Shown piece after piece: positions 1 to 64,000 of a stretch of 64,000 nt of DNA (the stretch's first letter is position 1; each line of letters starts with the position of its first letter). This stretch comes from Terriglobia bacterium (GTDB lineage: Bacteria > Acidobacteriota > Terriglobia > Bryobacterales > Bryobacteraceae): the NCBI GenBank assembly GCA_021325175.1, contig JAJPHS010000125.1:1-64000 (forward strand), read 5' to 3'. The position numbers and the translations under genes are program-made. The notes beneath the pieces were generated by a model. That model made no database searches. It saw only the letters and a program-made list of their open reading frames with translations, and was not told where the DNA came from.

Positions 1-654
1 CTAGGACGGTAAAAACCGGCGGATGGTCGGGAATGTCGCCTGCACAAAATCAACCGCCGTCTGCTGCGCGCGATCAACGTCCTTGCCCGAAATCGGGACA
101 ATCACGCGGATCAGAGCCGTATCCGTGCGATTGTAGCGGATCGCATCCGCGATCACCCAGAACTTGGCCTTGAATTCGCCCGCCACCGCGCGATCGCGCG
201 ATTGATACCAATACAGCACCAGACTGCGATCGTCGCCGTACTGGATGATGTAGCGGTTCACCGGAATCGTCGCGCCGGCGCCGTCGTCAATGCGGATTTC
301 CGCCGAGTCCACCTGCATCCAGCCATTGCCCGGCAGACAGTTCTTGGGCGAGTGCGGAGCCTTGCCGTTGCGCTGCGAACGAAACGCGGCGATATAAAGG
401 TCCGCCTGCTGGCCGTTCGCCGTATTGCCGTAAATTCGAGTGAGCACGTCGTCGGCCTGCAGGACCGCCATCACCTCGGGCTCGACCACGCCTTCGCGCA
501 GAGACTGCCATTCTCCAAGCTGCTTCGGAAACTCGGCGAGCGGTTTTCCCGGCGGAACGGCTTCCGGCCGGATCGAGCTATACAGCAGCGCAGCCTGAGC
601 AACGAGCAATAAGCTGACAACGCGCGCAGGAGTCGAATTGAGGAATTTTGTCAC
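1..654 (-). CDS. epsI: EpsI family exosortase-associated protein
   Basis: 217-residue protein of the EpsI (DUF3485) family, which works with exosortases and exopolysaccharide/protein-sorting loci at the cell envelope. One N-terminal membrane segment (about residues 10-28) is followed by a periplasmic domain containing HSPKNCLPGNGW (residues 101-112), the family signature with its conserved Cys106. The start is GTG at 654, with an AGGAG-type ribosome site and a TACACT box upstream. The stop codon lies exactly at the window edge, so the gene is complete, but the rest of any exosortase locus would lie outside. It is separated by 122 bp from the SpoIIM-like gene and is probably transcribed on its own. 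Family is confident; the substrate cannot be told. Confidence 0.88.
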   Translation of the reverse strand: MTKFLNSTPARVVSLLLVAQAALLYSSIRPEAVPPGKPLAEFPKQLGEWQSLREGVVEPEVMAVLQADDVLTRIYGNTANGQQADLYIAAFRSQRNGKAPHSPKNCLPGNGWMQVDSAEIRIDDGAGATIPVNRYIIQYGDDRSLVLYWYQSRDRAVAGEFKAKFWVIADAIRYNRTDTALIRVIVPISGKDVDRAQQTAVDFVQATFPTIRRFLPS

Positions 655-673
655 ACGCTTCTCCTGCTCATAC

Positions 674-679
674 AGTGTA
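674..679 (-). promoter_or_regulatory. Putative -10 box (TACACT) of epsI
   Basis: On the minus strand TACACT lies 19 nt before the GTG start of epsI, with an AGGAG ribosome site between. No clear -35 hexamer is seen at the normal distance. The same hexamer precedes several other genes here. Confidence 0.4.
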
Positions 680-776
680 ACGAAAACACCGCGCGCCGCG
701 GAGAGCGAAATTTATCCCGCGCAACGCTTCGGATCCCTTCCATTCAATGCGCTTCCACCCCCTCGACAAGCCGCCA

Positions 777-1778
777 CTACCGCGCAGAATCCGCATTTCG
801 CCCCGCGCGCGACAGGAATAACGCGAGCAGCGCCGCTTCCGTCAATCCGAACGCGATTTTCAGCCCGTACGGAATCACCGGCTCATGATATTGCGATAAG
901 AACGATTCAATAATTCCCGCCCACACCAGCATCAGCGCGAGCCCTCCGGCAAGCGTCACCACATCCGGCAAAATGGCGCGCAGGCGATCCACGCGGGAGA
1001 CACGGCTGCCCCAGCCGATCAAAGCGTGGGCGATCACCAGCCCGGTCTGCCCCCCGATCAGAATCGCCGGGATTTCAATCACCCCGTGCGGCAGCAGCCA
1101 ACCCAACAGAAAAACGAGTTGCCCGCCGTGGATGTAATCATAGGCGACCGCCCCCAAAATCACGCCGTTATAAAAAAGAATCACCAGCGTGCCGAACCCG
1201 AACGTCATTCCCAGCGCCAGCGTGAATAAAGACACCTGCGTGTTGTGCGTCATCAGGCGCGCCGAAAATCGCGTTTTTAATCCGGCCAGTTGCTTGCCTT
1301 GCATTCTCTGCTCCCGCGCGACGCGTTCGGCGGGTGTCTCGTGCTGCAGCTCCGGAAACGGCATGATCACCGCTTTCGCCTCCGGGTCCATTCGCAGCGC
1401 GGCCGATCCGAACGCCGCGCCCGCCACCGTCAGCGCTACCGCGAGTTGAAACGCGCGCGCGTGCCGCCGGAAGGCCCGCGGAAACTCCACCGTGATCCAG
1501 CGCCATGGACGGAACCGGCGGTGATCGCGAACCTCGTGGATCTCCGCGTAGGCTCGCGCCACCAGCCACTCCAGATATTTCTTCAGCTCGCCTTCGCAAG
1601 CCAGCGCGCTGAGCTTGGCCAGATCCGCCGAAGCGCGCTGATACAGCGCGTGGAAGCGCTCCAGATCGGCAATCGCCATCTTCCGGCCCGGATCGGCCGC
1701 CAGCCAGTCGAGCGTCTTCTCCAGCGCGGTCCAATGCGGCCGGCCCGTCGCAACGAAGCGCTCCAGATCGACAATCAC
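777..1778 (-). CDS. SpoIIM-like (stage II sporulation protein M) integral membrane protein
   Basis: 333 residues. An N-terminal soluble helical part (about 1-95) precedes a multi-spanning membrane domain typical of the SpoIIM/DUF95 family, including the conserved stretch around NTQVSLFTLALGMTFGFGT and a following GWLLPHGVIEIPAI segment. In non-sporulating bacteria this family is found beside MoxR, DUF58 and RDD genes, as here; its molecular role is unknown. The start is GTG at 1778, overlapping the DUF58 stop by four bases (GTGA), so it is translationally coupled. It is the last gene of the nine-gene operon. The name does not imply sporulation. Confidence 0.85.
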   Translation of the reverse strand: MIVDLERFVATGRPHWTALEKTLDWLAADPGRKMAIADLERFHALYQRASADLAKLSALACEGELKKYLEWLVARAYAEIHEVRDHRRFRPWRWITVEFPRAFRRHARAFQLAVALTVAGAAFGSAALRMDPEAKAVIMPFPELQHETPAERVAREQRMQGKQLAGLKTRFSARLMTHNTQVSLFTLALGMTFGFGTLVILFYNGVILGAVAYDYIHGGQLVFLLGWLLPHGVIEIPAILIGGQTGLVIAHALIGWGSRVSRVDRLRAILPDVVTLAGGLALMLVWAGIIESFLSQYHEPVIPYGLKIAFGLTEAALLALFLSRAGRNADSAR

Positions 1779-3112
1779 AGCAACTGCCTCTGCTTGACCT
1801 CATCGTAAAGGCCGATCAATCCGGAGCCAAAATGTTGCGGGTCGAGCAGCACCAGCCGGATACCGATCCGGCTCAGCGCCGTTTCGGTTTCGCGCAGCTT
1901 TTTCCAGCCGAGATGGCCCGCAAGCTGGCGATAAACATCGCGCGGCGACTCGACCGCGGGGTCCTGGAACAACGGCTTGGCCCACTCCGGCCGCGCCATC
2001 GCCGCCACCACCAGGTGCCGCCGCGAGAGCAGCCGCATCGCTCGCGCGAAATTTTCCGAGATCACCGTATCGTCGAGCGAGGTCAGGAAAATCAGCAGCG
2101 CCCGCCGGCGCAGGCGAAGCCGCAGGAATGTCGCGATCTCGTCGAAATCCGGCGGCGCCAGACGCGGCTGGATTTGATAAATCGCGTCGCGGCAGGCCGC
2201 GTAATGCGCCTTGCCGTTGCGCGCTCGCGTGAACGCCTCCACCTGCGTGGCAAAGGCGGCGAGGCCGAACAGGTCGCCGGACCGCTCGGCCGCCGCGCCG
2301 ATCAGCAGCGCGGCGGAAATGGCGCGCTCCACCGCCGTTTCTTCCCCCACCCGCCTCGCCGAAAGACGCGACGCATCGACGATGACATAAATCTCCTGCG
2401 TGCGCTCCACTTGAAAAACTTTGGTGATCGGCCGGCCGCGCCGCGCGGCGGCTTTCCAGTGAATCTCGTCGAAGCCGTCGCCGGCCACGTACTCGCGGAG
2501 TTTTTCGAACTCGCGGCCGCGCCCGATCTGCCGCAGCGAATGAACGCCGGCCGCCCCGCGGCGCAGCGCCTTCAGATCGTCTTTCCCGCGCAGGTTGGGA
2601 TAAACGCGAATCTCCAGCGCGATCGCATCCCGGCGCCGGACCGTCCACAGGCCGAGCGGCGAAGCGGCTTCGAGATAACACGCCTCGATCCGGTAGCGAC
2701 CGCGGCGGCGGCCGGTCCAGCTCCAGGAAAACGCCGCCACCTCCGATGCGGGCAGTTGAATGAGGCGCTCTTCCTCGGAGATTTCGAGCCCGTCCGGCGC
2801 AGCGATGCCGATCCGCAAACGCCGGGCCGCGCGATCCGGGTTATGAATCCGCACCGCGATTTCCGCCGCGCGATCCTTGAAAACGCGCACCAGATCCGGC
2901 GTTTCGATGCCAATTCCCGCCAGGGCGCGGCCGCGCCAAGCCGCGTCAACGAACGCCGCTATCGCCACCGCGCAACCAGCCGCGATCGCCGCCATTCGCC
3001 CGGCGGGAAACATCGCGGCGGCGATCGCCGCGGGAAAACCAACCCCGGCGACCAGCCAGATCAGAAGCGGCGAAGGAACAATTCTCACTTCGCGCGTTTC
3101 CTCCATGCTCAC
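1775..3112 (-). CDS. DUF58 domain-containing protein (vWA-like)
   Basis: 445 residues. Two hydrophobic segments near the N-terminus (about 14-58) are followed by a beta-rich region and the DUF58 core, with [18 protein letters not shown] (about 211-228) and a vWA-like strand ending VIVDASRL (243-250) with a partial metal-site pattern. DUF58 proteins pair with MoxR ATPases, which are thought to act as chaperones for vWA partners. The preceding gene is the MoxR ATPase and the stop/start overlap is GTGA. An in-frame ATG two codons downstream (3106) is an alternative start. The substrate is unknown. Confidence 0.9.
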
Positions 3113-4074
3113 AGCGGCACCGCAACGCTCTCGAGAATATTTTCCACCGCTTCGCCCGCGGTCATGCCCTCGATCTCAAACTCCGGCCGCAAAATCAATC
3201 GATGTTCCAGCACCGGGATGGCCATGGCTTTGACGTCATCCGGCGTGACGAAATCGCGCATCGCCAGCGCGGCGTGCGCGCGGCTGGAAACCACCATCGC
3301 CTGCGTGGCTCTTGGTCCGGCGCCCACCAGAATGCTTTCGTGAACGCGCGTCCGGCGCGTGATATCCACGATGTAGGCGGCGATTTCATCGCGCATCACG
3401 ACATCCTCCAGCGCGCAGCGAGCCCGGGCCAGCTCGCCCGCGCGCAGCACCGCGCCCACCCGGCCGTTTTCAAGCGTCGCTTCCGGAGAATTGCCGTCGA
3501 GCATGCGGCGGGCCAGATCCAGCTCATCTTCACGCTCCGGCGCCGCCATCGGAATCTTCAAAAGAAACCGATCCTTCTGCGCTTCGGGCAGCGGATAAGT
3601 ACCCTCGTACTCGATCGGATTCTGCGTCGCAAAAACGGTGAAATTTTCCGGCAGCGAATAGGTCTCGCGATCGATCGTCACCGTCCGCTCCTGCATGGCT
3701 TGTAGCAGCGCCGATTGCGTTTTTGCCGGCGCGCGATTGATTTCATCCGCCAGCAAAAACGACGTGAACACCGGACCGCGCACCAGCGTGAATTCATTGC
3801 GGGCGAAATTGAAAATGTTCGTGCCGGTGATGTCGGCGGGCATCAGGTCCGGCGTGAACTGGATTCGCGCGAACTCGCAGCCGAGCACGCGCGCCAGCGT
3901 TCGCGCCAGCAGCGTCTTGGCCACGCCCGGCACGCCTTCCAGCAGCGCATGCTGCCGCGCCAGAATCACGATCAGCGCCGCGTCGATCGCTTCCTTCTGC
4001 CCGAGGATCACCTTGGCAGTCTCCGCGCGCGCGGCTTCGAGTGTTTGATGAAGCTGTTCGAGTCGTTCGGTCAT
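3109..4074 (-). CDS. MoxR-family AAA+ ATPase
   Basis: 321 residues, the usual length. Walker A GVPGVAKT lies at 47-54 and Walker [10 protein letters not shown] at 106-114, followed by the MoxR stretch [16 protein letters not shown] and sensor-1 region [19 protein letters not shown]. These ATPases remodel or mature vWA-containing partners; the DUF58 gene immediately downstream overlaps its stop and is the likely partner. The ATG directly abuts the TAA of the DUF4350 gene, with no gap. Confidence 0.95.
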
Positions 4075-5097
4075 TTATTTTTTATGGGCCAGCACGGCGC
4101 ACGCGGCGCGATAGGACTCCACCATATCGTTATGCCGGCGAAGCTCACTTTCAAGCGCTGCCGCCCGCGGCTCGCGCGGCGCGGATCTGCTCCATTCGGC
4201 AAAGCAAGCCTCCAGCAGCTCTTTTTCCGCCACCCCGCGCGCCAGCAAAGCAGTCATGCCGTCGATTGCGTCTCGCCCGGCGACCACCTCCGCGCCCGCG
4301 GTTTGCTTCGGCGGAAGAAAGCTCGACGCGCTGCGCCATAAAAACAGCGCCGCGGCCAGCGCCAGCACCGCGATTGCGCCTTCCAGATGATACTTCCTCA
4401 TCAAAGTCGCGACGCTGCCGGTTTCGGTTACGCCGAAATGATTTTCGTCGAAAACAATCTGCCGCGCCGGACCGGCCAGAGCCGCGATGAACGGCGCATC
4501 GGGAGCATCGCGCAATCCTTCGTTGCTGAGCGGAAAACTATCGGCGACCAGCACGATCGAGCCGCGCCCGAACTCGCGCTCGATCGAGCCCCGCGAGCCG
4601 ACCGGGCGCCAGTCGCGCGCGGCTTCGAAGTACAGCGCCGTCTCGCGCGGCATTTTCGATTCGCGGCGAAACACCCTCGGCCGATACTTCAGCGCCACCT
4701 GCCAGCGCTTTGTCAGGTCCGGATCAGCGGGCTCGCTTTCGCGCGCGTGAACCGGCACGAACGCGATCACCAGGCGCCCGCCTGGCGCGACCATTCGTTC
4801 GTACCGCTCGAGGTCCTCCGCTCTTACGCTGGAAAAACTCGCGGGATCGACGCCCAGCACCAACATCGTCTCGTTTGCGGCGAGCTCCGTCCGCTCCTTA
4901 TATAACCGCGCGACCTCAATGCCGGGCAGCGCGGCGAAGCTCTCATACAGCGCCTTCGCGCCCAGCGGGTCGGATCGCAGCGACGAATACGGCGGATATA
5001 CATCTCCGGTTTCTAGCGGCGACACCGCAACTTCATCCAGCCCCCAGGCGAGCAGCGCCAATAGCGCGATCCCGTAAATCACGTAGACCGGCCGCAT
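4075..5097 (-). CDS. DUF4350 domain-containing membrane protein
   Basis: 340 residues starting MRPVYVIYGIALLALL. An N-terminal membrane anchor, a long extracytoplasmic domain resembling DUF4350/GldG-like proteins (GDVYPPYSSLRSDPLGAKAL near 30-50), and a second membrane segment near residue 255 (AIAVLALAAALFLW) before a cytoplasmic tail. The frame stays open far upstream, but the ATG at 5097 overlaps the DUF4129 stop by one base (TGATG) and begins with a good membrane anchor, so this start is preferred. The genomic neighbourhood (MoxR, DUF58, DUF4129) is typical for this family. Function unknown. Confidence 0.85.
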   Translation of the reverse strand: MRPVYVIYGIALLALLAWGLDEVAVSPLETGDVYPPYSSLRSDPLGAKALYESFAALPGIEVARLYKERTELAANETMLVLGVDPASFSSVRAEDLERYERMVAPGGRLVIAFVPVHARESEPADPDLTKRWQVALKYRPRVFRRESKMPRETALYFEAARDWRPVGSRGSIEREFGRGSIVLVADSFPLSNEGLRDAPDAPFIAALAGPARQIVFDENHFGVTETGSVATLMRKYHLEGAIAVLALAAALFLWRSASSFLPPKQTAGAEVVAGRDAIDGMTALLARGVAEKELLEACFAEWSRSAPREPRAAALESELRRHNDMVESYRAACAVLAHKK

Positions 5098-6605
5098 CAG
5101 GCTTGCTCCACGAATTGGCGCAGCTCGTTGAGCCGCGCGGCGAACTGCTCCACCGTCTCCCGGTCCACGGCGCGGCGCCCGTACCATCCGCGCTCGAAAA
5201 CATCCGCGTTTTGCGAAAATAAGGAGCTGATTTGCGGTTTTTGATGCGTTTTTCGCGCAATTTCGCGGCGATAGTCGAGCCCGCTTTTTGAGCGCCGGAG
5301 CGAAAGCAGATTGCGCCCGGAAAGATAATTCAGCCCCGCCAGATACAGCGCGCGCAGCGCCATGCGCGGGTCGCCCTTGGCCAGCCACGCGTCGGCGAGC
5401 TTCAGCCAGGAGCTTTCCGGAAGCTGATCGGCGGTGACCGATTCGTCCGATAAATCGACGGCGGGCGCGGCGGGGGTGACCGCGACCGCCGGAACCGCCG
5501 TGCTTTGCCGGCGCGAGAAAAATGCGAACGCCGCCCCGGCGGCCAGCGCGACCGCGATCGCGATCATTCCTTCCAGCTCGCGCCGCGTCACCGGCGAATC
5601 GTTGCCCCGCTTTTCCTGTTCCGGTTTGCGATCGAGCAGCGAGCGGAGAATTCGCCCCACCGCCTCCCAGCCTCGCCGCAGCAGATCCCCGGCGCTTCGA
5701 ACCCACCCCGCCCAACGGCCCCGTGGCTCCGCGCCCGCCGGCCGCGGCGATCGCCAGGTGAACTCGCGGCTGTGGATCACCTGATCGATCGATTGATCCA
5801 GCCGCGCCGGATCGACCTGCGCCGCCGCCGGCCGCGGCGATGCAAGCATCAAGGCGATCAGCACGGCAAAGGCCGCCAGCGCCCGGCGCAGCGCCGACCT
5901 CAGATCCTCGCCCGTCACCATCGATTGGCCGTAATAGCAGCGCAGCGCGTATACTGCATCCAAAACCGGATCGATAAACAGCCACGCCAGCGCGGCCGCA
6001 ACCGCAATCGTCGTCAGATTTAAAATTCGCATCCCGAGCCGCACGAATTCTCCCTCAATTCCCAAAAAACTGCGCGCGAGCTGCGGCAGAATCACGATGA
6101 CGAGCAGAATGTTACCGAACAATACAAGTCCCGCGACGCTCATCAGCGCCAGGATTCCCCAATTCTGCGGCGTCCACAATACCGCCTGTCGCCGCGCCGC
6201 GCGGATCGGATGCGGCCAGCCGAGCGCCGCGAGCAGCGCCGCATTGCGAAAAAACGCCACCAGCCACGGAAACGGCAGCGCGATCGCGAGTCCGGCCGGT
6301 TGAAGCGCGGCTTGCACGAAAATCGTCCGGGCGAGCGGCAGCCGCGGCTGATCGGGCGAAAGCGTCAGGTACAATTTGCGCGCGAACACCGCTTGCCAGA
6401 CGTTCTTCCAGATGTACAGCGCCGCGACCGCGGCCGAGCCGGCCGCCAGATGCTCGAACGCGAACGGGCTGCGGTTCATGTCGTTCAGGAAAAACAGCAG
6501 CGCCAGCAGAAACGGCACGGCTCCGGTGAGATAGGCGAGCCAGGCCGGCGCCGGCGCGCTGCGCAGCAGAATCACCGCCTGTTCCAGAATCTCCAGCGCG
6601 TTCAT
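5097..6605 (-). CDS. DUF4129 domain-containing multi-spanning membrane protein
   Basis: 502 residues. About five membrane segments in the first 250 residues, an extracytoplasmic part from about 260, a further membrane segment near 350 (GMIAIAVALAAGAAFAFF), then a C-terminal cytoplasmic DUF4129 domain (SWLKLADAWLAKGDPRMAL through FERGWYGRRAVDRETV). DUF4129 occurs in MoxR/DUF58/transglutaminase clusters. Its start overlaps the stop of the upstream Cys-rich gene by four bases. The transglutaminase partner seen elsewhere is not in this operon. Confidence 0.85.
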   Translation of the reverse strand: MNALEILEQAVILLRSAPAPAWLAYLTGAVPFLLALLFFLNDMNRSPFAFEHLAAGSAAVAALYIWKNVWQAVFARKLYLTLSPDQPRLPLARTIFVQAALQPAGLAIALPFPWLVAFFRNAALLAALGWPHPIRAARRQAVLWTPQNWGILALMSVAGLVLFGNILLVIVILPQLARSFLGIEGEFVRLGMRILNLTTIAVAAALAWLFIDPVLDAVYALRCYYGQSMVTGEDLRSALRRALAAFAVLIALMLASPRPAAAQVDPARLDQSIDQVIHSREFTWRSPRPAGAEPRGRWAGWVRSAGDLLRRGWEAVGRILRSLLDRKPEQEKRGNDSPVTRRELEGMIAIAVALAAGAAFAFFSRRQSTAVPAVAVTPAAPAVDLSDESVTADQLPESSWLKLADAWLAKGDPRMALRALYLAGLNYLSGRNLLSLRRSKSGLDYRREIARKTHQKPQISSLFSQNADVFERGWYGRRAVDRETVEQFAARLNELRQFVEQA

Positions 6606-6895
6606 CGGGTCACTTCAAAAAAATCGGATGGCGCCCGCGCCAGCATCAGGCCGGCGTAATAAAAAATCAGCCAGGCGAGAAAGAACCCGGCGGCGGCGCA
6701 CGCCGCCCACAACGACGCCCGCCAGTTTCCCACAACCGGAGTTTCGGCGATCCGGCCCATGCAACTCGCGCAGATCATGCGGCCGCGATGTTCGACGGTG
6801 CATTCGCGGCAAAAGAAGCGGCGGCATTCCGGGCATCGCGCCGCCGCCTCGCGCGAGGGGTGATGGAGGCAGCGTTGATGAACCAGCTCCGTCAT
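6602..6895 (-). CDS. Small B-box-like zinc-binding membrane protein
   Basis: 97 residues. The N-terminal 50 residues hold a Cys/His array (CLHH, CPEC, FFCREC, ICASC) resembling a B-box-type zinc finger, followed by one membrane segment (about 65-88). The frame is open upstream, but the ATG at 6895 overlaps the preceding stop by four bases (ATGA), which decides the start. It sits in the MoxR operon with another Cys-rich membrane protein. Function unknown; a role in protein-protein contact at the membrane is only a guess. Confidence 0.75.
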   Translation of the reverse strand: MTELVHQRCLHHPSREAAARCPECRRFFCRECTVEHRGRMICASCMGRIAETPVVGNWRASLWAACAAAGFFLAWLIFYYAGLMLARAPSDFFEVTR

Positions 6896-7821
6896 GCGAC
6901 TCGGGAAAGATAAGCCAGCACCAGCCCGATGACGCCGGCCGTGATACGCCACGCCGCCGCGAAGATCGCTTCGCCGTGCGCCAGCGGCTCCCAGGCAGTC
7001 ATCAGCGGCTGGGGATGGGGACGCCGCGCCGATTCCGCCAGCAGGACCAGGAAGCTGCGGCCGAGATTGAAGGCGTCCCAGCCGATGCAGCCCAGAGTCG
7101 CCACGAGCACGACGTAAATCAAGCGGCGCGTGTCGCGGCCGGCGCGGCGGATCAGGGCCACGATGGCCAAAACAATTTCCGCGAAAAATGTCGTAGGCAA
7201 GGCGTTGCCGATCTGGTTGCTCGGGAAGCGCAGGTCGGCCAGCACCAGCGCCGCGTCAATCAGAAACACCAGGAACAAAATTTCCGGCAGATAACCCGGC
7301 GGCTGCGGTACCTCCGGCGGCCGGTCCGCGAACGCGGCGGATGCCGGCTCGGCCGGCGGGTGATCCAGATGCCCCTGCGCCGCTTCGATCGCCGGGCGAA
7401 TTTCAGCCAGGAATGCCCGGGCCCCGCGGACGCGATCCACCGGCTCGAGCAGCTCCCGGCTGACCGCGGTATATAAATGGCAGCGGCAGCGCGGCCCGCG
7501 AAGCACATCCACCACCACCGCGGCGCTGGCTAAAGCCCCCGTAATGACGAAAAATCCTTTGGCGAAGGCGCCGTACATCAGGAGCGCGAGAAAAGCCCAC
7601 GCGATCGCCGCGATCGCGCTCCAGATTTGCGCGGCGATCCGGTCGGGCAGCTCGGTGATGACCACCGCCTGAATGTCGGCAAAGGCGAAGCGCTGGTAAT
7701 ATTCGGCAAAACGCGTCGATTTCACCAGCAAAAGATGATCGGGCGCGGTCCATAGCTGCGAATATCCGAAAACGCCGCGCCTGCGCCCCGTCAGCTTCCG
7801 GTAGATCGACTGGCGGGACAC
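6892..7821 (-). CDS. Hypothetical multi-spanning membrane protein
   Basis: 309 residues from a GTG at 7821 that overlaps the upstream stop by one base (TAGTG); 12 further codons are open upstream but would intrude into the previous gene. The first about 65 residues look like a PH-like or beta-rich cytoplasmic part (LTGRRRGVFGYSQLWTAPD). Two membrane segments follow, then a soluble stretch, then about four more segments to the C-terminus. I do not recognise a family. Coupled translation with its neighbours indicates a shared role with the MoxR operon. Confidence 0.7.
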   Translation of the reverse strand: MSRQSIYRKLTGRRRGVFGYSQLWTAPDHLLLVKSTRFAEYYQRFAFADIQAVVITELPDRIAAQIWSAIAAIAWAFLALLMYGAFAKGFFVITGALASAAVVVDVLRGPRCRCHLYTAVSRELLEPVDRVRGARAFLAEIRPAIEAAQGHLDHPPAEPASAAFADRPPEVPQPPGYLPEILFLVFLIDAALVLADLRFPSNQIGNALPTTFFAEIVLAIVALIRRAGRDTRRLIYVVLVATLGCIGWDAFNLGRSFLVLLAESARRPHPQPLMTAWEPLAHGEAIFAAAWRITAGVIGLVLAYLSRVA

Positions 7822-8405
7822 TAGGATGGCCCCGGACGCACGCGAAGAATCGCCCAAACCAGCGCCACGATGCCCGCGATTTCCGCCGAGGCGAACAAAG
7901 CCGCCAGATAAAAGCGGATGCGCGTCCTCGGCAGAATACTCAGCGGCGCCCTCCAGCGCCGCACCACGGTGAAAAGCGCCGCCGGCGCGCCGATGATCGC
8001 GGGCCAGAACAGCATCAGCGGCAGCGTCGCCAGCACCAGCGCGATCGTATCGTACATGGTGCGCCGCGTTTCCACGTTTTCCAGCCGATTCGCCGCCATG
8101 CCCGATTTAAAACAAGTGGGGCAAAAATGCCTTCCATCGATTTCGATATCGCAGAGGCTGCACAGAAACCGCCCGCACTCATCGCACGGCGTGACGGCGC
8201 GGCTTTCCAAATGAAAGAAGCAGCTCGCTTCGCCCTCGCCTTGGGCCGGCTGCGGAAGCGCGCCGCCGCGGGTGCGCTCGATGGCCGGAAACACGGCGAT
8301 CTCCAGCGGCTGGCGGCAACCGGGACAGCGCGCGCCTTCCACGCGGTTCCAGAGTTCGGCCGGCAGCGGCCAGGAGCACTCCCCACAGGCGATGACCAGC
8401 GGCAT
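7821..8405 (-). CDS. Cys-rich zinc-ribbon membrane protein
   Basis: 194 residues. Two N-terminal zinc-ribbon-like motifs (CGECSWPLP with CPGC; then CDECGRFLCSLC with CPTC near 75-100) are followed by two membrane segments (about 118-145 and 165-187). The pattern of metal-binding N-terminus plus C-terminal membrane helices matches the smaller gene at 6602 and the RDD gene just upstream, which also carries a CSECGRPF ribbon. No enzymatic motif is seen. The gap to the RDD gene is 7 bp. Confidence 0.72.
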   Translation of the reverse strand: MPLVIACGECSWPLPAELWNRVEGARCPGCRQPLEIAVFPAIERTRGGALPQPAQGEGEASCFFHLESRAVTPCDECGRFLCSLCDIEIDGRHFCPTCFKSGMAANRLENVETRRTMYDTIALVLATLPLMLFWPAIIGAPAALFTVVRRWRAPLSILPRTRIRFYLAALFASAEIAGIVALVWAILRVRPGPS

Positions 8406-8412
8406 TCTTCCT

Positions 8413-9186
8413 TTACTTAGCGTAAATGACGCGCGTGTCGCAGATGCGGTCGTGCAGCGCGCGTTTCTGATCGTCGAATCCCGCGATGATGAATCCGATC
8501 AGCAGGGTGAACCCGCTGAGCAGGTAGGCGAAGTAGCGGCCGACCGCCTGGCCAGTGGTCAGCATCGATCCGTCCGAACGCACCACCTTAAGCCCCAGCA
8601 CCATTTTCCCCGGCGTCGCGCCGCGGGTGGAAAGAAAATACACTTCGTAAGCGCAGGACGCGGCGGCATCGATCAGCCAGACAATTCCCAGAAATCCGAC
8701 CGCGGCCACAATGGCGGCCGGATCGTTGATGCGCCCGATGCCCAGCATCATCTCGATCGGAATATTGACGACCATCAGCGCGATCGCCAGAATCACGCTG
8801 TCGATGACGCGCGCCACGAAACGAATCCAGAACCCGCCGAATTTACGCGCGCCGATGGCCTGCCCGCCCTCGCGCATCCGCTGGAGATAAACCGGCTTGC
8901 ACTGCGCGCAGACGCTCGCCGCCCCGATCGCCACAAGCTGGCTCATCGCAAACGGCCGCCCGCATTCGGAGCAGTATCCGGTATCGGCGGCGATCGAAGC
9001 CGCGGCGGCCGGCGGAGGCGGCGCCGGCCGCGCGCCGCGCACCTGGCTGTGAGGCTGCCAATTCGCCATCCCGTCGCGCCACACCAGCGTGTCGTCGCGC
9101 ACCACTCCCGTGCGAACCAGATCGTCCAGCGCCGCTTCTTCGATCGGCCCGACCTGGCGCGAGCCATCGGCGTAATACCACGTCAT
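8413..9186 (-). CDS. GYF_2 / zinc-ribbon / RDD-domain membrane protein
   Basis: 257 residues, first gene of the nine-gene operon. An N-terminal GYF_2 (DUF4339) domain (MTWYYADGSRQVGPIEEAAL, with LVWRDGMANWQP) is followed by a Pro/Ala linker, a short ribbon (CSECGRPF and CAQC) and a C-terminal RDD domain with membrane helices (FGGFWIRFVARVIDSVIL, then GATPGKMVLGLKVV). RDD proteins are membrane proteins of uncertain function, some linked to Na+/H+ antiport. A strong GGGAGGAGGAG ribosome site precedes the ATG. Confidence 0.9.
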   Translation of the reverse strand: MTWYYADGSRQVGPIEEAALDDLVRTGVVRDDTLVWRDGMANWQPHSQVRGARPAPPPPAAAASIAADTGYCSECGRPFAMSQLVAIGAASVCAQCKPVYLQRMREGGQAIGARKFGGFWIRFVARVIDSVILAIALMVVNIPIEMMLGIGRINDPAAIVAAVGFLGIVWLIDAAASCAYEVYFLSTRGATPGKMVLGLKVVRSDGSMLTTGQAVGRYFAYLLSGFTLLIGFIIAGFDDQKRALHDRICDTRVIYAK

Positions 9187-9256
9187 AAACTCCTCCTCCC
9201 GGGCAGCGCCTGGCTGCTTGAGGATTCAGTTTATCAGCAGTATCGCGAATTGGGCC

Positions 9257-9262
9257 ATTATA
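9257..9262 (-). promoter_or_regulatory. -10 box (TATAAT) of the RDD-MoxR operon
   Basis: A perfect TATAAT on the minus strand lies about 70 nt upstream of the first operon gene. No good -35 is seen at 17 nt spacing. It implies a 5' leader of roughly 60 nt ending in a strong ribosome site. Confidence 0.5.
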
Positions 9263-9339
9263 CGGTTTGAAACCCGCCGGACATTCATACCGGCATCGTC
9301 GCGCGGTTTTGCCCCGGCGTGAATTGAAGGATCGCCAGG

Positions 9340-9990
9340 TCACAGCACGTTGACGGCGCGTGCGGCAATAATGGCGACGGTCCCCAGCGAAATCATCGAT
9401 TGCACCATCATCAGGCCCTTCGCCCAGCGCGAAAGCACGGGAACATCGGTCGGCGAAAAAGCGGTGCTTGCGGTGAACGCCAGGAACAGATAATCGACGA
9501 ACCCGGGCCGCCACTGCTCCTCGCCCATCTCGCGCCGCAAGGTGCGATCGAGCATCATCTGCGGAAACAGAAAAGCGCCGTCGGTATGGGACCACTTCAA
9601 ATCGCGCTGGTGCGGCCCGCCGGCATCGAGGCGCCAATACCAGCAGGCAAACACCAGGACGTTGCAGACCCACAACGCCGCGGCCGAGAGCAGCAGCTCG
9701 CGCGGGCTCTCCCGGTGTGATGGCAGGCGCTCCACCAGCAGCGAAAGCGATACGATCAGCGCGGCCGTGACGATCCCGCTGACGGCGTATCCGAAAATTT
9801 GCGCGATTCGCGGATAACCATATCGCATGGAAACTATGGCTGGAGTCGCCAGCGCGATCACTAAGGCGAGCAGCAGCCAGTCCGGACCGATCGTCAGGTT
9901 CGACGGCAGCGCGTAATGCAGCGCGCCGATGGAGAGCAGCGCAATCAGGGCCGGCCATCGCGGCTCGGATCTCCGGGGCAAGTCGGTCAT
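9340..9990 (-). CDS. DUF1345-like integral membrane protein
   Basis: 216 residues with about six membrane helices. The C-terminal part (FVDYLFLAFTASTAFSPTDV, then a helix ending IIAARAVNVL) matches the DUF1345 pattern, whose last hairpin recalls a two-helix ion-channel pore without the K+ filter sequence. It lies 153 bp upstream of the RDD operon and 93 bp from the ABC operon, so it is probably a separate unit. Function unknown. Confidence 0.75.
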   Translation of the reverse strand: MTDLPRRSEPRWPALIALLSIGALHYALPSNLTIGPDWLLLALVIALATPAIVSMRYGYPRIAQIFGYAVSGIVTAALIVSLSLLVERLPSHRESPRELLLSAAALWVCNVLVFACWYWRLDAGGPHQRDLKWSHTDGAFLFPQMMLDRTLRREMGEEQWRPGFVDYLFLAFTASTAFSPTDVPVLSRWAKGLMMVQSMISLGTVAIIAARAVNVL

Positions 9991-10083
9991 GTACTCATTC
10001 TGTACCGGCGGAGCAATGCATACGAAACTTGCGAGGCGCCGCGCGAGCAGAACGAAGGGCGCGATCCACGATCGGTCGGAGCG

Positions 10084-11133
10084 TTAGTCGGCGCCGTAGT
10101 TGATTTCAAGACGCCGCGCGCGACGGGAGGCGAATACGAGCACCACGGCCGTCACCGCGAATAAGCCGGCGACTGCGAGGATGGTTGAGGCCGGCTCGGT
10201 GGAGGAAATCAGCAGCGCGAGCACCGGATTAATTTCGCGATGGGGCGACGCCACCACGGGGCACAGCGATTGCAAATAATAAATCACGCTAATTTTTTTG
10301 AGCGCCGAGGGCAGAAAAAGATTCGCGCTTTCCCAAATCAAAACGCCCGCGGCCGGAAGCAGCGGATTGCGGAAGAAAAGTCCCGCGGCCAGAAACACGC
10401 TGCCGTAGCCCAGGCACGCCAGCGCGGCGACTCCCAGATACGCGGAGATTTCATGCCCGGAAAGCGACGATTCATAAGGCAGCGACAGCAGCCAAAGCTG
10501 CAGCGCGGCGCTGGCGGTGAAGATCGCGACCGCGGCGATCAGGCCCGCGGCATATTTGCCGGCGAGCAGAACTTCCCGCCGGATCGGCGCGAGCAAATAA
10601 TAATGAAGGCTCTTATCGATCAGCTCGCCGCGAAACAGATTGGTGAAGATTCCGACGCAGCCGAAAAAGATGGCGAGCCGCAAAAAGAAAAACTGAAACA
10701 CGGTGGCGAAAATCAGGCGGTCCTGCGCGAACGTTTCCTCCTCGCGAACGGAGATGCTTTGTAATTCGCCGTCGGCAAAACCGAAAACATAACGGCTCTG
10801 CCCGTCGGTGTAGCTCAGAAATTCTCTTCGAATGCGGCCGCCTCCGAACCGGATCTGCCGTGAATCGACGTTCGGTTCGCCCAGCCGGGCGATCACCTCC
10901 TCGCGCGTCATCCCCGGCTGGATCGAAAGCAGCGCCCCAGCCGGAACCGGGTGCGCGGCGGCGATCGCCCGGCGCTCCTCGCGGGTGCGCATCATCGAAA
11001 GATCGTGCCCGGCGAACATCAGAACCGGAGCGAACGCCAGCAGATAAACCCATAAACCGCGCCGCGACAAAAATGTTTTCTTCATCTCCAGGCGGACCAC
11101 GGCGCGCATCTGCGCCCAATATTTGGCGATCAT
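10084..11133 (-). CDS. ABC-2 type transporter permease with BamE/SmpA-like insertion
   Basis: 349 residues. The first membrane helix (about 24-43) is followed, before helix 2 (about 140-160), by an extra domain at 70-130. That domain starts [15 protein letters not shown] and ends [15 protein letters not shown], the pattern of BamE/SmpA lipoproteins. The remaining five or so helices are typical of ABC-2 permeases. The start overlaps the stop of the ATPase gene at 11130 by four bases, so the two form a pair. The substrate is unknown. The insertion would lie outside the cytoplasm if the N-terminus is cytoplasmic. Confidence 0.85.
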
Positions 11134-12086
11134 TTTCCGGGCTCCTCGCCGCCGATCAGGTATTCGTAGACCGAATTGACGTTATCGTCGGCCGGCGCGA
11201 CGCTTTCGATGTCGATGCCATCGAGCGCGATGTGATTCAGCAGCCGGTAAAACCGGCCGGCGTCGCGCGTTTTGACCAGCAATCCGCCGCCGTCGGCGTG
11301 AAGCCGCGCCTCGACGATGCTGTCCAGTTCGAAAACGCGGGCGGCCAACGCCGCCGGACGATTGCAGCGGATCAGGATCTGCATCGGATGGTCGCATATT
11401 TCGCTGCGCAAGCCCTGGATCTTTCCTTCGGCCACGACATAACCGTTGCTCAACAGAATTACCTGGTCTGAAATCAGATCGACCTCGTGCAGAACGTGGC
11501 TGGACACGATGACGTGGCGGCCCTCGGCGGCAAGCTCTCGAAACAGCGCGATGGTTTCGGCGCGCACCAGCGGATCGAGCCCGTTCAGCGGCTCATCGAG
11601 CACCAGAACGCGCGGATCGTGGGCGATAGCTTGCGCCAGCTTGATCCTCTGCCGCATTCCCTTGCTATAGCCGGCGATCTTACGGTGCGCGGCGTCATTC
11701 AGGCGGACGCGCCCGATCGCCCGCCAGGATAACCGTTCGCATTTTTCGCGTGGCCAGCCGAACAAGCGCAGGAAGGAATAAATAAACTGAAAACCGCTCA
11801 AACCCTTCGGAAAAGCGTCGAATTGCGTCGAATATCCGACAAGCGCGAACAATTTCTCGGGATCCTCCGGCGTGACGCCCAGGATGCGCACTGATCCGCG
11901 CGTGGGGCGGATGAGACCGGTCATCAGGTTCATCAGCGTCGTTTTTCCGGAGCCGTTCGGACCCACCAGGCTGGTGATTCCGGGCGGAATCGCCAGCGTG
12001 ACGCGATTGACGCCCAGCACTTCGCCGTAGAATCGGGAAACGTTTTCGAATCGAACCAGACTTTCCTCGACCGGCGGCGGCGTCAT
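11130..12086 (-). CDS. ABC transporter ATP-binding protein
   Basis: 318 residues. Walker A GPNGSGKT near 39-46, a signature region [16 protein letters not shown] and Walker [15 protein letters not shown], followed by the H-loop in [11 protein letters not shown]. The C-terminal extension of about 90 residues is typical of ABC-2 ATPases. It overlaps its permease partners on both sides (ATGA-type overlaps), in a four-gene operon with a second ATPase. The substrate is not predictable. Confidence 0.93.
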
Positions 12087-12946
12087 TTCACCACCTCGAA
12101 GGGGCGGACTTTCTTAAACAGCAGCCACAGGCAGATCAGGCAAGCCGCTGCGATCGCGTTTACCGCATCCAGCGTATCGATATCCTGCCCCGCGCCGGGC
12201 AGGCGAAACAGCGCCGACCAGATGGTGAAACTATCCTGCGCCAGATCGAGCATCGCGCCGCCGCGGATGCGCATCACCGCGTTCAAAGCGCGGCCGAAAC
12301 CCGCGCCGACGAAAATCACTCCGAGGATCAGCGCGCCGGCCGCGATCCGCCACTTCACCCACGCCGACATCGCCATGGCGATGAGCGACAACACCCCGAT
12401 CCAGACGAGCGAGCCGACAACGATGGCTTCGGCGATCCACCAGTTCGCGAATATCCAGCTCCGGCCCGCCAGGCTCGATTGCATGAGGAAAAGAATCAGG
12501 CCGGGAATCCAGGTGATCAGCGAGAGAAGATAAATCAGCACGCTCATCTTGCCGGCGACGTATTCGGATCGCGAAAACGGGCGGCAAAAATAGAGCGGAA
12601 GAGCGTTATTCACCAGATCGGGAGAAACCAGACCGGGACCGACCAGCGCGGTCAGCAGGTAAGCCATCGTGGCCTGAACCGTACAGTAAATGTAGAAAAA
12701 GTTCGCGTTGATCTCCAGCAAATTCGCCGCTTGCACGTTCAATACTCGCAAAAACGACAAATTATGGCTCAGATAGATGAACACCGCGCATCCGGCGGGA
12801 TAAAAGAAGCACGCCATCAGGAACAGCACCAGGAATTTCGACTGAAACAGCCGTCCGAAGCTGTAGCGCGGCAGAATCAGAAAACGGGACCACGCCGCCG
12901 TGAGCGCGCCGGAGTAGCCTTTGTACGTCCGTTTATAAACCGCCAT
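12083..12946 (-). CDS. ABC-2 type transporter permease
   Basis: 287 residues with about six membrane helices and the cytoplasmic N-terminal stretch [19 protein letters not shown] before the first helix. ABC-2 membrane pattern with [15 protein letters not shown] between helices. It sits between the two ATPase genes, 21 bp after the first and overlapping the second by four bases. It probably forms a heteromeric exporter with the permease at 10084, or the operon encodes two systems. Confidence 0.85.
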
Positions 12947-12967
12947 CGGCGCTCCTGTCCGGCGTGT

Positions 12968-13888
12968 TCACGACACCGTTTCCATGGCCTTGAGAAAAAT
13001 ATCTTCGAGCGAATCACGGCGGTAGTTGAGGCGGCGCAATTGCAGATCGCGCTCGGCCGCCAGCCGGTAAATTTCGCGCGTATCGAAGCCCACCGGCAGA
13101 ACCATTTTCAGCCGGCCCGCGCCGGAAGCCGAACATTCGCATCCCATCGCCGCCAGCGCCTCGGCGAAACCCGCGTCATTGCCGAAGGTTTCGATCTCGA
13201 CGAAGCGTTTGTTCGCGCGCCGCTCCTGTTCGAGATTCGCGCAGTGGACGATGCGGCCGTCCTTGAGAATCAGCACCTCATCGCAGGTCTCTTCGACATC
13301 GCGCAGCAGGTGCGAGCACAGCAGCAGATGCATCTCGCCCGCGTCCTTCATTTCGCGGATCAGCCGGATCATGCGCTGCCGCGCCGGCGGATCAAGGCCG
13401 TTGGTGGGTTCATCGAGGATCACCAGCTTCGGGCCGTGCACGATCGCCTGCGCCAGCTTGGCCAACTGTTTCATCCCGAGCGAATAGGTCCCCAGCAGGC
13501 GATAACGCGCCTCGCCCAGGCCGACATAAAACAAAACCTCATGCGCGCGTTCGAGCGCGGCGTCGCGCGGCAGGCCCGAAAGCTCGCCCATCATGCGGAC
13601 GAAGGAAACCGCGCTCATGTTGGCGATGAAGGATTCGTTTTCCGGCATGTACCCGGCGATCGCGCGAATTTCGCGCCGCGCGGCGCGAATGTCGCGGCCG
13701 TAGATGCGCGCCGTGCCCGCCGAAGCCTGGCAGAAGCCGAGCAGCGTCTGAATGAGCGTCGATTTTCCGGCGCCGTTCGGCCCCAAAAGCCCGATTGCGC
13801 CTCCGGAGACCGAGCCGCGCAAATTGTTCAGGATCGTTCGATTCCCGAATCGCACGCTGAGCCCTTCGAGCTCGATCACCGGTGACAT
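12968..13888 (-). CDS. ABC transporter ATP-binding protein
   Basis: 306 residues from the ATG at 13888 ([15 protein letters not shown]); six more codons are open upstream but lack support. Walker A GPNGAGKS, signature [15 protein letters not shown], Walker [15 protein letters not shown], and the H-loop in LLLCSHLL. First gene of the four-gene ABC operon. It is divergent from the proline-racemase gene, so the roughly 110 bp between them must hold promoters for both directions. Confidence 0.93.
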
Positions 13889-13996
13889 TTGACTCGATGC
13901 TAACAAAGCTTGGGCCGGATGCCGCGCCTGATCCGCATCGCGCGGCCGGCACTAAGCTTGGAATACGCGATCGCCTCCCGATTTGTTCCCTCGCGC

Positions 13997-14002
13997 TACA
14001 AT
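13997..14002 (+). promoter_or_regulatory. Putative -10 box (TACAAT) of the proline-racemase-family gene
   Basis: TACAAT lies six bases before the preferred TTG start at 14009, which would put transcription start at or next to the start codon. No consensus -35 is seen. Identical spacing is found before the TTG at 32439. Confidence 0.4.
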
Positions 14003-14008
14003 TGCGGA

Positions 14009-15064
14009 TTGCGATTCTCCCACCTCATCACCGCCGTGGACGCGCACGCCTGCGGAGAGCATGGACGCGTGATCACCGGCGGCGTGCTCGACGTGCCCGG
14101 CGCGAGCATGTTCGAAAAAAAATGCTGGCTTGAAACGCACGCCGATCATCTCCGAAAACGCATGCTGCGCGAGCCACGCGGCTATCCGGCGGCGAACTGC
14201 AATCTGCTCCTGCCGCCGGCGCACCCGGAAGCCGACGCCGGTTTCGTCATCATGGAGCAGGTGGAATATCCTCCGATGTCGGGCTCCAATACGATTTGCG
14301 TGGCGACGGTGCTGATCGAAACCGGAATGGTCCGGGTGACCGAGCCGGTGACGAAGCTGAAGCTCGAAACGCCCGCCGGATTGATCGCGGTTGACGCCGA
14401 GGTTCGCGCCGGCAAGGTGAAGCAGGTTACGTTTCGCAACGTGCCCGCGTTTGCAACGCATCTCGATGCGCGCGTCGAAGTGCCCAATCTCGGGACCGTT
14501 ACGGTGGATGTCGCCTATGGCGGCATGTTTTACGTGATCGCCGATGCCGAGCCGCTGGGGTTGCGGCTTTCCCCCGATGAGGCCAAAGATATTGCGCGCG
14601 TCGCGGAGATGATCAAGGCCGCGGCGCGCGAACAGTTGCCGGTATCGCATCCTGAAAACCCGGCTATTACCGGAATCACCATTGCGCAGCTTTCCGCGCC
14701 GCCGTCGCGCGCCGGCGTCGATCGGAAAAACGCGGTCGTCGTCTCCACCGGAGAACTCGACTGGTCGCGCCCCTCGACATGGACCGGAGCGCTCGACCGT
14801 TCGCCATGCGGAACCGGCACCTGCGCCAAAATGGCCGCGCTTTACGCCAAGGGGAAGCTGCCGCTCGGCGCAAATTTCGTCCACGAAGGAATTTTGGGCA
14901 CCACGTTTACCGGCCGCCTGGTCGAGCGGGCGCGCGCCGGCGATTTCGAGGCCGTTGTTCCGGAATTATCCGGAACCGCGTGGATCACCGGCTTCGCGCA
15001 ATACGTGCTCGATCCGGAAGATCCGTTCCCGGAGGGTTACACCGTCGGCGACATTTGGGGCTAA
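14009..15064 (+). CDS. Proline racemase / hydroxyproline epimerase family protein (Ser/Cys type)
   Basis: 351 residues from TTG at 14009, the point where similarity starts (MRFSHLITAVDAHACGEHGR); the frame is open 33 codons upstream (TTG 13910, ATG 13919), so a longer form is possible. The fold is that of cofactor-independent proline racemases. The first catalytic position, Cys in proline racemase (MCGHG), is Ser91 here (PPMSGSN); the second is Cys267 (DRSPCGTG). Family members include proline racemase, 4-hydroxyproline 2-epimerase and trans-3-hydroxyproline dehydratase, which are distinguished partly by these two residues. The exact substrate is unresolved. There are no linked hydroxyproline catabolic genes. 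Confidence 0.85.
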   Translation: MRFSHLITAVDAHACGEHGRVITGGVLDVPGASMFEKKCWLETHADHLRKRMLREPRGYPAANCNLLLPPAHPEADAGFVIMEQVEYPPMSGSNTICVATVLIETGMVRVTEPVTKLKLETPAGLIAVDAEVRAGKVKQVTFRNVPAFATHLDARVEVPNLGTVTVDVAYGGMFYVIADAEPLGLRLSPDEAKDIARVAEMIKAAAREQLPVSHPENPAITGITIAQLSAPPSRAGVDRKNAVVVSTGELDWSRPSTWTGALDRSPCGTGTCAKMAALYAKGKLPLGANFVHEGILGTTFTGRLVERARAGDFEAVVPELSGTAWITGFAQYVLDPEDPFPEGYTVGDIWG

Positions 15065-15090
15065 GCCGGAGCTGAACCGCATTCGCGCCG

Positions 15091-16578
15091 CTAATGCCTG
15101 GCGAACATCTCTATCACATCCTTGCGCAGCGCGGCCTGGCTGTCTGGACGGCTATAGAACATGTGCCCGCCCGGATACTCATGCACAACGACGCGCGTCG
15201 CGTCGCCCATCACCGGCATCTGATCCACCGTGAGCACCGAGCCCATGAACGGGCATGACAGATCGTTCCATCCGTGCGCGATAATCACGCGCAGCTTGGG
15301 ATCGGCCGCAACCGCCTCCCGCAGATCGCCGGTCGCGCCGTTGCGCAGCGCGCGGCTGTCGTTATCCCATTGCGAGTTGACCGAATAGCTTAGGGCATTG
15401 TATCGCGCGCCGGTTTTCCAGCCGACCACGCGCGTCACGAAATCGACCATCGCGGTGGTGGTCGGCGCAATGATGCTTTCCAGCAGCGGATCGTTGGCGC
15501 GCTGATAGGGCGAGAACGGGAACGGATCGAACGACGTCACGTTCGAGTCATAGACGCTGCCGATCTTGCCCTGCTCGCGAAATACTTCGCGCAAATACGC
15601 GCCGATCTCCAGCCGCGCCCCGCTTCGCCGGACAAATTCCTCCTCAAGCCCCGTCATTTCCGTGACCTTCTTGACCAGCCGCGTCATCGCCGCCGGATCG
15701 GACCGGCCCTTGAGCAGATCGGTTACGTATTCCCCGCGCGTATAGGCGATCACCTGGGCCATCGCCTCGGGCGTAAGCTTGTGCGCCCGCTCCAGATGCG
15801 CCGCCGTGATCGACGGCAGCGTCATCATCCATTGCATCGGTGAGACGTCAGCATTCTCATCGAGCGTCGGATTGAGATACGGCGACACCAGCACCACGCC
15901 GTTCATCGCCACGCCGAGCTGCGATTGCAGATAGTGCGTGACCCGCGGCCCGCGATAGCCGCCGTAGCTCTCGCCCACTAAATATTTCCGCGAACCCATC
16001 CGGCCGTTTTTCACCAGCCAGTCGTAGATCACGCGCGAAAGGTAATGAATATCGTTTTCAGTGGAATAAAACTGTTTTTTCGTCTCCTCGGCGGAAACCA
16101 GCGAGCGGCTGAAGCCGGTGCCGATCGGGTCGATGAACACCAGGTCCGTAAAATCGAGCCAGGTTCCGGGATTATCGGTCAGCAGCGCCGGATCGGAGGG
16201 ACTGTCGCCCTGATCGCCGAATTTTAAGTGCTTCGGGCCGATCGCGCCAAAGTTCAAATAGACCGAAGCCGCGCCCGGTCCGCCGTTGAGCGCGAAAGTT
16301 ACCGGCCGGTCCTTCCCATCGACGATGTAGGCGGTATAAACCACCTCGCCGGTTTTCTTTTCATTGTCAAAAACCGGCAGTGTCCCGACCGTAACCTGGT
16401 AGGCGATCGTCTTGCCGTTTAACTGAATGTTCTGCTGCGCGTGCGCGTCGGGCGGCAGCGGAGGTTCCTTCTCGGCCGCGTCCTTTGCGGCGGCCGGAGC
16501 GGCCGGCTTGGGCTCCTGCGCGTAGGCGAGCAGGCCAACAGACACGATCAGAACGGAAATGGTTTGGATTCTTCTCAT
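15091..16578 (-). CDS. Secreted S10-family serine carboxypeptidase
   Basis: 495 residues with a signal peptide (about 1-20, ending AYA-Q) and a Pro/Ala-rich linker to about 45. The S10 motifs are present: NGGPGAAS (98-105, oxyanion region), the nucleophile elbow GESYGGYRG with Ser204, then Asp439 (HGWND) and His472 (GGHMFY). This alpha/beta-hydrolase would remove C-terminal residues from peptides outside the cytoplasm. Many acidobacterial genomes carry several such enzymes (general knowledge). It is monocistronic by position: it converges with the racemase and has 69 bp to the next gene upstream. Confidence 0.92.
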   Translation of the reverse strand: MRRIQTISVLIVSVGLLAYAQEPKPAAPAAAKDAAEKEPPLPPDAHAQQNIQLNGKTIAYQVTVGTLPVFDNEKKTGEVVYTAYIVDGKDRPVTFALNGGPGAASVYLNFGAIGPKHLKFGDQGDSPSDPALLTDNPGTWLDFTDLVFIDPIGTGFSRSLVSAEETKKQFYSTENDIHYLSRVIYDWLVKNGRMGSRKYLVGESYGGYRGPRVTHYLQSQLGVAMNGVVLVSPYLNPTLDENADVSPMQWMMTLPSITAAHLERAHKLTPEAMAQVIAYTRGEYVTDLLKGRSDPAAMTRLVKKVTEMTGLEEEFVRRSGARLEIGAYLREVFREQGKIGSVYDSNVTSFDPFPFSPYQRANDPLLESIIAPTTTAMVDFVTRVVGWKTGARYNALSYSVNSQWDNDSRALRNGATGDLREAVAADPKLRVIIAHGWNDLSCPFMGSVLTVDQMPVMGDATRVVVHEYPGGHMFYSRPDSQAALRKDVIEMFARH

Positions 16579-16647
16579 AGGTACTTGTTTACAGACTACC
16601 GCGCGAAAGGCTTGCCCGGCCGGCCCCGGGATGCGCCTGCGGCGAAG

Positions 16648-17427
16648 TCAAAACACGCCGCGAACCTTGAGCGCCTCGTCGATGATCGATAATAGCTGCT
16701 CGCGCGTGATCTCGATTTTTTCGCTGGGTCCCGGCATATCCTCAGCCGTCATCGGCGAACCCGGCTCGAATTGATTGCGCGATTTCACTCGATACCGCGC
16801 GCGGGAATCAAACAGCTTCTGCACCTCCGCCCGCGGCAGCGCCTTCGCTCCGCCGAGCAGTTCCGCTACCAGCGTGATGCGCGCGAAGTGCTCCACCATT
16901 TCCATTCGGAAATACGCCTGCCACACGTCCTCGCCGTACGCGACGGCGCCGTGGTTTGCCATCAGCAGCGCGTCAAAGTTCGGGATATAAGGGAGCATGC
17001 CCGCTGTGAGCGCCGGCGTGCCTGGCAATCCGTAGTCGGCGAGGGGCACTGATCCGAGCGAAATGACCACCTCGGGCAGCAGCGCGATATTCAGCGCCCG
17101 GCCCGCCGCCGCAAATCCCGTTGCCACCGGGGGATGCGAGTGTACCACGCCCCGCACATCCGGACGCATGCGATAGATGGTCAGATGCATGGCCATCTCC
17201 GAGGTCCGCTCCCGCTCGCCGGAAAGCTTGCCGCCGTCCAGATCGCAGACAATCAGATCCTCCGGCTTCATCATGCCCTTGCACACCCCGGTGGGCGTCG
17301 CCAGCAGGCGCCGATCATCCAGCCGCAGCGTAATATTTCCATCGTTTGCGGCGACCCAGCCTTTTTCGAACACCAGCCGCCCCACCCGGATCACGTCTTC
17401 GCGAAGTTGATCTTCGGTCTTGGTCAT
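16648..17427 (-). CDS. Class II aldolase/adducin family protein
   Basis: 259 residues from ATG at 17427 (MTKTEDQLREDVI); 12 more codons are open upstream but the family start fits here. The zinc-site motifs of L-fuculose-phosphate-aldolase-like enzymes are present: HSHPPVATG (two His) and the later MANHGAVAYG His. The Glu of EVVISLGS may serve as the catalytic residue. Likely cleaves or epimerises a sugar phosphate such as fuculose-, ribulose- or rhamnulose-phosphate. No kinase or isomerase lies nearby to narrow the substrate. Confidence 0.85.
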   Translation of the reverse strand: MTKTEDQLREDVIRVGRLVFEKGWVAANDGNITLRLDDRRLLATPTGVCKGMMKPEDLIVCDLDGGKLSGERERTSEMAMHLTIYRMRPDVRGVVHSHPPVATGFAAAGRALNIALLPEVVISLGSVPLADYGLPGTPALTAGMLPYIPNFDALLMANHGAVAYGEDVWQAYFRMEMVEHFARITLVAELLGGAKALPRAEVQKLFDSRARYRVKSRNQFEPGSPMTAEDMPGPSEKIEITREQLLSIIDEALKVRGVF

Positions 17428-17498
17428 CGCCGCCGTGCTCTTGATTGTAGCAGCGAATCGCAAGCGGCGTAGACCCGGCAGGCGTGCGTTTCGCCACG

Positions 17499-18707
17499 TT
17501 ACTCGTAGCGCAGCGCTTCGGTTGGGTTCAGCCGCGCGGCGCGGTTGGCGGGCAGTAAACCGAACACCAGACCGACGACGAGGGAAACCGAAAACGACAC
17601 GGCGATCGACAGCGGCGAGATGGGAATCTGAATCTCGTCGGTAAAAAACTGCACGCTCAGGGGGATGGCCACGCCGATCAGCGTTCCCGCGACGCCGCCG
17701 CTCAGACTTATCAGCACCGCTTCGGCGAGAAACTGCTCGAGGATATCGCGCCTCGCCGCGCCGACGGCCATGCGCAGGCCGATCTCGCGGGTTCGCTCGG
17801 TCACGGTGACCAGCATGATATTCATAATCCCGATGCCGGAAATAATCAGCGCGATGGCCGACACCACCACCAGCACCACCGTCAGGACGTCGCCGATGGT
17901 GCGCGCCGCGGCCAGAATCGCGCTCAAATTCGCCACCGAATAATGCGCCCCGGGACGATGACGTCCTTCGAGCAGAACGCGGACCGCGTTGGTCAGCGGC
18001 TCGACGTCGCTCACGCTTCTCGCCTGAATATACAGTGGATCGATGCGCTCGATCTGCGCGAAATACTTGAGCACGGTGATCGGGATCATGGCGTTCTCCC
18101 CGGTCAGCTCGGTCAGGCTGAAGGTGTCGATGCGCTCGCGAAAGACGCCGATCACGGTGAATTGCAGCCCGTGCAGCTTGATATTTCTGCCGATCGCCGC
18201 CTCGGCTCCGCCGAACAGCCTTACGGCGAGCTTCTGCATCAACAGCGCCACATGATGGCGTTGCGCGACGTCGCTGGCATCCAGATAGCGGCCGGAAAGG
18301 AGCTGGAGATTGCGCACCACCGGATAAAATTCATCGGTTCCGATGATCGCGACGTCCTGCTCGCGGCCGTTCACCCACATGCGATCCATGCTGTTCATGA
18401 CGCCGGTGGCGGCCACGATCCGCGAAGCGAATTTTTCGCGCACGGCCTCCACGTCGGCGAGCTTGACGAAATCGGCGTCGGCGGTCGCGATCGCCCCGTT
18501 GTTGCCCGATTCGTATTGCGCGTAAATCAGGTTCGAGCCGACCCGCTGGATCTCTTCCAGGATCCGATTTTTGCCGACCAGTGAAATGGTCACCACCAGA
18601 ATCACGCTGGCATTGCCGATCACCAGTCCCAGGCCGGTCAGGAACGCACGGACTTTATTTGCGCGCAGCGCGTCAATACTGGAACGCAGCGCTTCGCGGT
18701 GGAACAT
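17499..18707 (-). CDS. MacB/FtsX-type ABC transporter permease
   Basis: 402 residues. One N-terminal membrane helix (about 20-43), a large periplasmic MacB_PCD domain (about 45-265, with GRYLDASDVAQRHHVALL), and three C-terminal helices forming the FtsX domain (from about 270), ending GLLPANRAARLNPTEALRYE, the classic MacB-type tail. Such permeases work with a LolD/MacB-like ATPase in mechanotransmission-type export. No ATPase gene adjoins it, so it is either an orphan or pairs with one elsewhere. It is 22 bp downstream of the TPR gene. Confidence 0.92.
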   Translation of the reverse strand: MFHREALRSSIDALRANKVRAFLTGLGLVIGNASVILVVTISLVGKNRILEEIQRVGSNLIYAQYESGNNGAIATADADFVKLADVEAVREKFASRIVAATGVMNSMDRMWVNGREQDVAIIGTDEFYPVVRNLQLLSGRYLDASDVAQRHHVALLMQKLAVRLFGGAEAAIGRNIKLHGLQFTVIGVFRERIDTFSLTELTGENAMIPITVLKYFAQIERIDPLYIQARSVSDVEPLTNAVRVLLEGRHRPGAHYSVANLSAILAAARTIGDVLTVVLVVVSAIALIISGIGIMNIMLVTVTERTREIGLRMAVGAARRDILEQFLAEAVLISLSGGVAGTLIGVAIPLSVQFFTDEIQIPISPLSIAVSFSVSLVVGLVFGLLPANRAARLNPTEALRYE

Positions 18708-18729
18708 CAGCGGCTGCTCCGGCGCATCC

Positions 18730-19581
18730 TCACGAACCTGCTCCGATTTTCCGCAACAGCGCTTCGGCCTGCTCGCGCGGCGGATCGTCGGGCGTGAGCG
18801 GCGCCCGCAGATATTTTTCCAGAAGCTCCCGCGCCTCGCCCAGATTGCGCCGGGCCTTCACATAAACGCTCGCCCGCTCGAACAAAAGCTGCGGGTTGTC
18901 CGGGGCCAGACGCGCAGCCTGATCAAACATCGCATCGCTTTCTTTATATTGGCCGCGCCCGGCCAGATATTTCCCGAGCGCGATGAATCGGCCCACCTGC
19001 TTCGGCGCCAGCTCCGCCGCGCGCCGCAATTGATCCTCGGCCGCGTCGTACTGCTTGCGCTTATCGTCGATGAGGGCGCGCGCGTAGTGGCCCTCGGCCG
19101 GATCGGTTTTGGAGATGAGATCGGCCAGAGCCTCCGCCTTCTGCATCCCGCCGCCGAGGAAGTTCGGCGCATCAAGGTAGTAATCGAGCAAATCGCCGGT
19201 GGCGTCCTTGTTCGCCGGATCGAGCTGAACGCTCCGCTCGAGCGCCTGCCGGGATTTGTTGGCATAGCCCGGTGCGGTGAACGGATTCGCCATCTCCGCG
19301 CGCCGGCCATAGGCCCGGCCCAGCCAGTGCAGAATCCGCGCATTGTTGGGATCGAGCGTTAAAGCCTTTTCCAGCGCCTCGGTGGATTTTTTGTAATCCC
19401 CGAGCATGAAGTAATCCTGTCCCATGATTTGCAGTTCAGCAGCGTTTTTATGGGGTTCGGAGGCGAGCACGGCCAGCGAGTCGCGGTACTGCGTGCGCTG
19501 GAACAGGTCGCGCGCCTGATCCTCCAGCGAACCGCCCAAGGCGAGCGCCGCCACCATCGGTAAAGTGTAGAGAATCCTCAT
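18730..19581 (-). CDS. Secreted TPR-repeat protein
   Basis: 283 residues with a short signal peptide (MRILYTLPMVAALALGG). At least five tetratricopeptide units follow, for example ALEKALTLDPNNARILHWLG and ALERSVQLDPANKDATGDLL. TPR arrays mediate protein-protein contact. It lies just upstream of the MacB-like permease in the same direction and may be cotranscribed. No enzymatic part is visible. Confidence 0.85.
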   Translation of the reverse strand: MRILYTLPMVAALALGGSLEDQARDLFQRTQYRDSLAVLASEPHKNAAELQIMGQDYFMLGDYKKSTEALEKALTLDPNNARILHWLGRAYGRRAEMANPFTAPGYANKSRQALERSVQLDPANKDATGDLLDYYLDAPNFLGGGMQKAEALADLISKTDPAEGHYARALIDDKRKQYDAAEDQLRRAAELAPKQVGRFIALGKYLAGRGQYKESDAMFDQAARLAPDNPQLLFERASVYVKARRNLGEARELLEKYLRAPLTPDDPPREQAEALLRKIGAGS

Positions 19582-19672
19582 GGTAACGCAACAAATTCAG
19601 TCTACTATCTTCGATGCGCGGTGAGAATGAACGGATACGGAATTGTCGCATCGCACAACGCGCAAATTGGCG

Positions 19673-20080
19673 CTAATTGGAAAGCTTAGATAACTTTTTG
19701 CGGATTTCGCTGGCGTTTTTCGCATCGGGGGACAGTTCCAGATATTTCGCATACGCCTCGCGCGCGCCTTTTCTGTCGTGCAGCTTTTCGTCGGCCTGGG
19801 CGAGCTTTAAAAACGCCTCCGCCGAGCCCGGATCCCACCTGGTCGCTTCCGTGTAACGCGAGCGCGCCGCCTGAATTTTTCCCTTCTTGAAGTAGTAATC
19901 GCCGGCGACGACATTCTTTTGCGCTTCGATGGGATTGAGCGTATACTCTTTCGGCTTGACGGATTCGTCTTCTTCCGGCGGCTCCTGCTGCTGCTGCGCC
20001 GGTGGGGGCTTGGGAGGAGCGGGCGGCTGTTGCGCAAAAAGCGCCGTGCCCAGCAGCGCCATCGCCCAGCGAATCCTCAC
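19673..20080 (-). CDS. Small TPR-repeat protein
   Basis: 135 residues from GTG at 20080, which gives a sensible signal peptide (MRIRWAMALLGTALFAQQ); sixteen further codons are open upstream. A Pro/Gln/Glu-rich low-complexity linker (about 20-42) leads to two TPR-like units (AGDYYFKKGKIQAARSRYTE and FLKLAQADEKLHDRKGAREA). Probably exported. It is divergent from the MFS gene and separated by 67 bp. Confidence 0.75.
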   Translation of the reverse strand: MRIRWAMALLGTALFAQQPPAPPKPPPAQQQQEPPEEDESVKPKEYTLNPIEAQKNVVAGDYYFKKGKIQAARSRYTEATRWDPGSAEAFLKLAQADEKLHDRKGAREAYAKYLELSPDAKNASEIRKKLSKLSN

Positions 20081-20133
20081 CACAATTTCAGTATACGCAT
20101 CCGCGCGGATCTGGCCGGCTTGCGCCACTGCGA

Positions 20134-20139
20134 TACACT
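20134..20139 (+). promoter_or_regulatory. Putative -10 box (TACACT) of the MFS gene
   Basis: TACACT ends eight bases before the GTG start at 20148. That is the same box and spacing as the his leader, predicting a leader of zero to two bases. No clear -35. Confidence 0.35.
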
Positions 20140-20147
20140 TGTCAGGC

Positions 20148-21374
20148 GTGACGCGGTACTGGCTGGTCCTGCTGCTGCTGGTTGCTTCGGGTCTTTTGAA
20201 TTACGCCGACCGCGCCAATCTTTCGGTCGGCGCGACCGATATCCAGCGGGAATTGCATCTCAGCAACTATCAACTGGGGCTGCTGCTTTCGGCATTTTTC
20301 TGGACCTACGCACTGGCGCAGCTTTGCTATGTCGCCGGATGGCTGGTCGATCGGCTGCATGTTTGTCTGGTGCTGGCCTGCGGCGTCGCCCTGTGGTCGG
20401 CGGCGACGACGGCGACGGGGCTGGTGGGATCGTTCGCGGTGCTGTTCTCGCTGAGGCTGCTGCTGGGAACGGGCGAATCGGTGGCGTACCCTTCGTACTC
20501 GCGAATTTTGGTGAGCTGCTTTCCGGAGCATCGCCGCGGGCTATCGAACGCGGCCATCGACGCGGGAACGAAGCTCGGACCCGCAATCGGAGCGCTGCTC
20601 GGCGGATTGCTGATCCCCGCGTTTGGATGGCGCGTGTTTTTTCTGGCCCTGGGGATCGCGGGATTGATGTGGGTGGTCCCCTGGCTGGTGTTTATGCCGC
20701 GCGGGAAAAAAGTCTCTTCGACCAAAGATCCCGATTCCGCGGATTTCGCGCGGATTCTCTGCTGCCCCAAGGTGTGGGTGACCGCCGTCGGCCTGTTCTG
20801 TTCGAATTATTTCTGGTACTTCCTGATCACGTGGCTGCCGCCGTATCTCGAACAGGAGCGGAATTTTCCGAAGGCCAAAATGGCTGTCGCCAGCTCGGCG
20901 TCATTTCTGGCGATCGCGCTTTCCGCGCTGATTTCCGGATGGCTCTCCGATCATCTGATCCTCCGCGGGAGCACCGCGACGCTGGTGCGCAAAAGCTTCG
21001 CCGGATGCGGACTGATTTTTTCCACGCTGCTGCTTCCGGTGGCCATGATCGATAACGTGAACCTCGCCATGGCGCTGCTGATGGGCGCCTGCGTCGCATT
21101 CGGAATGTATACAGGAAATGTCTATGCGATCACCCAGACGCTCGCCGGACCGGCGGCAGCGGGGCGATGGACCAGCATTCAGAATGGCGTGGGTAATCTC
21201 GCCGGAGTCGCGGCGCCGTGGTTCACCGGCTGGGTGGTGGACCGCACCGGACACTTTTTCCCCGCATTTTTAGCCGCGGTGTGCCTGGTGCTGGCCGCGG
21301 CGGCGCTGTTCACCATCGCGATCGGGAACCTTGAGCCGGTCGATTTTCAAGCCGAAAGAGTTCTCAGCTCTTAG
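20148..21374 (+). CDS. MFS transporter, anion:cation symporter (ACS)-like
   Basis: 408 residues from GTG at 20148 (MTRYWLVLLLLVASGLLNYA); the frame stays open another 73 codons upstream but that part overlaps the divergent TPR gene and lacks helix character. Twelve membrane helices. NYADRANLSVGATDIQ in helix 1 and SRILVSCFPEHRRGLSNAAI after helix 4 are typical of the ACS/hexuronate-glucarate-like subgroup. Likely takes up an organic anion such as a sugar acid. It is convergent with the cupin gene, with 11 bp between stops. Confidence 0.85.
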   Translation: MTRYWLVLLLLVASGLLNYADRANLSVGATDIQRELHLSNYQLGLLLSAFFWTYALAQLCYVAGWLVDRLHVCLVLACGVALWSAATTATGLVGSFAVLFSLRLLLGTGESVAYPSYSRILVSCFPEHRRGLSNAAIDAGTKLGPAIGALLGGLLIPAFGWRVFFLALGIAGLMWVVPWLVFMPRGKKVSSTKDPDSADFARILCCPKVWVTAVGLFCSNYFWYFLITWLPPYLEQERNFPKAKMAVASSASFLAIALSALISGWLSDHLILRGSTATLVRKSFAGCGLIFSTLLLPVAMIDNVNLAMALLMGACVAFGMYTGNVYAITQTLAGPAAAGRWTSIQNGVGNLAGVAAPWFTGWVVDRTGHFFPAFLAAVCLVLAAAALFTIAIGNLEPVDFQAERVLSS

Positions 21375-21385
21375 CCGGCCGGTTC

Positions 21386-21841
21386 TCATTTCGCCGGGTG
21401 AAAAGAATCGGTCCAGCGAACTTCGGCCGGCTGTTCCTCGCTTTCGATGACCAGGTTTACAACCACCGGCTCCTGCCCGCTGCGCACCACGACCGCTTCG
21501 ACGGGCATCTCCGGGCTGGCATTGATTTCCTGATGCGGAACCATTGGCGGGACATAAATAAAATCGCCGGGACCGGCTTCGGCGAAGTATTCCAATCGCT
21601 CGCCCCAGCGGAAGCGCGCGCACCCGCGGACGATGTAAAGAACCGTTTCCAGTTCGCCGTGATGATGCGCGCCGGTTTTCGCGTTGGGCTCCACCACCAC
21701 GGTTCCTGCCCACAATTTATTCGCGCCCGCGCGGGCATGCGTGATGGCCGCGGCGCGCGTCATGCCCGGAGTTTGCGGCGTGTTCAGATCGAGCTCGCCG
21801 GAGCGGACCACGCGAATGCCGTTGGTTTTCCAATCCGTCAT
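21386..21841 (-). CDS. Cupin-domain protein
   Basis: 151 residues forming a single cupin barrel. Metal-site motif 1 is TGAHHHGELETVLYIVRG and motif 2 is around GDFIYVPPMVPHQEINAS, giving the expected His/His/Glu and His ligands. Such small cupins may be sugar isomerases, dioxygenase-like or binding proteins; the activity cannot be read. It overlaps the stop of the rhodanese gene by four bases and ends the metX operon. Confidence 0.88.
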   Translation of the reverse strand: MTDWKTNGIRVVRSGELDLNTPQTPGMTRAAAITHARAGANKLWAGTVVVEPNAKTGAHHHGELETVLYIVRGCARFRWGERLEYFAEAGPGDFIYVPPMVPHQEINASPEMPVEAVVVRSGQEPVVVNLVIESEEQPAEVRWTDSFHPAK

Positions 21842-22293
21842 TTCGCGGCGGAGCCCTCGACCGGGTAGCCTTTATCCACCCAGTCCGCGCCGAAATTGGT
21901 GGGGATTTCCATCACCTTGATCCTGGAATAGCCGAGACTCTTGAGCAGCGTGTAGGCGGGCTTCATGTTTGGACAGTGGTCCCAGGGGCAGCAGCCGCAG
22001 TAGAGAACTATCTGGCGATCCTTGGGGACGCCGGCCACCGCTTTCTTGAGCGGCTCCAGATCGCGCGAGGCCGGTCCGGCGTACACGGACCCGGGAATAT
22101 GTTTTACCGCGTAAAGTTTTTCGAATCCGACCTGGAGAATGAGCGCGTCCATTCCTTTTAACTGCTTTGCGAGATCGGCGGGCGACACGACCTGGGCCGC
22201 GGGCCAGGGCGGATTGACTCCGGCGCCGTTGGGTTGCTGAGCCAGGAGCGCAGCGGTGAAAAATCCGCAGAGAGCGAGCGAAAAACGGTTCAT
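21838..22293 (-). CDS. Exported rhodanese-like domain protein
   Basis: 151 residues with a signal peptide (MNRFSLALCGFFTAALLAQQ). The rhodanese-like domain has the active-site region QIVLYCGCCPWDHCPNMKPA, which contains several cysteines rather than the single Cys of classical thiosulfate sulfurtransferases. It may act in periplasmic sulfur or redox handling. Gap to metW is 9 bp, and its stop overlaps the cupin start, so it is part of the metX-metW operon. Confidence 0.85.
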   Translation of the reverse strand: MNRFSLALCGFFTAALLAQQPNGAGVNPPWPAAQVVSPADLAKQLKGMDALILQVGFEKLYAVKHIPGSVYAGPASRDLEPLKKAVAGVPKDRQIVLYCGCCPWDHCPNMKPAYTLLKSLGYSRIKVMEIPTNFGADWVDKGYPVEGSAAK

Positions 22294-22302
22294 AGATTCA
22301 AG

Positions 22303-22911
22303 TTACCTTGTTTCCCTCGCGCGCGCGACCAGAAACACGGCAACCTCCGCCATCAGGTTTGGGAAGGCGCGGAGTTCGCGTTGGCCGGACAAAAATATCC
22401 TTCGCTCCACCAGCCATTTCTCCCGGACGGCCAGCGCTTCGAAATCGAGCACGGTCAGAAAATGGATATTCGGCGAATCGTACCAGTCGTAGGGAAACAG
22501 CTCCGTCTTCGGCGCGCGGCCGCTCCAAAGATGGGAGAGGCGAACGCGCCAATGGCCGAAGTTCGGGAAGGCGACAATGCCGCGCTTGCCGACGCGCAGC
22601 ATCCCGCGAAGAACGCGCAGCGGATCGCGCGTTTCCTGAAGCGTCTGGCTGAGGACCACGTAATCGAATGCGCCATCGGGATAGTCGTCGAGCGCGGATT
22701 CAAGGTCGCCCTGATAGACGGAAACGCCGCGTGCGATGGCCTTTTGCACGCGGGCCGCGATGATTTCGACGCCGCGCCCGTCGACATTCTTATGCTCCCG
22801 CAGCCAGGCGAGCAGCTCTCCTTCGCCGCAGCCCAGATCGAGCACGCGCGTGCCGGGCGCGATCAACTCGCCGATGATGGCGTAATCGCGGCGCCCGTAA
22901 ACGTCAAGCAT
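22303..22911 (-). CDS. metW: MetW, methionine biosynthesis methyltransferase-like protein
   Basis: 202 residues, usual length for MetW. The SAM-binding motif I is [15 protein letters not shown] and the family stretch [16 protein letters not shown] follows. MetW is the partner of MetX in the acetyl-homoserine branch of methionine synthesis in many proteobacteria and others; a complex with MetX is reported in some species. It overlaps metX by eight bases, confirming the pair. Confidence 0.95.
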
Positions 22912-23956
22912 GAGTGCTCGTGAGAAAGCCGCGAATCAGCGCCGTCTGCTCTTCGGCTTCGACCAGAAACGCGTCGTGGCCGTAGTGCGATTCCAGATTG
23001 CAGTAGGCGACGTCGCAATTGCGGCTGCGCAGCGCGCTGACGATCTCCTGCGACTGGTAGCTCGGATAGAGCCAATCCGAGGTGAAGCTGATCACCAGGA
23101 AACGGGTCTTGATTCCGTCGAACAGCGAGGAAAGCGCGCCGCGCTCGGTCAGGTCGAAAGAATCCATGGCGCGAGTTATGTAGATGTAGGAGTTCGCGTC
23201 GAAGCGGTCCACAAACCTGCTGCCGCGGTATTGCAGATAGCTTTCCACCTCGAACTGATCCGGCGCGCGCAGGCGGCGCCCGAATTTCTGGCGCATGCTT
23301 TCATCGCTCATGTAAGTGATGTGGCCGATCATGCGCGCCACCGCCAGACCGCGCGCCGGCGGGCGGCCGGAGTAATAATCGCCGTGGTTCCAATCCGGAT
23401 CGGCCATAATCGCCTGGCGGCCGACTTCGTTGAAGGCGATCTGCTGCGCGCTGTGGCGCGCGGTGGCCGCGATAGGCAGCGCGGCCGCCACCTGATCCGG
23501 ATAGGAAACCGCCCATTCAAGCGCCTGCATTCCGCCCATCGATCCGCCGGCGACGGCGAGCAGCCGGGAAATTCCCAGCGAATCGATCAGCATTTTCTGC
23601 AAGCGCACCATGTCGGCGATGGTGACCGCGGGAAAGCGCATTCCCCAGGGGCAGCCGGTTTTGGGATTGATCGAGCCCGGTCCCGTGCTTCCGCGGCAGC
23701 CGCCGAGCACGTTGGAGCAAATCACGAAATAGCGATCGGTATCGAAGGCCTTGCCCGGCCCGATCATTTTCTCCCACCATCCGCCTTCGCCGGCCGCGTG
23801 GGCGTCGCCCGAAAACGCGTGCAGCGTGAGAATCGCGTTGCTTTTGGCGGAGTTGAGTTCGCCGTAAGTTTCGTAGGCGATATCGACGTTTTCCAGCGTG
23901 GTTCCGCAATCAAGCGCAACACGGTCGAACGTGGCCGTAGCGGCGTGAGTGATCAT
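22904..23956 (-). CDS. metX: Homoserine O-acetyltransferase (MetX)
   Basis: 350 residues, alpha/beta-hydrolase fold. The nucleophile elbow is [14 protein letters not shown] with Ser139; the family block [20 protein letters not shown] precedes it. The C-terminal triad members are in [10 protein letters not shown] (Asp) and [11 protein letters not shown] (His). Catalyses acylation of L-homoserine, the first step of the methionine branch. Acetyl versus succinyl specificity cannot be decided here. First gene of metX-metW-rhodanese-cupin. Confidence 0.95.
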
Positions 23957-23969
23957 GGAATGAAATTTC

Positions 23970-23975
23970 AGTGTA
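23970..23975 (-). promoter_or_regulatory. Putative -10 box (TACACT) of the metX operon
   Basis: TACACT on the minus strand lies 13 nt before the metX ATG, leaving a very short leader with no strong ribosome site. It lies in the 125 bp between metX and the divergent carA. No S-box or T-box structure is evident. Confidence 0.4.
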
Positions 23976-24081
23976 CAGCTTCATCCCTGACGGATTCGCG
24001 GCGTCGCAATAGGCGCTGGCGGCCGGGGCACCGGATATGTTGAAATAAAAATTACCCCGCTCACCTGGAGGCTTTACCCGC

Positions 24082-25218
24082 TTGAATCCGGCAGTCCTCG
24101 CCCTGGAAGACGGCACGGTCTTCGAGGGGATGAGTTTTGGTGCGCCCGCCGAACGCGCGGGTGAAGTTGTTTTCAACACCGCGATTACCGGCTACCAGGA
24201 AATTTTCACCGATCCGTCTTACGCCGGCCAGATCGTGGTGCTGACCAATCCCGAAATCGGCAATTACGGTGCGAACGATTCCGATAACGAAGCCGCAAAA
24301 CCGCACATCGAAGGACTCGTGGTCCGGGAGTTCTCGTTGCTGGCGAGCAACTGGCGCGCGGATCAGACCGCCCGGCAGTTCCTGGCCGGCAACAACGTTC
24401 CGGTGATCGCCGGAATCGATACGCGAGCCTTGGTGCGCCACCTGCGATCGCGCGGCGTCATGCGCGGTGTGCTGTCGGCGACGACGACGGACGCAAGCGT
24501 CCTGATCGAACGCGCGAAAAATTCTCCGTCCATGTCGGGCCTCGACCTGGCGACGCGCGTTTCGACGCGGGAACGCTACGAATGGCTGAAGCCGGTCGAG
24601 CCCTGCTCGCCTTCAGACCTGGAGGGCGAGGCCGCCGATCCGCGTTTTCACGTGGTCGCCTACGATTTCGGGATCAAGAGAAACATTTTGCGGCGGCTGC
24701 GGCAGTGCGGGTGCCGGCTGACGGTGGTTCCGGCGGGAACCACGGCGGAAGAGACGCTGGCGCTGAAGCCGGACGGGATTTTTTTATCCAACGGTCCGGG
24801 CGATCCGGAGCCGCTCGAATTTCAAGCCGCGCAGGTGCGCAAGCTGATCGGCCGCGCGCCGATTTTCGGGATCTGTCTGGGGCATCAGATTCTGGGACTG
24901 GCCCTGGGAGCTAAAACGTACAAGCTGAAATTCGGGCATCGCGGCGCGAATCACCCGGTGCTGAATAAAATCACCGGCAAAGTGGAAATTACGTCTCATA
25001 ATCACGGTTTTGCCGTCGATCCGGATTCGCTCGACGCCGGAAAAATCGAGATCACGCACACGAATTTAAACGACGGCACGCTCGAGGGATACCGGCATCG
25101 CGAATATCCCGTGTTTTGCGTCCAGTATCATCCCGAAGCCGCGCCCGGCCCGCACGATTCGCGCTATCTGTTTGAAGATTTCGTGAAGCTCATGGAGCAG
25201 CATGCCCCGGCGAAATGA
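24082..25218 (+). CDS. carA: Carbamoyl-phosphate synthase small subunit
   Basis: 378 residues. The N-terminal CarA domain starts [12 protein letters not shown] and the C-terminal class I glutamine amidotransferase carries [15 protein letters not shown] with nucleophile Cys265, then [14 protein letters not shown] (His/Glu). It releases ammonia from glutamine for CarB. The start is TTG at 24082 with GGAGG ten bases upstream. Its end overlaps the carB start by 17 bases. No attenuator is visible upstream. Confidence 0.97.
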
Positions 25219-28200
25219 TCTGCACCGCATCCTGATCGTCGGCAGCGGGCCGATCGTCATCGGCCAGGCCTGCGAATTCGATTATTCCGGCGCGCAGGCG
25301 TGCAAGGCCCTGCGCGCCGAAGGCTACGAAGTGGTGCTGATCAATTCGAACCCGGCGACGATCATGACCGATCCGAATCTGGCCGACCGCACCTACGTCG
25401 AGCCGCTGAGCGTCGAATTCGCCGAGGAAGTGATCCGCCGCGAGCGCCCCGACGCGCTGCTTTCCACCGTCGGCGGCCAGACCGGATTGAATCTTTCGGT
25501 GGCGCTGGCCGAAGCCGGCGTGCTGGACCGCTACGGCGTGGAGCTGATCGGGGCGAAAATCGATTCCATCAAGAAGGCGGAGGACCGGCTCCTGTTTAAA
25601 GACGCGATGCGCAAAATCGGGCTCGATTTGCCGCAATCGCAACTGGTCAATTCGGTCGAAAAAGGACTGGAGTTCGCCGCGCGCATCGGTTATCCGGTGA
25701 TTTTGCGGCCGAGCTTCACCTTGGGCGGGACCGGCGGCGGAATCGCGTATCACCGGGAGGATCTCGAAGAAATTCTGGAGCGCGGCCTGGAGCTTTCCCC
25801 CGTTCACGAAGTTCTGATCGAGGAAAACGTCCTGGGATGGAAGGAGTTCGAGCTGGAGGTGATGCGCGATCTGGCCGACAACGCGATCATCGTTTGCTCG
25901 ATTGAAAATTTCGATCCCATGGGCGTGCACACCGGCGATTCGATCACGGTCGCGCCGGCGCAGACGCTGACGGATCGCGAATATCAGATGATGCGCGACG
26001 CCGCGCTGGCGTGCCTGCGGGAGATCGGCGTCGATACCGGCGGCTCGAATGTGCAGTTTGCAATCGATCCCAAGACCGGCCGCATGGTGATCGTGGAGAT
26101 GAACCCGCGTGTTTCGCGCAGTTCCGCGCTGGCCTCGAAAGCGACCGGGTTCCCGATCGCGAAAATCGCGGCGAAGCTCGCCGTGGGCTATCGCCTGGAC
26201 GAAATCAAGAACGACATTACCCGCAAGACGCCGGCCTGTTTTGAGCCGTCGATTGACTACGTGGTGGTGAAAATTCCGCGCTGGCAATTCGAGAAATTTC
26301 CCGGATCGCAGCCCGTGCTGGGCACGCAAATGAAAAGTGTCGGGGAGGTGATGGCGATCGGGCGCACCTTCAAGCAGGCGCTCGGCAAGGGCATGCGCAG
26401 CCTGGAGACCGGAAAATCGGAAGCGGCGGCGCAATACAGCGCCGATCTGATTGAGCCGCGCCTGATCACGCCCAATCCGGAGCGGTTGGGCTACATTCGC
26501 TTCGCTTTCGAATCGGGCTACACGGAAGAGCAGGTCCACGCGCTCACTTCGATCGATCCGTGGTTTTTGCGGCAGATCCGGGAGATGGTCGATCTGGAAA
26601 AATCGGGCGGGTCGCTGGCCACGGCGACGCGGGAGCAGTTGCTGGCCTTCAAACGCGACGGCCTTTCCGACGCGCGGATCGCGCGCATGTGGAACACCGA
26701 CGCGCTGGCGGTTCGAGATAAGAGGAAGCAGCTTGGCGTGACGGCGGTGTTCAATCGCGTGGACACCTGCGCTGCGGAGTTCGAGAGCTTCACGCCGTAT
26801 CTTTATTCGAGCTACGAATCGGAATGCGAAGCGCATCCGGCGCAAAAGAAAAAAGTCGTGATTCTGGGCAGCGGGCCGAATCGCATCGGCCAGGGCATCG
26901 AATTCGATTATTGCTGCTGCCATGCCTCGTTCGCGCTACAGGAGTTTGGCGTGGAGTCGATCATGGTGAACTGCAATCCGGAAACGGTTTCGACCGATTA
27001 CGACACCAGCGATCGCCTCTATTTTGAGCCGCTCACGCTCGAGGAAGTATTGAATATTTGCGATACCGAAAAACCGGATGGTGTGATCGTTCAGTTCGGC
27101 GGCCAGACGCCGCTCACCCTCGCGCTGCCGTTGAAGGCGGCCGGTGTGCCGATTATCGGGACCGATCCGGAAAACATCGATCTGGCGGAGGATCGAAAAA
27201 GGTTCGGCAAGCTCCTCGACGATTTGAAAATTCCCGCGCCGGCGAACGGCTCGGCGACCAATGTGGAGGAAGCGTGCGCCATCGCCCGCTCGATCGGGTT
27301 CCCGGTGCTGGTGCGCCCCAGTTACGTGCTGGGCGGGCGCGCGATGGTGATCGCCTACGACGAGGACACGGTGCGCCGTTATATGCGCGAAGCGGTGGTG
27401 TTCTCGCAGGATCGTCCGGTGCTGATCGACCGCTTCCTGGAAGATGCGACCGAGGTCGACGTGGACGCGATCGCGGATTCCTCCGGGGTGGTGCTGGTGG
27501 CCGGAATCATGGAGCACATCGAAGAGGCCGGCGTGCATTCCGGCGATTCGAGCTGCGTTCTTCCGGCGACCTCTCTTTCCGCCGAGGTGCTGGCGACGAT
27601 TCGGTCCTACACCGAGCGCCTGGCGCGCGCCCTGCGCGTCATCGGATTGATGAACGTTCAATACGCGGTGAAGGACGGCGTCACGTATGTGCTCGAAGTA
27701 AATCCGCGCGCCTCGCGGACCGTTCCCTATGTCAGCAAGGCGACCGGCGTGGCGCTGCCCAAGATCGCGGTAGGCGTGATGCTGGGGAGCAGGATCGCGG
27801 ACTTCACCGACGCCCGGGGCGTCCTGAACGTCCCGCAGTTTTTCGTGAAATCGCCTGTATTTCCGTTCAATAAATTTCCGGGCGTGGACCCGACGCTCGG
27901 GCCGGAGATGCGTTCGACGGGCGAAGTAATGGGGGTCGGCGAAAATTTCGGCGAGGCGTTCGCCAAGGCGCAGTTGAGCGCCGGCACGCCGCTTCCGGAC
28001 AAAGGCCGCGTATTTTTGAGCGTGAACGATCGCGATAAAGCGGCCGCGACGGCGCTGGCGAAACGTTTTCACGAGCTGGGATTCGAAATTACGGCGACAC
28101 GCGGCACCGCGGCGGCGATTCGCGCGGCGGGATTGCCGGTGAAGACTGTATTCAAGGTAAACGAGGGACGGCCCAACTCCGTTGATTTGATGAAATCCGC

Positions 28201-28420
28201 GGCGGTGGATCTGGTGATTTACACGGCCACCAGCGGCGCGCACGCATTTTCCGACGAAAAAGCGATCCGCAAGACGGCACTGACGCATCGCGTGCCGTGC
28301 ATCACGACCATGAGCGGCGCGCGAGCCGTGGTGGAAGCGATCGCCTCACGCCGGCGCGATCCCATTCGCGTGTGGAGCTTGCAGGAGATCCACGGCGCGG
28401 CGCGCGTATCGGCGAGCTGA
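25202..28420 (+). CDS. carB: Carbamoyl-phosphate synthase large subunit
   Basis: 1072 residues, the full usual length. Two homologous ATP-grasp halves, each starting with a [14 protein letters not shown] motif ([20 protein letters not shown] in the second), and a C-terminal MGS-like allosteric domain from about 930 ([20 protein letters not shown]). With CarA it makes carbamoyl phosphate for pyrimidine and arginine synthesis. Its start overlaps carA. No frameshift is seen. Long open frames on the opposite strand are shadows. Confidence 0.98.
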
Positions 28421-28490
28421 CCCGGCGACGGTTTTAGAGCAACCCGGTCCACTATCATTGAAATTTGGGGCGCTTTGAGCCCCGCACCTC

Positions 28491-29414
28491 ATGCCCGAAA
28501 CGCGACGCCGCGACACCCAAAAAAGAGAGCAGCCGGTAAAAACGGCCGAGATCCCGCAGGAACCGCAGGAAGAGATCATCGAGCCGCGGATTTCGGCGAT
28601 TCTGATCGGCTACAACCAGGCCGCCGCGCTGCGCCGCGCGATTGCCGCGCTCGAAGCATCGACGGACCGCGAGCGGCTGGAAATCCTCGTCATCGATTGC
28701 GGCAGCCATGACGAAAGCCCGCAGCTTGATACGGAGTTTGAAAAAATCACGCTGCTGCGTCTGCCGATGCATTTGGGCGCAACCAAAGCGATGAATATCG
28801 GCGTGCGCACCGCGAAGGCGGAAATTTTGTTTTTTCTTTCGCCCAAGGTGGAAGTGGCGCCAGGCACCGTGCCGCAGCTCGCGGCGAAGCTCGAAGAAGA
28901 GGGCGAGACGGTCGCCGTGTGCCCGCTGCTGGTCGATCCGGCGGGGCGGATCGTTTCGAAGGATCACGACATCTCGGCGGCGATCGCGGGCAAGGATGAG
29001 GGCTCCGCGGTCGATGCTTCGGCGGAGAGCGTCGAAATGGCCTATCCCGGCCTGGACGCGCTGATGATCCGCAAATCGTTTTTAAAAGGCATGAATTATT
29101 TCGACGAGCGCTTCGGGAACTCCTGGGCCGACGCGGATCTGGCCATGCAAATCCGGCGCGCGCAGCGAAAAATCCGCCTGTTCCCGGCGATTCGCGCGAC
29201 CTATTACGACGAGCCCGATCCGGCCGCGTCCGATCCGCTGTACGCCGCCGATCGCGCGCTTGGCGCCGCGGCGTTCGTCGGAAAATATCGCGGCTTTGTG
29301 TCGGGCCTGCTGTTCCGTGCGGCGGCCATTTTTCGCGCGCTCGGCCGGTTCGACCTCAAGCAGACCGGCGCGCTGATCAGCGGTCAGAAGCTCGACGGCA
29401 CGCAGGCGATGTGA
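28491..29414 (+). CDS. Family 2 glycosyltransferase
   Basis: 307 residues. A charged N-terminal tail (about 1-30) is followed by a GT-A fold starting ISAILIGYNQAAALRRAIAA. The later block GMNYFDERFGNSWADADLAM matches the FDE-x-ED/DxDL acceptor-side motif of this family. The donor DxD is not clear, because the expected strand reads ILFFLSPKVEVAPG. Probably adds a sugar to a surface glycan. It is 70 bp downstream of carB, which may or may not read through. Confidence 0.82.
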   Translation: MPETRRRDTQKREQPVKTAEIPQEPQEEIIEPRISAILIGYNQAAALRRAIAALEASTDRERLEILVIDCGSHDESPQLDTEFEKITLLRLPMHLGATKAMNIGVRTAKAEILFFLSPKVEVAPGTVPQLAAKLEEEGETVAVCPLLVDPAGRIVSKDHDISAAIAGKDEGSAVDASAESVEMAYPGLDALMIRKSFLKGMNYFDERFGNSWADADLAMQIRRAQRKIRLFPAIRATYYDEPDPAASDPLYAADRALGAAAFVGKYRGFVSGLLFRAAAIFRALGRFDLKQTGALISGQKLDGTQAM

Positions 29415-29589
29415 TCCTGCCGGATCGACGAAGCGGGGAATCTGGTTCAACCCGGCGCCGCACTTTCTGGACGAACATCAACGCGGCGGAAATTGATAGA
29501 TCGTATGCTAACTCAGTTTTTTGCCCTACCACCCTAACTTTTTTCCCATGCGCCGTCGATAGACCATCAGCAGGGTTTCGACTTCGACT

Positions 29590-30138
29590 ATGCACATGGA
29601 CGCTTTTCTTTGGATGTTCCTTCCGGTGTTCGTGGCCGGCGGGAGCGCTCTGTTATCGTTCTACATCATGCAGGCCCGGATGGAAGTCGCTCTCGCCAAG
29701 GAGCGGGAATCGCTCGCCGAGGCGCGCGCCACCATCACCTCCCAGAAGATTACGATGGAGGAGCGGATCAAGGCCACCGAAGAGGCGGCCAAGCGCCGCT
29801 CGCTCGACGAGTTTATGCAGGATTTCCGGGTGGAGGAGCGCAGCTATGTTCGCGAAAGCAAATCGCTCAACGCCTTGCGCCGGACCATGGTGATGCAGGA
29901 GCGGCTTTTCTTCCGCAATATCCCGCTCTCCAACTGGATCGAGCACGAGATGATCGTCGAAGAAGGCCGCGATCTGGATGAGCTGCCAAAGGAATCGGTC
30001 TTTTCGGCTCCCGCGCTTGCGGCCGAGCAGCGCCTGCCCGTTTCGAAGTTCCTGGACGAAGTAAAATGGCCAGGGGAAGTTGCGCCTGAGACGGCTTCGC
30101 TGGTCGGCGCCCGAATCCCCGCGTTCGGGGCGCAGTAG
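29590..30138 (+). CDS. Membrane-anchored coiled-coil protein of unknown function
   Basis: 182 residues. One N-terminal membrane helix (about 5-27), then a coiled coil with heptad-like Ala/Leu/Glu/Lys spacing (about 30-75), then a domain with the stretch RLFFRNIPLSNWIEHEMIVE near 105-124. I do not recognise a family. The start could be ATG 29590 or the ATG two codons later. It is convergent with the secreted protein gene, with only 5 bp between stops. The 175 bp upstream holds two T-rich stretches but no clear promoter. Confidence 0.65.
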   Translation: MHMDAFLWMFLPVFVAGGSALLSFYIMQARMEVALAKERESLAEARATITSQKITMEERIKATEEAAKRRSLDEFMQDFRVEERSYVRESKSLNALRRTMVMQERLFFRNIPLSNWIEHEMIVEEGRDLDELPKESVFSAPALAAEQRLPVSKFLDEVKWPGEVAPETASLVGARIPAFGAQ

Positions 30139-30143
30139 AACGA

Positions 30144-30617
30144 TTACTGGTGGCCCGGAGTTAGCACGATGGGTCCCGGCACGGACGAGGCAGGATTGCT
30201 CAAGTAGACGTGTGTCGCTCCACTGGTTGTATCGTAAGTTTCCATTGACGCCGATATTACGCACGGCGTCCCGGCGGTTTGCGTCACCTGGATCGAGCCC
30301 AGCACGACGGCCTGTCCGGTGGTCGCGAGCGTGTTACCGGCGAGGCTGGCGGAAACGATTTCTCCCGACGTCAGGGTAAATTTCGTGGGCGCCGGCTGCG
30401 TTTTGGCATTCGCCACCGTGAAAGTAATGGTCCCGGTACAGGAAGCCGCGGCGTTGGCTCCATTCGAGGCGGTGTTTGCGACGTTAATCTGAACCGTCTC
30501 GGTCATGCCCACACCGAGCGGTGGGAAATTCATATTTCGGGTGAAACTGGCCGGCATCGTTTGCGCTGGAGCGAGTCCGGCAACTCCAAGCAGGCAAAGA
30601 AAAAGACCAAATCGCAT
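30144..30617 (-). CDS. Secreted beta-rich protein of unknown function
   Basis: 157 residues with a clear signal peptide (MRFGLFLCLLGVAGLAPAQ). The mature part is rich in Thr, Ala, Ser and Val with alternating hydrophobic residues, suggesting an immunoglobulin-like or other beta-sandwich fold, and has only two cysteines (ASCTGT and TPCVIS) that could form a disulfide. No family recognised. Confidence 0.65.
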   Translation of the reverse strand: MRFGLFLCLLGVAGLAPAQTMPASFTRNMNFPPLGVGMTETVQINVANTASNGANAAASCTGTITFTVANAKTQPAPTKFTLTSGEIVSASLAGNTLATTGQAVVLGSIQVTQTAGTPCVISASMETYDTTSGATHVYLSNPASSVPGPIVLTPGHQ

Positions 30618-30762
30618 ACAACCTCCGGCTTCTTAGACGCCTTTAGCCGTTACCGGATTACAAGCTGGGCCGGACGCGTTCGCCGCTGGCTTTCATCCTA
30701 AGACGAATTGTTTCAAATGGCTAGCTGTAATCCCCGGGCCGCGCCGATCCGTCCAGAAAGGT

Positions 30763-31362
30763 ATGATTGAGGTTGTGGTGGAGCCTCTGCCGGCCGAGAC
30801 AACCGGATCGCCCGCGCCGGCGGCTCTTTTGCGCGATTTCGGCACGTGGATGACGTCGGAACAGCGGCGGATCTATTCGCTTTGCCAGCGCTTTTTGCAG
30901 GATCGCGAAGAAGCCGATTCCGCCACCCAGGACGTTTTTCTCAAGGCTTATCAGGCTTTATCGCGGGAGGATGCGCAGCAGCTTGACGATCCGGCCCGCT
31001 GGGTAACGCGCATCGCCGTAAATACCTGTCTCGACCGGCTGCGATCGCGCAAATGGCAGTTCTGGCGGCGGCGTCCGGCGCCGGAAGACGAGCAGGCCCT
31101 TCTGGCGGTGGCGCCGTCACGCTCCCCGGAGGCCGAGGATTGTTATTTCGCCGGGCAAATCGGCGCGCGGCTGCGCCAGGCGCTCGAAAAATTGTCGCCC
31201 CGGCAAAGAGCCGTATTTTCGCTCCGCCATTTTGAGGAGATGAGCCTGGAGGAGATCAGCCAGACGCTCGGTTTGGATGTAGGCACCGTTAAAGCTCATA
31301 TGTTTCGCGCGGTCGCCAGGCTTCGCGAGGAGCTGCGCGATTTGTACGGAGGCATTCGATGA
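30763..31362 (+). CDS. ECF-type RNA polymerase sigma factor
   Basis: 199 residues. Region 2 (about 30-100, with QDREEADSATQDVFLKAYQ) and region 4 (about 135-190, with LSPRQRAVFSLRHFEEMSLE and a helix-turn-helix at ISQTLGLDVGTVKAHMFRAV) are both present, with no region 3, as expected for ECF sigmas. An AGAAAGG ribosome site precedes the ATG. Its stop overlaps the anti-sigma start by four bases. It probably controls an envelope-stress response. Confidence 0.93.
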   Translation: MIEVVVEPLPAETTGSPAPAALLRDFGTWMTSEQRRIYSLCQRFLQDREEADSATQDVFLKAYQALSREDAQQLDDPARWVTRIAVNTCLDRLRSRKWQFWRRRPAPEDEQALLAVAPSRSPEAEDCYFAGQIGARLRQALEKLSPRQRAVFSLRHFEEMSLEEISQTLGLDVGTVKAHMFRAVARLREELRDLYGGIR

Positions 31363-31784
31363 ACCGCCATCTCACCACCGATGAATTAATCGATCGTGTT
31401 TATGGCCTGAATGAGGACGCTGATCTTTCGGCCCACTTAAGGGAATGTCCGGAATGCGTTGCGCGGATGGAGGCGGCGAGGATCAGGCGGCGCGAGGCGG
31501 CGCAGGCAGCGCCGGTTTCGAACGAATTTCTGGCGGCGCAGCGGCGGGCGATTTATTCGCGAATCGAGAAACCGGCTCCGCGGCGCCTGCACTGGCTTCC
31601 TGCGCTTGCGGCCGCGGCGGCGCTGGCCGTGGTCGCCCTGGTCTACAAGGCCCCGGCGCCTCAGGCGCCGCGTCTCGATCCGAGCGATGCGCAACTGTTC
31701 AGCGAAGTATACTCGATGGAGCAATCGACGGAGCCGGCGGCGGCTGCGCCGATTCATCAGCTTTTTGAGGACGACGGGCAATGA
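31359..31784 (+). CDS. Putative zinc-binding anti-sigma factor
   Basis: 141 residues. The N-terminus has the zinc anti-sigma signature H-x3-C-x2-C (His26, Cys30, Cys33), then one membrane helix (about 78-94) and a short extracytoplasmic tail. It overlaps the sigma gene upstream and the Spy-like gene downstream by four bases each. It likely holds the ECF sigma inactive until an envelope signal arrives. Confidence 0.85.
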   Translation: MNRHLTTDELIDRVYGLNEDADLSAHLRECPECVARMEAARIRRREAAQAAPVSNEFLAAQRRAIYSRIEKPAPRRLHWLPALAAAAALAVVALVYKAPAPQAPRLDPSDAQLFSEVYSMEQSTEPAAAAPIHQLFEDDGQ

Positions 31785-32221
31785 TTCGCGGGCTGGCGCT
31801 TCTGTTATGGCCGGTGCTGCTGTTGGCGCAGCCGCCGGGGCGGGATCTTCCTCCGTGGTGGGAAGCCGGTCTTGCCCGGAATCTGAACCTGAGCGATGCG
31901 CAGATGAAGCAGTTGCTGCAAATCCGCGACGATTTTCGCCCGCGCATGAAGGATGCTCGCGCGGCTGTGATGCGGGCCGAAAAGGAAGTGGACGCGGCGT
32001 TCAACGAAGATCCGGTGGACGAGGCGAAGGCGATGGCAGCGATTGACCGGCTGGCCGCGGCTCGCGCCGAGGCGACCAAGGCGGTTTCGGAAATGGACCT
32101 GAAGTTCCGAATGATCCTGACACCGCAGCAGTGGCAGGAGTTGAAGGAGCGGCAGCACCTTCGGCCCGGGGGCCGGGGCCGCAGGAGCGCTCCCGCGGTC
32201 CCGCCGACGAATCAGAAATAA
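31781..32221 (+). CDS. Spy/CpxP-like periplasmic protein
   Basis: 146 residues with a signal peptide (MIRGLALLLWPVLLLAQ). The helical, charged remainder (NLNLSDAQMKQLLQIRDDFR and MILTPQQWQELKERQ) matches the LTxxQ-type Spy/CpxP/heavy-metal resistance family. Such proteins act as periplasmic chaperones or metal sensors. In the sigma/anti-sigma operon it may be the sensor acting on the anti-sigma tail. Confidence 0.78.
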   Translation: MIRGLALLLWPVLLLAQPPGRDLPPWWEAGLARNLNLSDAQMKQLLQIRDDFRPRMKDARAAVMRAEKEVDAAFNEDPVDEAKAMAAIDRLAAARAEATKAVSEMDLKFRMILTPQQWQELKERQHLRPGGRGRRSAPAVPPTNQK

Positions 32222-32237
32222 CGATTCGATTCGCGAT

Positions 32238-32266
32238 TTGACTTTGCCCGCGCGACAGAGTATCCC
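32238..32266 (+). promoter_or_regulatory. Promoter of tRNA-Cys
   Basis: TTGACT (32238-32243), a 17-nt spacer, then TATCCC (32261-32266); the predicted start is about 6 nt before the tRNA. Good sigma-70-like -35, weaker -10. Confidence 0.6.
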
Positions 32267-32278
32267 TGAAAGAGAGCC

Positions 32279-32353
<75 letters not shown>

Positions 32354-32423
32354 GCGATTTCACGCGCCGCAATCCAGATTTCCTGTTTCCCTCAAAGCCG
32401 GCGAAGCTGGAATCCGCCGTTTC

Positions 32424-32432
32424 TGGTACAAT
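32424..32432 (+). promoter_or_regulatory. Extended -10 box (TGGTACAAT) of the peptidoglycan-binding protein gene
   Basis: TG-N-TACAAT lies six bases before the TTG start at 32439. If used, the transcript would begin about at the start codon (leaderless). Confidence 0.45.
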
Positions 32433-32438
32433 CTTGCT

Positions 32439-32921
32439 TTGCGCATTTTGTTTCTTTTGAACTGCGTGGCCCTGTTTGCCTGCGGATTCCTGACGGCCCA
32501 GACGTCTACCTCGCCGCAAAAAAAAGCCACAAAGAAAAAGACCATCAGACATCGCGGCTCCAGCAGCACGACATCCGCCGCGCATAGTTCGCATAAGTCC
32601 ACCGCGGCGGCATCGAACAAGCCGCATCGCGCGGCGGCGAAAAAATCGAAGCCCGCCGTGGCGCGGCGCTCCGTACAGAGCCAACCCACTCCGGAGCGGT
32701 ATAAGGAAATTCAGGAAGCGCTCGCCAGCCGCGGATATTTCAAGGGTACGCCGGACGGCAACTGGGGTCCGGAGTCGGTGGATGCGCTCAAGCGATTTCA
32801 GCGCGATCAAAATCTCACGGACGACGGGAAAATCGGCTCCCTTTCGCTGATTGCGCTGGGGCTCGGCCCCAAGCGAGCGGCGGCAGCCGAACCCGCGTCC
32901 GAAAATAAGGTTCAACAATGA
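32439..32921 (+). CDS. Exported peptidoglycan-binding domain protein
   Basis: 160 residues from TTG at 32439, giving the signal peptide [22 protein letters not shown] Lys/Ser/Ala-rich low-complexity linker (about 25-80) leads to a PG_binding_1 domain (about 84-140: [20 protein letters not shown] and [17 protein letters not shown]). It would bind cell-wall peptidoglycan. Its stop overlaps the ald start by four bases, an unusual pairing. Confidence 0.85.
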
Positions 32922-34030
32922 TCATTGGAGTTCCCAAGGAAGTCAAAGACCATGAAGCGCGCGTCGGCCTGCTGCCGAGCGGCGCGAAAGCCCTGATCGA
33001 AGCCGGCCACCGCGTGCTGGCGCAAGCCGGAGCCGGCGTCGGCAGCTCGATCGCGGATCAGGAATACGCGGAAGCGGGCGCGGAGATCGTTCCCACGGCG
33101 GCGGAGCTGTGGAAACGCAGCGATCTGGTGGTGAAAGTCAAGGAACCGCAGCCATCCGAATACGGCTTTCTCCGGCCGGGCCTGGTTCTGTTCACCTATC
33201 TTCATCTTGCGCCGCTGCCGGAGCTTACCGATAAGCTGCTGGAGGCGCGCGTCAGCGGAGTCGCCTACGAGACCATTCGCGAAAGCGACGGTTCGCTGCC
33301 GCTGCTGACGCCGATGAGCGAGGTGGCCGGGCGTCTGGCGACGCAGGTCGGCGCGCAGTATCTGGAAGCCCCGTCGGGCGGGCGGGGAATCATGCTCGGC
33401 GGCGTGCCGGGCGTGGCGCCGGCGAACGTGGTGATTATCGGCGGCGGCGTGGTGGGCCATCAGGCGGCGAAGGTGGCCGTCGGCATGGGCGCGCACGTGA
33501 TCATTATCGATCGCAACCTGGACCGGCTTCGCCAGCTTGACGATATCTATTCAAGCCAGGTAGTGACGCTGGCGTCAAACGAGTACACCATCCGCGAATC
33601 GCTGCGTTTGGCGGACCTGGTGATCGGCGCGGTGCTGATTCCGGGCGCGTCGGCTCCGAAGCTGATCCGCCGTGACATGCTTCCGGCGATGCGAAAGGGC
33701 GCGGTGATGGTGGACGTGGCGATCGATCAGGGCGGCTGCTTTGAAACCTCGCACGCGACGACGCACACCGATCCGATCTACTTCGTCGACGGGGTGCTGC
33801 ATTATTGCGTGTCGAACATGCCGGCGGCGGTGCCGCACACCTCGACGTTCGCGCTGAACAACGCGACGTTTCCCTATTTGATGGAACTGGCCAATCGCGG
33901 CCTGGAAGGCGCCTGCGAGCACAGCCCGGCGATTCGCGAGGGCGTGAACACGTATCAGGGCCACGTGGTCTATCCGGCGGTCGCGGAATCGCAGGGGAAG
34001 AAGTGGAAAGAGATGAGCGTGGTGGTTTAA
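32918..34030 (+). CDS. ald: Alanine dehydrogenase
   Basis: 370 residues, full length. [20 protein letters not shown] is the start signature, with the substrate-binding Arg and Lys (KEPQP). The Rossmann motif is [20 protein letters not shown] and the second family signature runs through [13 protein letters not shown]. Catalyses NAD-dependent reversible deamination of L-alanine to pyruvate. Translation is coupled to the peptidoglycan-binding gene. Confidence 0.97.
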
Positions 34031-34073
34031 AGCTCAGTACGGGACCAAATTACAACGAGTCTGCCATACCCAG

Positions 34074-34111
34074 GACGTTGCTCTCGGCAGGTGACGTTGC
34101 TCTCGGCAGGT
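34074..34111. repeat. Tandem duplication of a 19-bp unit
   Basis: Two perfect head-to-tail copies of the 19-bp unit GACGTTGCTCTCGGCAGGT at 34074-34092 and 34093-34111. They lie in the non-coding stretch after ald, next to a decayed gene. No further copies were noticed nearby. Confidence 0.9.
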
Positions 34112-34129
34112 AAGGTGTCCCGCCACAAC

Positions 34130-34375
34130 CGGATTCAGCTTGCGCTCCAGATTGCAAAGGCCCCAGGGAACACCGAAAGACGGTTTGATCGCGCAGCGCC
34201 AAGGGTCTGATCGGCGAACTCCCAATCGTATTTTCCGGGGCCCTGATGCACGCGGTAATACGGCGGGCCGTAGCGCAGGCAGTCGATGCCGAGTTCCTTC
34301 AAGAAGCTCAAAATTCTCGCGCCAGCACTCGTAATGTTTTGATTTTTCGAACTCGTCCTGGCGAATGGTCTTGCC
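34130..34375 (-). pseudogene. Decayed glycoside-hydrolase-1-like gene fragment
   Basis: Reading the minus strand in three successive frames gives GKTIRQDEFEKSKHYECWRE (from 34375), then after an extra base KELGIDCLRYGPPYYRVHQG and KYDWEFAD (34300-34201), then after another shift FGVPWGLCNLERKLNP (about 34190-34130). Together these follow the order of a family-1-glycosidase-like protein (Tyr-rich RYGPPYYRVH, GxYDWxFAD, then FGVP). The frame breaks and lack of start and stop show it is a remnant. It fills most of the 513-bp gap between ald and the LarA-like gene. Confidence 0.6.
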
Positions 34376-34543
34376 CTGCCATGAATTTCGCCATAAGTTT
34401 GCGCCCAGGTGCAGCCGTTAACGCGCGGTGAGCTGCATTTCGCGTTCTTTTGACGCGCCGTTGCTGGAATTTTTTCCCGGGCAGACGCGATCCGCGAAAG
34501 AAAGCTGCCTTGTTTTCATCCAACAAACGGAGCCGCAATACGG

Positions 34544-35821
34544 ATGAAATCGCCTGAACGCGTGATGCCATTCCCGAGGCGAAGCCTGCCTCCCATGGCG
34601 CTGGTTCGCCAGGATTTGCCGGGCGATCGAATTGCCGATGCACGCGCCGATGTCCGGGAAAAGCTGATCGGATTCGGAATCGAACGAAAGGTGAAACGCG
34701 GCCAGAAGATCGCGATCACGGCCGGCAGCCGGGGAATCGGCGGATTGATCGAGTTGCTCAGCGGAATCGCCGACGCCGTGAAAAGCTGCGGAGCGGAGCC
34801 ATTCGTGATCCCGGCGATGGGCAGCCACGGCGGCGCGACGCCCGAAGGCCAGGCCGAAATTTTGCGGCTTCTCGGCGTGAACGGCGAATCGGCCGGCGCG
34901 CCGGTGCGGGCGACCATGGAGACGCGCGAATTGGGACCGGCGCAGAATGGCGCCGTCGCGCACGTGGACCGGTTCGCGTTCGATGCCGATGGAATTATCG
35001 TTCTGGCGCGCACCAAGACGCATCCGGAATCGGCGGCCGAGCTTGCCTCCGGCCTGCTTAAGATGTGCACGATCGGGCTTGGCAAACAGATCGGAGCGCA
35101 GCAGGCGCACAGCCACAAATTGTGGGATTCGGTGAAGGCGGTGCCGAAGCTGCAACTCGCCAAGGCCAAAATTTTGTGCGGCGTCGCGGTGGTGGAGAAC
35201 GGTTTCCGCCAGCCTTGCGCAATCGAAGTGGTCGCGCCGACTTATGACGCGTTTTTCGAATCGGACATGCGTCTGCTGAAACTGGCCAAGCAGCACCTGG
35301 CGCGAATCCCGTTCGACGATCTGGACATGCTGGTGGTCGATGAGCTGGGGAAAACGATCTCTGGCGCGGGCATGGATCCGAACGTAATTGGCCACTGGCG
35401 GATTGACAACGCGCCACGGCAGCCGAACTTTCGCCGCATCGTCGTGCTTTCGCTAACCGAAGCTTCGCTTGGCAACGGGCTCGGGATCGGCATGGCCGAT
35501 TTCACGACGCGGCGATTCGCCGAGGCGTACGATCCGGCAGTGAGCTATATCAATCTGCTGACGGCGTCGGAGCCGGGCAACACAACGCGCGAGGGTCCAC
35601 TCCCGCTGGCGCTTGCCTCCGACCGGGAAGCGATGGAGGTCGGGCTGTTTTCGTCGCTGGCCGATTCCGCGCCGAAGATCTGCCGGATTAAGAACACCGC
35701 GGTTCTCGACGAGCTGTGGGTCTCCGAGGCGCTGCTCGATCAGGTGGCATCGAACGGAAAATTAACGGTGATCCGGCCGCCGGGGCCGCTGCCTTTCAAC
35801 GACGCAGGAAATCTTTTTTAA
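34544..35821 (+). CDS. LarA-like nickel-dependent racemase family protein (DUF2088)
   Basis: 425 residues. The N-terminal DUF2088/LarA-type domain contains GQKIAITAGSRGIGGLIELL and PAMGSHGGATPEGQ, including a conserved His. The later blocks RTKTHPESAAELASGLLKMC and GQKI... through LGKTISGAGMDPNVIG match the group of LarA homologues whose substrates are often unknown. LarA itself interconverts D- and L-lactate with a nickel pincer cofactor. No larB/C/E cofactor genes lie here. It is followed after 5 bp by a YdiJ-like FAD/Fe-S dehydrogenase, which would oxidise a D-2-hydroxy acid. Confidence 0.8.
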   Translation: MKSPERVMPFPRRSLPPMALVRQDLPGDRIADARADVREKLIGFGIERKVKRGQKIAITAGSRGIGGLIELLSGIADAVKSCGAEPFVIPAMGSHGGATPEGQAEILRLLGVNGESAGAPVRATMETRELGPAQNGAVAHVDRFAFDADGIIVLARTKTHPESAAELASGLLKMCTIGLGKQIGAQQAHSHKLWDSVKAVPKLQLAKAKILCGVAVVENGFRQPCAIEVVAPTYDAFFESDMRLLKLAKQHLARIPFDDLDMLVVDELGKTISGAGMDPNVIGHWRIDNAPRQPNFRRIVVLSLTEASLGNGLGIGMADFTTRRFAEAYDPAVSYINLLTASEPGNTTREGPLPLALASDREAMEVGLFSSLADSAPKICRIKNTAVLDELWVSEALLDQVASNGKLTVIRPPGPLPFNDAGNLF

Positions 35822-35826
35822 CGAAA

Positions 35827-38800
35827 ATGCCGACCATTGAAACTCATCTTTCTGAAAACCTGATTCGGATCCCCACGAAGACGCCGCCGACGCATTTCGC
35901 GCATCGGCTGCAAACCGGAACCACCGCGCATCTGACGCTGGATGTCGCGGCGATCGAGCGGGAATTGCGCGCCGGCGTCAAAGGCGAGGTGCGCTTCGGC
36001 GATGGCGATCGCGGCATGTACGCCTCCGACGCGGGAAATTACCGCATGATTCCGATCGGAGTGGTGCTTCCCCAGGACGCCGCCGATGTGGAGCAGGCCG
36101 TCGCCGTTTGCCGCCGCCATGGCGCGCCGATCGTCGCGCGCGGCGGCGGCACGGGGATTCCCGGCCAGACCGTGAACATCGCGGTTTTGCTCGATTTTTC
36201 GAAATACATGAACCGGATCATCGAGCTGAATCCGCGGGAGCACTACGCGTGGGTCCAACCGGGAATCGTGCTCGATGAACTGCGCAAAGCCGCGAATCAG
36301 TATGATCTGACGTTCGGTCCCGATCCGGCAACGCACAATCGAAACACGCTCGGCGGGATGATCGGGAATAATTCGTGCGGGATTCATTCGGTGATGGCGG
36401 GCGAAACCGTCAACAACATTTTCGAACTGGATATCCTGCTGTACGACGGAACCCGCATGACGGTGGGTCCGACCAGCGACGCCGAATACGATCGAATCGT
36501 TCAGGAAGGCGGCAGAAAGGCCGAAATTTACTCCCGATTGCGCGCATTACGCGACAAATACGCGGAGGCGATCCGCCGTGATTTTCCGATGATTCCGCGG
36601 CGCGTTTCAGGTTTCAACCTGCCCGCTCTTTTGCCGGAGCGGGGTTTCGACGTGGCGAAAGCGCTGGTGGGAACCGAAGGAACGTGCGCGCTGGTGCTGG
36701 CGGCGAAGACGAAGCTGGTTTACAATCCGCCGGCGCGATCGCTGCTGGTGTTCGGATATCCCGACGTGTTTCACGCGGCCGACCAGGTGATGGAGCCGCA
36801 GAAATTCGATCCGGTGGGAATCGAGGCGCTGGATGGGATTTTTATCGAGTACATGAAGCGAAAGGGCCTGCATCCGCCGAATCTTAGCATCCTGCCCCAG
36901 GGAGACGCCTGGCTGCTGATCGAGTTCGGAGGAAAGGACAAGGCCGAGGCGGATTCGCACGCGCGGAAGTGCATGGAAGATTTCAAGCGGCGCGGCGACG
37001 CTCCGCCGATGAAGCTGTTCGACGATCCCGCCGAGGAACAGCTGATCTGGTTTCTACGCGAAGAAGGCCTGGGCGCGACGGCGAAAGTTCCGGATATGCC
37101 GGAAAATCACGAAGGCTGGGAAGATGCGTCCGTGCCACCGGAGAAGCTCGGCGCATATCTTCGCGATTTTGCCAAATTAATGAAGAAATACGACTACGAA
37201 GGGCCGCTTTACGGTCATTTTGGGCAAGGCTGCGTGCACACCCGGCTCACATTCGACCTGAGGACGGCGGAAGGTCTGCGCCAATGGCGGCATTTTCTGG
37301 AAGAAGCCTCGGACCTGGTAGTGAGCTACGGCGGATCGCTTTCCGGGGAGCACGGCGACGGGCAGGCGCGCGGCGAATTGCTGCCGCGCATGTATTCTCC
37401 GGAAATTATCAGCGCTTTTCGCGAATTTAAGGCGATTTGGGATCCCGATGCGAAGATGAATCCGGGCAAAGTCATCGATCCGTATCGCGTGGATCAAAAC
37501 CTGCGCGAGGGAACCAGCTACAATCTCCGGCCGGTCCAGACGCATTTTCACTATCAAGCCGATCATTTTTCCTTCGCCGAGGCGACGGATCGCTGCGTGG
37601 GCGCGGGCGTCTGCCGCAGGCACGGCGGGGAAGGGACGATGTGTCCCAGCTACATGGTGACGCGCGAGGAAAAACATTCGACCCGGGGCCGCGCGCGGCT
37701 GCTGAATGAGATGATCCGCGGCGAGGTGGTGAAGGGCGGATGGCGCGACGAAGCGGTGCGCGAGGCGCTGGACCTGTGCCTTTCCTGCAAGGGATGCAAG
37801 AAGGATTGTCCGGTGCAGGTGGACATGGCGACGTACAAAGCCGAGTTCCTGTCGCACTACTATGAGCGGCGCGCGCGGCCGCGCTACGCCTACGCCTCGG
37901 GCCTGATTCACTGGTGGGCGGAAGCGGCCTCGTATATGCCCGCGACCGCGAACTTTTTTACGCAAACTCCCGGTTTGAATCGATTGTCGAAGTGGCTCGC
38001 GGGATATTCGCAGAAGCGGCGCATCCCGCCGTTCGCACCGGAGACGTTCAAGCGCTGGTTCGAGCGCCGGGGAATTCGCAATGCGGGCAAGCCGCCGGTG
38101 ATTCTGTGGGCCGATACGTTCAATAATCACTTCACGCCGAAGGTCGCCAAAGCCGCGGTGGAAGTGCTGGAGCACGCCGGATATCAGGTGCTGGTTCCGG
38201 CGCGGAGTCTGTGCTGCGGGCGGCCGCTCTACGATTACGGCATGCTCGATCTGGCGAAGTCGCTTTTGCACCGGACGCTGGACGCGCTACGCGGGCCGAT
38301 TCGCGGCGGAATCCCGATTGTCGGCCTCGAGCCGAGCTGCATTAGCGTGTTTCGCGAGGAGCTTCCCAATCTTCTGCATGGCAATGAAGACGCTAAGCGG
38401 CTAAGATCGCAGAGCTACATCCTGAGCGATTTTCTTAAGGAGAAAACGAAGGATTACTCGCCTCCGCAGCTCAAGCGCAAGGCGCTGGTTCACGGCCATT
38501 GCCATCACAAATCGGTGCTGAACTTCGATAACGAAGTAAGTCTGTTGAAGGCGGCGGGATTGGAGTGCGAGGTTCCGAATTCAGGCTGCTGCGGAATGGC
38601 CGGATCTTTCGGATATGAAGAGGATCACTACCAGGTGGGTCTGGATTGCGGCGAGCGCGTGCTGCTTCCCGCGGTGCGCAACATGAGCGACGATGCGCTG
38701 GTCATCACCGACGGATTCAGTTGCCGTGAAATGATCCGGCAGGAAACCGATCGGCGCGCTCTGCACTTCGCGCAAGTGCTGCAAATGGGGTTGCGTGAGG

Positions 38801-38946
38801 GCCCCGAAGGCCCGCGAACGCCTTTCCCGGAAAAACGCTACACGCGCCTGGAGCGGACCTCGCCGGTTCCCGCCGGAGTGGTGGCCGCGGGGGTGGCGGC
38901 CGGCGCGGGGCTATGGTGGGCGATGCGGCGCGGCCACCGGTCATGA
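35827..38946 (+). CDS. FAD-linked oxidase / Fe-S oxidoreductase fusion (YdiJ/D-2-hydroxyacid dehydrogenase type)
   Basis: 1039 residues from ATG at 35827, five bases after the LarA-like stop. Domains in order: FAD_binding_4 (about 50-250, with VARGGGTGIPGQTVNIAV and NRNTLGGMIGNNSCGIHSV), FAD-oxidase C (to about 560, GHFGQGCVHTR and GGSLSGEHGDGQ), an Fe-S ferredoxin-like part (CVGAGVCRRHGGEGTMCPSY and CLSCKGCKKDCPVQ, about 595-665), and two Cys-rich CCG modules (SLCCGRPLYD; NSGCCGMAGSF). A final hydrophobic helix (about 1015-1033) ends the protein. It likely oxidises D-lactate or D-2-hydroxyglutarate and passes electrons to the membrane. Confidence 0.93.
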   Translation: MPTIETHLSENLIRIPTKTPPTHFAHRLQTGTTAHLTLDVAAIERELRAGVKGEVRFGDGDRGMYASDAGNYRMIPIGVVLPQDAADVEQAVAVCRRHGAPIVARGGGTGIPGQTVNIAVLLDFSKYMNRIIELNPREHYAWVQPGIVLDELRKAANQYDLTFGPDPATHNRNTLGGMIGNNSCGIHSVMAGETVNNIFELDILLYDGTRMTVGPTSDAEYDRIVQEGGRKAEIYSRLRALRDKYAEAIRRDFPMIPRRVSGFNLPALLPERGFDVAKALVGTEGTCALVLAAKTKLVYNPPARSLLVFGYPDVFHAADQVMEPQKFDPVGIEALDGIFIEYMKRKGLHPPNLSILPQGDAWLLIEFGGKDKAEADSHARKCMEDFKRRGDAPPMKLFDDPAEEQLIWFLREEGLGATAKVPDMPENHEGWEDASVPPEKLGAYLRDFAKLMKKYDYEGPLYGHFGQGCVHTRLTFDLRTAEGLRQWRHFLEEASDLVVSYGGSLSGEHGDGQARGELLPRMYSPEIISAFREFKAIWDPDAKMNPGKVIDPYRVDQNLREGTSYNLRPVQTHFHYQADHFSFAEATDRCVGAGVCRRHGGEGTMCPSYMVTREEKHSTRGRARLLNEMIRGEVVKGGWRDEAVREALDLCLSCKGCKKDCPVQVDMATYKAEFLSHYYERRARPRYAYASGLIHWWAEAASYMPATANFFTQTPGLNRLSKWLAGYSQKRRIPPFAPETFKRWFERRGIRNAGKPPVILWADTFNNHFTPKVAKAAVEVLEHAGYQVLVPARSLCCGRPLYDYGMLDLAKSLLHRTLDALRGPIRGGIPIVGLEPSCISVFREELPNLLHGNEDAKRLRSQSYILSDFLKEKTKDYSPPQLKRKALVHGHCHHKSVLNFDNEVSLLKAAGLECEVPNSGCCGMAGSFGYEEDHYQVGLDCGERVLLPAVRNMSDDALVITDGFSCREMIRQETDRRALHFAQVLQMGLREGPEGPRTPFPEKRYTRLERTSPVPAGVVAAGVAAGAGLWWAMRRGHRS

Positions 38947-40136
38947 AAGGACGGCTGCCGCGCGATACCGAGCGCATTTCGCGCATCGCGCGCGCGCTCA
39001 AAGCCGCCAATCTCGATGCTTTGGTCTGCACGCTCGGCTCGAATGTGCTGCTCGTTTCCGGATACTGGCCCGTCCTTGGCAACGCGATCGCGATGTGCAC
39101 GCGCGAAGGCGCGGTCGCGGTGGTGGCCCCGGAGGACGAGATGGAGTTCGCCGAAAGGAGTTGGGCGGATCACATCTTCGCGTTCGCGCCGGGCTCGCTT
39201 GAAAAGCTGACCAACACACTCGATAGCGTGCCGGACGCGCTGTGCCGCGCCGTGCAATTTACGGCCGGGCGAAAAGCCGTAAACATCGGCCATGACGGCT
39301 CCGGCTTCGATCCGTCGAGTTACGCCGCCACGTTCCGCTACGGCGCGGCGATCGACAATCTGCTCGGCGGCGCATTTCCCGGCGCGAGGAGGTCCGACGC
39401 CTCGGATATACTCGCGGAGCTTCGCTCGGTTCTGTCCATCCGGGAACTCGGATTGATTCGTCAGGCCTGTTCCATCGCGCGGGCGGCGTTTGTGAGCATC
39501 GCGGCGCAGATTCGTCCAGGCAAGCGCGAATATGAGATCGCGGCGTTGCTGCGAAGCGGGCTGATGGATTGCCGCGAGGCGCGCTGCGATGGATTTGCGT
39601 ATTGCATGTCCGGTCCGAATTCGGCGAAGGCCGCGGCTGCGTATCAGCACACCGGGATGCGTACGGTTCGAGCCGGCGACGCCGTGCTGATCCACTGCAA
39701 TTCCTATTGCAGCGGCTTTTGGACCGATATCACGCGGACCTATTTCTTGAAGCCGTGTGATGCTGAACAGCAGGCGGCGATCGACGCCGTTTTCACGGCG
39801 AGCCGCGCGGCGATCGGAGCGGTGAAGGCTGGAGTCAAAGCGCGCGACGTGGACGAAGCCGCGCGGCGCGTGCTGCGGGAGCGAGGCTTCGGCGGCGCAT
39901 TTAAGCATGCAACCGGCCACGGCGTAGGTTTCGCCGCAATTCACCACGACGCCAAGCCGCGCGTCCATCCCGCGTCGGAGGACGTCCTCGAGTCCGGGAT
40001 GGTGTTCAACATCGAACCGGCGGTTTACATCGCGGAAAAGTGGGGCATCCGGCAATGCGATATGGTCGCGGTGACCCCGGATGGCGCGGAGTTGCTGACG
40101 TCGTTTCAAAATGACGCGAGCGCGCTGGTGATTTGA
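38943..40136 (+). CDS. M24-family metallopeptidase (Xaa-Pro peptidase-like)
   Basis: 397 residues from the ATG at 38943, which overlaps the upstream stop (ATGA). A creatinase-like N-terminal domain (about 1-140) is followed by the pita-bread fold. Metal ligands can be placed: Asp in HCNSYCSGFWTDITRTYF (two Asp-like positions), His in HATGHGVGFAAIHHDAKP, and two Glu in MVFNIEPAVYI and the C-terminal region. It likely cleaves Xaa-Pro peptides. The 3' end overlaps the convergent regulator gene by 31 bp. Confidence 0.88.
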   Translation: MKGRLPRDTERISRIARALKAANLDALVCTLGSNVLLVSGYWPVLGNAIAMCTREGAVAVVAPEDEMEFAERSWADHIFAFAPGSLEKLTNTLDSVPDALCRAVQFTAGRKAVNIGHDGSGFDPSSYAATFRYGAAIDNLLGGAFPGARRSDASDILAELRSVLSIRELGLIRQACSIARAAFVSIAAQIRPGKREYEIAALLRSGLMDCREARCDGFAYCMSGPNSAKAAAAYQHTGMRTVRAGDAVLIHCNSYCSGFWTDITRTYFLKPCDAEQQAAIDAVFTASRAAIGAVKAGVKARDVDEAARRVLRERGFGGAFKHATGHGVGFAAIHHDAKPRVHPASEDVLESGMVFNIEPAVYIAEKWGIRQCDMVAVTPDGAELLTSFQNDASALVI

Positions 40137-40807
40137 GAGTCCAGTCCGAAACAGGCCTGCATCTCGCGCCGGCCGCGGTTGGTGACCGCGAGCGCGCGGC
40201 TATCCGCATCCCGCATCACCCAGCTTCGCGCCAGAGCGAGCCTTAGAATTTCAGAGCCGAGCGCTCCGCCAAGATGCGACCGGCGTTCGGTCCAATCGAG
40301 GCAAGCGAACGCGAATCCGCGGCGCGCCTGGCGAGCCCGCCCCAGATCGATGCCCAGCTTTTCGAAAGCGAGCTCGCCTTTCGATGTAACCGTGTATCGC
40401 GAGCTCAACCATTCTAGTCGCCGCAAACGGTCGTGCAGCGCGACTCCCAGGACGCCGGCGATGTGGTCATAGCAGGTTCGGGCCGCGCGCAGCCGGTCCG
40501 GCGCTTTCGCGGCGGATCGCGGTCGCGAGGCGCCGGCCAGCACGCTCAATCGCTCCAGCGCGCGGGCGACCTCGGCGCCGGCGAGCCGGTAATAGCGGTG
40601 CCGCCCCTGTCTTTGTAATTCAAGCAGCCGCGCTCGCGTCAAGCGATTCAGGTGCGCGCTCGCGGTGGAGGCGGCGATTTCCGCGACCGCGGCCAGCTCG
40701 GTGGCGGTACGCGCGCGATCGTCCAGCAGGGAATAAAGAATGCGAGCCCGGGACGGGTCGCCGATAGCGGCGGCAATGGCCGCGACGGCGTGATTTGCAT
40801 CATTCAT
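40106..40807 (-). CDS. ArsR-family winged-helix transcriptional regulator
   Basis: 233 residues. The N-terminal winged helix (about 1-85) has [20 protein letters not shown] and the recognition region [20 protein letters not shown]; then [23 protein letters not shown]-like wing. The C-terminal about 140 residues form an unassigned helical part. No clear metal-binding Cys pair is seen in the recognition helix. It is divergent from a broken NIPSNAP gene 51 bp away, which may be a former target. Confidence 0.87.
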
Positions 40808-40858
40808 ACTTCGACACTAAACGAAGTATGGGTGCAGGGCAAGCGGTAAATTCGAAAC

Positions 40859-41148
40859 ATGAAATTGACGCGCCGCGCAGTGATCGCGGGAGCCACGCTC
40901 GGCGGGCTGTTGCGCGCGGAGAAAAATTCCATGACCATTGCCTGCTTCATCCGATATCAAATCGATCCGTATCAAAAAGACGCGTTCCGCAAATACGCCG
41001 AGGCCTGGGGCTGCGCGACGATCCGGAGGCCCGCCAGAACTTCGCCTTCGCCGAAAGCAAAAAATTTATTCTTCGCGAAGAGCGAAACTTCGTGGAAGTT
41101 GTGGAGGGCACGTTTGAAATTCCGGCGAAAATCGCGGAGCACCCCTGA
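40859..41148 (+). pseudogene. NIPSNAP-family gene with internal deletion and frameshift
   Basis: The frame from 40859 reads [20 protein letters not shown] then [20 protein letters not shown] and AEAWG, the start of a NIPSNAP protein with a Tat-like signal. At about 41010 the frame becomes nonsense. In the next frame the tail [20 protein letters not shown] and [20 protein letters not shown] follows to the stop at 41148. The central about 45 residues of a NIPSNAP domain are absent. One deletion that is not a multiple of three explains both defects. It is probably non-functional. Confidence 0.75.
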
Positions 41149-41280
41149 GCCGGCGCCGCGCGCGATTTAAAAAATGCGCGGGACGGAAACGCATCACACC
41201 GCGACGGGATCTAAGAACCGACTGGAAGGCCGTTGCGCCTGCCCGGTTTTTCATTCGAGTCACAGTTACGGGAGATCATG

Positions 41281-41454
41281 ATGAGAACTTGGGAACAAAA
41301 CCTTCGTTTTGCGATCGGCTCGGCCGCCGCGGGTGCGGCGATCTTCGCGCCGCTCAGTTACAAGTGGAAAGGCGTTTTGACCGCGGTTGCCGCGGACGCG
41401 ATTTTGACAGGGATTTATCGGGTTTCGCCGCTGCGCCGCCTCATCCGGGCCTAA
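41281..41454 (+). CDS. Small DUF2892 / YgaP-like membrane protein
   Basis: 57 residues (MRTWEQNLRFAIGSAAAGAA start) with two membrane helices, the length and pattern of the DUF2892 (YgaP transmembrane-like) family. ATG at 41281 has GGAG six bases upstream; the ATG one codon earlier is closer. A GC-rich hairpin (41466-41491) follows the stop. Function unknown. Confidence 0.72.
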   Translation: MRTWEQNLRFAIGSAAAGAAIFAPLSYKWKGVLTAVAADAILTGIYRVSPLRRLIRA

Positions 41455-41465
41455 GCGGGCGGACG

Positions 41466-41491
41466 CCGGGCGCGGGCCGGCCCGTGCCCGG
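41466..41491 (+). terminator. GC-rich hairpin after the DUF2892 gene
   Basis: A 13-nt arm (41466-41478) is complementary to 41479-41491 with one G-U pair. There is no run of T's after it, so it may be a weak terminator or only a chance inverted repeat. Confidence 0.3.
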
Positions 41492-41651
41492 GCTGACACA
41501 ACGGCGGCGTTACGGGGATAGTTCTTCGATCTCCTTTTCGTGCGCAAAACATGCCATTCGTTTGAAGCGCGCGTGTTCCAAACCTCCCACCAACATTCAT
41601 GAAACATTGTGCGTTGCGCCGGCTCTAATTGACGAAGCGTTTCGCGCGCCC

Positions 41652-42911
41652 GTGATCCACGACCAAGTTTCCGCCCCGACTTCTTCGGATGTCGAGAGGC
41701 CGGGCGTCACATTGCCACCGGAAATCAGAAATGTCGGCGGAAATCCCCGCGGCTGGCGGGGTTTTGTTCGCCCTGGCGTAGTTCTGCTGCTGCTGATTGC
41801 CTTGGGGTATTTTCTCTGGAGGCATTTCGCCGCGGGTCCGCCGGCGGCGGGCACGACGTCCGGGTCTTCCGGCGCGCAGGTGGTTCGCGTGGTTACGGCG
41901 GCGGCTCATGCCGGCGACATTCCGGTATACATCAGCGGCCTGGGCGCGGTAACTCCCCTCTATACAATTACGATTACCAGCATATTGAGCGGGCCGCTGC
42001 TGGAGGTTTACTACACCGAAGGACAAATGGTCCAAAGGGGTCAGTTGCTCGCGCAAATTGATCCGCGTCCTTATCAAGCCATGTTGACGCAAGCCGAAGG
42101 CGCGCTGGCGCGCGATCAAGCTTTGCTGGCCAATGCCCGTGTCGACCTGGACCGCTACCAGACCCTGTGGTCTCATAACGCGATTCAGCAACAGCAGGTG
42201 GTGACGCAGGAAGCTTTAGTCAAGCAATACGAAGGCGATGTGCAAAGCGATCAGGGCCAGATCGATACGGCCAAGCTGGATCTTCAGTATTGCGAAATTC
42301 GCTCGCCGATCACCGGACGCGCGGGACTTCGTCTGGTCGACCCCGGCAACGTGGTCTCGGCCAACTCCACCGCGCTGGTGGTGATTACGCAAGTTCAGCC
42401 GATCAGCGTGATTTTCACCATCAGCGAGGATCAACTCGCTCCGGTTCGCGAAGGCATGCGCAGGGGAAGAAAATTTCCCGTCGCGGCTTTGGACCGCACC
42501 GACAATCACGTGCTTTCGCAAGGCGCGCTGGAAACAATTGATAACCAGATCGATCCCACCACGGGAACCGTGAAGCTTCGCGCCGCCTTCGAAAATCGCG
42601 ATGAGATGCTTTTCCCTCAGGCGTTCGTGAACGCGCGGCTGACTCTCGAAACGAAACGCGGCGTGACGCTTGTTCCCAACGCGGCCATCCAGCGCAGCAC
42701 GAATTCGACGTATGTCTGGCTGGTTTCAAAGGATGATACGGTTCACGTTCGAAACGTCATTGTCGGCGCGGCCGGACCGTTGGAATCGCAAATCGTCTCC
42801 GGCGTTTCGCCCGGTGACGTTGTGGTGACCGAAGGCGTAGATATGCTGCGCGATGGCGGCAAAGTAAGCGTCCAGCAGAACGGCGCGGCGCCGGCGGGTG
42901 AGGACGGATGA
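41652..42911 (+). CDS. RND efflux periplasmic adaptor (MdtA-like membrane fusion protein)
   Basis: 419 residues from GTG at 41652; TTG at 41607 is an alternative start. One N-terminal membrane anchor, then the lipoyl/barrel-sandwich part starting [20 protein letters not shown], a coiled-coil hairpin (about 115-190), and a beta-barrel with [20 protein letters not shown]. It bridges the inner-membrane pumps and the outer-membrane factor. It overlaps the first pump gene by four bases. 197 bp of non-coding DNA lie upstream. Confidence 0.92.
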
Positions 42912-45900
42912 ATCCTTCCCGTACGTTCATTCTCCGGCCGGTCGCGACGTCTTTACTGATGGCCGGGATACTTCTTGCCGGCGCGGTCGCTTATAAACAA
43001 CTGCCGGTTTCCGCGCTGCCGGAAGTCGATTACCCGACCATCGTGGTGACGACCATGTATCCCGGAGCCGGACCTGAAGTGATGGCATCTTCCGTCACCG
43101 CGCCTCTCGAGCGCTGGTTCGGACAAATGCCGGGCCTGCAACTGATGACATCGGTCAGTTCCCAAGGCAGCTCCCTTGTCACTCTTCAATTCAGTTTGAG
43201 TCTCAGCCTCGATGTGGCTGAACAGGAAGTTCAGCAATCGATCAACACCGCCGCGACTTATCTTCCCGCCGATCTGCCGACGCCGCCGGTCTATAGCAAA
43301 ACTAACCCGGCCGATACGCCAATTCTGACCCTGGCGCTTACCTCCCCGACTCTGCCGCTCTCTCAAGTCGAGGATCTGGCGGATACCCGCCTGTCGCCGC
43401 GCATCTCCGAGCTTCCCGGCGTCGGACTGGTGAGCATCAGCGGAGGACAAAAACCCGCGGTTCGTATTCAGGTGAATCCCACGGCGATGGCGAAGTACAG
43501 CCTGAATCTGGAAGACCTGCGCACGGCGATCGCCGCGGCCAATGTGAATCTCGCCAAGGGAAATTTTGACGGACCTGCGCAGGCCTATACCATTGGCGCG
43601 AACGATCAGCTTCTCTCCAGCGCCGATTATGCGCCGCTGATCATTGCGTATCGCAACGGAGCGCCGGTTCGCCTCAGCGACGTCGCCACGGTTCGCGATG
43701 AAGTGGAAAATCTGTACGAGGCCGCCTGGATGAACACCACCCCGGCGGTGATCATGAATATCCAGCGCCAGCCCGGCGCCAATATCATCGAAGTCGCGGA
43801 TTCCATCAAAAAACTTCTTCCGCAGCTCACCAGCACCTTACCTTCTTCGATTCAAACCGTCGTCCTCACCGATCGCACGAGCACCATCCGCGCTTCCGTA
43901 TCCGACGTTCAAAACGAGCTTCTCATCACGGTCGCTCTCGTCGTCATGGTGATCTTTCTATTTCTGCGCACGCTCTCGGCGACGGTGATTCCCAGCATTG
44001 CCGTTCCGCTGTCGCTCATCGGAACCTTCGCGGTGATGTATCTTCTCGGCTACAGCCTCAACAATCTCACGTTGATGGCGCTGACCATCTCCACCGGATT
44101 CGTGGTTGATGACGCGATCGTGATGATCGAAAATATCGCGCGCTATATCGAAATGGGCGAATCTCCGCTGGAGTCCGCTCTCAAAGGCGCGGGGCAGATC
44201 GGATTCACGATCATTTCGCTCACCGTCTCGCTGATCGCCGTTCTGATCCCGCTTTTTTTCATGGCCGATATCGTCGGCCGTCTGTTCCGCGAATTCGCCA
44301 TCACGCTGGCCGTCACCATTCTGGTCTCGGCTATCGTTTCGCTTACGCTCACACCAATGATGTCCGCGCGCCTGCTGAAGCATACTCCGGAAGATCAGCA
44401 GAGCCGGTTTTATCGCGCTTCCGAACGGGCGTTCGAGCGGGTTATCGCCTTTTATGGACGCACGCTGCGCCGGGTGCTCGGCTATCAGACCGAGACGCTT
44501 CTGATCTTCCTTGCCACGCTTGCCCTGACAATTCTTCTTTTCGTTTTCATCCCGAAAGGATTTTTTCCGATTCAGGATACCGGCCTCATCCAGGGCATCT
44601 CCGAAGCCGATCAGACCGTATCGTTCCAGAAAATGTCGCGGCTGACGCAAGCGCTGGCCGCCGTGATCGTGAAGGATCCGGCAGTGGAGAGCCTGTCGTC
44701 GTTCATCGGCATCGATGGCGCCAATACGACGATGAACAGCGGCCGGATGCTGATCAATCTGAAGCCGCTCGCGCAGCGCAACATCAGCGCTTCGGCGGTC
44801 ATCCGGCGGCTTAATGACGCGCTCGCCTCCGTTGCCGGGATCAGGCTCTACATGCAGCCGGTGCAGGACATCACCATCGAGACACAAGTGAGCCGGACGC
44901 AGTATCAATACACGCTACAGGACCCCAATCAAGCCGAGCTCAACGCCATCGCTCCGCAACTGCTGGAGCGCCTTTCCCGGCTTCCCGATCTTCGCGATGT
45001 GGCCAGCAGCCAACAAACCGGCGGCCTTCGCACCATGCTTACGTTCGATCGGGATACCGCTTACCGGCTCGGGATCAATCCGCAGACCATCGACGAGACG
45101 CTTTACGACGCCTACGGCCAGCGGCAGATCTCGACGATGTTCACGCAGTTGAACCAATATCACGTGGTTCTCGAAGTCGCTCCGTCCTTTCAGCGCAGCC
45201 CGCTCGATCTCGCCAACATCTATATCGGTTCCGGAACCGCGCCCGCGTCCACATCGGCCATCACCACTGGAGGCGCCGTCGCCGGCGGCACATCGGCGAA
45301 TCAAAGTTCCGGGCCATCGACCGTTTCCGTTCCCGTTTCGAACGCTGCTTCGGCCGCGTCGGGCGCCACCGGAGCTTCCGGCGCGGTCACCATAACCTCC
45401 GTCGCGCGCCCGGCCACTGCCTTCGGCGGAACCGGACCGTCCGGGCTCGGCGCCACCGGCGCGCCGGGAATCCTGCCGGCGGGGTCCGCGCCGGTTTCGC
45501 AGAACATCGACGGATCGCCAATCGCCTCTACGCTGATTTTCAGATCCGCGGGCACGCAGGTTCCTCTCGGCTCCTTCGTTCGCGCGGAAAATATGAACGT
45601 TCCGCTGGCGATCGAGCATCAGGGGCAGTTCCCCGCCGTCACTCTTTCTTTCAATCTGGCGCCGAATGCCTCGCTGGGAACGGCCATCAATGAAATCAAC
45701 AAAATCAAAGCCGATATGCACCTGCCGGCGAGCATCAGCGCTGCCTTTCAGGGCTCGGCCGCCGCATTTGAAGCTGCGCTTTCGCACGAGCCGATCCTGA
45801 TTCTCGCCGCCGTCATCACCGTCTATATCGTTCTCGGCGTGCTGTATGAAAGCTACATTCACCCGCTTACGATCCTTTCCACCTTGCCGTCGGCCGGCGT

Positions 45901-46354
45901 GGGCGCGTTGGTCGCTTTACGGATCACCGGCATCGATTTCAGCATCATTTCGCTCATCGGAATCATTCTTCTGATCGGAATTGTCAAGAAAAATGCCATC
46001 ATGATGATCGATTTTGCCCTGGACGCCGAGCGGAATCAGGGCATGGAAACAGTCGAGGCGATCTATCAAGCATCGCTTCTGCGCTTCCGCCCCATCATGA
46101 TGACCACCATGGCTGCCCTTCTCGGCGGCATTCCGCTGGCGCTCGGCTCCGGCATGGGAAGCGAACTGCGCCGGCCGCTGGGCGTCACGATCATCGGCGG
46201 CTTGATCGTCAGCCAGCTGCTCACGTTGTACACCACGCCGGTGATCTACATCTGGTTCGACCGGCTCTCGCGCCGTTTCGGCCGCCGGCCTTCACCGGGA
46301 CCGGCGCGCCGTGAGCCGCCGCGTGATCAACTCCCGCCCGAGCCCGCGCGATGA
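42908..46354 (+). CDS. RND efflux pump permease (MdtB-like) with low-complexity insertion
   Basis: 1148 residues, about 100 longer than usual. Twelve membrane helices with the proton-relay motif [14 protein letters not shown] (helix 4) and a second set at [20 protein letters not shown]. The extra length is a Gly/Ala/Ser/Thr-rich stretch at about residues 775-872 in the second periplasmic (porter/docking) loop; the paralogue at 46351 lacks it. It probably pairs with that paralogue to form an MdtBC-like hetero-oligomer. The start overlaps the adaptor by four bases. Confidence 0.93.
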
Positions 46355-49300
46355 ATATCTCCGAGCCCTTTATTCACCGGCCTGTGGCGACCGCGCTTCT
46401 CACCGCCGCCATCGCCCTTGCCGGCGCCGCGGCCTTTCGTCTTTTGCCGGTGGCGCCGCTGCCGCAAGTCGATTTTCCGACCATTTCCGTCTCGGCTGCT
46501 CTTCCCGGCGCCAGTCCCGAAACCGTGGCCTCGTCGATCGCCACACCGCTTGAGCGCCAGCTCGGCCACATCGCTTATGTCACCGAAATGACGTCGAACA
46601 GCACGCTCGGGTCCACCAGCATCACGCTGCAATTCGATCTCAATCGCGACATCAATGCCGCGGCCGCCGACGTTCAGGCGGCGATTAACGCCGCCCGCGC
46701 GTATTTACCCGCCAATATTCCCAATAATCCGACTTATCGCAAAGTTAACCCCGCCGATTCGCCGATCTTCATCATCGCTTTAACATCGGATGTTTTAAGC
46801 CGCGGCGCGATGTATGACGCCGCCAGCACCATCATGGCCCAGCGTCTCTCTCAAGTCAGCGGCGTCGGGCAGGTGATCGTCGGCGGCAGCACGCTTCCCT
46901 CGGTTCGGATCGAGCTCAACCCCACCAAGCTCAACAAGCTCAATATCGGACTCGAACAGGTCCGCTCCGTGCTTTCAAGCGCGAACGCGAACACGCCGAA
47001 GGGTCAATTCTCTGACGGCGAGCGCACCTACGAGATTGCCGCCAACGATCAGCTCTTCAAGGCGGCCGATTACGCGCCTCTCATCGTGGCCTGGCGCAAC
47101 GGCGCGCCGGTCCGCATCTCCGATATCGGCGAGGCCGTCGATTCCGTCCAGGACGTCCGCAACGCCGGCTTCTCCAACGGCAAGCCGTCGGTGCTGGTCA
47201 TCGTTTTCCGGCAGCCGGGCGCGAACGTGATCAATACCGTCGATCAGATTCGCGCCGCCATGCCGCAGCTCGCCGCTTCCCTGCCGCGGACCATCGATCT
47301 TACCGTCGCCATGGACCAGACCGCCACCATCCGCGCCTCGGTTTCCGAAGTGGAGCGCACGCTGGTCATCTCCGTGATCCTCGTCGTTCTGGTCGTCTTT
47401 GTGTTTCTGCGCAGCCCGCGCACCACGTTCATCCCCAGCGTTGCCGTGCCGGTCTCGCTGATCGGAACGTTCGGCGCGATGTACCTGCTCGACTACAGCC
47501 TCGACAATCTTTCATTAATGGCGCTCACGATCTCCACCGGTTTCGTCGTAGACGACGCCATCGTGGTCATCGAAAATATCACGCGTTATCTCGAACAGGG
47601 GGTGCCCGCATTCCAGGCCGCGCTCAAAGGAGCCCGCGAAATCGGCTTCACCGTGCTGTCAATCAGCCTTTCGCTCATCGCTGTTTTTATTCCCTTGCTT
47701 CTGATGGGCGGAATCGTCGGCCGCCTCATGCATGAATTCGCCGTGACGCTGGCGGTGGCGATTTTCGTCTCGATGCTCGTTTCGCTCACCACCACTCCGA
47801 CGCTCTGCGCCTATCTATTGAATCGCGAACCGACTCACGGCCGCCTCTATCGGCTTAGCGAACGCGCGTTTAAGGCGCTCGTCGATTTCTACGCCAGTAC
47901 GCTGCGCGTGGCGCTGCGCTTCGCTCCGGTCACGCTGCTCGTCCTGATCGGCACGATCGTGCTCAATATTTATCTGTTCGTAATCGTTCCCAAGGGTTTT
48001 TTCCCCGAGCAGGATAACGGCCGCCTGATGGGCTCGGTTCAAGCCGATCAGGACGTCTCCTTCCAGGTGATGCAGCAGCGTCTTCTTGAAATTGTCAACA
48101 TCGTCAAAGCCGATCCCGGAATCGACAACGTGATCGGCTTCACCGGCACGGGCGGCGGAGGAGCCACCACCAACACCGCGCGCATGTTCATTTCGCTCAA
48201 GCCGATCAACCAGCGAAAACTTACCGCGCAACAGATCGTCGCGCGGCTTCGCCCGAAGCTCGCCGTCATCCCCGGCGCCCGCCTCTATCTTCAGGCCGCG
48301 CAGGATGTCCGCGTCGGCGGACGGCAAAGCAGCGCGCTTTACCAGTTCACGATGACCAGCCAGAACCTCGCCGATCTCACCGCCGCTGGTCCATTGATGC
48401 TGCACAAACTGCAAACCCTCCGGCTGCTGCGCGACGTCAATAGCGACCAGCAAAATTCCGGCTTGCAGGCGATGGTCGATTACGACCGCGACCGCGCCGC
48501 GCGCTTTCTCGTCTCCGCCTCCCTGCTCGACAACACCCTCTACGATGCTTTCGGCCAGCGCGAAGTCTCCACCATGTACACGCCGCTCAATCAATACTTC
48601 GTAGTGATGGAAGCCACGCCCGAGTGGGACCAGTCGCCGCTTTCCCTCAGCCGGATTTGGGTCCATGCGCCCGCGGGAAATATCGCTCCGCTCGACAGTA
48701 TGGCGACGCATGGACCGGCCGTGGCTCCGCTCGCCGTCAGCCACCAGGGACTTTTTCCCGCCATCACCATTTCTTTCAACCTGGGCCCGGGTGTCGCGTT
48801 AAGCCAGGCCGTCTCCGCCATCAGCAGCGCCGCCCGGCAGGTCCATCTTCCCGCCAGCATCCGGACTTCTTTCGCGGGAACCGCCGAAGCGTATCAACAA
48901 TCTCTGGCCAACGAGCCTCTGCTCATCGCCGCCGCGCTGGCCACGGTCTATATCGTGCTCGGAGTTTTGTACGAAAGCCTGGTGCACCCGATCACCATTC
49001 TCTCGACCCTACCCTCGGCCGGCGTCGGCGCGCTGCTGGCGTTGCTGTTCCTGCGCGTCGATCTCACCATCATCGCCATGATCGGCATTATTCTGCTGAT
49101 TGGCATCGTCAAGAAAAATGGAATTCTGCTGGTCGATTTCGCCCTTGCCGCGGAACGAAACGAGGGAAAATCTCCTGAAGACGCCATCTACCAAGCATGC
49201 CTGCTGCGTTTCCGGCCCATCCTCATGACGACCATGGCGGCGATGCTGGGAGCATTGCCGCTCGCGCTCGGCGCCGGCATGGGATCGGAGCTGCGGCGCC

Positions 49301-49413
49301 CGCTCGGCATCACCATCATCGGCGGCTTGCTGGTCAGCCAACTACTCACGCTCTACACCACGCCGGTCGTTTACCTCTATATCGACCGCCTTCGCGCGAG
49401 GAGGTCCCCATGA
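46351..49413 (+). CDS. RND efflux pump permease (MdtC-like)
   Basis: 1020 residues, normal RND length. The proton relay is at [20 protein letters not shown] and the C-terminal half carries [20 protein letters not shown]. It overlaps the previous pump by four bases and the outer-membrane-factor gene by four bases. Two different pumps in tandem is the arrangement of MdtABC, which exports bile salts, novobiocin and others in E. coli. The substrate here is unknown. Confidence 0.95.
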
Positions 49414-50876
49414 GGCGGCGCGGCGGGGGATTGCCGATTCGCGTGGCCCTATGCGGCGCGATCGTGCTTTCCGCCTGCCGTGTCGGACCGAATTACAAAA
49501 CCCCGCCCGCTCCCGTCCCGCCGGCCTTCAAGGAACCGCCGCCTGAATCGTTCAAGGAATGGAAGCAGGCTCATCCGGCCGACGACGTGATTCGCGGAAA
49601 ATGGTGGGAAATCTATCACGATCCGGCGCTCAACGCGCTGGAGGAGCAAGTAAACATTTCAAACCAAAATGTTTTGGCGGCGGAAGCCTCCTATCGCCAG
49701 GCGCTCGCCGCCATCCGCGTGGCGCGATCCGCTCTCGGACCAACGTTCACGGCCACTCCGGGGATCAGCGCCGCGCACGGGTCTTCGAACCTGGGCGCCG
49801 GGCAGGTCAGCTCGGTCTCCACCCTGCGCTCCGGCACCTTCACCACCTATACATTGCCCTTCGGTCTTTCCTGGACCACCGATATCTGGGGATCGATTCG
49901 CCGCGGCATCACCGCCGCGCGCGCCACCGCGCAAGCCTCCGCCGCCGGGCTTGAAAGCGCGCGTCTCGCCTATCAATCCATGCTCGCCGAGGATTATTTC
50001 GAAATGCGCGGTTTGGATGCCCAGCAGGCCCAACTCAGCAAAACGGTCGCCGATTATCGCGAATTTCTTCAACTCACGCAATATCGATACCAGAGCGGCA
50101 TCGCCTCGGAGGCCGACATCGCGGCGGCGAAAACTCAGCTCGATTCCGCCGAGGCTTCGCTGATCGACACCGGCGTTGCACGCGCCCAATACGAACACGC
50201 CATTGCCGTTCTCACCGGACGCCCGCCGGCCGAGTACAGCGCCGAAGCCTCGCCGCTCAACGCGACTCCTCCGCCGGTCCCCGTCGCGCTGCCTTCGGAG
50301 CTTCTCGAGCGCCGCCCCGATATCGCCGCGGCAGAGCGCAATATGGCCGCCGCCAACGAACAGATCGGGATCGCCAAAGCCGCCTATTTTCCGTCGATTT
50401 CTCTTAGCGCCTCGGCCGGACTGGAAAGCTCGTCCATTCTCAATCTGCTGAATTGGCCGAGCCATTTCTGGTCCGTGGGCCCGCAAGCCGCCGAAACGCT
50501 GCTCGATTTCGGCCGCCGCGCCGGAGCGGTGCAGGAAGCGCAAAGCGCCTACGAAGCCGCGGTCGCAAATTACCGGCAGACGGTATTGACCGCGTTCCAA
50601 GGCGTCGAGGACAATCTCGCCGCGCTGCGAATCCTTGAACAGGAGTACGCAAAGGACCAGCAGACCATCGCCGACGCGAGGGAAAGCCTGCGCGTGACGA
50701 TGGAGCAGTATCAGGCCGGCACCGCGAATTATTTACAAGTCCTCACCGCGCAGACCGCCCTGCTTTCTTCTCAAACCAGCGCGATTGCCGTTCTCACCCG
50801 CCGCATGAGCGCGAGCGTATTGTTGATCCAAGCGCTGGGCGGCGGCTGGAGCACCTCCGAACTGCCGAAAGAATGA
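49410..50876 (+). CDS. Outer-membrane efflux lipoprotein (NodT/TolC family)
   Basis: 488 residues from the ATG at 49410 (overlap ATGA, GAGGAGG upstream). The signal peptide ends in a lipobox-like ALCGAIVLSAC, so Cys is probably lipidated, and CRVGPNYKTPPAPVPPAF is the NodT signature. Two homologous OEP domains form the trimeric channel; a conserved block is LPSELLERRPDIAAAERNMA. Completes the four-gene RND operon. Confidence 0.95.
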   Translation: MRRRGGGLPIRVALCGAIVLSACRVGPNYKTPPAPVPPAFKEPPPESFKEWKQAHPADDVIRGKWWEIYHDPALNALEEQVNISNQNVLAAEASYRQALAAIRVARSALGPTFTATPGISAAHGSSNLGAGQVSSVSTLRSGTFTTYTLPFGLSWTTDIWGSIRRGITAARATAQASAAGLESARLAYQSMLAEDYFEMRGLDAQQAQLSKTVADYREFLQLTQYRYQSGIASEADIAAAKTQLDSAEASLIDTGVARAQYEHAIAVLTGRPPAEYSAEASPLNATPPPVPVALPSELLERRPDIAAAERNMAAANEQIGIAKAAYFPSISLSASAGLESSSILNLLNWPSHFWSVGPQAAETLLDFGRRAGAVQEAQSAYEAAVANYRQTVLTAFQGVEDNLAALRILEQEYAKDQQTIADARESLRVTMEQYQAGTANYLQVLTAQTALLSSQTSAIAVLTRRMSASVLLIQALGGGWSTSELPKE

Positions 50877-50905
50877 GCAAGGCGCCGCGCCCCGCGGTGC
50901 ACCCG

Positions 50906-51094
50906 CTAATCGTGCTCGTGCTCGTGCGGCAAGGTCGAATAGCGGTAGAATTTCACCCGGCAGCTCCGGCATCGGTAGGGCCATCGGCTGAAGATGCGCG
51001 CCAGCAGCGCGATCAAACCTTCTCCGCGCGACCGGCGGATGTCGGTTGAGCCGCATTTCGGACAAGCCGGTTTGGAAGCTACTTCATGACGCAT
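50906..51094 (-). CDS. Small zinc-ribbon protein
   Basis: 62 residues with two CxxC pairs (ACPKCGST and YRCRSCRVKF) spaced as a zinc ribbon, and a His-rich tail (HEHEHD). A helical hydrophobic stretch (GLIALLARIFSRWPYR) lies between. Function unknown. It is convergent with the efflux operon, 29 bp from its stop, and divergent from the FtsB-like gene. Confidence 0.6.
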   Translation of the reverse strand: MRHEVASKPACPKCGSTDIRRSRGEGLIALLARIFSRWPYRCRSCRVKFYRYSTLPHEHEHD

Positions 51095-51164
51095 AAAGCT
51101 CTTAACAGGAGCAGAATAACATGCGCCGCTGGTATTTTTCTAAAATCCGGTTTATAAATGAGTT

Positions 51165-51485
51165 ATGTTGCAACGGGTTCTTCGGAGGGCAGGCCTGCTG
51201 CTTGCCATCGCCTTCGCCGGCGCCTACGCGTGGATGGCGCTGCGCGGGCCGCAAGGCATTCAGGCGCTGGCGGAAAAACATCGCCAGATTCGCCAGCTTC
51301 AGGAACAGAACGCGGCGATGTCGCTCGATAACGAGCGGCGGCGCGAGCACATCCGGCTGCTGAAGGAAAGTCCCAGCGAGCAGGATATGGAAATTCGCAA
51401 ACAGCTCAAGCTGATCCGTCCGGGTGAAACGACGTTCATCCTGCCAGACATGCCGAAGGAAAAAGATCCCGCCACGGGTAAGTAG
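51165..51485 (+). CDS. FtsB/DivIC-like septum formation protein
   Basis: 106 residues. One membrane helix (about 8-27) followed by a coiled coil (about 35-75: QALAEKHRQIRQLQEQNAAM) and the C-terminal block IRKQLKLIRPGETTFILP typical of FtsB/DivIC. These proteins stabilise FtsL and FtsQ at the division site. Downstream is Hsp20 after 152 bp. Confidence 0.85.
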   Translation: MLQRVLRRAGLLLAIAFAGAYAWMALRGPQGIQALAEKHRQIRQLQEQNAAMSLDNERRREHIRLLKESPSEQDMEIRKQLKLIRPGETTFILPDMPKEKDPATGK

Positions 51486-51563
51486 CGCAGGCGGCGCCCG
51501 TTACGCCGGCTGAAACCGCGCGCCCGGCTCCTGCATCCCTGAGAGCGGAAGCAGCAAGAACGC

Positions 51564-51583
51564 GGCGGGAGAAACCTCCCGCC
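51564..51583 (+). promoter_or_regulatory. 8-bp hairpin upstream of hsp20
   Basis: Arms 51564-51571 and 51576-51583 pair perfectly around AAAC. The 3' arm contains CCTCC, complementary to the GGAGG ribosome site of hsp20 about 45 nt downstream, so an alternative fold hiding the ribosome site is possible. It could equally be a weak terminator for the FtsB-like gene, as there is no T run. Confidence 0.35.
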
Positions 51584-51637
51584 CGTGTTCCCTGTTGCTA
51601 AAGGTCAATCCACACGAGTTGAAAGGAGGAATGATCT

Positions 51638-52219
51638 ATGGCTGAGGTCAATGTCAAAAATCAACAGGAAAAAGCCCTGGAGAAAAGCACGGAGCGCGGG
51701 TTTTCGCGCCGTGGATGGGATCCGTTCTCCTGGTCGCTGATGCCGTCTGATTTCTTCAGCTCGGATCCGTTGACCTGGATGCGGCACTTCCACGATGAAA
51801 TGAACCGCACTTTTGCGCGCTTCTTTGGGAAGGATTTGGACGGAGAATCGCGCGCCTGGGCGCCGGCGATCGAGGTGGCCGAGCGCGATGGACAGATGCA
51901 GGTCCATGCCGAACTCCCCGGTCTGAAACCCGAAGACGTGAAAGTGGAGGTTACCGATGAGGCTCTGATTATCCGCGGCGAGCGGAAATACGAGCACGAA
52001 GATAAAGAAGGCGGCGTGTATCGCTCCGAACGGCGCTACGGCCAATTCTACCGCGAGATTCCGCTGCCTGAAGGCGCGAACGTCGAGCAGGCGAAGGCGA
52101 ACTTCAAGGACGGCATTCTCGAGGTAGTTCTGCCCGTTCCCCAGGCCCGAAGCCACCGCCGGTCGATCCCGATTGAAACCGGTTCGGCCGCGAAAGCCAG
52201 TTCCGCGGCTCAGAACTGA
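51638..52219 (+). CDS. Hsp20/alpha-crystallin family small heat-shock protein
   Basis: 193 residues. The alpha-crystallin domain spans about 75-170 (AIEVAERDGQMQVHAELPGL, GERKYEHEDKEGGVYRSERR, then FKDGILEVVLPVP with the LEV/L-x-V strand). A longer than usual N-terminal arm (about 1-70) precedes it. AAAGGAGGA lies just upstream of the ATG. An ATP-independent chaperone that holds unfolded proteins. Confidence 0.94.
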   Translation: MAEVNVKNQQEKALEKSTERGFSRRGWDPFSWSLMPSDFFSSDPLTWMRHFHDEMNRTFARFFGKDLDGESRAWAPAIEVAERDGQMQVHAELPGLKPEDVKVEVTDEALIIRGERKYEHEDKEGGVYRSERRYGQFYREIPLPEGANVEQAKANFKDGILEVVLPVPQARSHRRSIPIETGSAAKASSAAQN

Positions 52220-52237
52220 GGCGACATCCGGAGCATT

Positions 52238-52265
52238 GGCCGGCGGAAAGCGTTAAACGCCGGCC
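52238..52265. terminator. Hairpin between convergent hsp20 and hisA
   Basis: Perfect 8-bp arms (GGCCGGCG at 52238-52245, CGCCGGCC at 52258-52265) around a 12-nt loop, in the 58 bp between two convergent stops. No T run on either side. Position favours a bidirectional terminator. Confidence 0.45.
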
Positions 52266-52277
52266 GCCGGCTCCGGC

Positions 52278-52973
52278 TCAAGGACTATGCGGGTGGCACA
52301 GCGAGGCCAGGAGGTTGAGGTCGAGGCGGCCTGTATAGATCGCCATCCCAACGACGGAGTGAATTGAAAGCGCGGAGAGCTCGCGAATTTCTTCAAGAGT
52401 GGTGATGCCCCCGGCGGCGGACAGCTCGAGGGGTGTAGCCTGGCGCAAGGAGCGGAACCAGTCCAGGTTTGTGCCTTGCAGCAGACCCTCCTTATCGACG
52501 AAAGTGCAAAGAAATCCGGAACAGAACGGCGCGGTGCGATTGATCAGTTCTTCGGCGCGGAAGCGGGTCGGCTCGCGCCAACCCTGGACGACCACGCGGC
52601 CGTCGCGCGAGTCGAGCGCGACGATCAGACGGTCGCGACCGGCGGCGGCGGAGATTTCCGCCAGCCGCGAAGGGTCGAGCGCGGCCGTGCCGACAATCAC
52701 CTTATGCGCGCCGCATTCCACCAGTTGGCGCGCGCGCTCCGGGGTGCGAATGCCGCCGCCGATCCGGGTGAGAGCGCGCGAGGCGAGCATCTGAACAACT
52801 TCCTGGTTGGAGCCGGCGCCCGAGGCGGCATCGAGATCGACGATCTGAATCTGGGGAAACGCGCTGAAGCGCTTGAGCATGATCAGGGGAGCTTCGCCTT
52901 CGAGGGCTTTATCCCGGCCCTGTATAAGCTGCACCACTTTGCCACCTTGCAGATCGATGCAGGGGATGATCAT
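52278..52973 (-). CDS. hisA: HisA, ProFAR isomerase
   Basis: 231 residues from ATG at 52973 (MIIPCIDLQGGKVVQLIQG); the frame is open further upstream but that is the hisF tail. TIM barrel with the first catalytic Asp7 and second Asp in LIVALDSRDGRVVVQGW. Catalyses the Amadori rearrangement of ProFAR to PRFAR. Last gene of the his operon; it begins 4 bp after hisF. Confidence 0.96.
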   Translation of the reverse strand: MIIPCIDLQGGKVVQLIQGRDKALEGEAPLIMLKRFSAFPQIQIVDLDAASGAGSNQEVVQMLASRALTRIGGGIRTPERARQLVECGAHKVIVGTAALDPSRLAEISAAAGRDRLIVALDSRDGRVVVQGWREPTRFRAEELINRTAPFCSGFLCTFVDKEGLLQGTNLDWFRSLRQATPLELSAAGGITTLEEIRELSALSIHSVVGMAIYTGRLDLNLLASLCHPHSP

Positions 52974-52977
52974 GATT

Positions 52978-53751
52978 TCAGCTCGTGACAGGGGCAGGGC
53001 GCACGGGAATACCACGCGCCGCCAGATTGTTTTTTAAATCCGCGATGGCCCAGGTACCGAAGTGGAAGATGGAAGCGGCCAGCGCGGCCGCGGCCTCGCC
53101 TTGTTCAAAGATGCGCGCGAAGTCCTCGGGATGGCCCGCGCCTCCGGATGCGATGACCGGGACCGAAGTGGCGCGGGTCACGGCGCGGGTAAGCTCGCAG
53201 TCAAAACCGGCGCGGACGCCGTCCGTATCCATGGAGGTGAGCAGGATTTCACCGGCGCCGAGGGAGACGCCCCGGCAGGCCCATTCGACGGCGTCGAGGC
53301 CCTCCTCGTCGCGGCCGCCCCGGGTGAACACGTTCCAGCCCCCTCGGGCATTGCGGCGGGCGTCGATCGCCAGGACGACGGCTTGCGCTCCGAACTCCTG
53401 GTTCAATTCGGTGATGAGCTCCGGTCGGCGGACAGCGGCGGTGTTGATGCTGACCTTGTCCGCTCCGCAGGAAAGCACACGGCGGGCATCGCCAACCGAG
53501 CGGATTCCACCGCCGGCGGTGAGCGGGATAAAGACCTGGCGGGCCGTGCGCTCGATCAGGCCGGCGAGAATTTCGCGGGCGTCGCTGGAGGCGGTGATGT
53601 CGAGGAAGACGAGCTCGTCGGCGCCCTGTTTCTCATAACGGCGCGCCAGTTCGACCGGGTCGCCGGCGTCGCGGAGGCCGGTGAAGCGGACGCCTTTCAC
53701 CACCCGGCCCGCAGTGACGTCCAGGCAAGCGATAATGCGGCGCGTTAACAC
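52978..53751 (-). CDS. hisF: HisF, imidazole glycerol-phosphate synthase cyclase subunit
   Basis: 257 residues from GTG at 53751 ([20 protein letters not shown]), overlapping hisH by 7 bases. TIM barrel with catalytic Asp11 and the second Asp in VVLAIDARR. Takes ammonia from HisH and converts PRFAR to imidazole glycerol phosphate plus AICAR. The C-terminal block [20 protein letters not shown] is typical. Confidence 0.97.
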
Positions 53752-54347
53752 GAAGCCTCCAGAAAATTCCGCAGGATGCGAAGGCCGAGCGGGCCGGATT
53801 TTTCGGGATGAAACTGCACGCCGAACAGGCTGCCGCGCTCGACAGCGGCGGTGTAGCGGACAGTGTAGTCGCAAACCGCGGCGGTTGCCTCGCCAAGGAG
53901 CGGCACGTAAAAGCTATGCGCGAAGTAAAAATACGGCTGCGTGCCCGTCCGGCGAAACAGAACCGTGTCTTCGCAGGGCGCCACCGGGCTCCAGCCCATG
54001 TGAGGAACGCGCGCGCCGGGACCGAACTTCCGGACGATTCCCGGAAGCAAGGCGAGTCCGGGAAGGCCGGGCGCCTCCTCGCTGCCTTCAAACAGGGCCT
54101 GTAAGCCCAGGCAGATGCCGAGGAACGGCGCGCCGGCTTCGATGCGCCGCTTCAGTGGCGTGCGGAGCCCCAGCGAGTCGAGGGAGCGGATCAGCTGGCC
54201 GAAGTGGCCGACGCCCGGCAGAATGATACGGGCGGCGCCGTAAAGCGCCTCGGGCGAGCGCACGCGTTCGTGCCGCGCTCCCAGCGCGTCGAGGGCATTC
54301 TCGACGCTGCGCAAGTTGCCGGCTCCGTAGTCAAGGATGGCGATCAT
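53745..54347 (-). CDS. hisH: HisH, imidazole glycerol-phosphate synthase glutaminase subunit
   Basis: 200 residues from ATG at 54347 ([19 protein letters not shown]). Class I glutamine amidotransferase with nucleophile Cys79 (FLGICLGLQ) and His/Glu in [13 protein letters not shown]. Supplies ammonia to HisF. The start overlaps the hisB stop by four bases. Confidence 0.97.
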
Positions 54348-54934
54348 CCCAGGAGGTCCTTGGTGGACGGAAGCTGGCCGCGCAAGCGCGGATCCCGGGC
54401 GCAGGCAAAGCGCAGCGCGCGGGCAAAACATTTGAACACAGCCTCCAATTTATGATGATTCGAGCGGCCATAGAGAACCCGGAGGTGAAGGTTCGCGCCA
54501 GCGTGATGGACGAAAGCGGCGAAGAAGTCTTCGACGAGCTCGCTTTGCAGGTCGCCGACGAAGCGAACCCGCACCAAATCTTTATAGACGAGGGCGGCCC
54601 GGCCGGCGAGATCAACGGCGGCGACGGCCAGGGTCTCATCCATGGGCATAACAAAGTAGCCGGCGCGATTGATGCCTTTACGGTCGCCGAGCGCGGTTGA
54701 CACGAGCTGGCCGAGAACAATGCCGGTGTCTTCGACGGTGTGATGCTGATCGACGTCCAGATCGCCCGCGGCGCGGAGATGCAGGTCGAAAGCTCCGTGC
54801 CGGGCGAACAATTCGAGCATGTGGTCGAGAAAGCGGATGCCGGTGGAGATATCGTAGGCGCCGCGGCCGTCGAGACGGATGGTTCCGCGGATCCTGGTTT
54901 CGCGAGTGTTTCGTTCGATCGACGCTTTTCTCAC
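54344..54934 (-). CDS. hisB: HisB, imidazoleglycerol-phosphate dehydratase (monofunctional)
   Basis: 196 residues from GTG at 54934, the normal length of a stand-alone dehydratase without the N-terminal HAD phosphatase of the E. coli type. Metal motifs [17 protein letters not shown] and [17 protein letters not shown] are present. Converts imidazole glycerol phosphate to imidazole acetol phosphate. The start overlaps the stop of a short HAD-like remnant by four bases. Confidence 0.96.
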
Positions 54935-55041
54935 AACACGGTCTCCCGGCGATGGAGGCCGGCGGCGCTGGCGTCGAACAGCACGCCGTCCGGGACAAAA
55001 ACAAACATTTCGTATTTGGTTGGGACGCTCACGCCTTCCAT
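54931..55041 (-). pseudogene. Probable stump of a HAD-superfamily phosphatase gene between hisC and hisB
   Basis: An ORF of 36 codons starts with an ATG inside the end of hisC and stops at TGA overlapping the hisB GTG (GTGA). From its internal Met12 it reads [17 protein letters not shown], close to HAD motif I (VFDxDGVLxD) but with the nucleophilic Asp replaced by Val. HAD phosphatases occur between or fused to hisC and hisB in some organisms. I read this as a truncated, inactive former histidinol-phosphatase gene. An unrelated short coupling peptide is the alternative. Confidence 0.5.
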
Positions 55042-56102
55042 ATCCTTTCGAGCTCCTGGAGAAAGCGGCGGGCCTGAGCGCGAGTGCCGGTGGTGACGCG
55101 TACGCAGCCGGGGAGTTCGTAGCTGCGGTCGCGGACGAGGATCCCGCGGCCGCGAAGTTTGTGGCAAATCTCGGCGGCGCGCCGGCCGGCCCGGAACAGG
55201 ACGAAGTTTGCCTGGCTTTTGTAATAGGTGATGCCGAGGCGCTCGAAGCCGGCGTAGAGCAACTCGCGGGCGGCGAGGGATTCGGCAACATAGCGCCGGA
55301 CGAAAGAAGTATCCTTCACCGCGGCCGCGGCGGCCGTGGCGGCGAGCGTATTTACACTGTAAGGCGATTGCGCTTTGCGCAAAAATTCGACATTTTCGCG
55401 ACGGCTGAACAAACAACCGGCGCGCATGGCGGCGAGCCCGTAGACTTTGGAGAACGTTCGGCAGACGAATAGGTTGGGGTAGGTCTCAAGAAGCGGAAGG
55501 GCCGTCACGCCGCAAAACTCGAAATACGCTTCGTCGACCAGAACGGCGGCGCGGCCGGCGCGGGTAAGGATTTTTTCGAGGCCGGGGCGGGAGGTCCCGG
55601 TGCCGGTGGGGTTATTCGGGTTGGCAATCATAACGCCGCGAGTGGCCTCCGTGATGCGTTCGAGCAGCTCTTCCAGAGGAAAGGCCAGATCGGGAGCACG
55701 GTAGCGGACTTCTTGAACGCGGGCGCCGGCAAGTTCGGCATAGAAGCGGTACATGGCATAAGACGGCGAGAGAGTAATAACTTGGGCTCCGTCATCGATA
55801 TAGGTGTTGATGAAAACCTGGATGGCCTCATCGGTGCCATTGGTCAGCAATAAGTTCGCGGGAGCTACTTTGAAGTGGCGCGCGAGAGCCTGGCGCAGGC
55901 TGCCGTATTCGGGATAGACAGGAAGCAGGCTTGGATCGAGCGCCTGGCGGAGGCAATGGAGGACCTGGGCCGACGTTCCGATGGTGTTTTCGTTGAAATC
56001 GAGCCGGAGTTTGCCCAAGCGTCCGGCGGTGGGCGGCGAGTAGGGGCGCATGCGGCGGACCGCCTGGCGGGGTTCAGGAGGAACAAGACGCTTAGAGGCC
56101 AA
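55029..56102 (-). CDS. hisC: HisC, histidinol-phosphate aminotransferase
   Basis: 357 residues from TTG at 56102 (GAGG six bases before it); ATG at 56051 would give 340. Class I/II aminotransferase fold, with [20 protein letters not shown] at the start, a PLP-binding region [20 protein letters not shown] containing the Schiff-base Lys, and NPNNPTGT. Converts imidazole acetol phosphate to histidinol phosphate. Its start overlaps the hisD end by 11 bases. Confidence 0.95.
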
Positions 56103-57354
56103 GGCGCACCTCGACGGAGCGGGCGTGGGCTTCAAGGCCCTCGGCGCGTGCGAGCGTGGTGATAGACGGGGCAAGCGAGGCGAGCGCTCCCGCGGTCAGT
56201 TCCTGGATGGAGATGACTTTAACGAAGTCCGCGGCGGAGAGACCGCCGCGAAGGCGAGCGGCGCCGGCGGTAGGCAGGACATGATTGGGTCCGGAGGCGT
56301 AGTCGCCCGCGGCTTCCGGACTGAAAGGACCGAGAAAGACGCTCCCCGCATTCTGAATACCGGGGAGCAACTCCGGGTGATACAGACTGAGATGCTCAGG
56401 GGCGAGACGGTTGGAGATATCGACGGCTTCTTCGAGCGAGTGTGTAAGGAGGCAGGCCCCGTGGGTGCAAATCGAGGCGCGGGCGACGGCCGCGGTGGGG
56501 AGGGTTTCGATTTGGCGCTCAATCTCGCGGGCGGTGGCCTCGGCGAGCGCGCGGGAGGGAGTCAGCAAGATGGACGAGGCCTCGATGTCGTGCTCAGCCT
56601 GGGCGAGCAGATCGGCGGCGAGGTGCCGGGGGTCGGCCTCGGCGGCGATGATGACGATTTCGGTGGGGCCGGCGGCGAAGTCGATTCCGGTTTCGCCGGC
56701 GACTAACTTTTTGGCCGCGGCGACATAAATATTGCCGGGGCCGGCGATGCGGTCGACTTTGGGTACGGTGGCGGTGCCGAAGGCGAGGGCGCCGATCGCC
56801 TGAGCGCCGCCGATGCGGAACACACGCGTGACCCCGAGCAGATGCGCGGCGCCCAGGATCTCAACGCTGGGCCTGGGGCAAGCGACACAGATCACCGGGA
56901 CACCGGCCACCTGCGCGGGGATGACGGTCATCAACAGTGTGGAAGGGAGCGGGTACCGTCCCGCGGGAATGTAGGCGCCGATGGAGGCGAGCGGGCGGAC
57001 GATCTGGCCGAGCCGCCGCCCGGCGGAATATTCGCGCATCCAGGCGCGCGGCAGTTGTTCGGCAGCGTATTCCCGGATATTTTGGGAGGCTACAAGGATC
57101 GCGTCGCGGAAGGCGGGCGCCAATTGCGAGGCCGCCTGCTCAAGCTCGGCGGAGGAAACCAGCAAGGAGGGTGAGTCGAATCCGTCGAATCGCCGGCAGT
57201 ATTCGCAAACGGCCTCGTCGCCGCGGCGGCGGATATCTTCCAGCATCGGCGCGACGATCTGTTCAATCTTGGCCATACGCAGAGCTTTCCGCTCGAGGAG
57301 CGATTCGGCGGCGCACGCGTCGAGGATAGGGAGCAGAGTAGCGAAGGTGTCCAT
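56092..57354 (-). CDS. hisD: HisD, histidinol dehydrogenase
   Basis: 420 residues. The NAD/zinc domain includes RIAGPGNIYVAAAKKLVAGE and the zinc ligands around AQAEHDIEASS and NRLAPEHLSLY; GDYASGPNHVLPTAGAARLR is the C-terminal signature. Oxidises L-histidinol to L-histidine in two steps. It starts 8 bp after hisG. Confidence 0.97.
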   Translation of the reverse strand: MDTFATLLPILDACAAESLLERKALRMAKIEQIVAPMLEDIRRRGDEAVCEYCRRFDGFDSPSLLVSSAELEQAASQLAPAFRDAILVASQNIREYAAEQLPRAWMREYSAGRRLGQIVRPLASIGAYIPAGRYPLPSTLLMTVIPAQVAGVPVICVACPRPSVEILGAAHLLGVTRVFRIGGAQAIGALAFGTATVPKVDRIAGPGNIYVAAAKKLVAGETGIDFAAGPTEIVIIAAEADPRHLAADLLAQAEHDIEASSILLTPSRALAEATAREIERQIETLPTAAVARASICTHGACLLTHSLEEAVDISNRLAPEHLSLYHPELLPGIQNAGSVFLGPFSPEAAGDYASGPNHVLPTAGAARLRGGLSAADFVKVISIQELTAGALASLAPSITTLARAEGLEAHARSVEVRLGL

Positions 57355-57362
57355 GGCAGCGC

Positions 57363-58232
57363 TTACATCACGATCTTGTTCAGCGGATATTCGACGATGC
57401 CCTGTGCCCCGGCATCCTTCAGGCGGGGAAGAATGCTGCGGACCGTGAATTCGTCGAGGACGGTGTTGACGGCCAGCCAGTCTTCATCGCTGAGATGAGA
57501 AATGGTCGGTTTTTTGAGCGCCGGCAGGACGCCGAGCACGGCGGTCAAGTCTTCTTTACGGACGTTTAGCATAAGACCGACTTTGCCCAGGGCGTTGATG
57601 GCGCCTTCCAGCAGCATGCGCATGTCTTCGAGTTTGCGCCGCTTCCAGGCGTCCTGCCAGGAGCCGCGGTTGGCGATCAACTGGGTGTTGGATTCGAGGA
57701 CCGTTTCGAGGATGCGCAGTTTATTGGCGCGCAGAGAAGAGCCGGTCTCGGTGACTTCGACGATGGCGTCGGCAAGGACCGGCGGCTTGACTTCGGTGGC
57801 TCCCCAACTGAACTCGACCTTGGCGCGGACGCCCCGCTGGGCGAGATAGCGCCGGGTGGCACCGACCAGTTCGGTGGCGATGACTTTGCCTTCGAGATCC
57901 TTGACGGAGTGAAACAGAGAGGACTCGGGCACGGCCAGCACCCAGCGGACCTTGGCGAAGCTTTGTTTGGCGTAGATGAGGTCGGCGACCGTGGCCACCT
58001 CCGCTTCGTTTTCCTCCACCCAATCGCGTCCGGTGAGGCCGGCGTCGAGGACCCCGTCTTCGACATAGCGGGGCATTTCCTGAGCGCGGATCAGCATGCA
58101 ATCGATTTCGGGGTCGTCGATCGAAGGAAAGTAGGATCGCGTGCTGGTACTAATGTTGAAGCCGGCGCGGCGGAAAAGATCGATGGTTGAGTGTTCGAGG
58201 CTGCCTTTGGGAATTCCGAGCTTGAGTTTCAT
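57363..58232 (-). CDS. hisG: HisG, ATP phosphoribosyltransferase (long form)
   Basis: 289 residues from ATG at 58232 ([20 protein letters not shown]). Catalytic region with [14 protein letters not shown] and [19 protein letters not shown]; then the C-terminal HisG_C regulatory domain (from about 215, [20 protein letters not shown]), which binds histidine for feedback inhibition. First committed step of the pathway. Being long-form, no HisZ is needed. The start overlaps hisI by four bases. Confidence 0.97.
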
Positions 58233-58624
58233 TTCACCACTCCGTATACGGCGGCGGGGTCGTAGGTTTGCGGCTCGCGGATCTGCCATCCGCCGCCGTC
58301 GAAGCTGCGGAAAAAGCAACTTTCATAGCCCTCGTGACAGACGCCGGGGCCGGCGGCGTCAACATGAAGAAGGAGGCAGTCCCCGTCGCAGTCGGTTTCG
58401 ATGGCTTTTACCGTCAGCCGGTGGCCGGAACTTTCGCCTTTCACCCAGATTTTGTTGCGGGAGCGGCTATAGAAGGTGGCGTAGCCGGTGGAAAGCGTGC
58501 GGCGAAAGGCTTCCTCATTCATGAAGCCGACCATGAGGACGCGGCGCGAGGCCGAGTCCTGAACGACGGCAGGCAGGAGCCCGCCGAGTTTGGTGAAGTC
58601 GAGTTTTAGCGATTGAATATCCAT
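58229..58624 (-). CDS. hisI: HisI, phosphoribosyl-AMP cyclohydrolase
   Basis: 131 residues. [11 protein letters not shown] carries the Mg/Zn-binding Asp/Cys pattern and [10 protein letters not shown] the second Cys pair. Hydrolyses PR-AMP. First structural gene of the his operon, directly behind the attenuator. It lacks a HisE (PR-ATP pyrophosphatase) domain, and no hisE gene is found in the window. Confidence 0.96.
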
Positions 58625-58642
58625 GATCTGTATGCCCCAATT

Positions 58643-58672
58643 AAAAAAGCCCGCTGGAATGAACCAGCGGGC
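58643..58672 (-). terminator. His operon attenuator (intrinsic terminator in the leader)
   Basis: On the minus strand GCCCGCTGG (58672-58664), a 6-nt loop, CCAGCGGGC (58657-58649), then six U's (58648-58643): a perfect 9-bp terminator just before hisI (ATG at 58624). The leader segment CCGGCGGGC (58719-58711) can pair with the first arm over all nine positions with one G-U, forming the antiterminator. Confidence 0.9.
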
Positions 58673-58700
58673 CGGATGAGATCACTTAAAAGGTGGTCGT

Positions 58701-58772
58701 CTAGTCGAAAGCCCGCCGGCGGCCGCGATGGCGGCGATGATGGTGGGCGTGATGGAGGACGGAGACGAGCAC
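58701..58772 (-). CDS. hisL: HisL, histidine-rich leader peptide
   Basis: 23-residue ORF from GTG at 58772: MLVSVLHHAHHHRRHRGRRR then AFD. Six His codons fall within nine positions (CAT CAC GCC CAC CAT CAT CGC CGC CAT). Short of charged His-tRNA the ribosome stalls here, leaving the final codons (CGC CGG CGG GCT) free to form the antiterminator. When it completes the peptide it covers them and the terminator forms. Confidence 0.85.
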   Translation of the reverse strand: MLVSVLHHAHHHRRHRGRRRAFD

Positions 58773-58780
58773 GAACTAAA

Positions 58781-58789
58781 AGTGTAGCA
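58781..58789 (-). promoter_or_regulatory. Extended -10 promoter of the his operon (TGCTACACT)
   Basis: TG-C-TACACT on the minus strand ends eight bases before the GTG of the leader peptide, so transcription should begin at or within two bases of the leader start codon. No good -35, consistent with an extended -10. Confidence 0.6.
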
Positions 58790-58905
58790 AATCGGAAAAG
58801 CCTACGGGCGCATGGGAATCGGACGCGGCTATGCATACCCCCGCGCCACGGCGCGCGGCTCTCATATTCATGAGCCGCTTGCACGGGGGCGGGATGAAAG
58901 ACCGC

Positions 58906-61260
58906 TTAGGCGGCCTTCGCCGGCAGCACGATCAGGCCTGGCAACATCTCCACCAGGACGTCTTCGACGCGCTCGGCGAAGATGAACGTCATCTCGTTGC
59001 GCACCTCCTCGGGAAGATCGCGCAGATCCTTCTGATTGCCGCGCGGCAGGATCACTCGCTTGATTCCGGCCCGGCGCGCCGCCAGCACCTTCTCTTTCAC
59101 GCCCCCGATCGGTAGAACCAGACCGGTCAGCGTGACCTCTCCGGTCATCGCCGTGTCGCTGCGAGCCGCGACGCCCGAGTAGATCGAAGCGAGCGCAGTG
59201 GTCATGGTCACCCCCGCCGACGGACCATCCTTGGGAATCGCCCCCGCGGGGACGTGAATGTGCAGACCGGTGTTCAGGAACTTTGTCGGATCGATTCCCA
59301 ACTGAACGGCGTGCGCCCACACGTAGCTGCGCGCCGTCTTGGCCGATTCCTGCATCACGTCGCCCAGTTGGCCGGTGATGATCAGATCCTTGCCATTCGG
59401 GAGCAGCGTCGCCTCGATATAGAGAACGTCGCCGCCGGTTTCCGTCCAGGCAAGTCCAGTCGCCACGCCGGGCGGCAAATCCTTGCGAGCCTGCTCGGGC
59501 AATACCGGTTCGGGTCCCAGAATTTCGACCACCTCATCCGGGGTCACTGTCACGTGCGCGGGTTCGCCGCCCTCAACGAACTTCAGCGCCGTGCGGCGGA
59601 CGACGCGCCCGATGGTTTGCTCCAGCCGCCGCACGCCCGCTTCCCGCGTATAGCTGGTGATGATCTTTCGCAGCGAATCGTCGGGCAATTCGAACTGCTC
59701 CGGCTTGATCCCCGCCTGTGCAAGCTGACGCGGCAGCAGATAGCGGCGCGCGATCTGCATTTTTTCCTCCTCGCTGTAGCCGGAAAGCCGCAGAACCTCC
59801 ATGCGATCGAGCAGCGGCGCCGGGATCGTGTCGAGCGTGTTCGCCGTGGTGATGAACAGCACCTTCGACAAATCGAAAGGCAAATCGAGATAGTTATCGC
59901 GGAACGTCTTGTTCTGCTCCGGATCGAGCACTTCGAGCAGCGCCGACGCCGGATCCCCGCGGAAATCGCGCCCCAGCTTATCCACCTCGTCGAGCATCAG
60001 CACCGGATTATTCACGCCGGCGCGCCGCATCGCCTGAATCAGCCGGCCGGGCAGCGCCCCGATGTACGTTCTCCGGTGGCCTCGCAGTTCGGCTTCGTCA
60101 TGCATGCCCCCCAGGCTCATCCGCTCGAATTTGCGATTGAGCGCCCGCGCGATCGACTGGCCGAGCGACGTTTTGCCCACGCCCGGCGCGCCGACAAAGC
60201 ACAGAATCGGAGCCTTTGCTTCCGGATTCAGCTTGAGCACCGCCAGATGTTCAAGGATGCGCTCCTTTACTTTCTTTATGCCGAAGTGATCCTCGTCGAG
60301 CACCTGCCGCGCGCGCGGGATGTCGAGATTATCGTCGCTGCGTTTCCGCCACGGCAGCTCGATCACGTAATCAAGCCAGGTGCGGATGACGTTATGCTCC
60401 GGCTGGACCGAAGGTATTTTTTCCAGCCGAGCCAGTTCGCGCTCGGCTTCCTTGCGGACCTCATCCGGCAGGTCCGCTTTCGCAAGCTTCTCTTTCAGCT
60501 CCTCGATTTCGCCCTGATCCGGATTTTTTTCGCCGAGCTCCTGTTCGATGGCGCGCTTCTGCTGGCGCAGAATGTATTCACGCTGCTCGCGCGACATCTC
60601 CCCGCGCGCTTCCTCCGCGATTTTGTTGCGCAACTCCAGCACGTCCACTTCATGCGCCAGCCAGCCATGGACCAGGCGCAGAGCTTCCACCCGCGTCGGC
60701 GCCTCCAGCAACGACTGTTCGCGCGAGGTTTCCAGGTTCATCAGCGAGGCTAGCATGTAGGCAAGCTGAAGCGGATCGCCTTGCGAGGTGAACATGCGCG
60801 CCAGTTCTTGCGGCGTCTGATTTTGCGCCTGCACCAGCCCGATGAACTTCGTGCCCAGCTCAATGAGGGAAAGCGTCAGCGCCTCCGTTTCACGGCTGGA
60901 GTCATCGGGAGCGGGCAGCGGCCGAACCCGCGCCAAAAGCTTGCCGTCCTCCTCGATCTTGACAATGACGACGCGCTCCACCCCATACACCAGAATTTCA
61001 ATCTGGCCTTTGGCGCGTCCAAATTTGCGAATAATGCCGCGCGTGCCGATCGTGTACAGGTCGGATGCGCCCGGCGTCTCGACATTCGCGTCGCGCTGCG
61101 CAACCACGACGATTTCCTTTTCTTCCGTCGCCAGCGCCTGCTCCACCGCCGCGATAGAGCCCGGCCTGCCCACCGAAAGCGGCATCAGCAGCCCCGGATA
61201 CAAAACCGAATTCTTCAGCGGTAGCAGCGGCAGGGTAATGATTTGATCTTTTTCAGGCAT
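58906..61260 (-). CDS. lon: Lon ATP-dependent protease
   Basis: 784 residues from ATG at 61260 (MPEKDQIITLPLLPLKNSVL); the frame extends to an ATG at 61323 that overlaps the clpB stop by one base, giving 805. Lon N-domain, AAA+ domain with FVGAPGVGKTSLGQ, and the protease domain with PKDGPSAGVTM (Ser of the Ser-Lys dyad) and IGGVKEKVLAARRAG (Lys). Degrades misfolded and regulatory proteins. Coupled to clpB. Confidence 0.97.
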   Translation of the reverse strand: MPEKDQIITLPLLPLKNSVLYPGLLMPLSVGRPGSIAAVEQALATEEKEIVVVAQRDANVETPGASDLYTIGTRGIIRKFGRAKGQIEILVYGVERVVIVKIEEDGKLLARVRPLPAPDDSSRETEALTLSLIELGTKFIGLVQAQNQTPQELARMFTSQGDPLQLAYMLASLMNLETSREQSLLEAPTRVEALRLVHGWLAHEVDVLELRNKIAEEARGEMSREQREYILRQQKRAIEQELGEKNPDQGEIEELKEKLAKADLPDEVRKEAERELARLEKIPSVQPEHNVIRTWLDYVIELPWRKRSDDNLDIPRARQVLDEDHFGIKKVKERILEHLAVLKLNPEAKAPILCFVGAPGVGKTSLGQSIARALNRKFERMSLGGMHDEAELRGHRRTYIGALPGRLIQAMRRAGVNNPVLMLDEVDKLGRDFRGDPASALLEVLDPEQNKTFRDNYLDLPFDLSKVLFITTANTLDTIPAPLLDRMEVLRLSGYSEEEKMQIARRYLLPRQLAQAGIKPEQFELPDDSLRKIITSYTREAGVRRLEQTIGRVVRRTALKFVEGGEPAHVTVTPDEVVEILGPEPVLPEQARKDLPPGVATGLAWTETGGDVLYIEATLLPNGKDLIITGQLGDVMQESAKTARSYVWAHAVQLGIDPTKFLNTGLHIHVPAGAIPKDGPSAGVTMTTALASIYSGVAARSDTAMTGEVTLTGLVLPIGGVKEKVLAARRAGIKRVILPRGNQKDLRDLPEEVRNEMTFIFAERVEDVLVEMLPGLIVLPAKAA

Positions 61261-61322
61261 TTTATTTGTCTCTTTCTCCACGTCCTGGAATCCGGCGCAA
61301 CGGACTCCGGCAATTTCTTCCA

Positions 61323-63845
61323 TTAAGATGCTTCTGCGTGCGCAACCGACTCGACCTCGAACTTTAAGGCGTGATCGCGCTCGGTTACACGGATCTTCTG
61401 GCCATCTCGAACTTCGCCGGCCACCAGCATCCGGGCGATCGGCGTCTCGATTTCGCGCTGGATCGCCCGCTTCAGCGGACGGGCCCCAAACGCCGGATCA
61501 TAGCCCACCGACACCAGATACTGGCGGGCGCCGTCGGACAACTCCAGCTCGATGCGCCGGTCTTTTAAACGCGCGCGCAAGGTCTGAAGCTGAATTTCCA
61601 CAATCTTCTTCAACTCCTCTTCCGTCAGGCGATGGAATACGATAATCTCGTCCACCCGGTTCAAAAACTCCGGGCGGAACAGCCGCGGCAATTCGTCGCG
61701 CTGCGCATTCGAGGTCATGATCACGATGGTGTTTTTGAAGTCCACCGTGCGCCCCTGCCCGTCCGTGAGACGCCCGTCATCGAGAACCTGCAACAGGATA
61801 TGGAAAACATCCTGGTGCGCCTTCTCGATTTCATCGAGCAGCACCACCGAATAAGGCCGGCGCCGCACTGCTTCGGTCAACTGGCCGCCTTCTTCATAAC
61901 CGACATATCCCGGCGGCGCGCCGACCAGCCGCGAAACGGTGTGACGCTCCTGGTATTCGCTCATGTCGATACGAATCATGGCGTGCTCGTCATCGAACAG
62001 GTATTCCGCCAAAGCGCGAGCCAGTTCCGTCTTTCCCACGCCCGTCGGACCAAGGAAAATAAAGCTGCCAATCGGCCGCTTGGGATCCTTCAGCCCGCCG
62101 CGCGCGCGAATCACGGCGTCGGCGACCGCGTTCACCGCCTCATCCTGGCCGACCACGCGCCTATGCAGCTCCTCGGCCAGATGCATTAACTTCTGCACTT
62201 CGCCTTCCATCAGCTTGGTCACCGGAATTCCGGTCCAGCGGCTGACGACCTGGGCGATATCTTCTTCATCCACCTCTTCCTTGAGCAGCGTCGTCTCGCG
62301 TTTCTGTGTTTCAAGCTGCTTTTCGAGGGCGGTCAATTTGCCATATTTGAGCTCGGCGGCTTTATTGAGATCGTAGGCCCGCTCGGCCTGCTCAATTTCC
62401 ACTTTTACCTGCTCAATCTGCTCGCGCAGCTCGCGTTGTTTTCTTAACGTTTCCTGATCGGCTTTCCATTGCGCCTGCAACGCCGCCGATTCGGTCTTTA
62501 ATTCCGCCAGCTCTTTTTCGATTTTCTTCAGCCGCTCGCGCGAAGCGGAATCGGATTCCTTTTTCAAAGCCTCGCGCTCGATTTCAAGCTGCATTTGCCG
62601 CCGCAGGATTTCATCCAGCTCAGCCGGCATCGAATCGATTTCCGTGCGCAGCTTGGCGGCCGCTTCGTCCACCAGATCGATGGCCTTGTCCGGCAGGAAT
62701 CGATCGGAAATGTAGCGCTGGCTCAAGACCGCCGCGGCAACCAGGGCCGAATCCTTGATGCGCACGCCATGATGAATCTCGTAGCGTTCGCGCAATCCGC
62801 GAAGGATCGAAATCGTATCCTCCACCGATGGCTGATCCACCAGCACAGTCTGGAAGCGCCGTTCGAGCGCCGCGTCCTTTTCGATATTCTTGCGGTATTC
62901 GTCTAGCGTCGTCGCGCCGATGCAGTGCAATTCCCCGCGAGCCAGCGCCGGTTTCAGCAAATTGCCGGCATCCATCGCGCCTTCTGCCTTCCCTGCTCCG
63001 ACGACGGTGTGCAATTCATCGATGAACAGAATGATCTGCCCCTCGGCGGACTGCACTTCTTTCAACACGGCCTTCAGGCGCTCCTCGAATTCGCCGCGGA
63101 ATTTCGCGCCGGCGATCAGCGCTCCCATGTCGAGCGCGACCACCCGCTTGTTCTTCAATCCCTCCGGAACGTCGCCGCGTACGATGCGCTGGGCCAAACC
63201 CTCCACGATCGCGGTCTTACCAACGCCGGGTTCGCCGATCAGCACCGGATTGTTTTTGGTCCGGCGCGAAAGAACCTGAATCACCCGGCGAATCTCTTCA
63301 TCGCGTCCGATCACCGGGTCGAGCTTGCCGGTTTCCGCCAGCTTGGTCAGATCCCGCCCGTATTTTTCGAGCGCTTCGTAGGTATCCTCCGGATTGGGCG
63401 AGGTGACGCGCTGCGATCCGCGAACTTCTTGCAGAGTGCGCATCAGCCGGTCGCGCGTCAAGCCCAGCTCCTTAAAAACTTTTTCGTCAGCCGCAGCCAG
63501 AAGAACGTGTTCGATCGAAATGTAATCGTCTTTCAGGCGTTTGGCTTCATCCTCGGCGCGCGTCAGGATTTTTTGCAGACGCGCCGTGATATAAACCTGA
63601 TCAAGACCCGGCGCGGCGCCCGAAACCCTCGGAAGCTTTTCAATCTCCTGCAACAGGCGCTGATGCACCGTCTTCAGGTTCAGCCCGGACTTGGTGAATA
63701 CCGACTGCGCCAGCCCCCCCTCCTGCTCAATTAATGCGAGCAGAAGGTGCTCTACATCAAGCTGTTGCTGGCCGTAGCGCGCAGCCAGAGATTGAGCCGA
63801 TCTGAGTCCCTCCTGAAGCTTTTCGGTGAATCGATTAAAGTCCAT
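61323..63845 (-). CDS. clpB: ClpB disaggregase (Hsp100)
   Basis: 840 residues from ATG at 63845 ([20 protein letters not shown]); an upstream GTG would add two. Clp-N repeats (about 1-150), NBD1 with [13 protein letters not shown], a coiled-coil middle domain (about 390-520), and NBD2 with [14 protein letters not shown]. Between sensor 1 TSN and [11 protein letters not shown] there are only nine residues, about 20 fewer than in E. coli ClpB. It works with DnaK to rescue aggregates. Confidence 0.96.
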
Positions 63846-63868
63846 AACCACCCCTACTCAAGTCCAGC

Positions 63869-63897
63869 ATATCACATTAGCATGATAATGTAGTCAA
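63869..63897 (-). promoter_or_regulatory. Promoter of clpB-lon
   Basis: On the minus strand TTGACT (63897-63892), 17-nt spacer, TGATAT (63874-63869), about 24 nt before the clpB ATG. A good sigma-70-like promoter; no heat-shock consensus or CIRCE repeat is seen. Confidence 0.65.
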
Positions 63898-64000
63898 ATA
63901 TTAGTGCGTTGTTATCAACTATTCATAGGGATGCCGCGCCGGCAGAATAGTTTCAAAATTGATTTGTTACTGAAAATAAACGAATTGCTAGATTTGCTCG
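63898..64000. other. AT-rich non-coding stretch upstream of clpB
   Basis: The final 100 bases are clearly more AT-rich than the rest of the window and contain no open frame or RNA that I recognise. It may hold promoter-upstream elements for clpB. Confidence 0.4.

Follow-up and report, generated by a model that had tools for sequence, protein, structure and literature searches.

In the 64,000-nucleotide stretch of Bryobacteraceae DNA analyzed here (the window; contig JAJPHS010000125.1), the region ahead of the histidine biosynthesis operon hisIGDCBH(FA) is, with high probability, a ribosome-mediated transcription attenuator on which ribosomes load at a leaderless 5′ end. The evidence is all comparative, and histidine-dependent read-through is a prediction from it. 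As a concrete candidate switch with wide conservation across the phylum, it lends itself to easy testing. Its natural leaderless mRNAs would also have a measurable translation output, from which the speed of ribosome loading on leaderless 5′ ends behind RNA polymerase could be learned.

Organization of the his leader and operon

All features of the locus are on the minus strand; lon precedes them there, with its end at 58906. An extended −10 promoter element, TGC-TACACT (58781–58789; TACACT at 58786–58781 with TGC just before it), lies 8 nt ahead of the leader start codon, a position conserved in relatives. The leader peptide open reading frame (hisL, 58701–58772) starts with GTG at 58772, stops with TAG at 58703–58701, encodes 23 amino acids (MLVSVLHHAHHHRRHRGRRRAFD) and is likewise conserved. 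Its translation places six His codons within codons 7–15 (58728–58754), in agreement with an earlier note on this DNA that had reported six His codons in nine positions. Also as that note described, a perfect intrinsic terminator (58643–58672) separates hisL from hisI; its 9-bp stem has arms at 58672–58664 and 58657–58649, a loop of 6 nt and six T at 58648–58643.

Pairing and folding identify two further segments. Segment 2, the antiterminator arm (58710–58719), is within the last codons of hisL, and segment 3, the shared arm (58664–58673), can pair with either segment 2 or the 3′ arm of the terminator. The pairing between the leader and the first terminator arm noted earlier is present, although it extends over 10 positions (58719–58710 with 58673–58664), two of them G-U, rather than nine.

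Profile searches give the gene order hisI, hisG, hisD, hisC, hisB, hisH. The first gene of the operon, hisI (phosphoribosyl-AMP cyclohydrolase, 58229–58624), matches profile NF000768 with 148.2 bits against a cut-off of 126. It is followed by hisG (57363–58319, TIGR00070; the profile starts at residue 32, so the true start is further in), hisD (56092–57354, TIGR00069), hisC (55029–56174, TIGR01141), hisB (54344–55291, NF002111; profile from residue 120) and hisH (53745–54431, TIGR01855; profile from residue 30). A hisF-like (52978–53874) and a hisA-like (52278–53015) open reading frame come next and were named by eye from their translations.

In the proposed mechanism, RNA polymerase would start at the leader start codon or immediately beside it, and a ribosome would load on the leaderless 5′ end. 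When charged His-tRNA is scarce, the ribosome would stall on His codons 7–12 and leave segment 2 free; segment 2 is then predicted by folding to capture segment 3, which would block the terminator and allow transcription of the operon. When histidine is plentiful, the ribosome would reach the TAG and cover segment 2, segment 3 would pair with segment 4 (the 3′ arm of the terminator) and transcription would end at the U tract before hisI.

Folding and conservation of the predicted antiterminator switch

From its single sequence, the attenuator of the window is suggestive and borderline, and it is its conservation in relatives that lifts it above chance. Among base-shuffled leader ends, 3.7% (P = 0.037) pair at least as strongly as the duplex between segments 2 and 3 (2:3 duplex; −20.9 kcal/mol), and among synonymously recoded ones 11% do (P = 0.11). 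Terminator-like sites are not enriched in 53000–59500 (5 vs. 5.5 in shuffles), and a two-hexamer promoter scan of the same interval finds 0 matches vs. 1.2 in shuffles and does not pick up the extended −10 element.

In simulations of a translating ribosome, the RNA behind the ribosome edge was removed and the RNA ended just after segment 3, with an assumed footprint of 15 nt ahead of the codon. With the ribosome midway through the His codons (median of six His per leader), the probability of the antiterminator is at least 0.5 in 111 of 119 distinct leaders (112 of 120 with one repeat); with the ribosome at the stop codon, this level is reached in none of the 119. Eight leaders fall below the 0.5 rule, and four of them are short (L038, L119, L123 and L124). 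The mean antiterminator probability is 0.77 vs. 0.53 for shuffled leader ends (Wilcoxon P = 6e-19, relatedness ignored), and the real leader exceeds its shuffled control in 107 of the 119. For the window, the simulated probability holds at 1.0 up to leader nt 51 and has dropped to 0 by the stop codon; a stall at His codons 7–12 frees segment 2 and a stall at codon 15 frees part of it. In silico, antiterminator and terminator rule each other out, a stall releases the antiterminator and a ribosome at the stop codon masks it; the modeled switch agrees with the earlier proposal that stalled ribosomes expose the antiterminator and a ribosome at the TAG covers it. By rule, a terminator is located between the leader and the first gene in 120 of 121 leaders; L245 lacks one.

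Without a ribosome, the antiterminator probability is below 0.3 in 37 of 119 leaders, a set that includes leaders lacking a good 2:3 pairing. The low probability would suit a protector pairing in these models. Such a pairing is not general: it is in these 37 leaders that, with no ribosome, the first terminator arm stays largely unpaired with the leader, and the window is not one of them. A point against the model is that, in the window without a ribosome, the leader occupies segment 3 at a probability of 1.0 ahead of the synthesis of segment 4, although the minimum-energy fold of the whole leader contains the terminator.

In 65 of 84 leaders, the native 2:3 pairing is better than the median of swapped pairings, and in three sets of leaders it is significant by shuffling (P ≤ 0.05) in 21 of 47, 11 of 19 and 4 of 18, and by synonymous recoding in 13, 9 and 2, respectively. 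Across an alignment of leaders dominated by the window's own family (A2), positions of the 2:3 helix pair in 73.1% of cells vs. 34.5–43.1% when the helix is slid. Two-sided covariation of the helix in A2 is weak (2 pairs changed on both sides vs. 2.5 expected; score reached by 43 of 500 shuffles) because the core GGCGGGC:GCCCGCC is nearly invariant in the family and segment 3 has two partners. Between families the core changes in step, as in L183 and L184, where GCCGGG occurs with CCCGGC, and in L041, where the leader end CGGCAG..TCGGC is matched by a terminator GCCGAGCCTGC. The earlier note held that its reading would fall if relatives conserved neither the His codons nor the two alternative pairings; His codons, the alternative pairing and a terminator recur across the phylum before his genes, although two-sided covariation by alignment column is weak.

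Promoter position and the probable leaderless start

The spacing between the −10-like box (TAnnnT) and the start codon is narrowly distributed. Across a set of 85 leaders, it is 8 nt in 38 and 9 nt in 31, relative to a background at spacings of 14–60 nt that averages 0.47 and never exceeds 3. For 120 distinct leaders, the whole range is 5–11 nt, with 8–9 nt in 85. Leaders were selected for a box at 4–11 nt, so its presence is no control; that role falls to the spacing and to the background count. Shine–Dalgarno-like 4-mers number 3 among the 120 distinct leaders vs. 10.1 expected (for 121). Leaders generally have a −10 element a short distance before the start codon and lack a Shine–Dalgarno sequence. 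Exceptions are L181, with a box spacing of 13 nt (read by eye), and L246, with AAGGAG shortly ahead of its ATG; the lineage of L246 looks Shine–Dalgarno-led. On these patterns, hisL is very probably leaderless, with a transcript that would begin at the GTG or no more than a few nt from it. In three genomes of Acidobacteria, an average of 13.3% of genes are predicted to be leaderless (PMC3160421).

Promoter type varies with phylogeny. A TTGACA-like −35 element (at least 5 of 6 matches) is present in 52 of 54 leaders of other Terriglobia and 15 of 19 of other classes, and in 1.7% of shuffles. In the mainly Bryobacteraceae set, such an element is present in 4 of 47 leaders and a TGn extension precedes the −10 element in 36 of 47; the leader of the window has no −35 match. 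The leader start has apparently kept its place through a change of promoter type, which we consider the best argument that the position matters. The box position, the lack of Shine–Dalgarno sequences and the promoter elements of relatives strongly back the earlier suggestion of a leaderless message.

Distribution of his leaders across Acidobacteriota

Searches with HisI found a match in 57 of 61 genomes, 50 of which were taken. The 68 hisI upstream regions derive from 30 plus 20 loci of the HisI search and 18 loci of a scan of named genomes (at least 80 loci there). A His-rich open reading frame behind a TAnnnT box is present in 50 of the 68 regions (including two repeats); by the same rule, the other 18 lack the box or the reading frame. 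Twelve of the latter are from family f3, from which 14 regions were fetched, and the others are L010 and L013 (own family of the window), L012, L042 (repeat of L122), L045 (His reading frame present, box absent by rule) and L089 (just 66 nt of upstream sequence). A His-rich reading frame filter flagged 2 of 65 named loci (L046–L110), L049 and L105, both labeled Acidobacteria; the contrast is rough because hisI need not lead the operon in many of the others. Repeats (L003, L039, L044 and L265, which equals L049) were left out of leader counts.

Family f3 belongs to the same order as the window, and in 12 of its 14 regions the His leader is absent before hisI. Three of its loci (L028, L030 and L042) have a common TTGATATTCTGAGATTCTGG region before hisI. 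We read the state of f3 as a putative loss or replacement of the His leader. In L010, the 90 nt directly preceding hisI hold a promoter-like box and a terminator but no room for a leader reading frame, possibly a remnant.

A covariance model of 149 positions was built from the 42 leaders of A2. In the window's own genome, the model recovers the site with an E value of 6.6e-24. Other matches in this genome, at 1.7e-4 or worse, were rejected as a second His attenuator; the one inspected among L161–L167 (L161) is a plain terminator. Within class Terriglobia, the model matches 246 of 299 genomes (207 of 240 good genomes) at E ≤ 0.01, a lax threshold at which some plain terminators are expected among the matches. 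Of the best 150 matches in the class (149 genomes, E ≤ 3.4e-9), 149 are full length. Across the phylum, 114 of 396 genomes are matched at E ≤ 0.001, including 71 outside of class Terriglobia, 35 of them full length (counted by eye). Partial matches were rejected as attenuators because they are often plain terminators, and conclusions are based on full-length matches and individually inspected loci.

Eighty matches outside of the family, picked nonrandomly from the better ones, were inspected; 60 belong to class Terriglobia and 20 to other classes. A His-rich reading frame is present in 79 (exception L250) and the next gene is a his gene in 79 (hisI in 74, hisG in 3 and hisD in 2; L249 is at a contig end). 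A −10-like box is located 6–11 nt ahead of the start in 74; by rule it is absent in L181, L250, L266, L271, L281 and L292. Judged from these loci and full-length matches, a predicted attenuator comprising a His leader, terminator and alternative pairing before his genes is widespread in phylum Acidobacteriota.

Beyond the phylum, matches are few. In the class of a record labeled Ferrithrix (L043), which we take to be Acidimicrobiia, 4 of 100 genomes are matched, 2 at full length. In two genomes of this class (G681 and G870; loci L296/L043 and L312), a His leader is followed by hisI-hisG, and their HisG proteins are 76% and 75% identical to that of the window. These loci look like an operon transferred with its attenuator, or like misbinned contigs. 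In the phylum of L041, a metagenome-assembled genome labeled Armatimonadetes, 8 of 151 genomes are matched at E ≤ 1e-4 and none at full length; 7 of 12 loci fetched from this search were inspected (L300–L305 and L308) and have no match to HisI, HisG, HisD, HisC or HisB of the window. At L041 itself (2348–2498), a His leader, antiterminator and terminator of very different sequence precede hisI. This leader scored only 1.7e-4 in its own genome, so the model misses true cases.

Alternative explanations

The most plausible alternative, itself unlikely, keeps the attenuator and has hisL translated from a short 5′ untranslated region instead of a leaderless end. Variation in box spacing (5–11 nt over 120 leaders and 13 nt in L181) and the AAGGAG before the ATG of L246 fit such a start, but the concentration of spacings at 8–9 nt (85 of 120), the deficit of Shine–Dalgarno-like 4-mers (3 vs. 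10.1) and promoter elements located upstream in the right register argue for the leaderless one. Far less credible is that the terminator merely ends transcription of lon and that the His-rich reading frame is accidental. The same-strand location of lon upstream would allow this, and CAC and CAT are presumably likely codons in C-rich DNA; an accident is hard to reconcile with the joint occurrence of a His reading frame, terminator and his gene in 79 of 80 inspected matches, or with a His leader and terminator also being located before a second hisD-like gene (L315).

Different outputs of the same leader can be considered as well. One is control of hisI translation by the leader; another is a role in trans, as a small RNA, for the leader RNA left by termination, comparable to rnTrpL of Sinorhizobium. 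A leaderless leader with a terminator would yield a discrete RNA, here of ∼130 nt, and trpL of S. meliloti exemplifies such an RNA (PMC7298713), yet the terminator, U tract and linkage to his genes are accounted for by attenuation in cis, and we consider either output very improbable. Ribosome-mediated attenuation from a leaderless leader is the explanation we favor.

Relation to known attenuators

The predicted element shares with the enterobacterial His_leader family (Rfam RF00514) a run of His codons in a short leader peptide, competition between antiterminator and terminator and a location before a his operon. It differs in that the leader is apparently leaderless, hisI is usually the first gene and the antiterminator arm is inside the last codons of the leader. 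The enterobacterial logic invoked in the earlier note holds up in folding and conservation, without extending to membership in that RNA family: at the gathering threshold of 49 bits, RF00514 does not match the window, and across 20 loci it yields one subthreshold match (L254, 29.1 bits). Rfam was therefore rejected as a source of a name for the element, having no match at threshold.

Leaderless attenuators are known for other amino acids. The ilvBNC attenuator of Corynebacterium glutamicum is also ribosome mediated and leaderless, but responds to branched-chain amino acids and is from an actinobacterium; its transcription begins a single nucleotide away from the start codon of the leader, with no ribosome-binding site (PMC11857589). 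In the alphaproteobacterium S. meliloti, the leaderless trpL/rnTrpL leader concerns tryptophan, and its attenuator RNA begins with ATG (PMC7298713). Several his transcripts of C. glutamicum are leaderless as well, but there it is the structural genes that are leaderless, with no His leader peptide, and a T-box is proposed for hisD (PMC3896937). Firmicutes have His-rich leader peptides with a terminator and antiterminator before his genes, distributed patchily in the Bacillus cereus group, Peptostreptococcaceae and Lutispora, and Erysipelotrichales (PMC9413887); the main text of this source does not contain "Acidobacteri".

Ribosome-mediated his attenuation is therefore a known kind of regulation, and for the putative leaderless form without an Rfam match we found no published description in the literature covered. 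That literature concerned his leaders of Acidobacteria, leaderless attenuators and genes, his attenuation across phyla, leader peptides of Solibacter and noncoding RNA, with partial coverage such that subscription journals could hold a description. Nothing was found on transcription attenuation in Acidobacteria.

Candidate leaderless leaders of other operons

Some weaker matches of the model are leads to further leaderless attenuators; gene names at these loci (hisD-like, MetY-like and asd-like) were read by eye from translations. We see an even chance that leaderless leader-peptide attenuation is a general and old system of amino acid control in Acidobacteriota, in which an ancestral hisI-linked His attenuator was kept through promoter turnover and the same promoter–leader–terminator plan is used ahead of metY, by leaderless Met/Cys leaders, and ahead of asd, by leaders that combine several amino acids (Thr, Ile, Met, Lys).

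Among the weak matches, L316 and L323 are ordinary hisI leaders, and L317, L320, L321 and L322 were rejected as leaders of this plan. By a strict rule, no leaderless leu, trp or phe leaders are found in leuA (16 of 17), trpE (15 of 17) and pheS (13 of 14) loci, a weak result since the first genes of these operons may differ. Eight of the candidate loci described in this section have no match in Rfam.

At L315 (G328:C76:25359–25518, minus), a second leaderless His leader and terminator precede a hisD-like gene, on a different contig than the hisI leader of the same genome. At L319 (G100:C30:19430–19605, minus), a leaderless Met/Cys-rich leader (MFDVAHNTTMAMCTIIMCMRRG...) and a terminator precede a MetY-like gene; a −35 element, a −10 element, 9 nt and an ATG occur in succession, and a strong pairing of −27 kcal/mol joins the leader end to the terminator arm. 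Two of 19 metY loci have such leaders (L319, the starting locus, and L325), both in genus g75. A wider occurrence of metY leaders was rejected, as the 19 loci, with the sequence of L326 incomplete, include none beyond this genus.

A Thr-rich leader precedes an asd-like gene at L318. Matches to asd were found in 44 genomes and 30 asd loci were inspected: 13 have a box, short reading frame and terminator, and in 8 of the 13, the starting locus included, RKR follows Thr, Ile or Ala. The leaders of L318/L343, L350, L351, L361, L362, L363, L366 and L371, from another class of Acidobacteriota, are rich in Thr, Lys, Ile or Met and have a recurring RKR / CGAAAGCGG stretch. These asd leaders could be multi-amino-acid attenuators or structured RNAs. 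In each, a box is located 7–10 nt upstream and a terminator is present before the asd-like gene.
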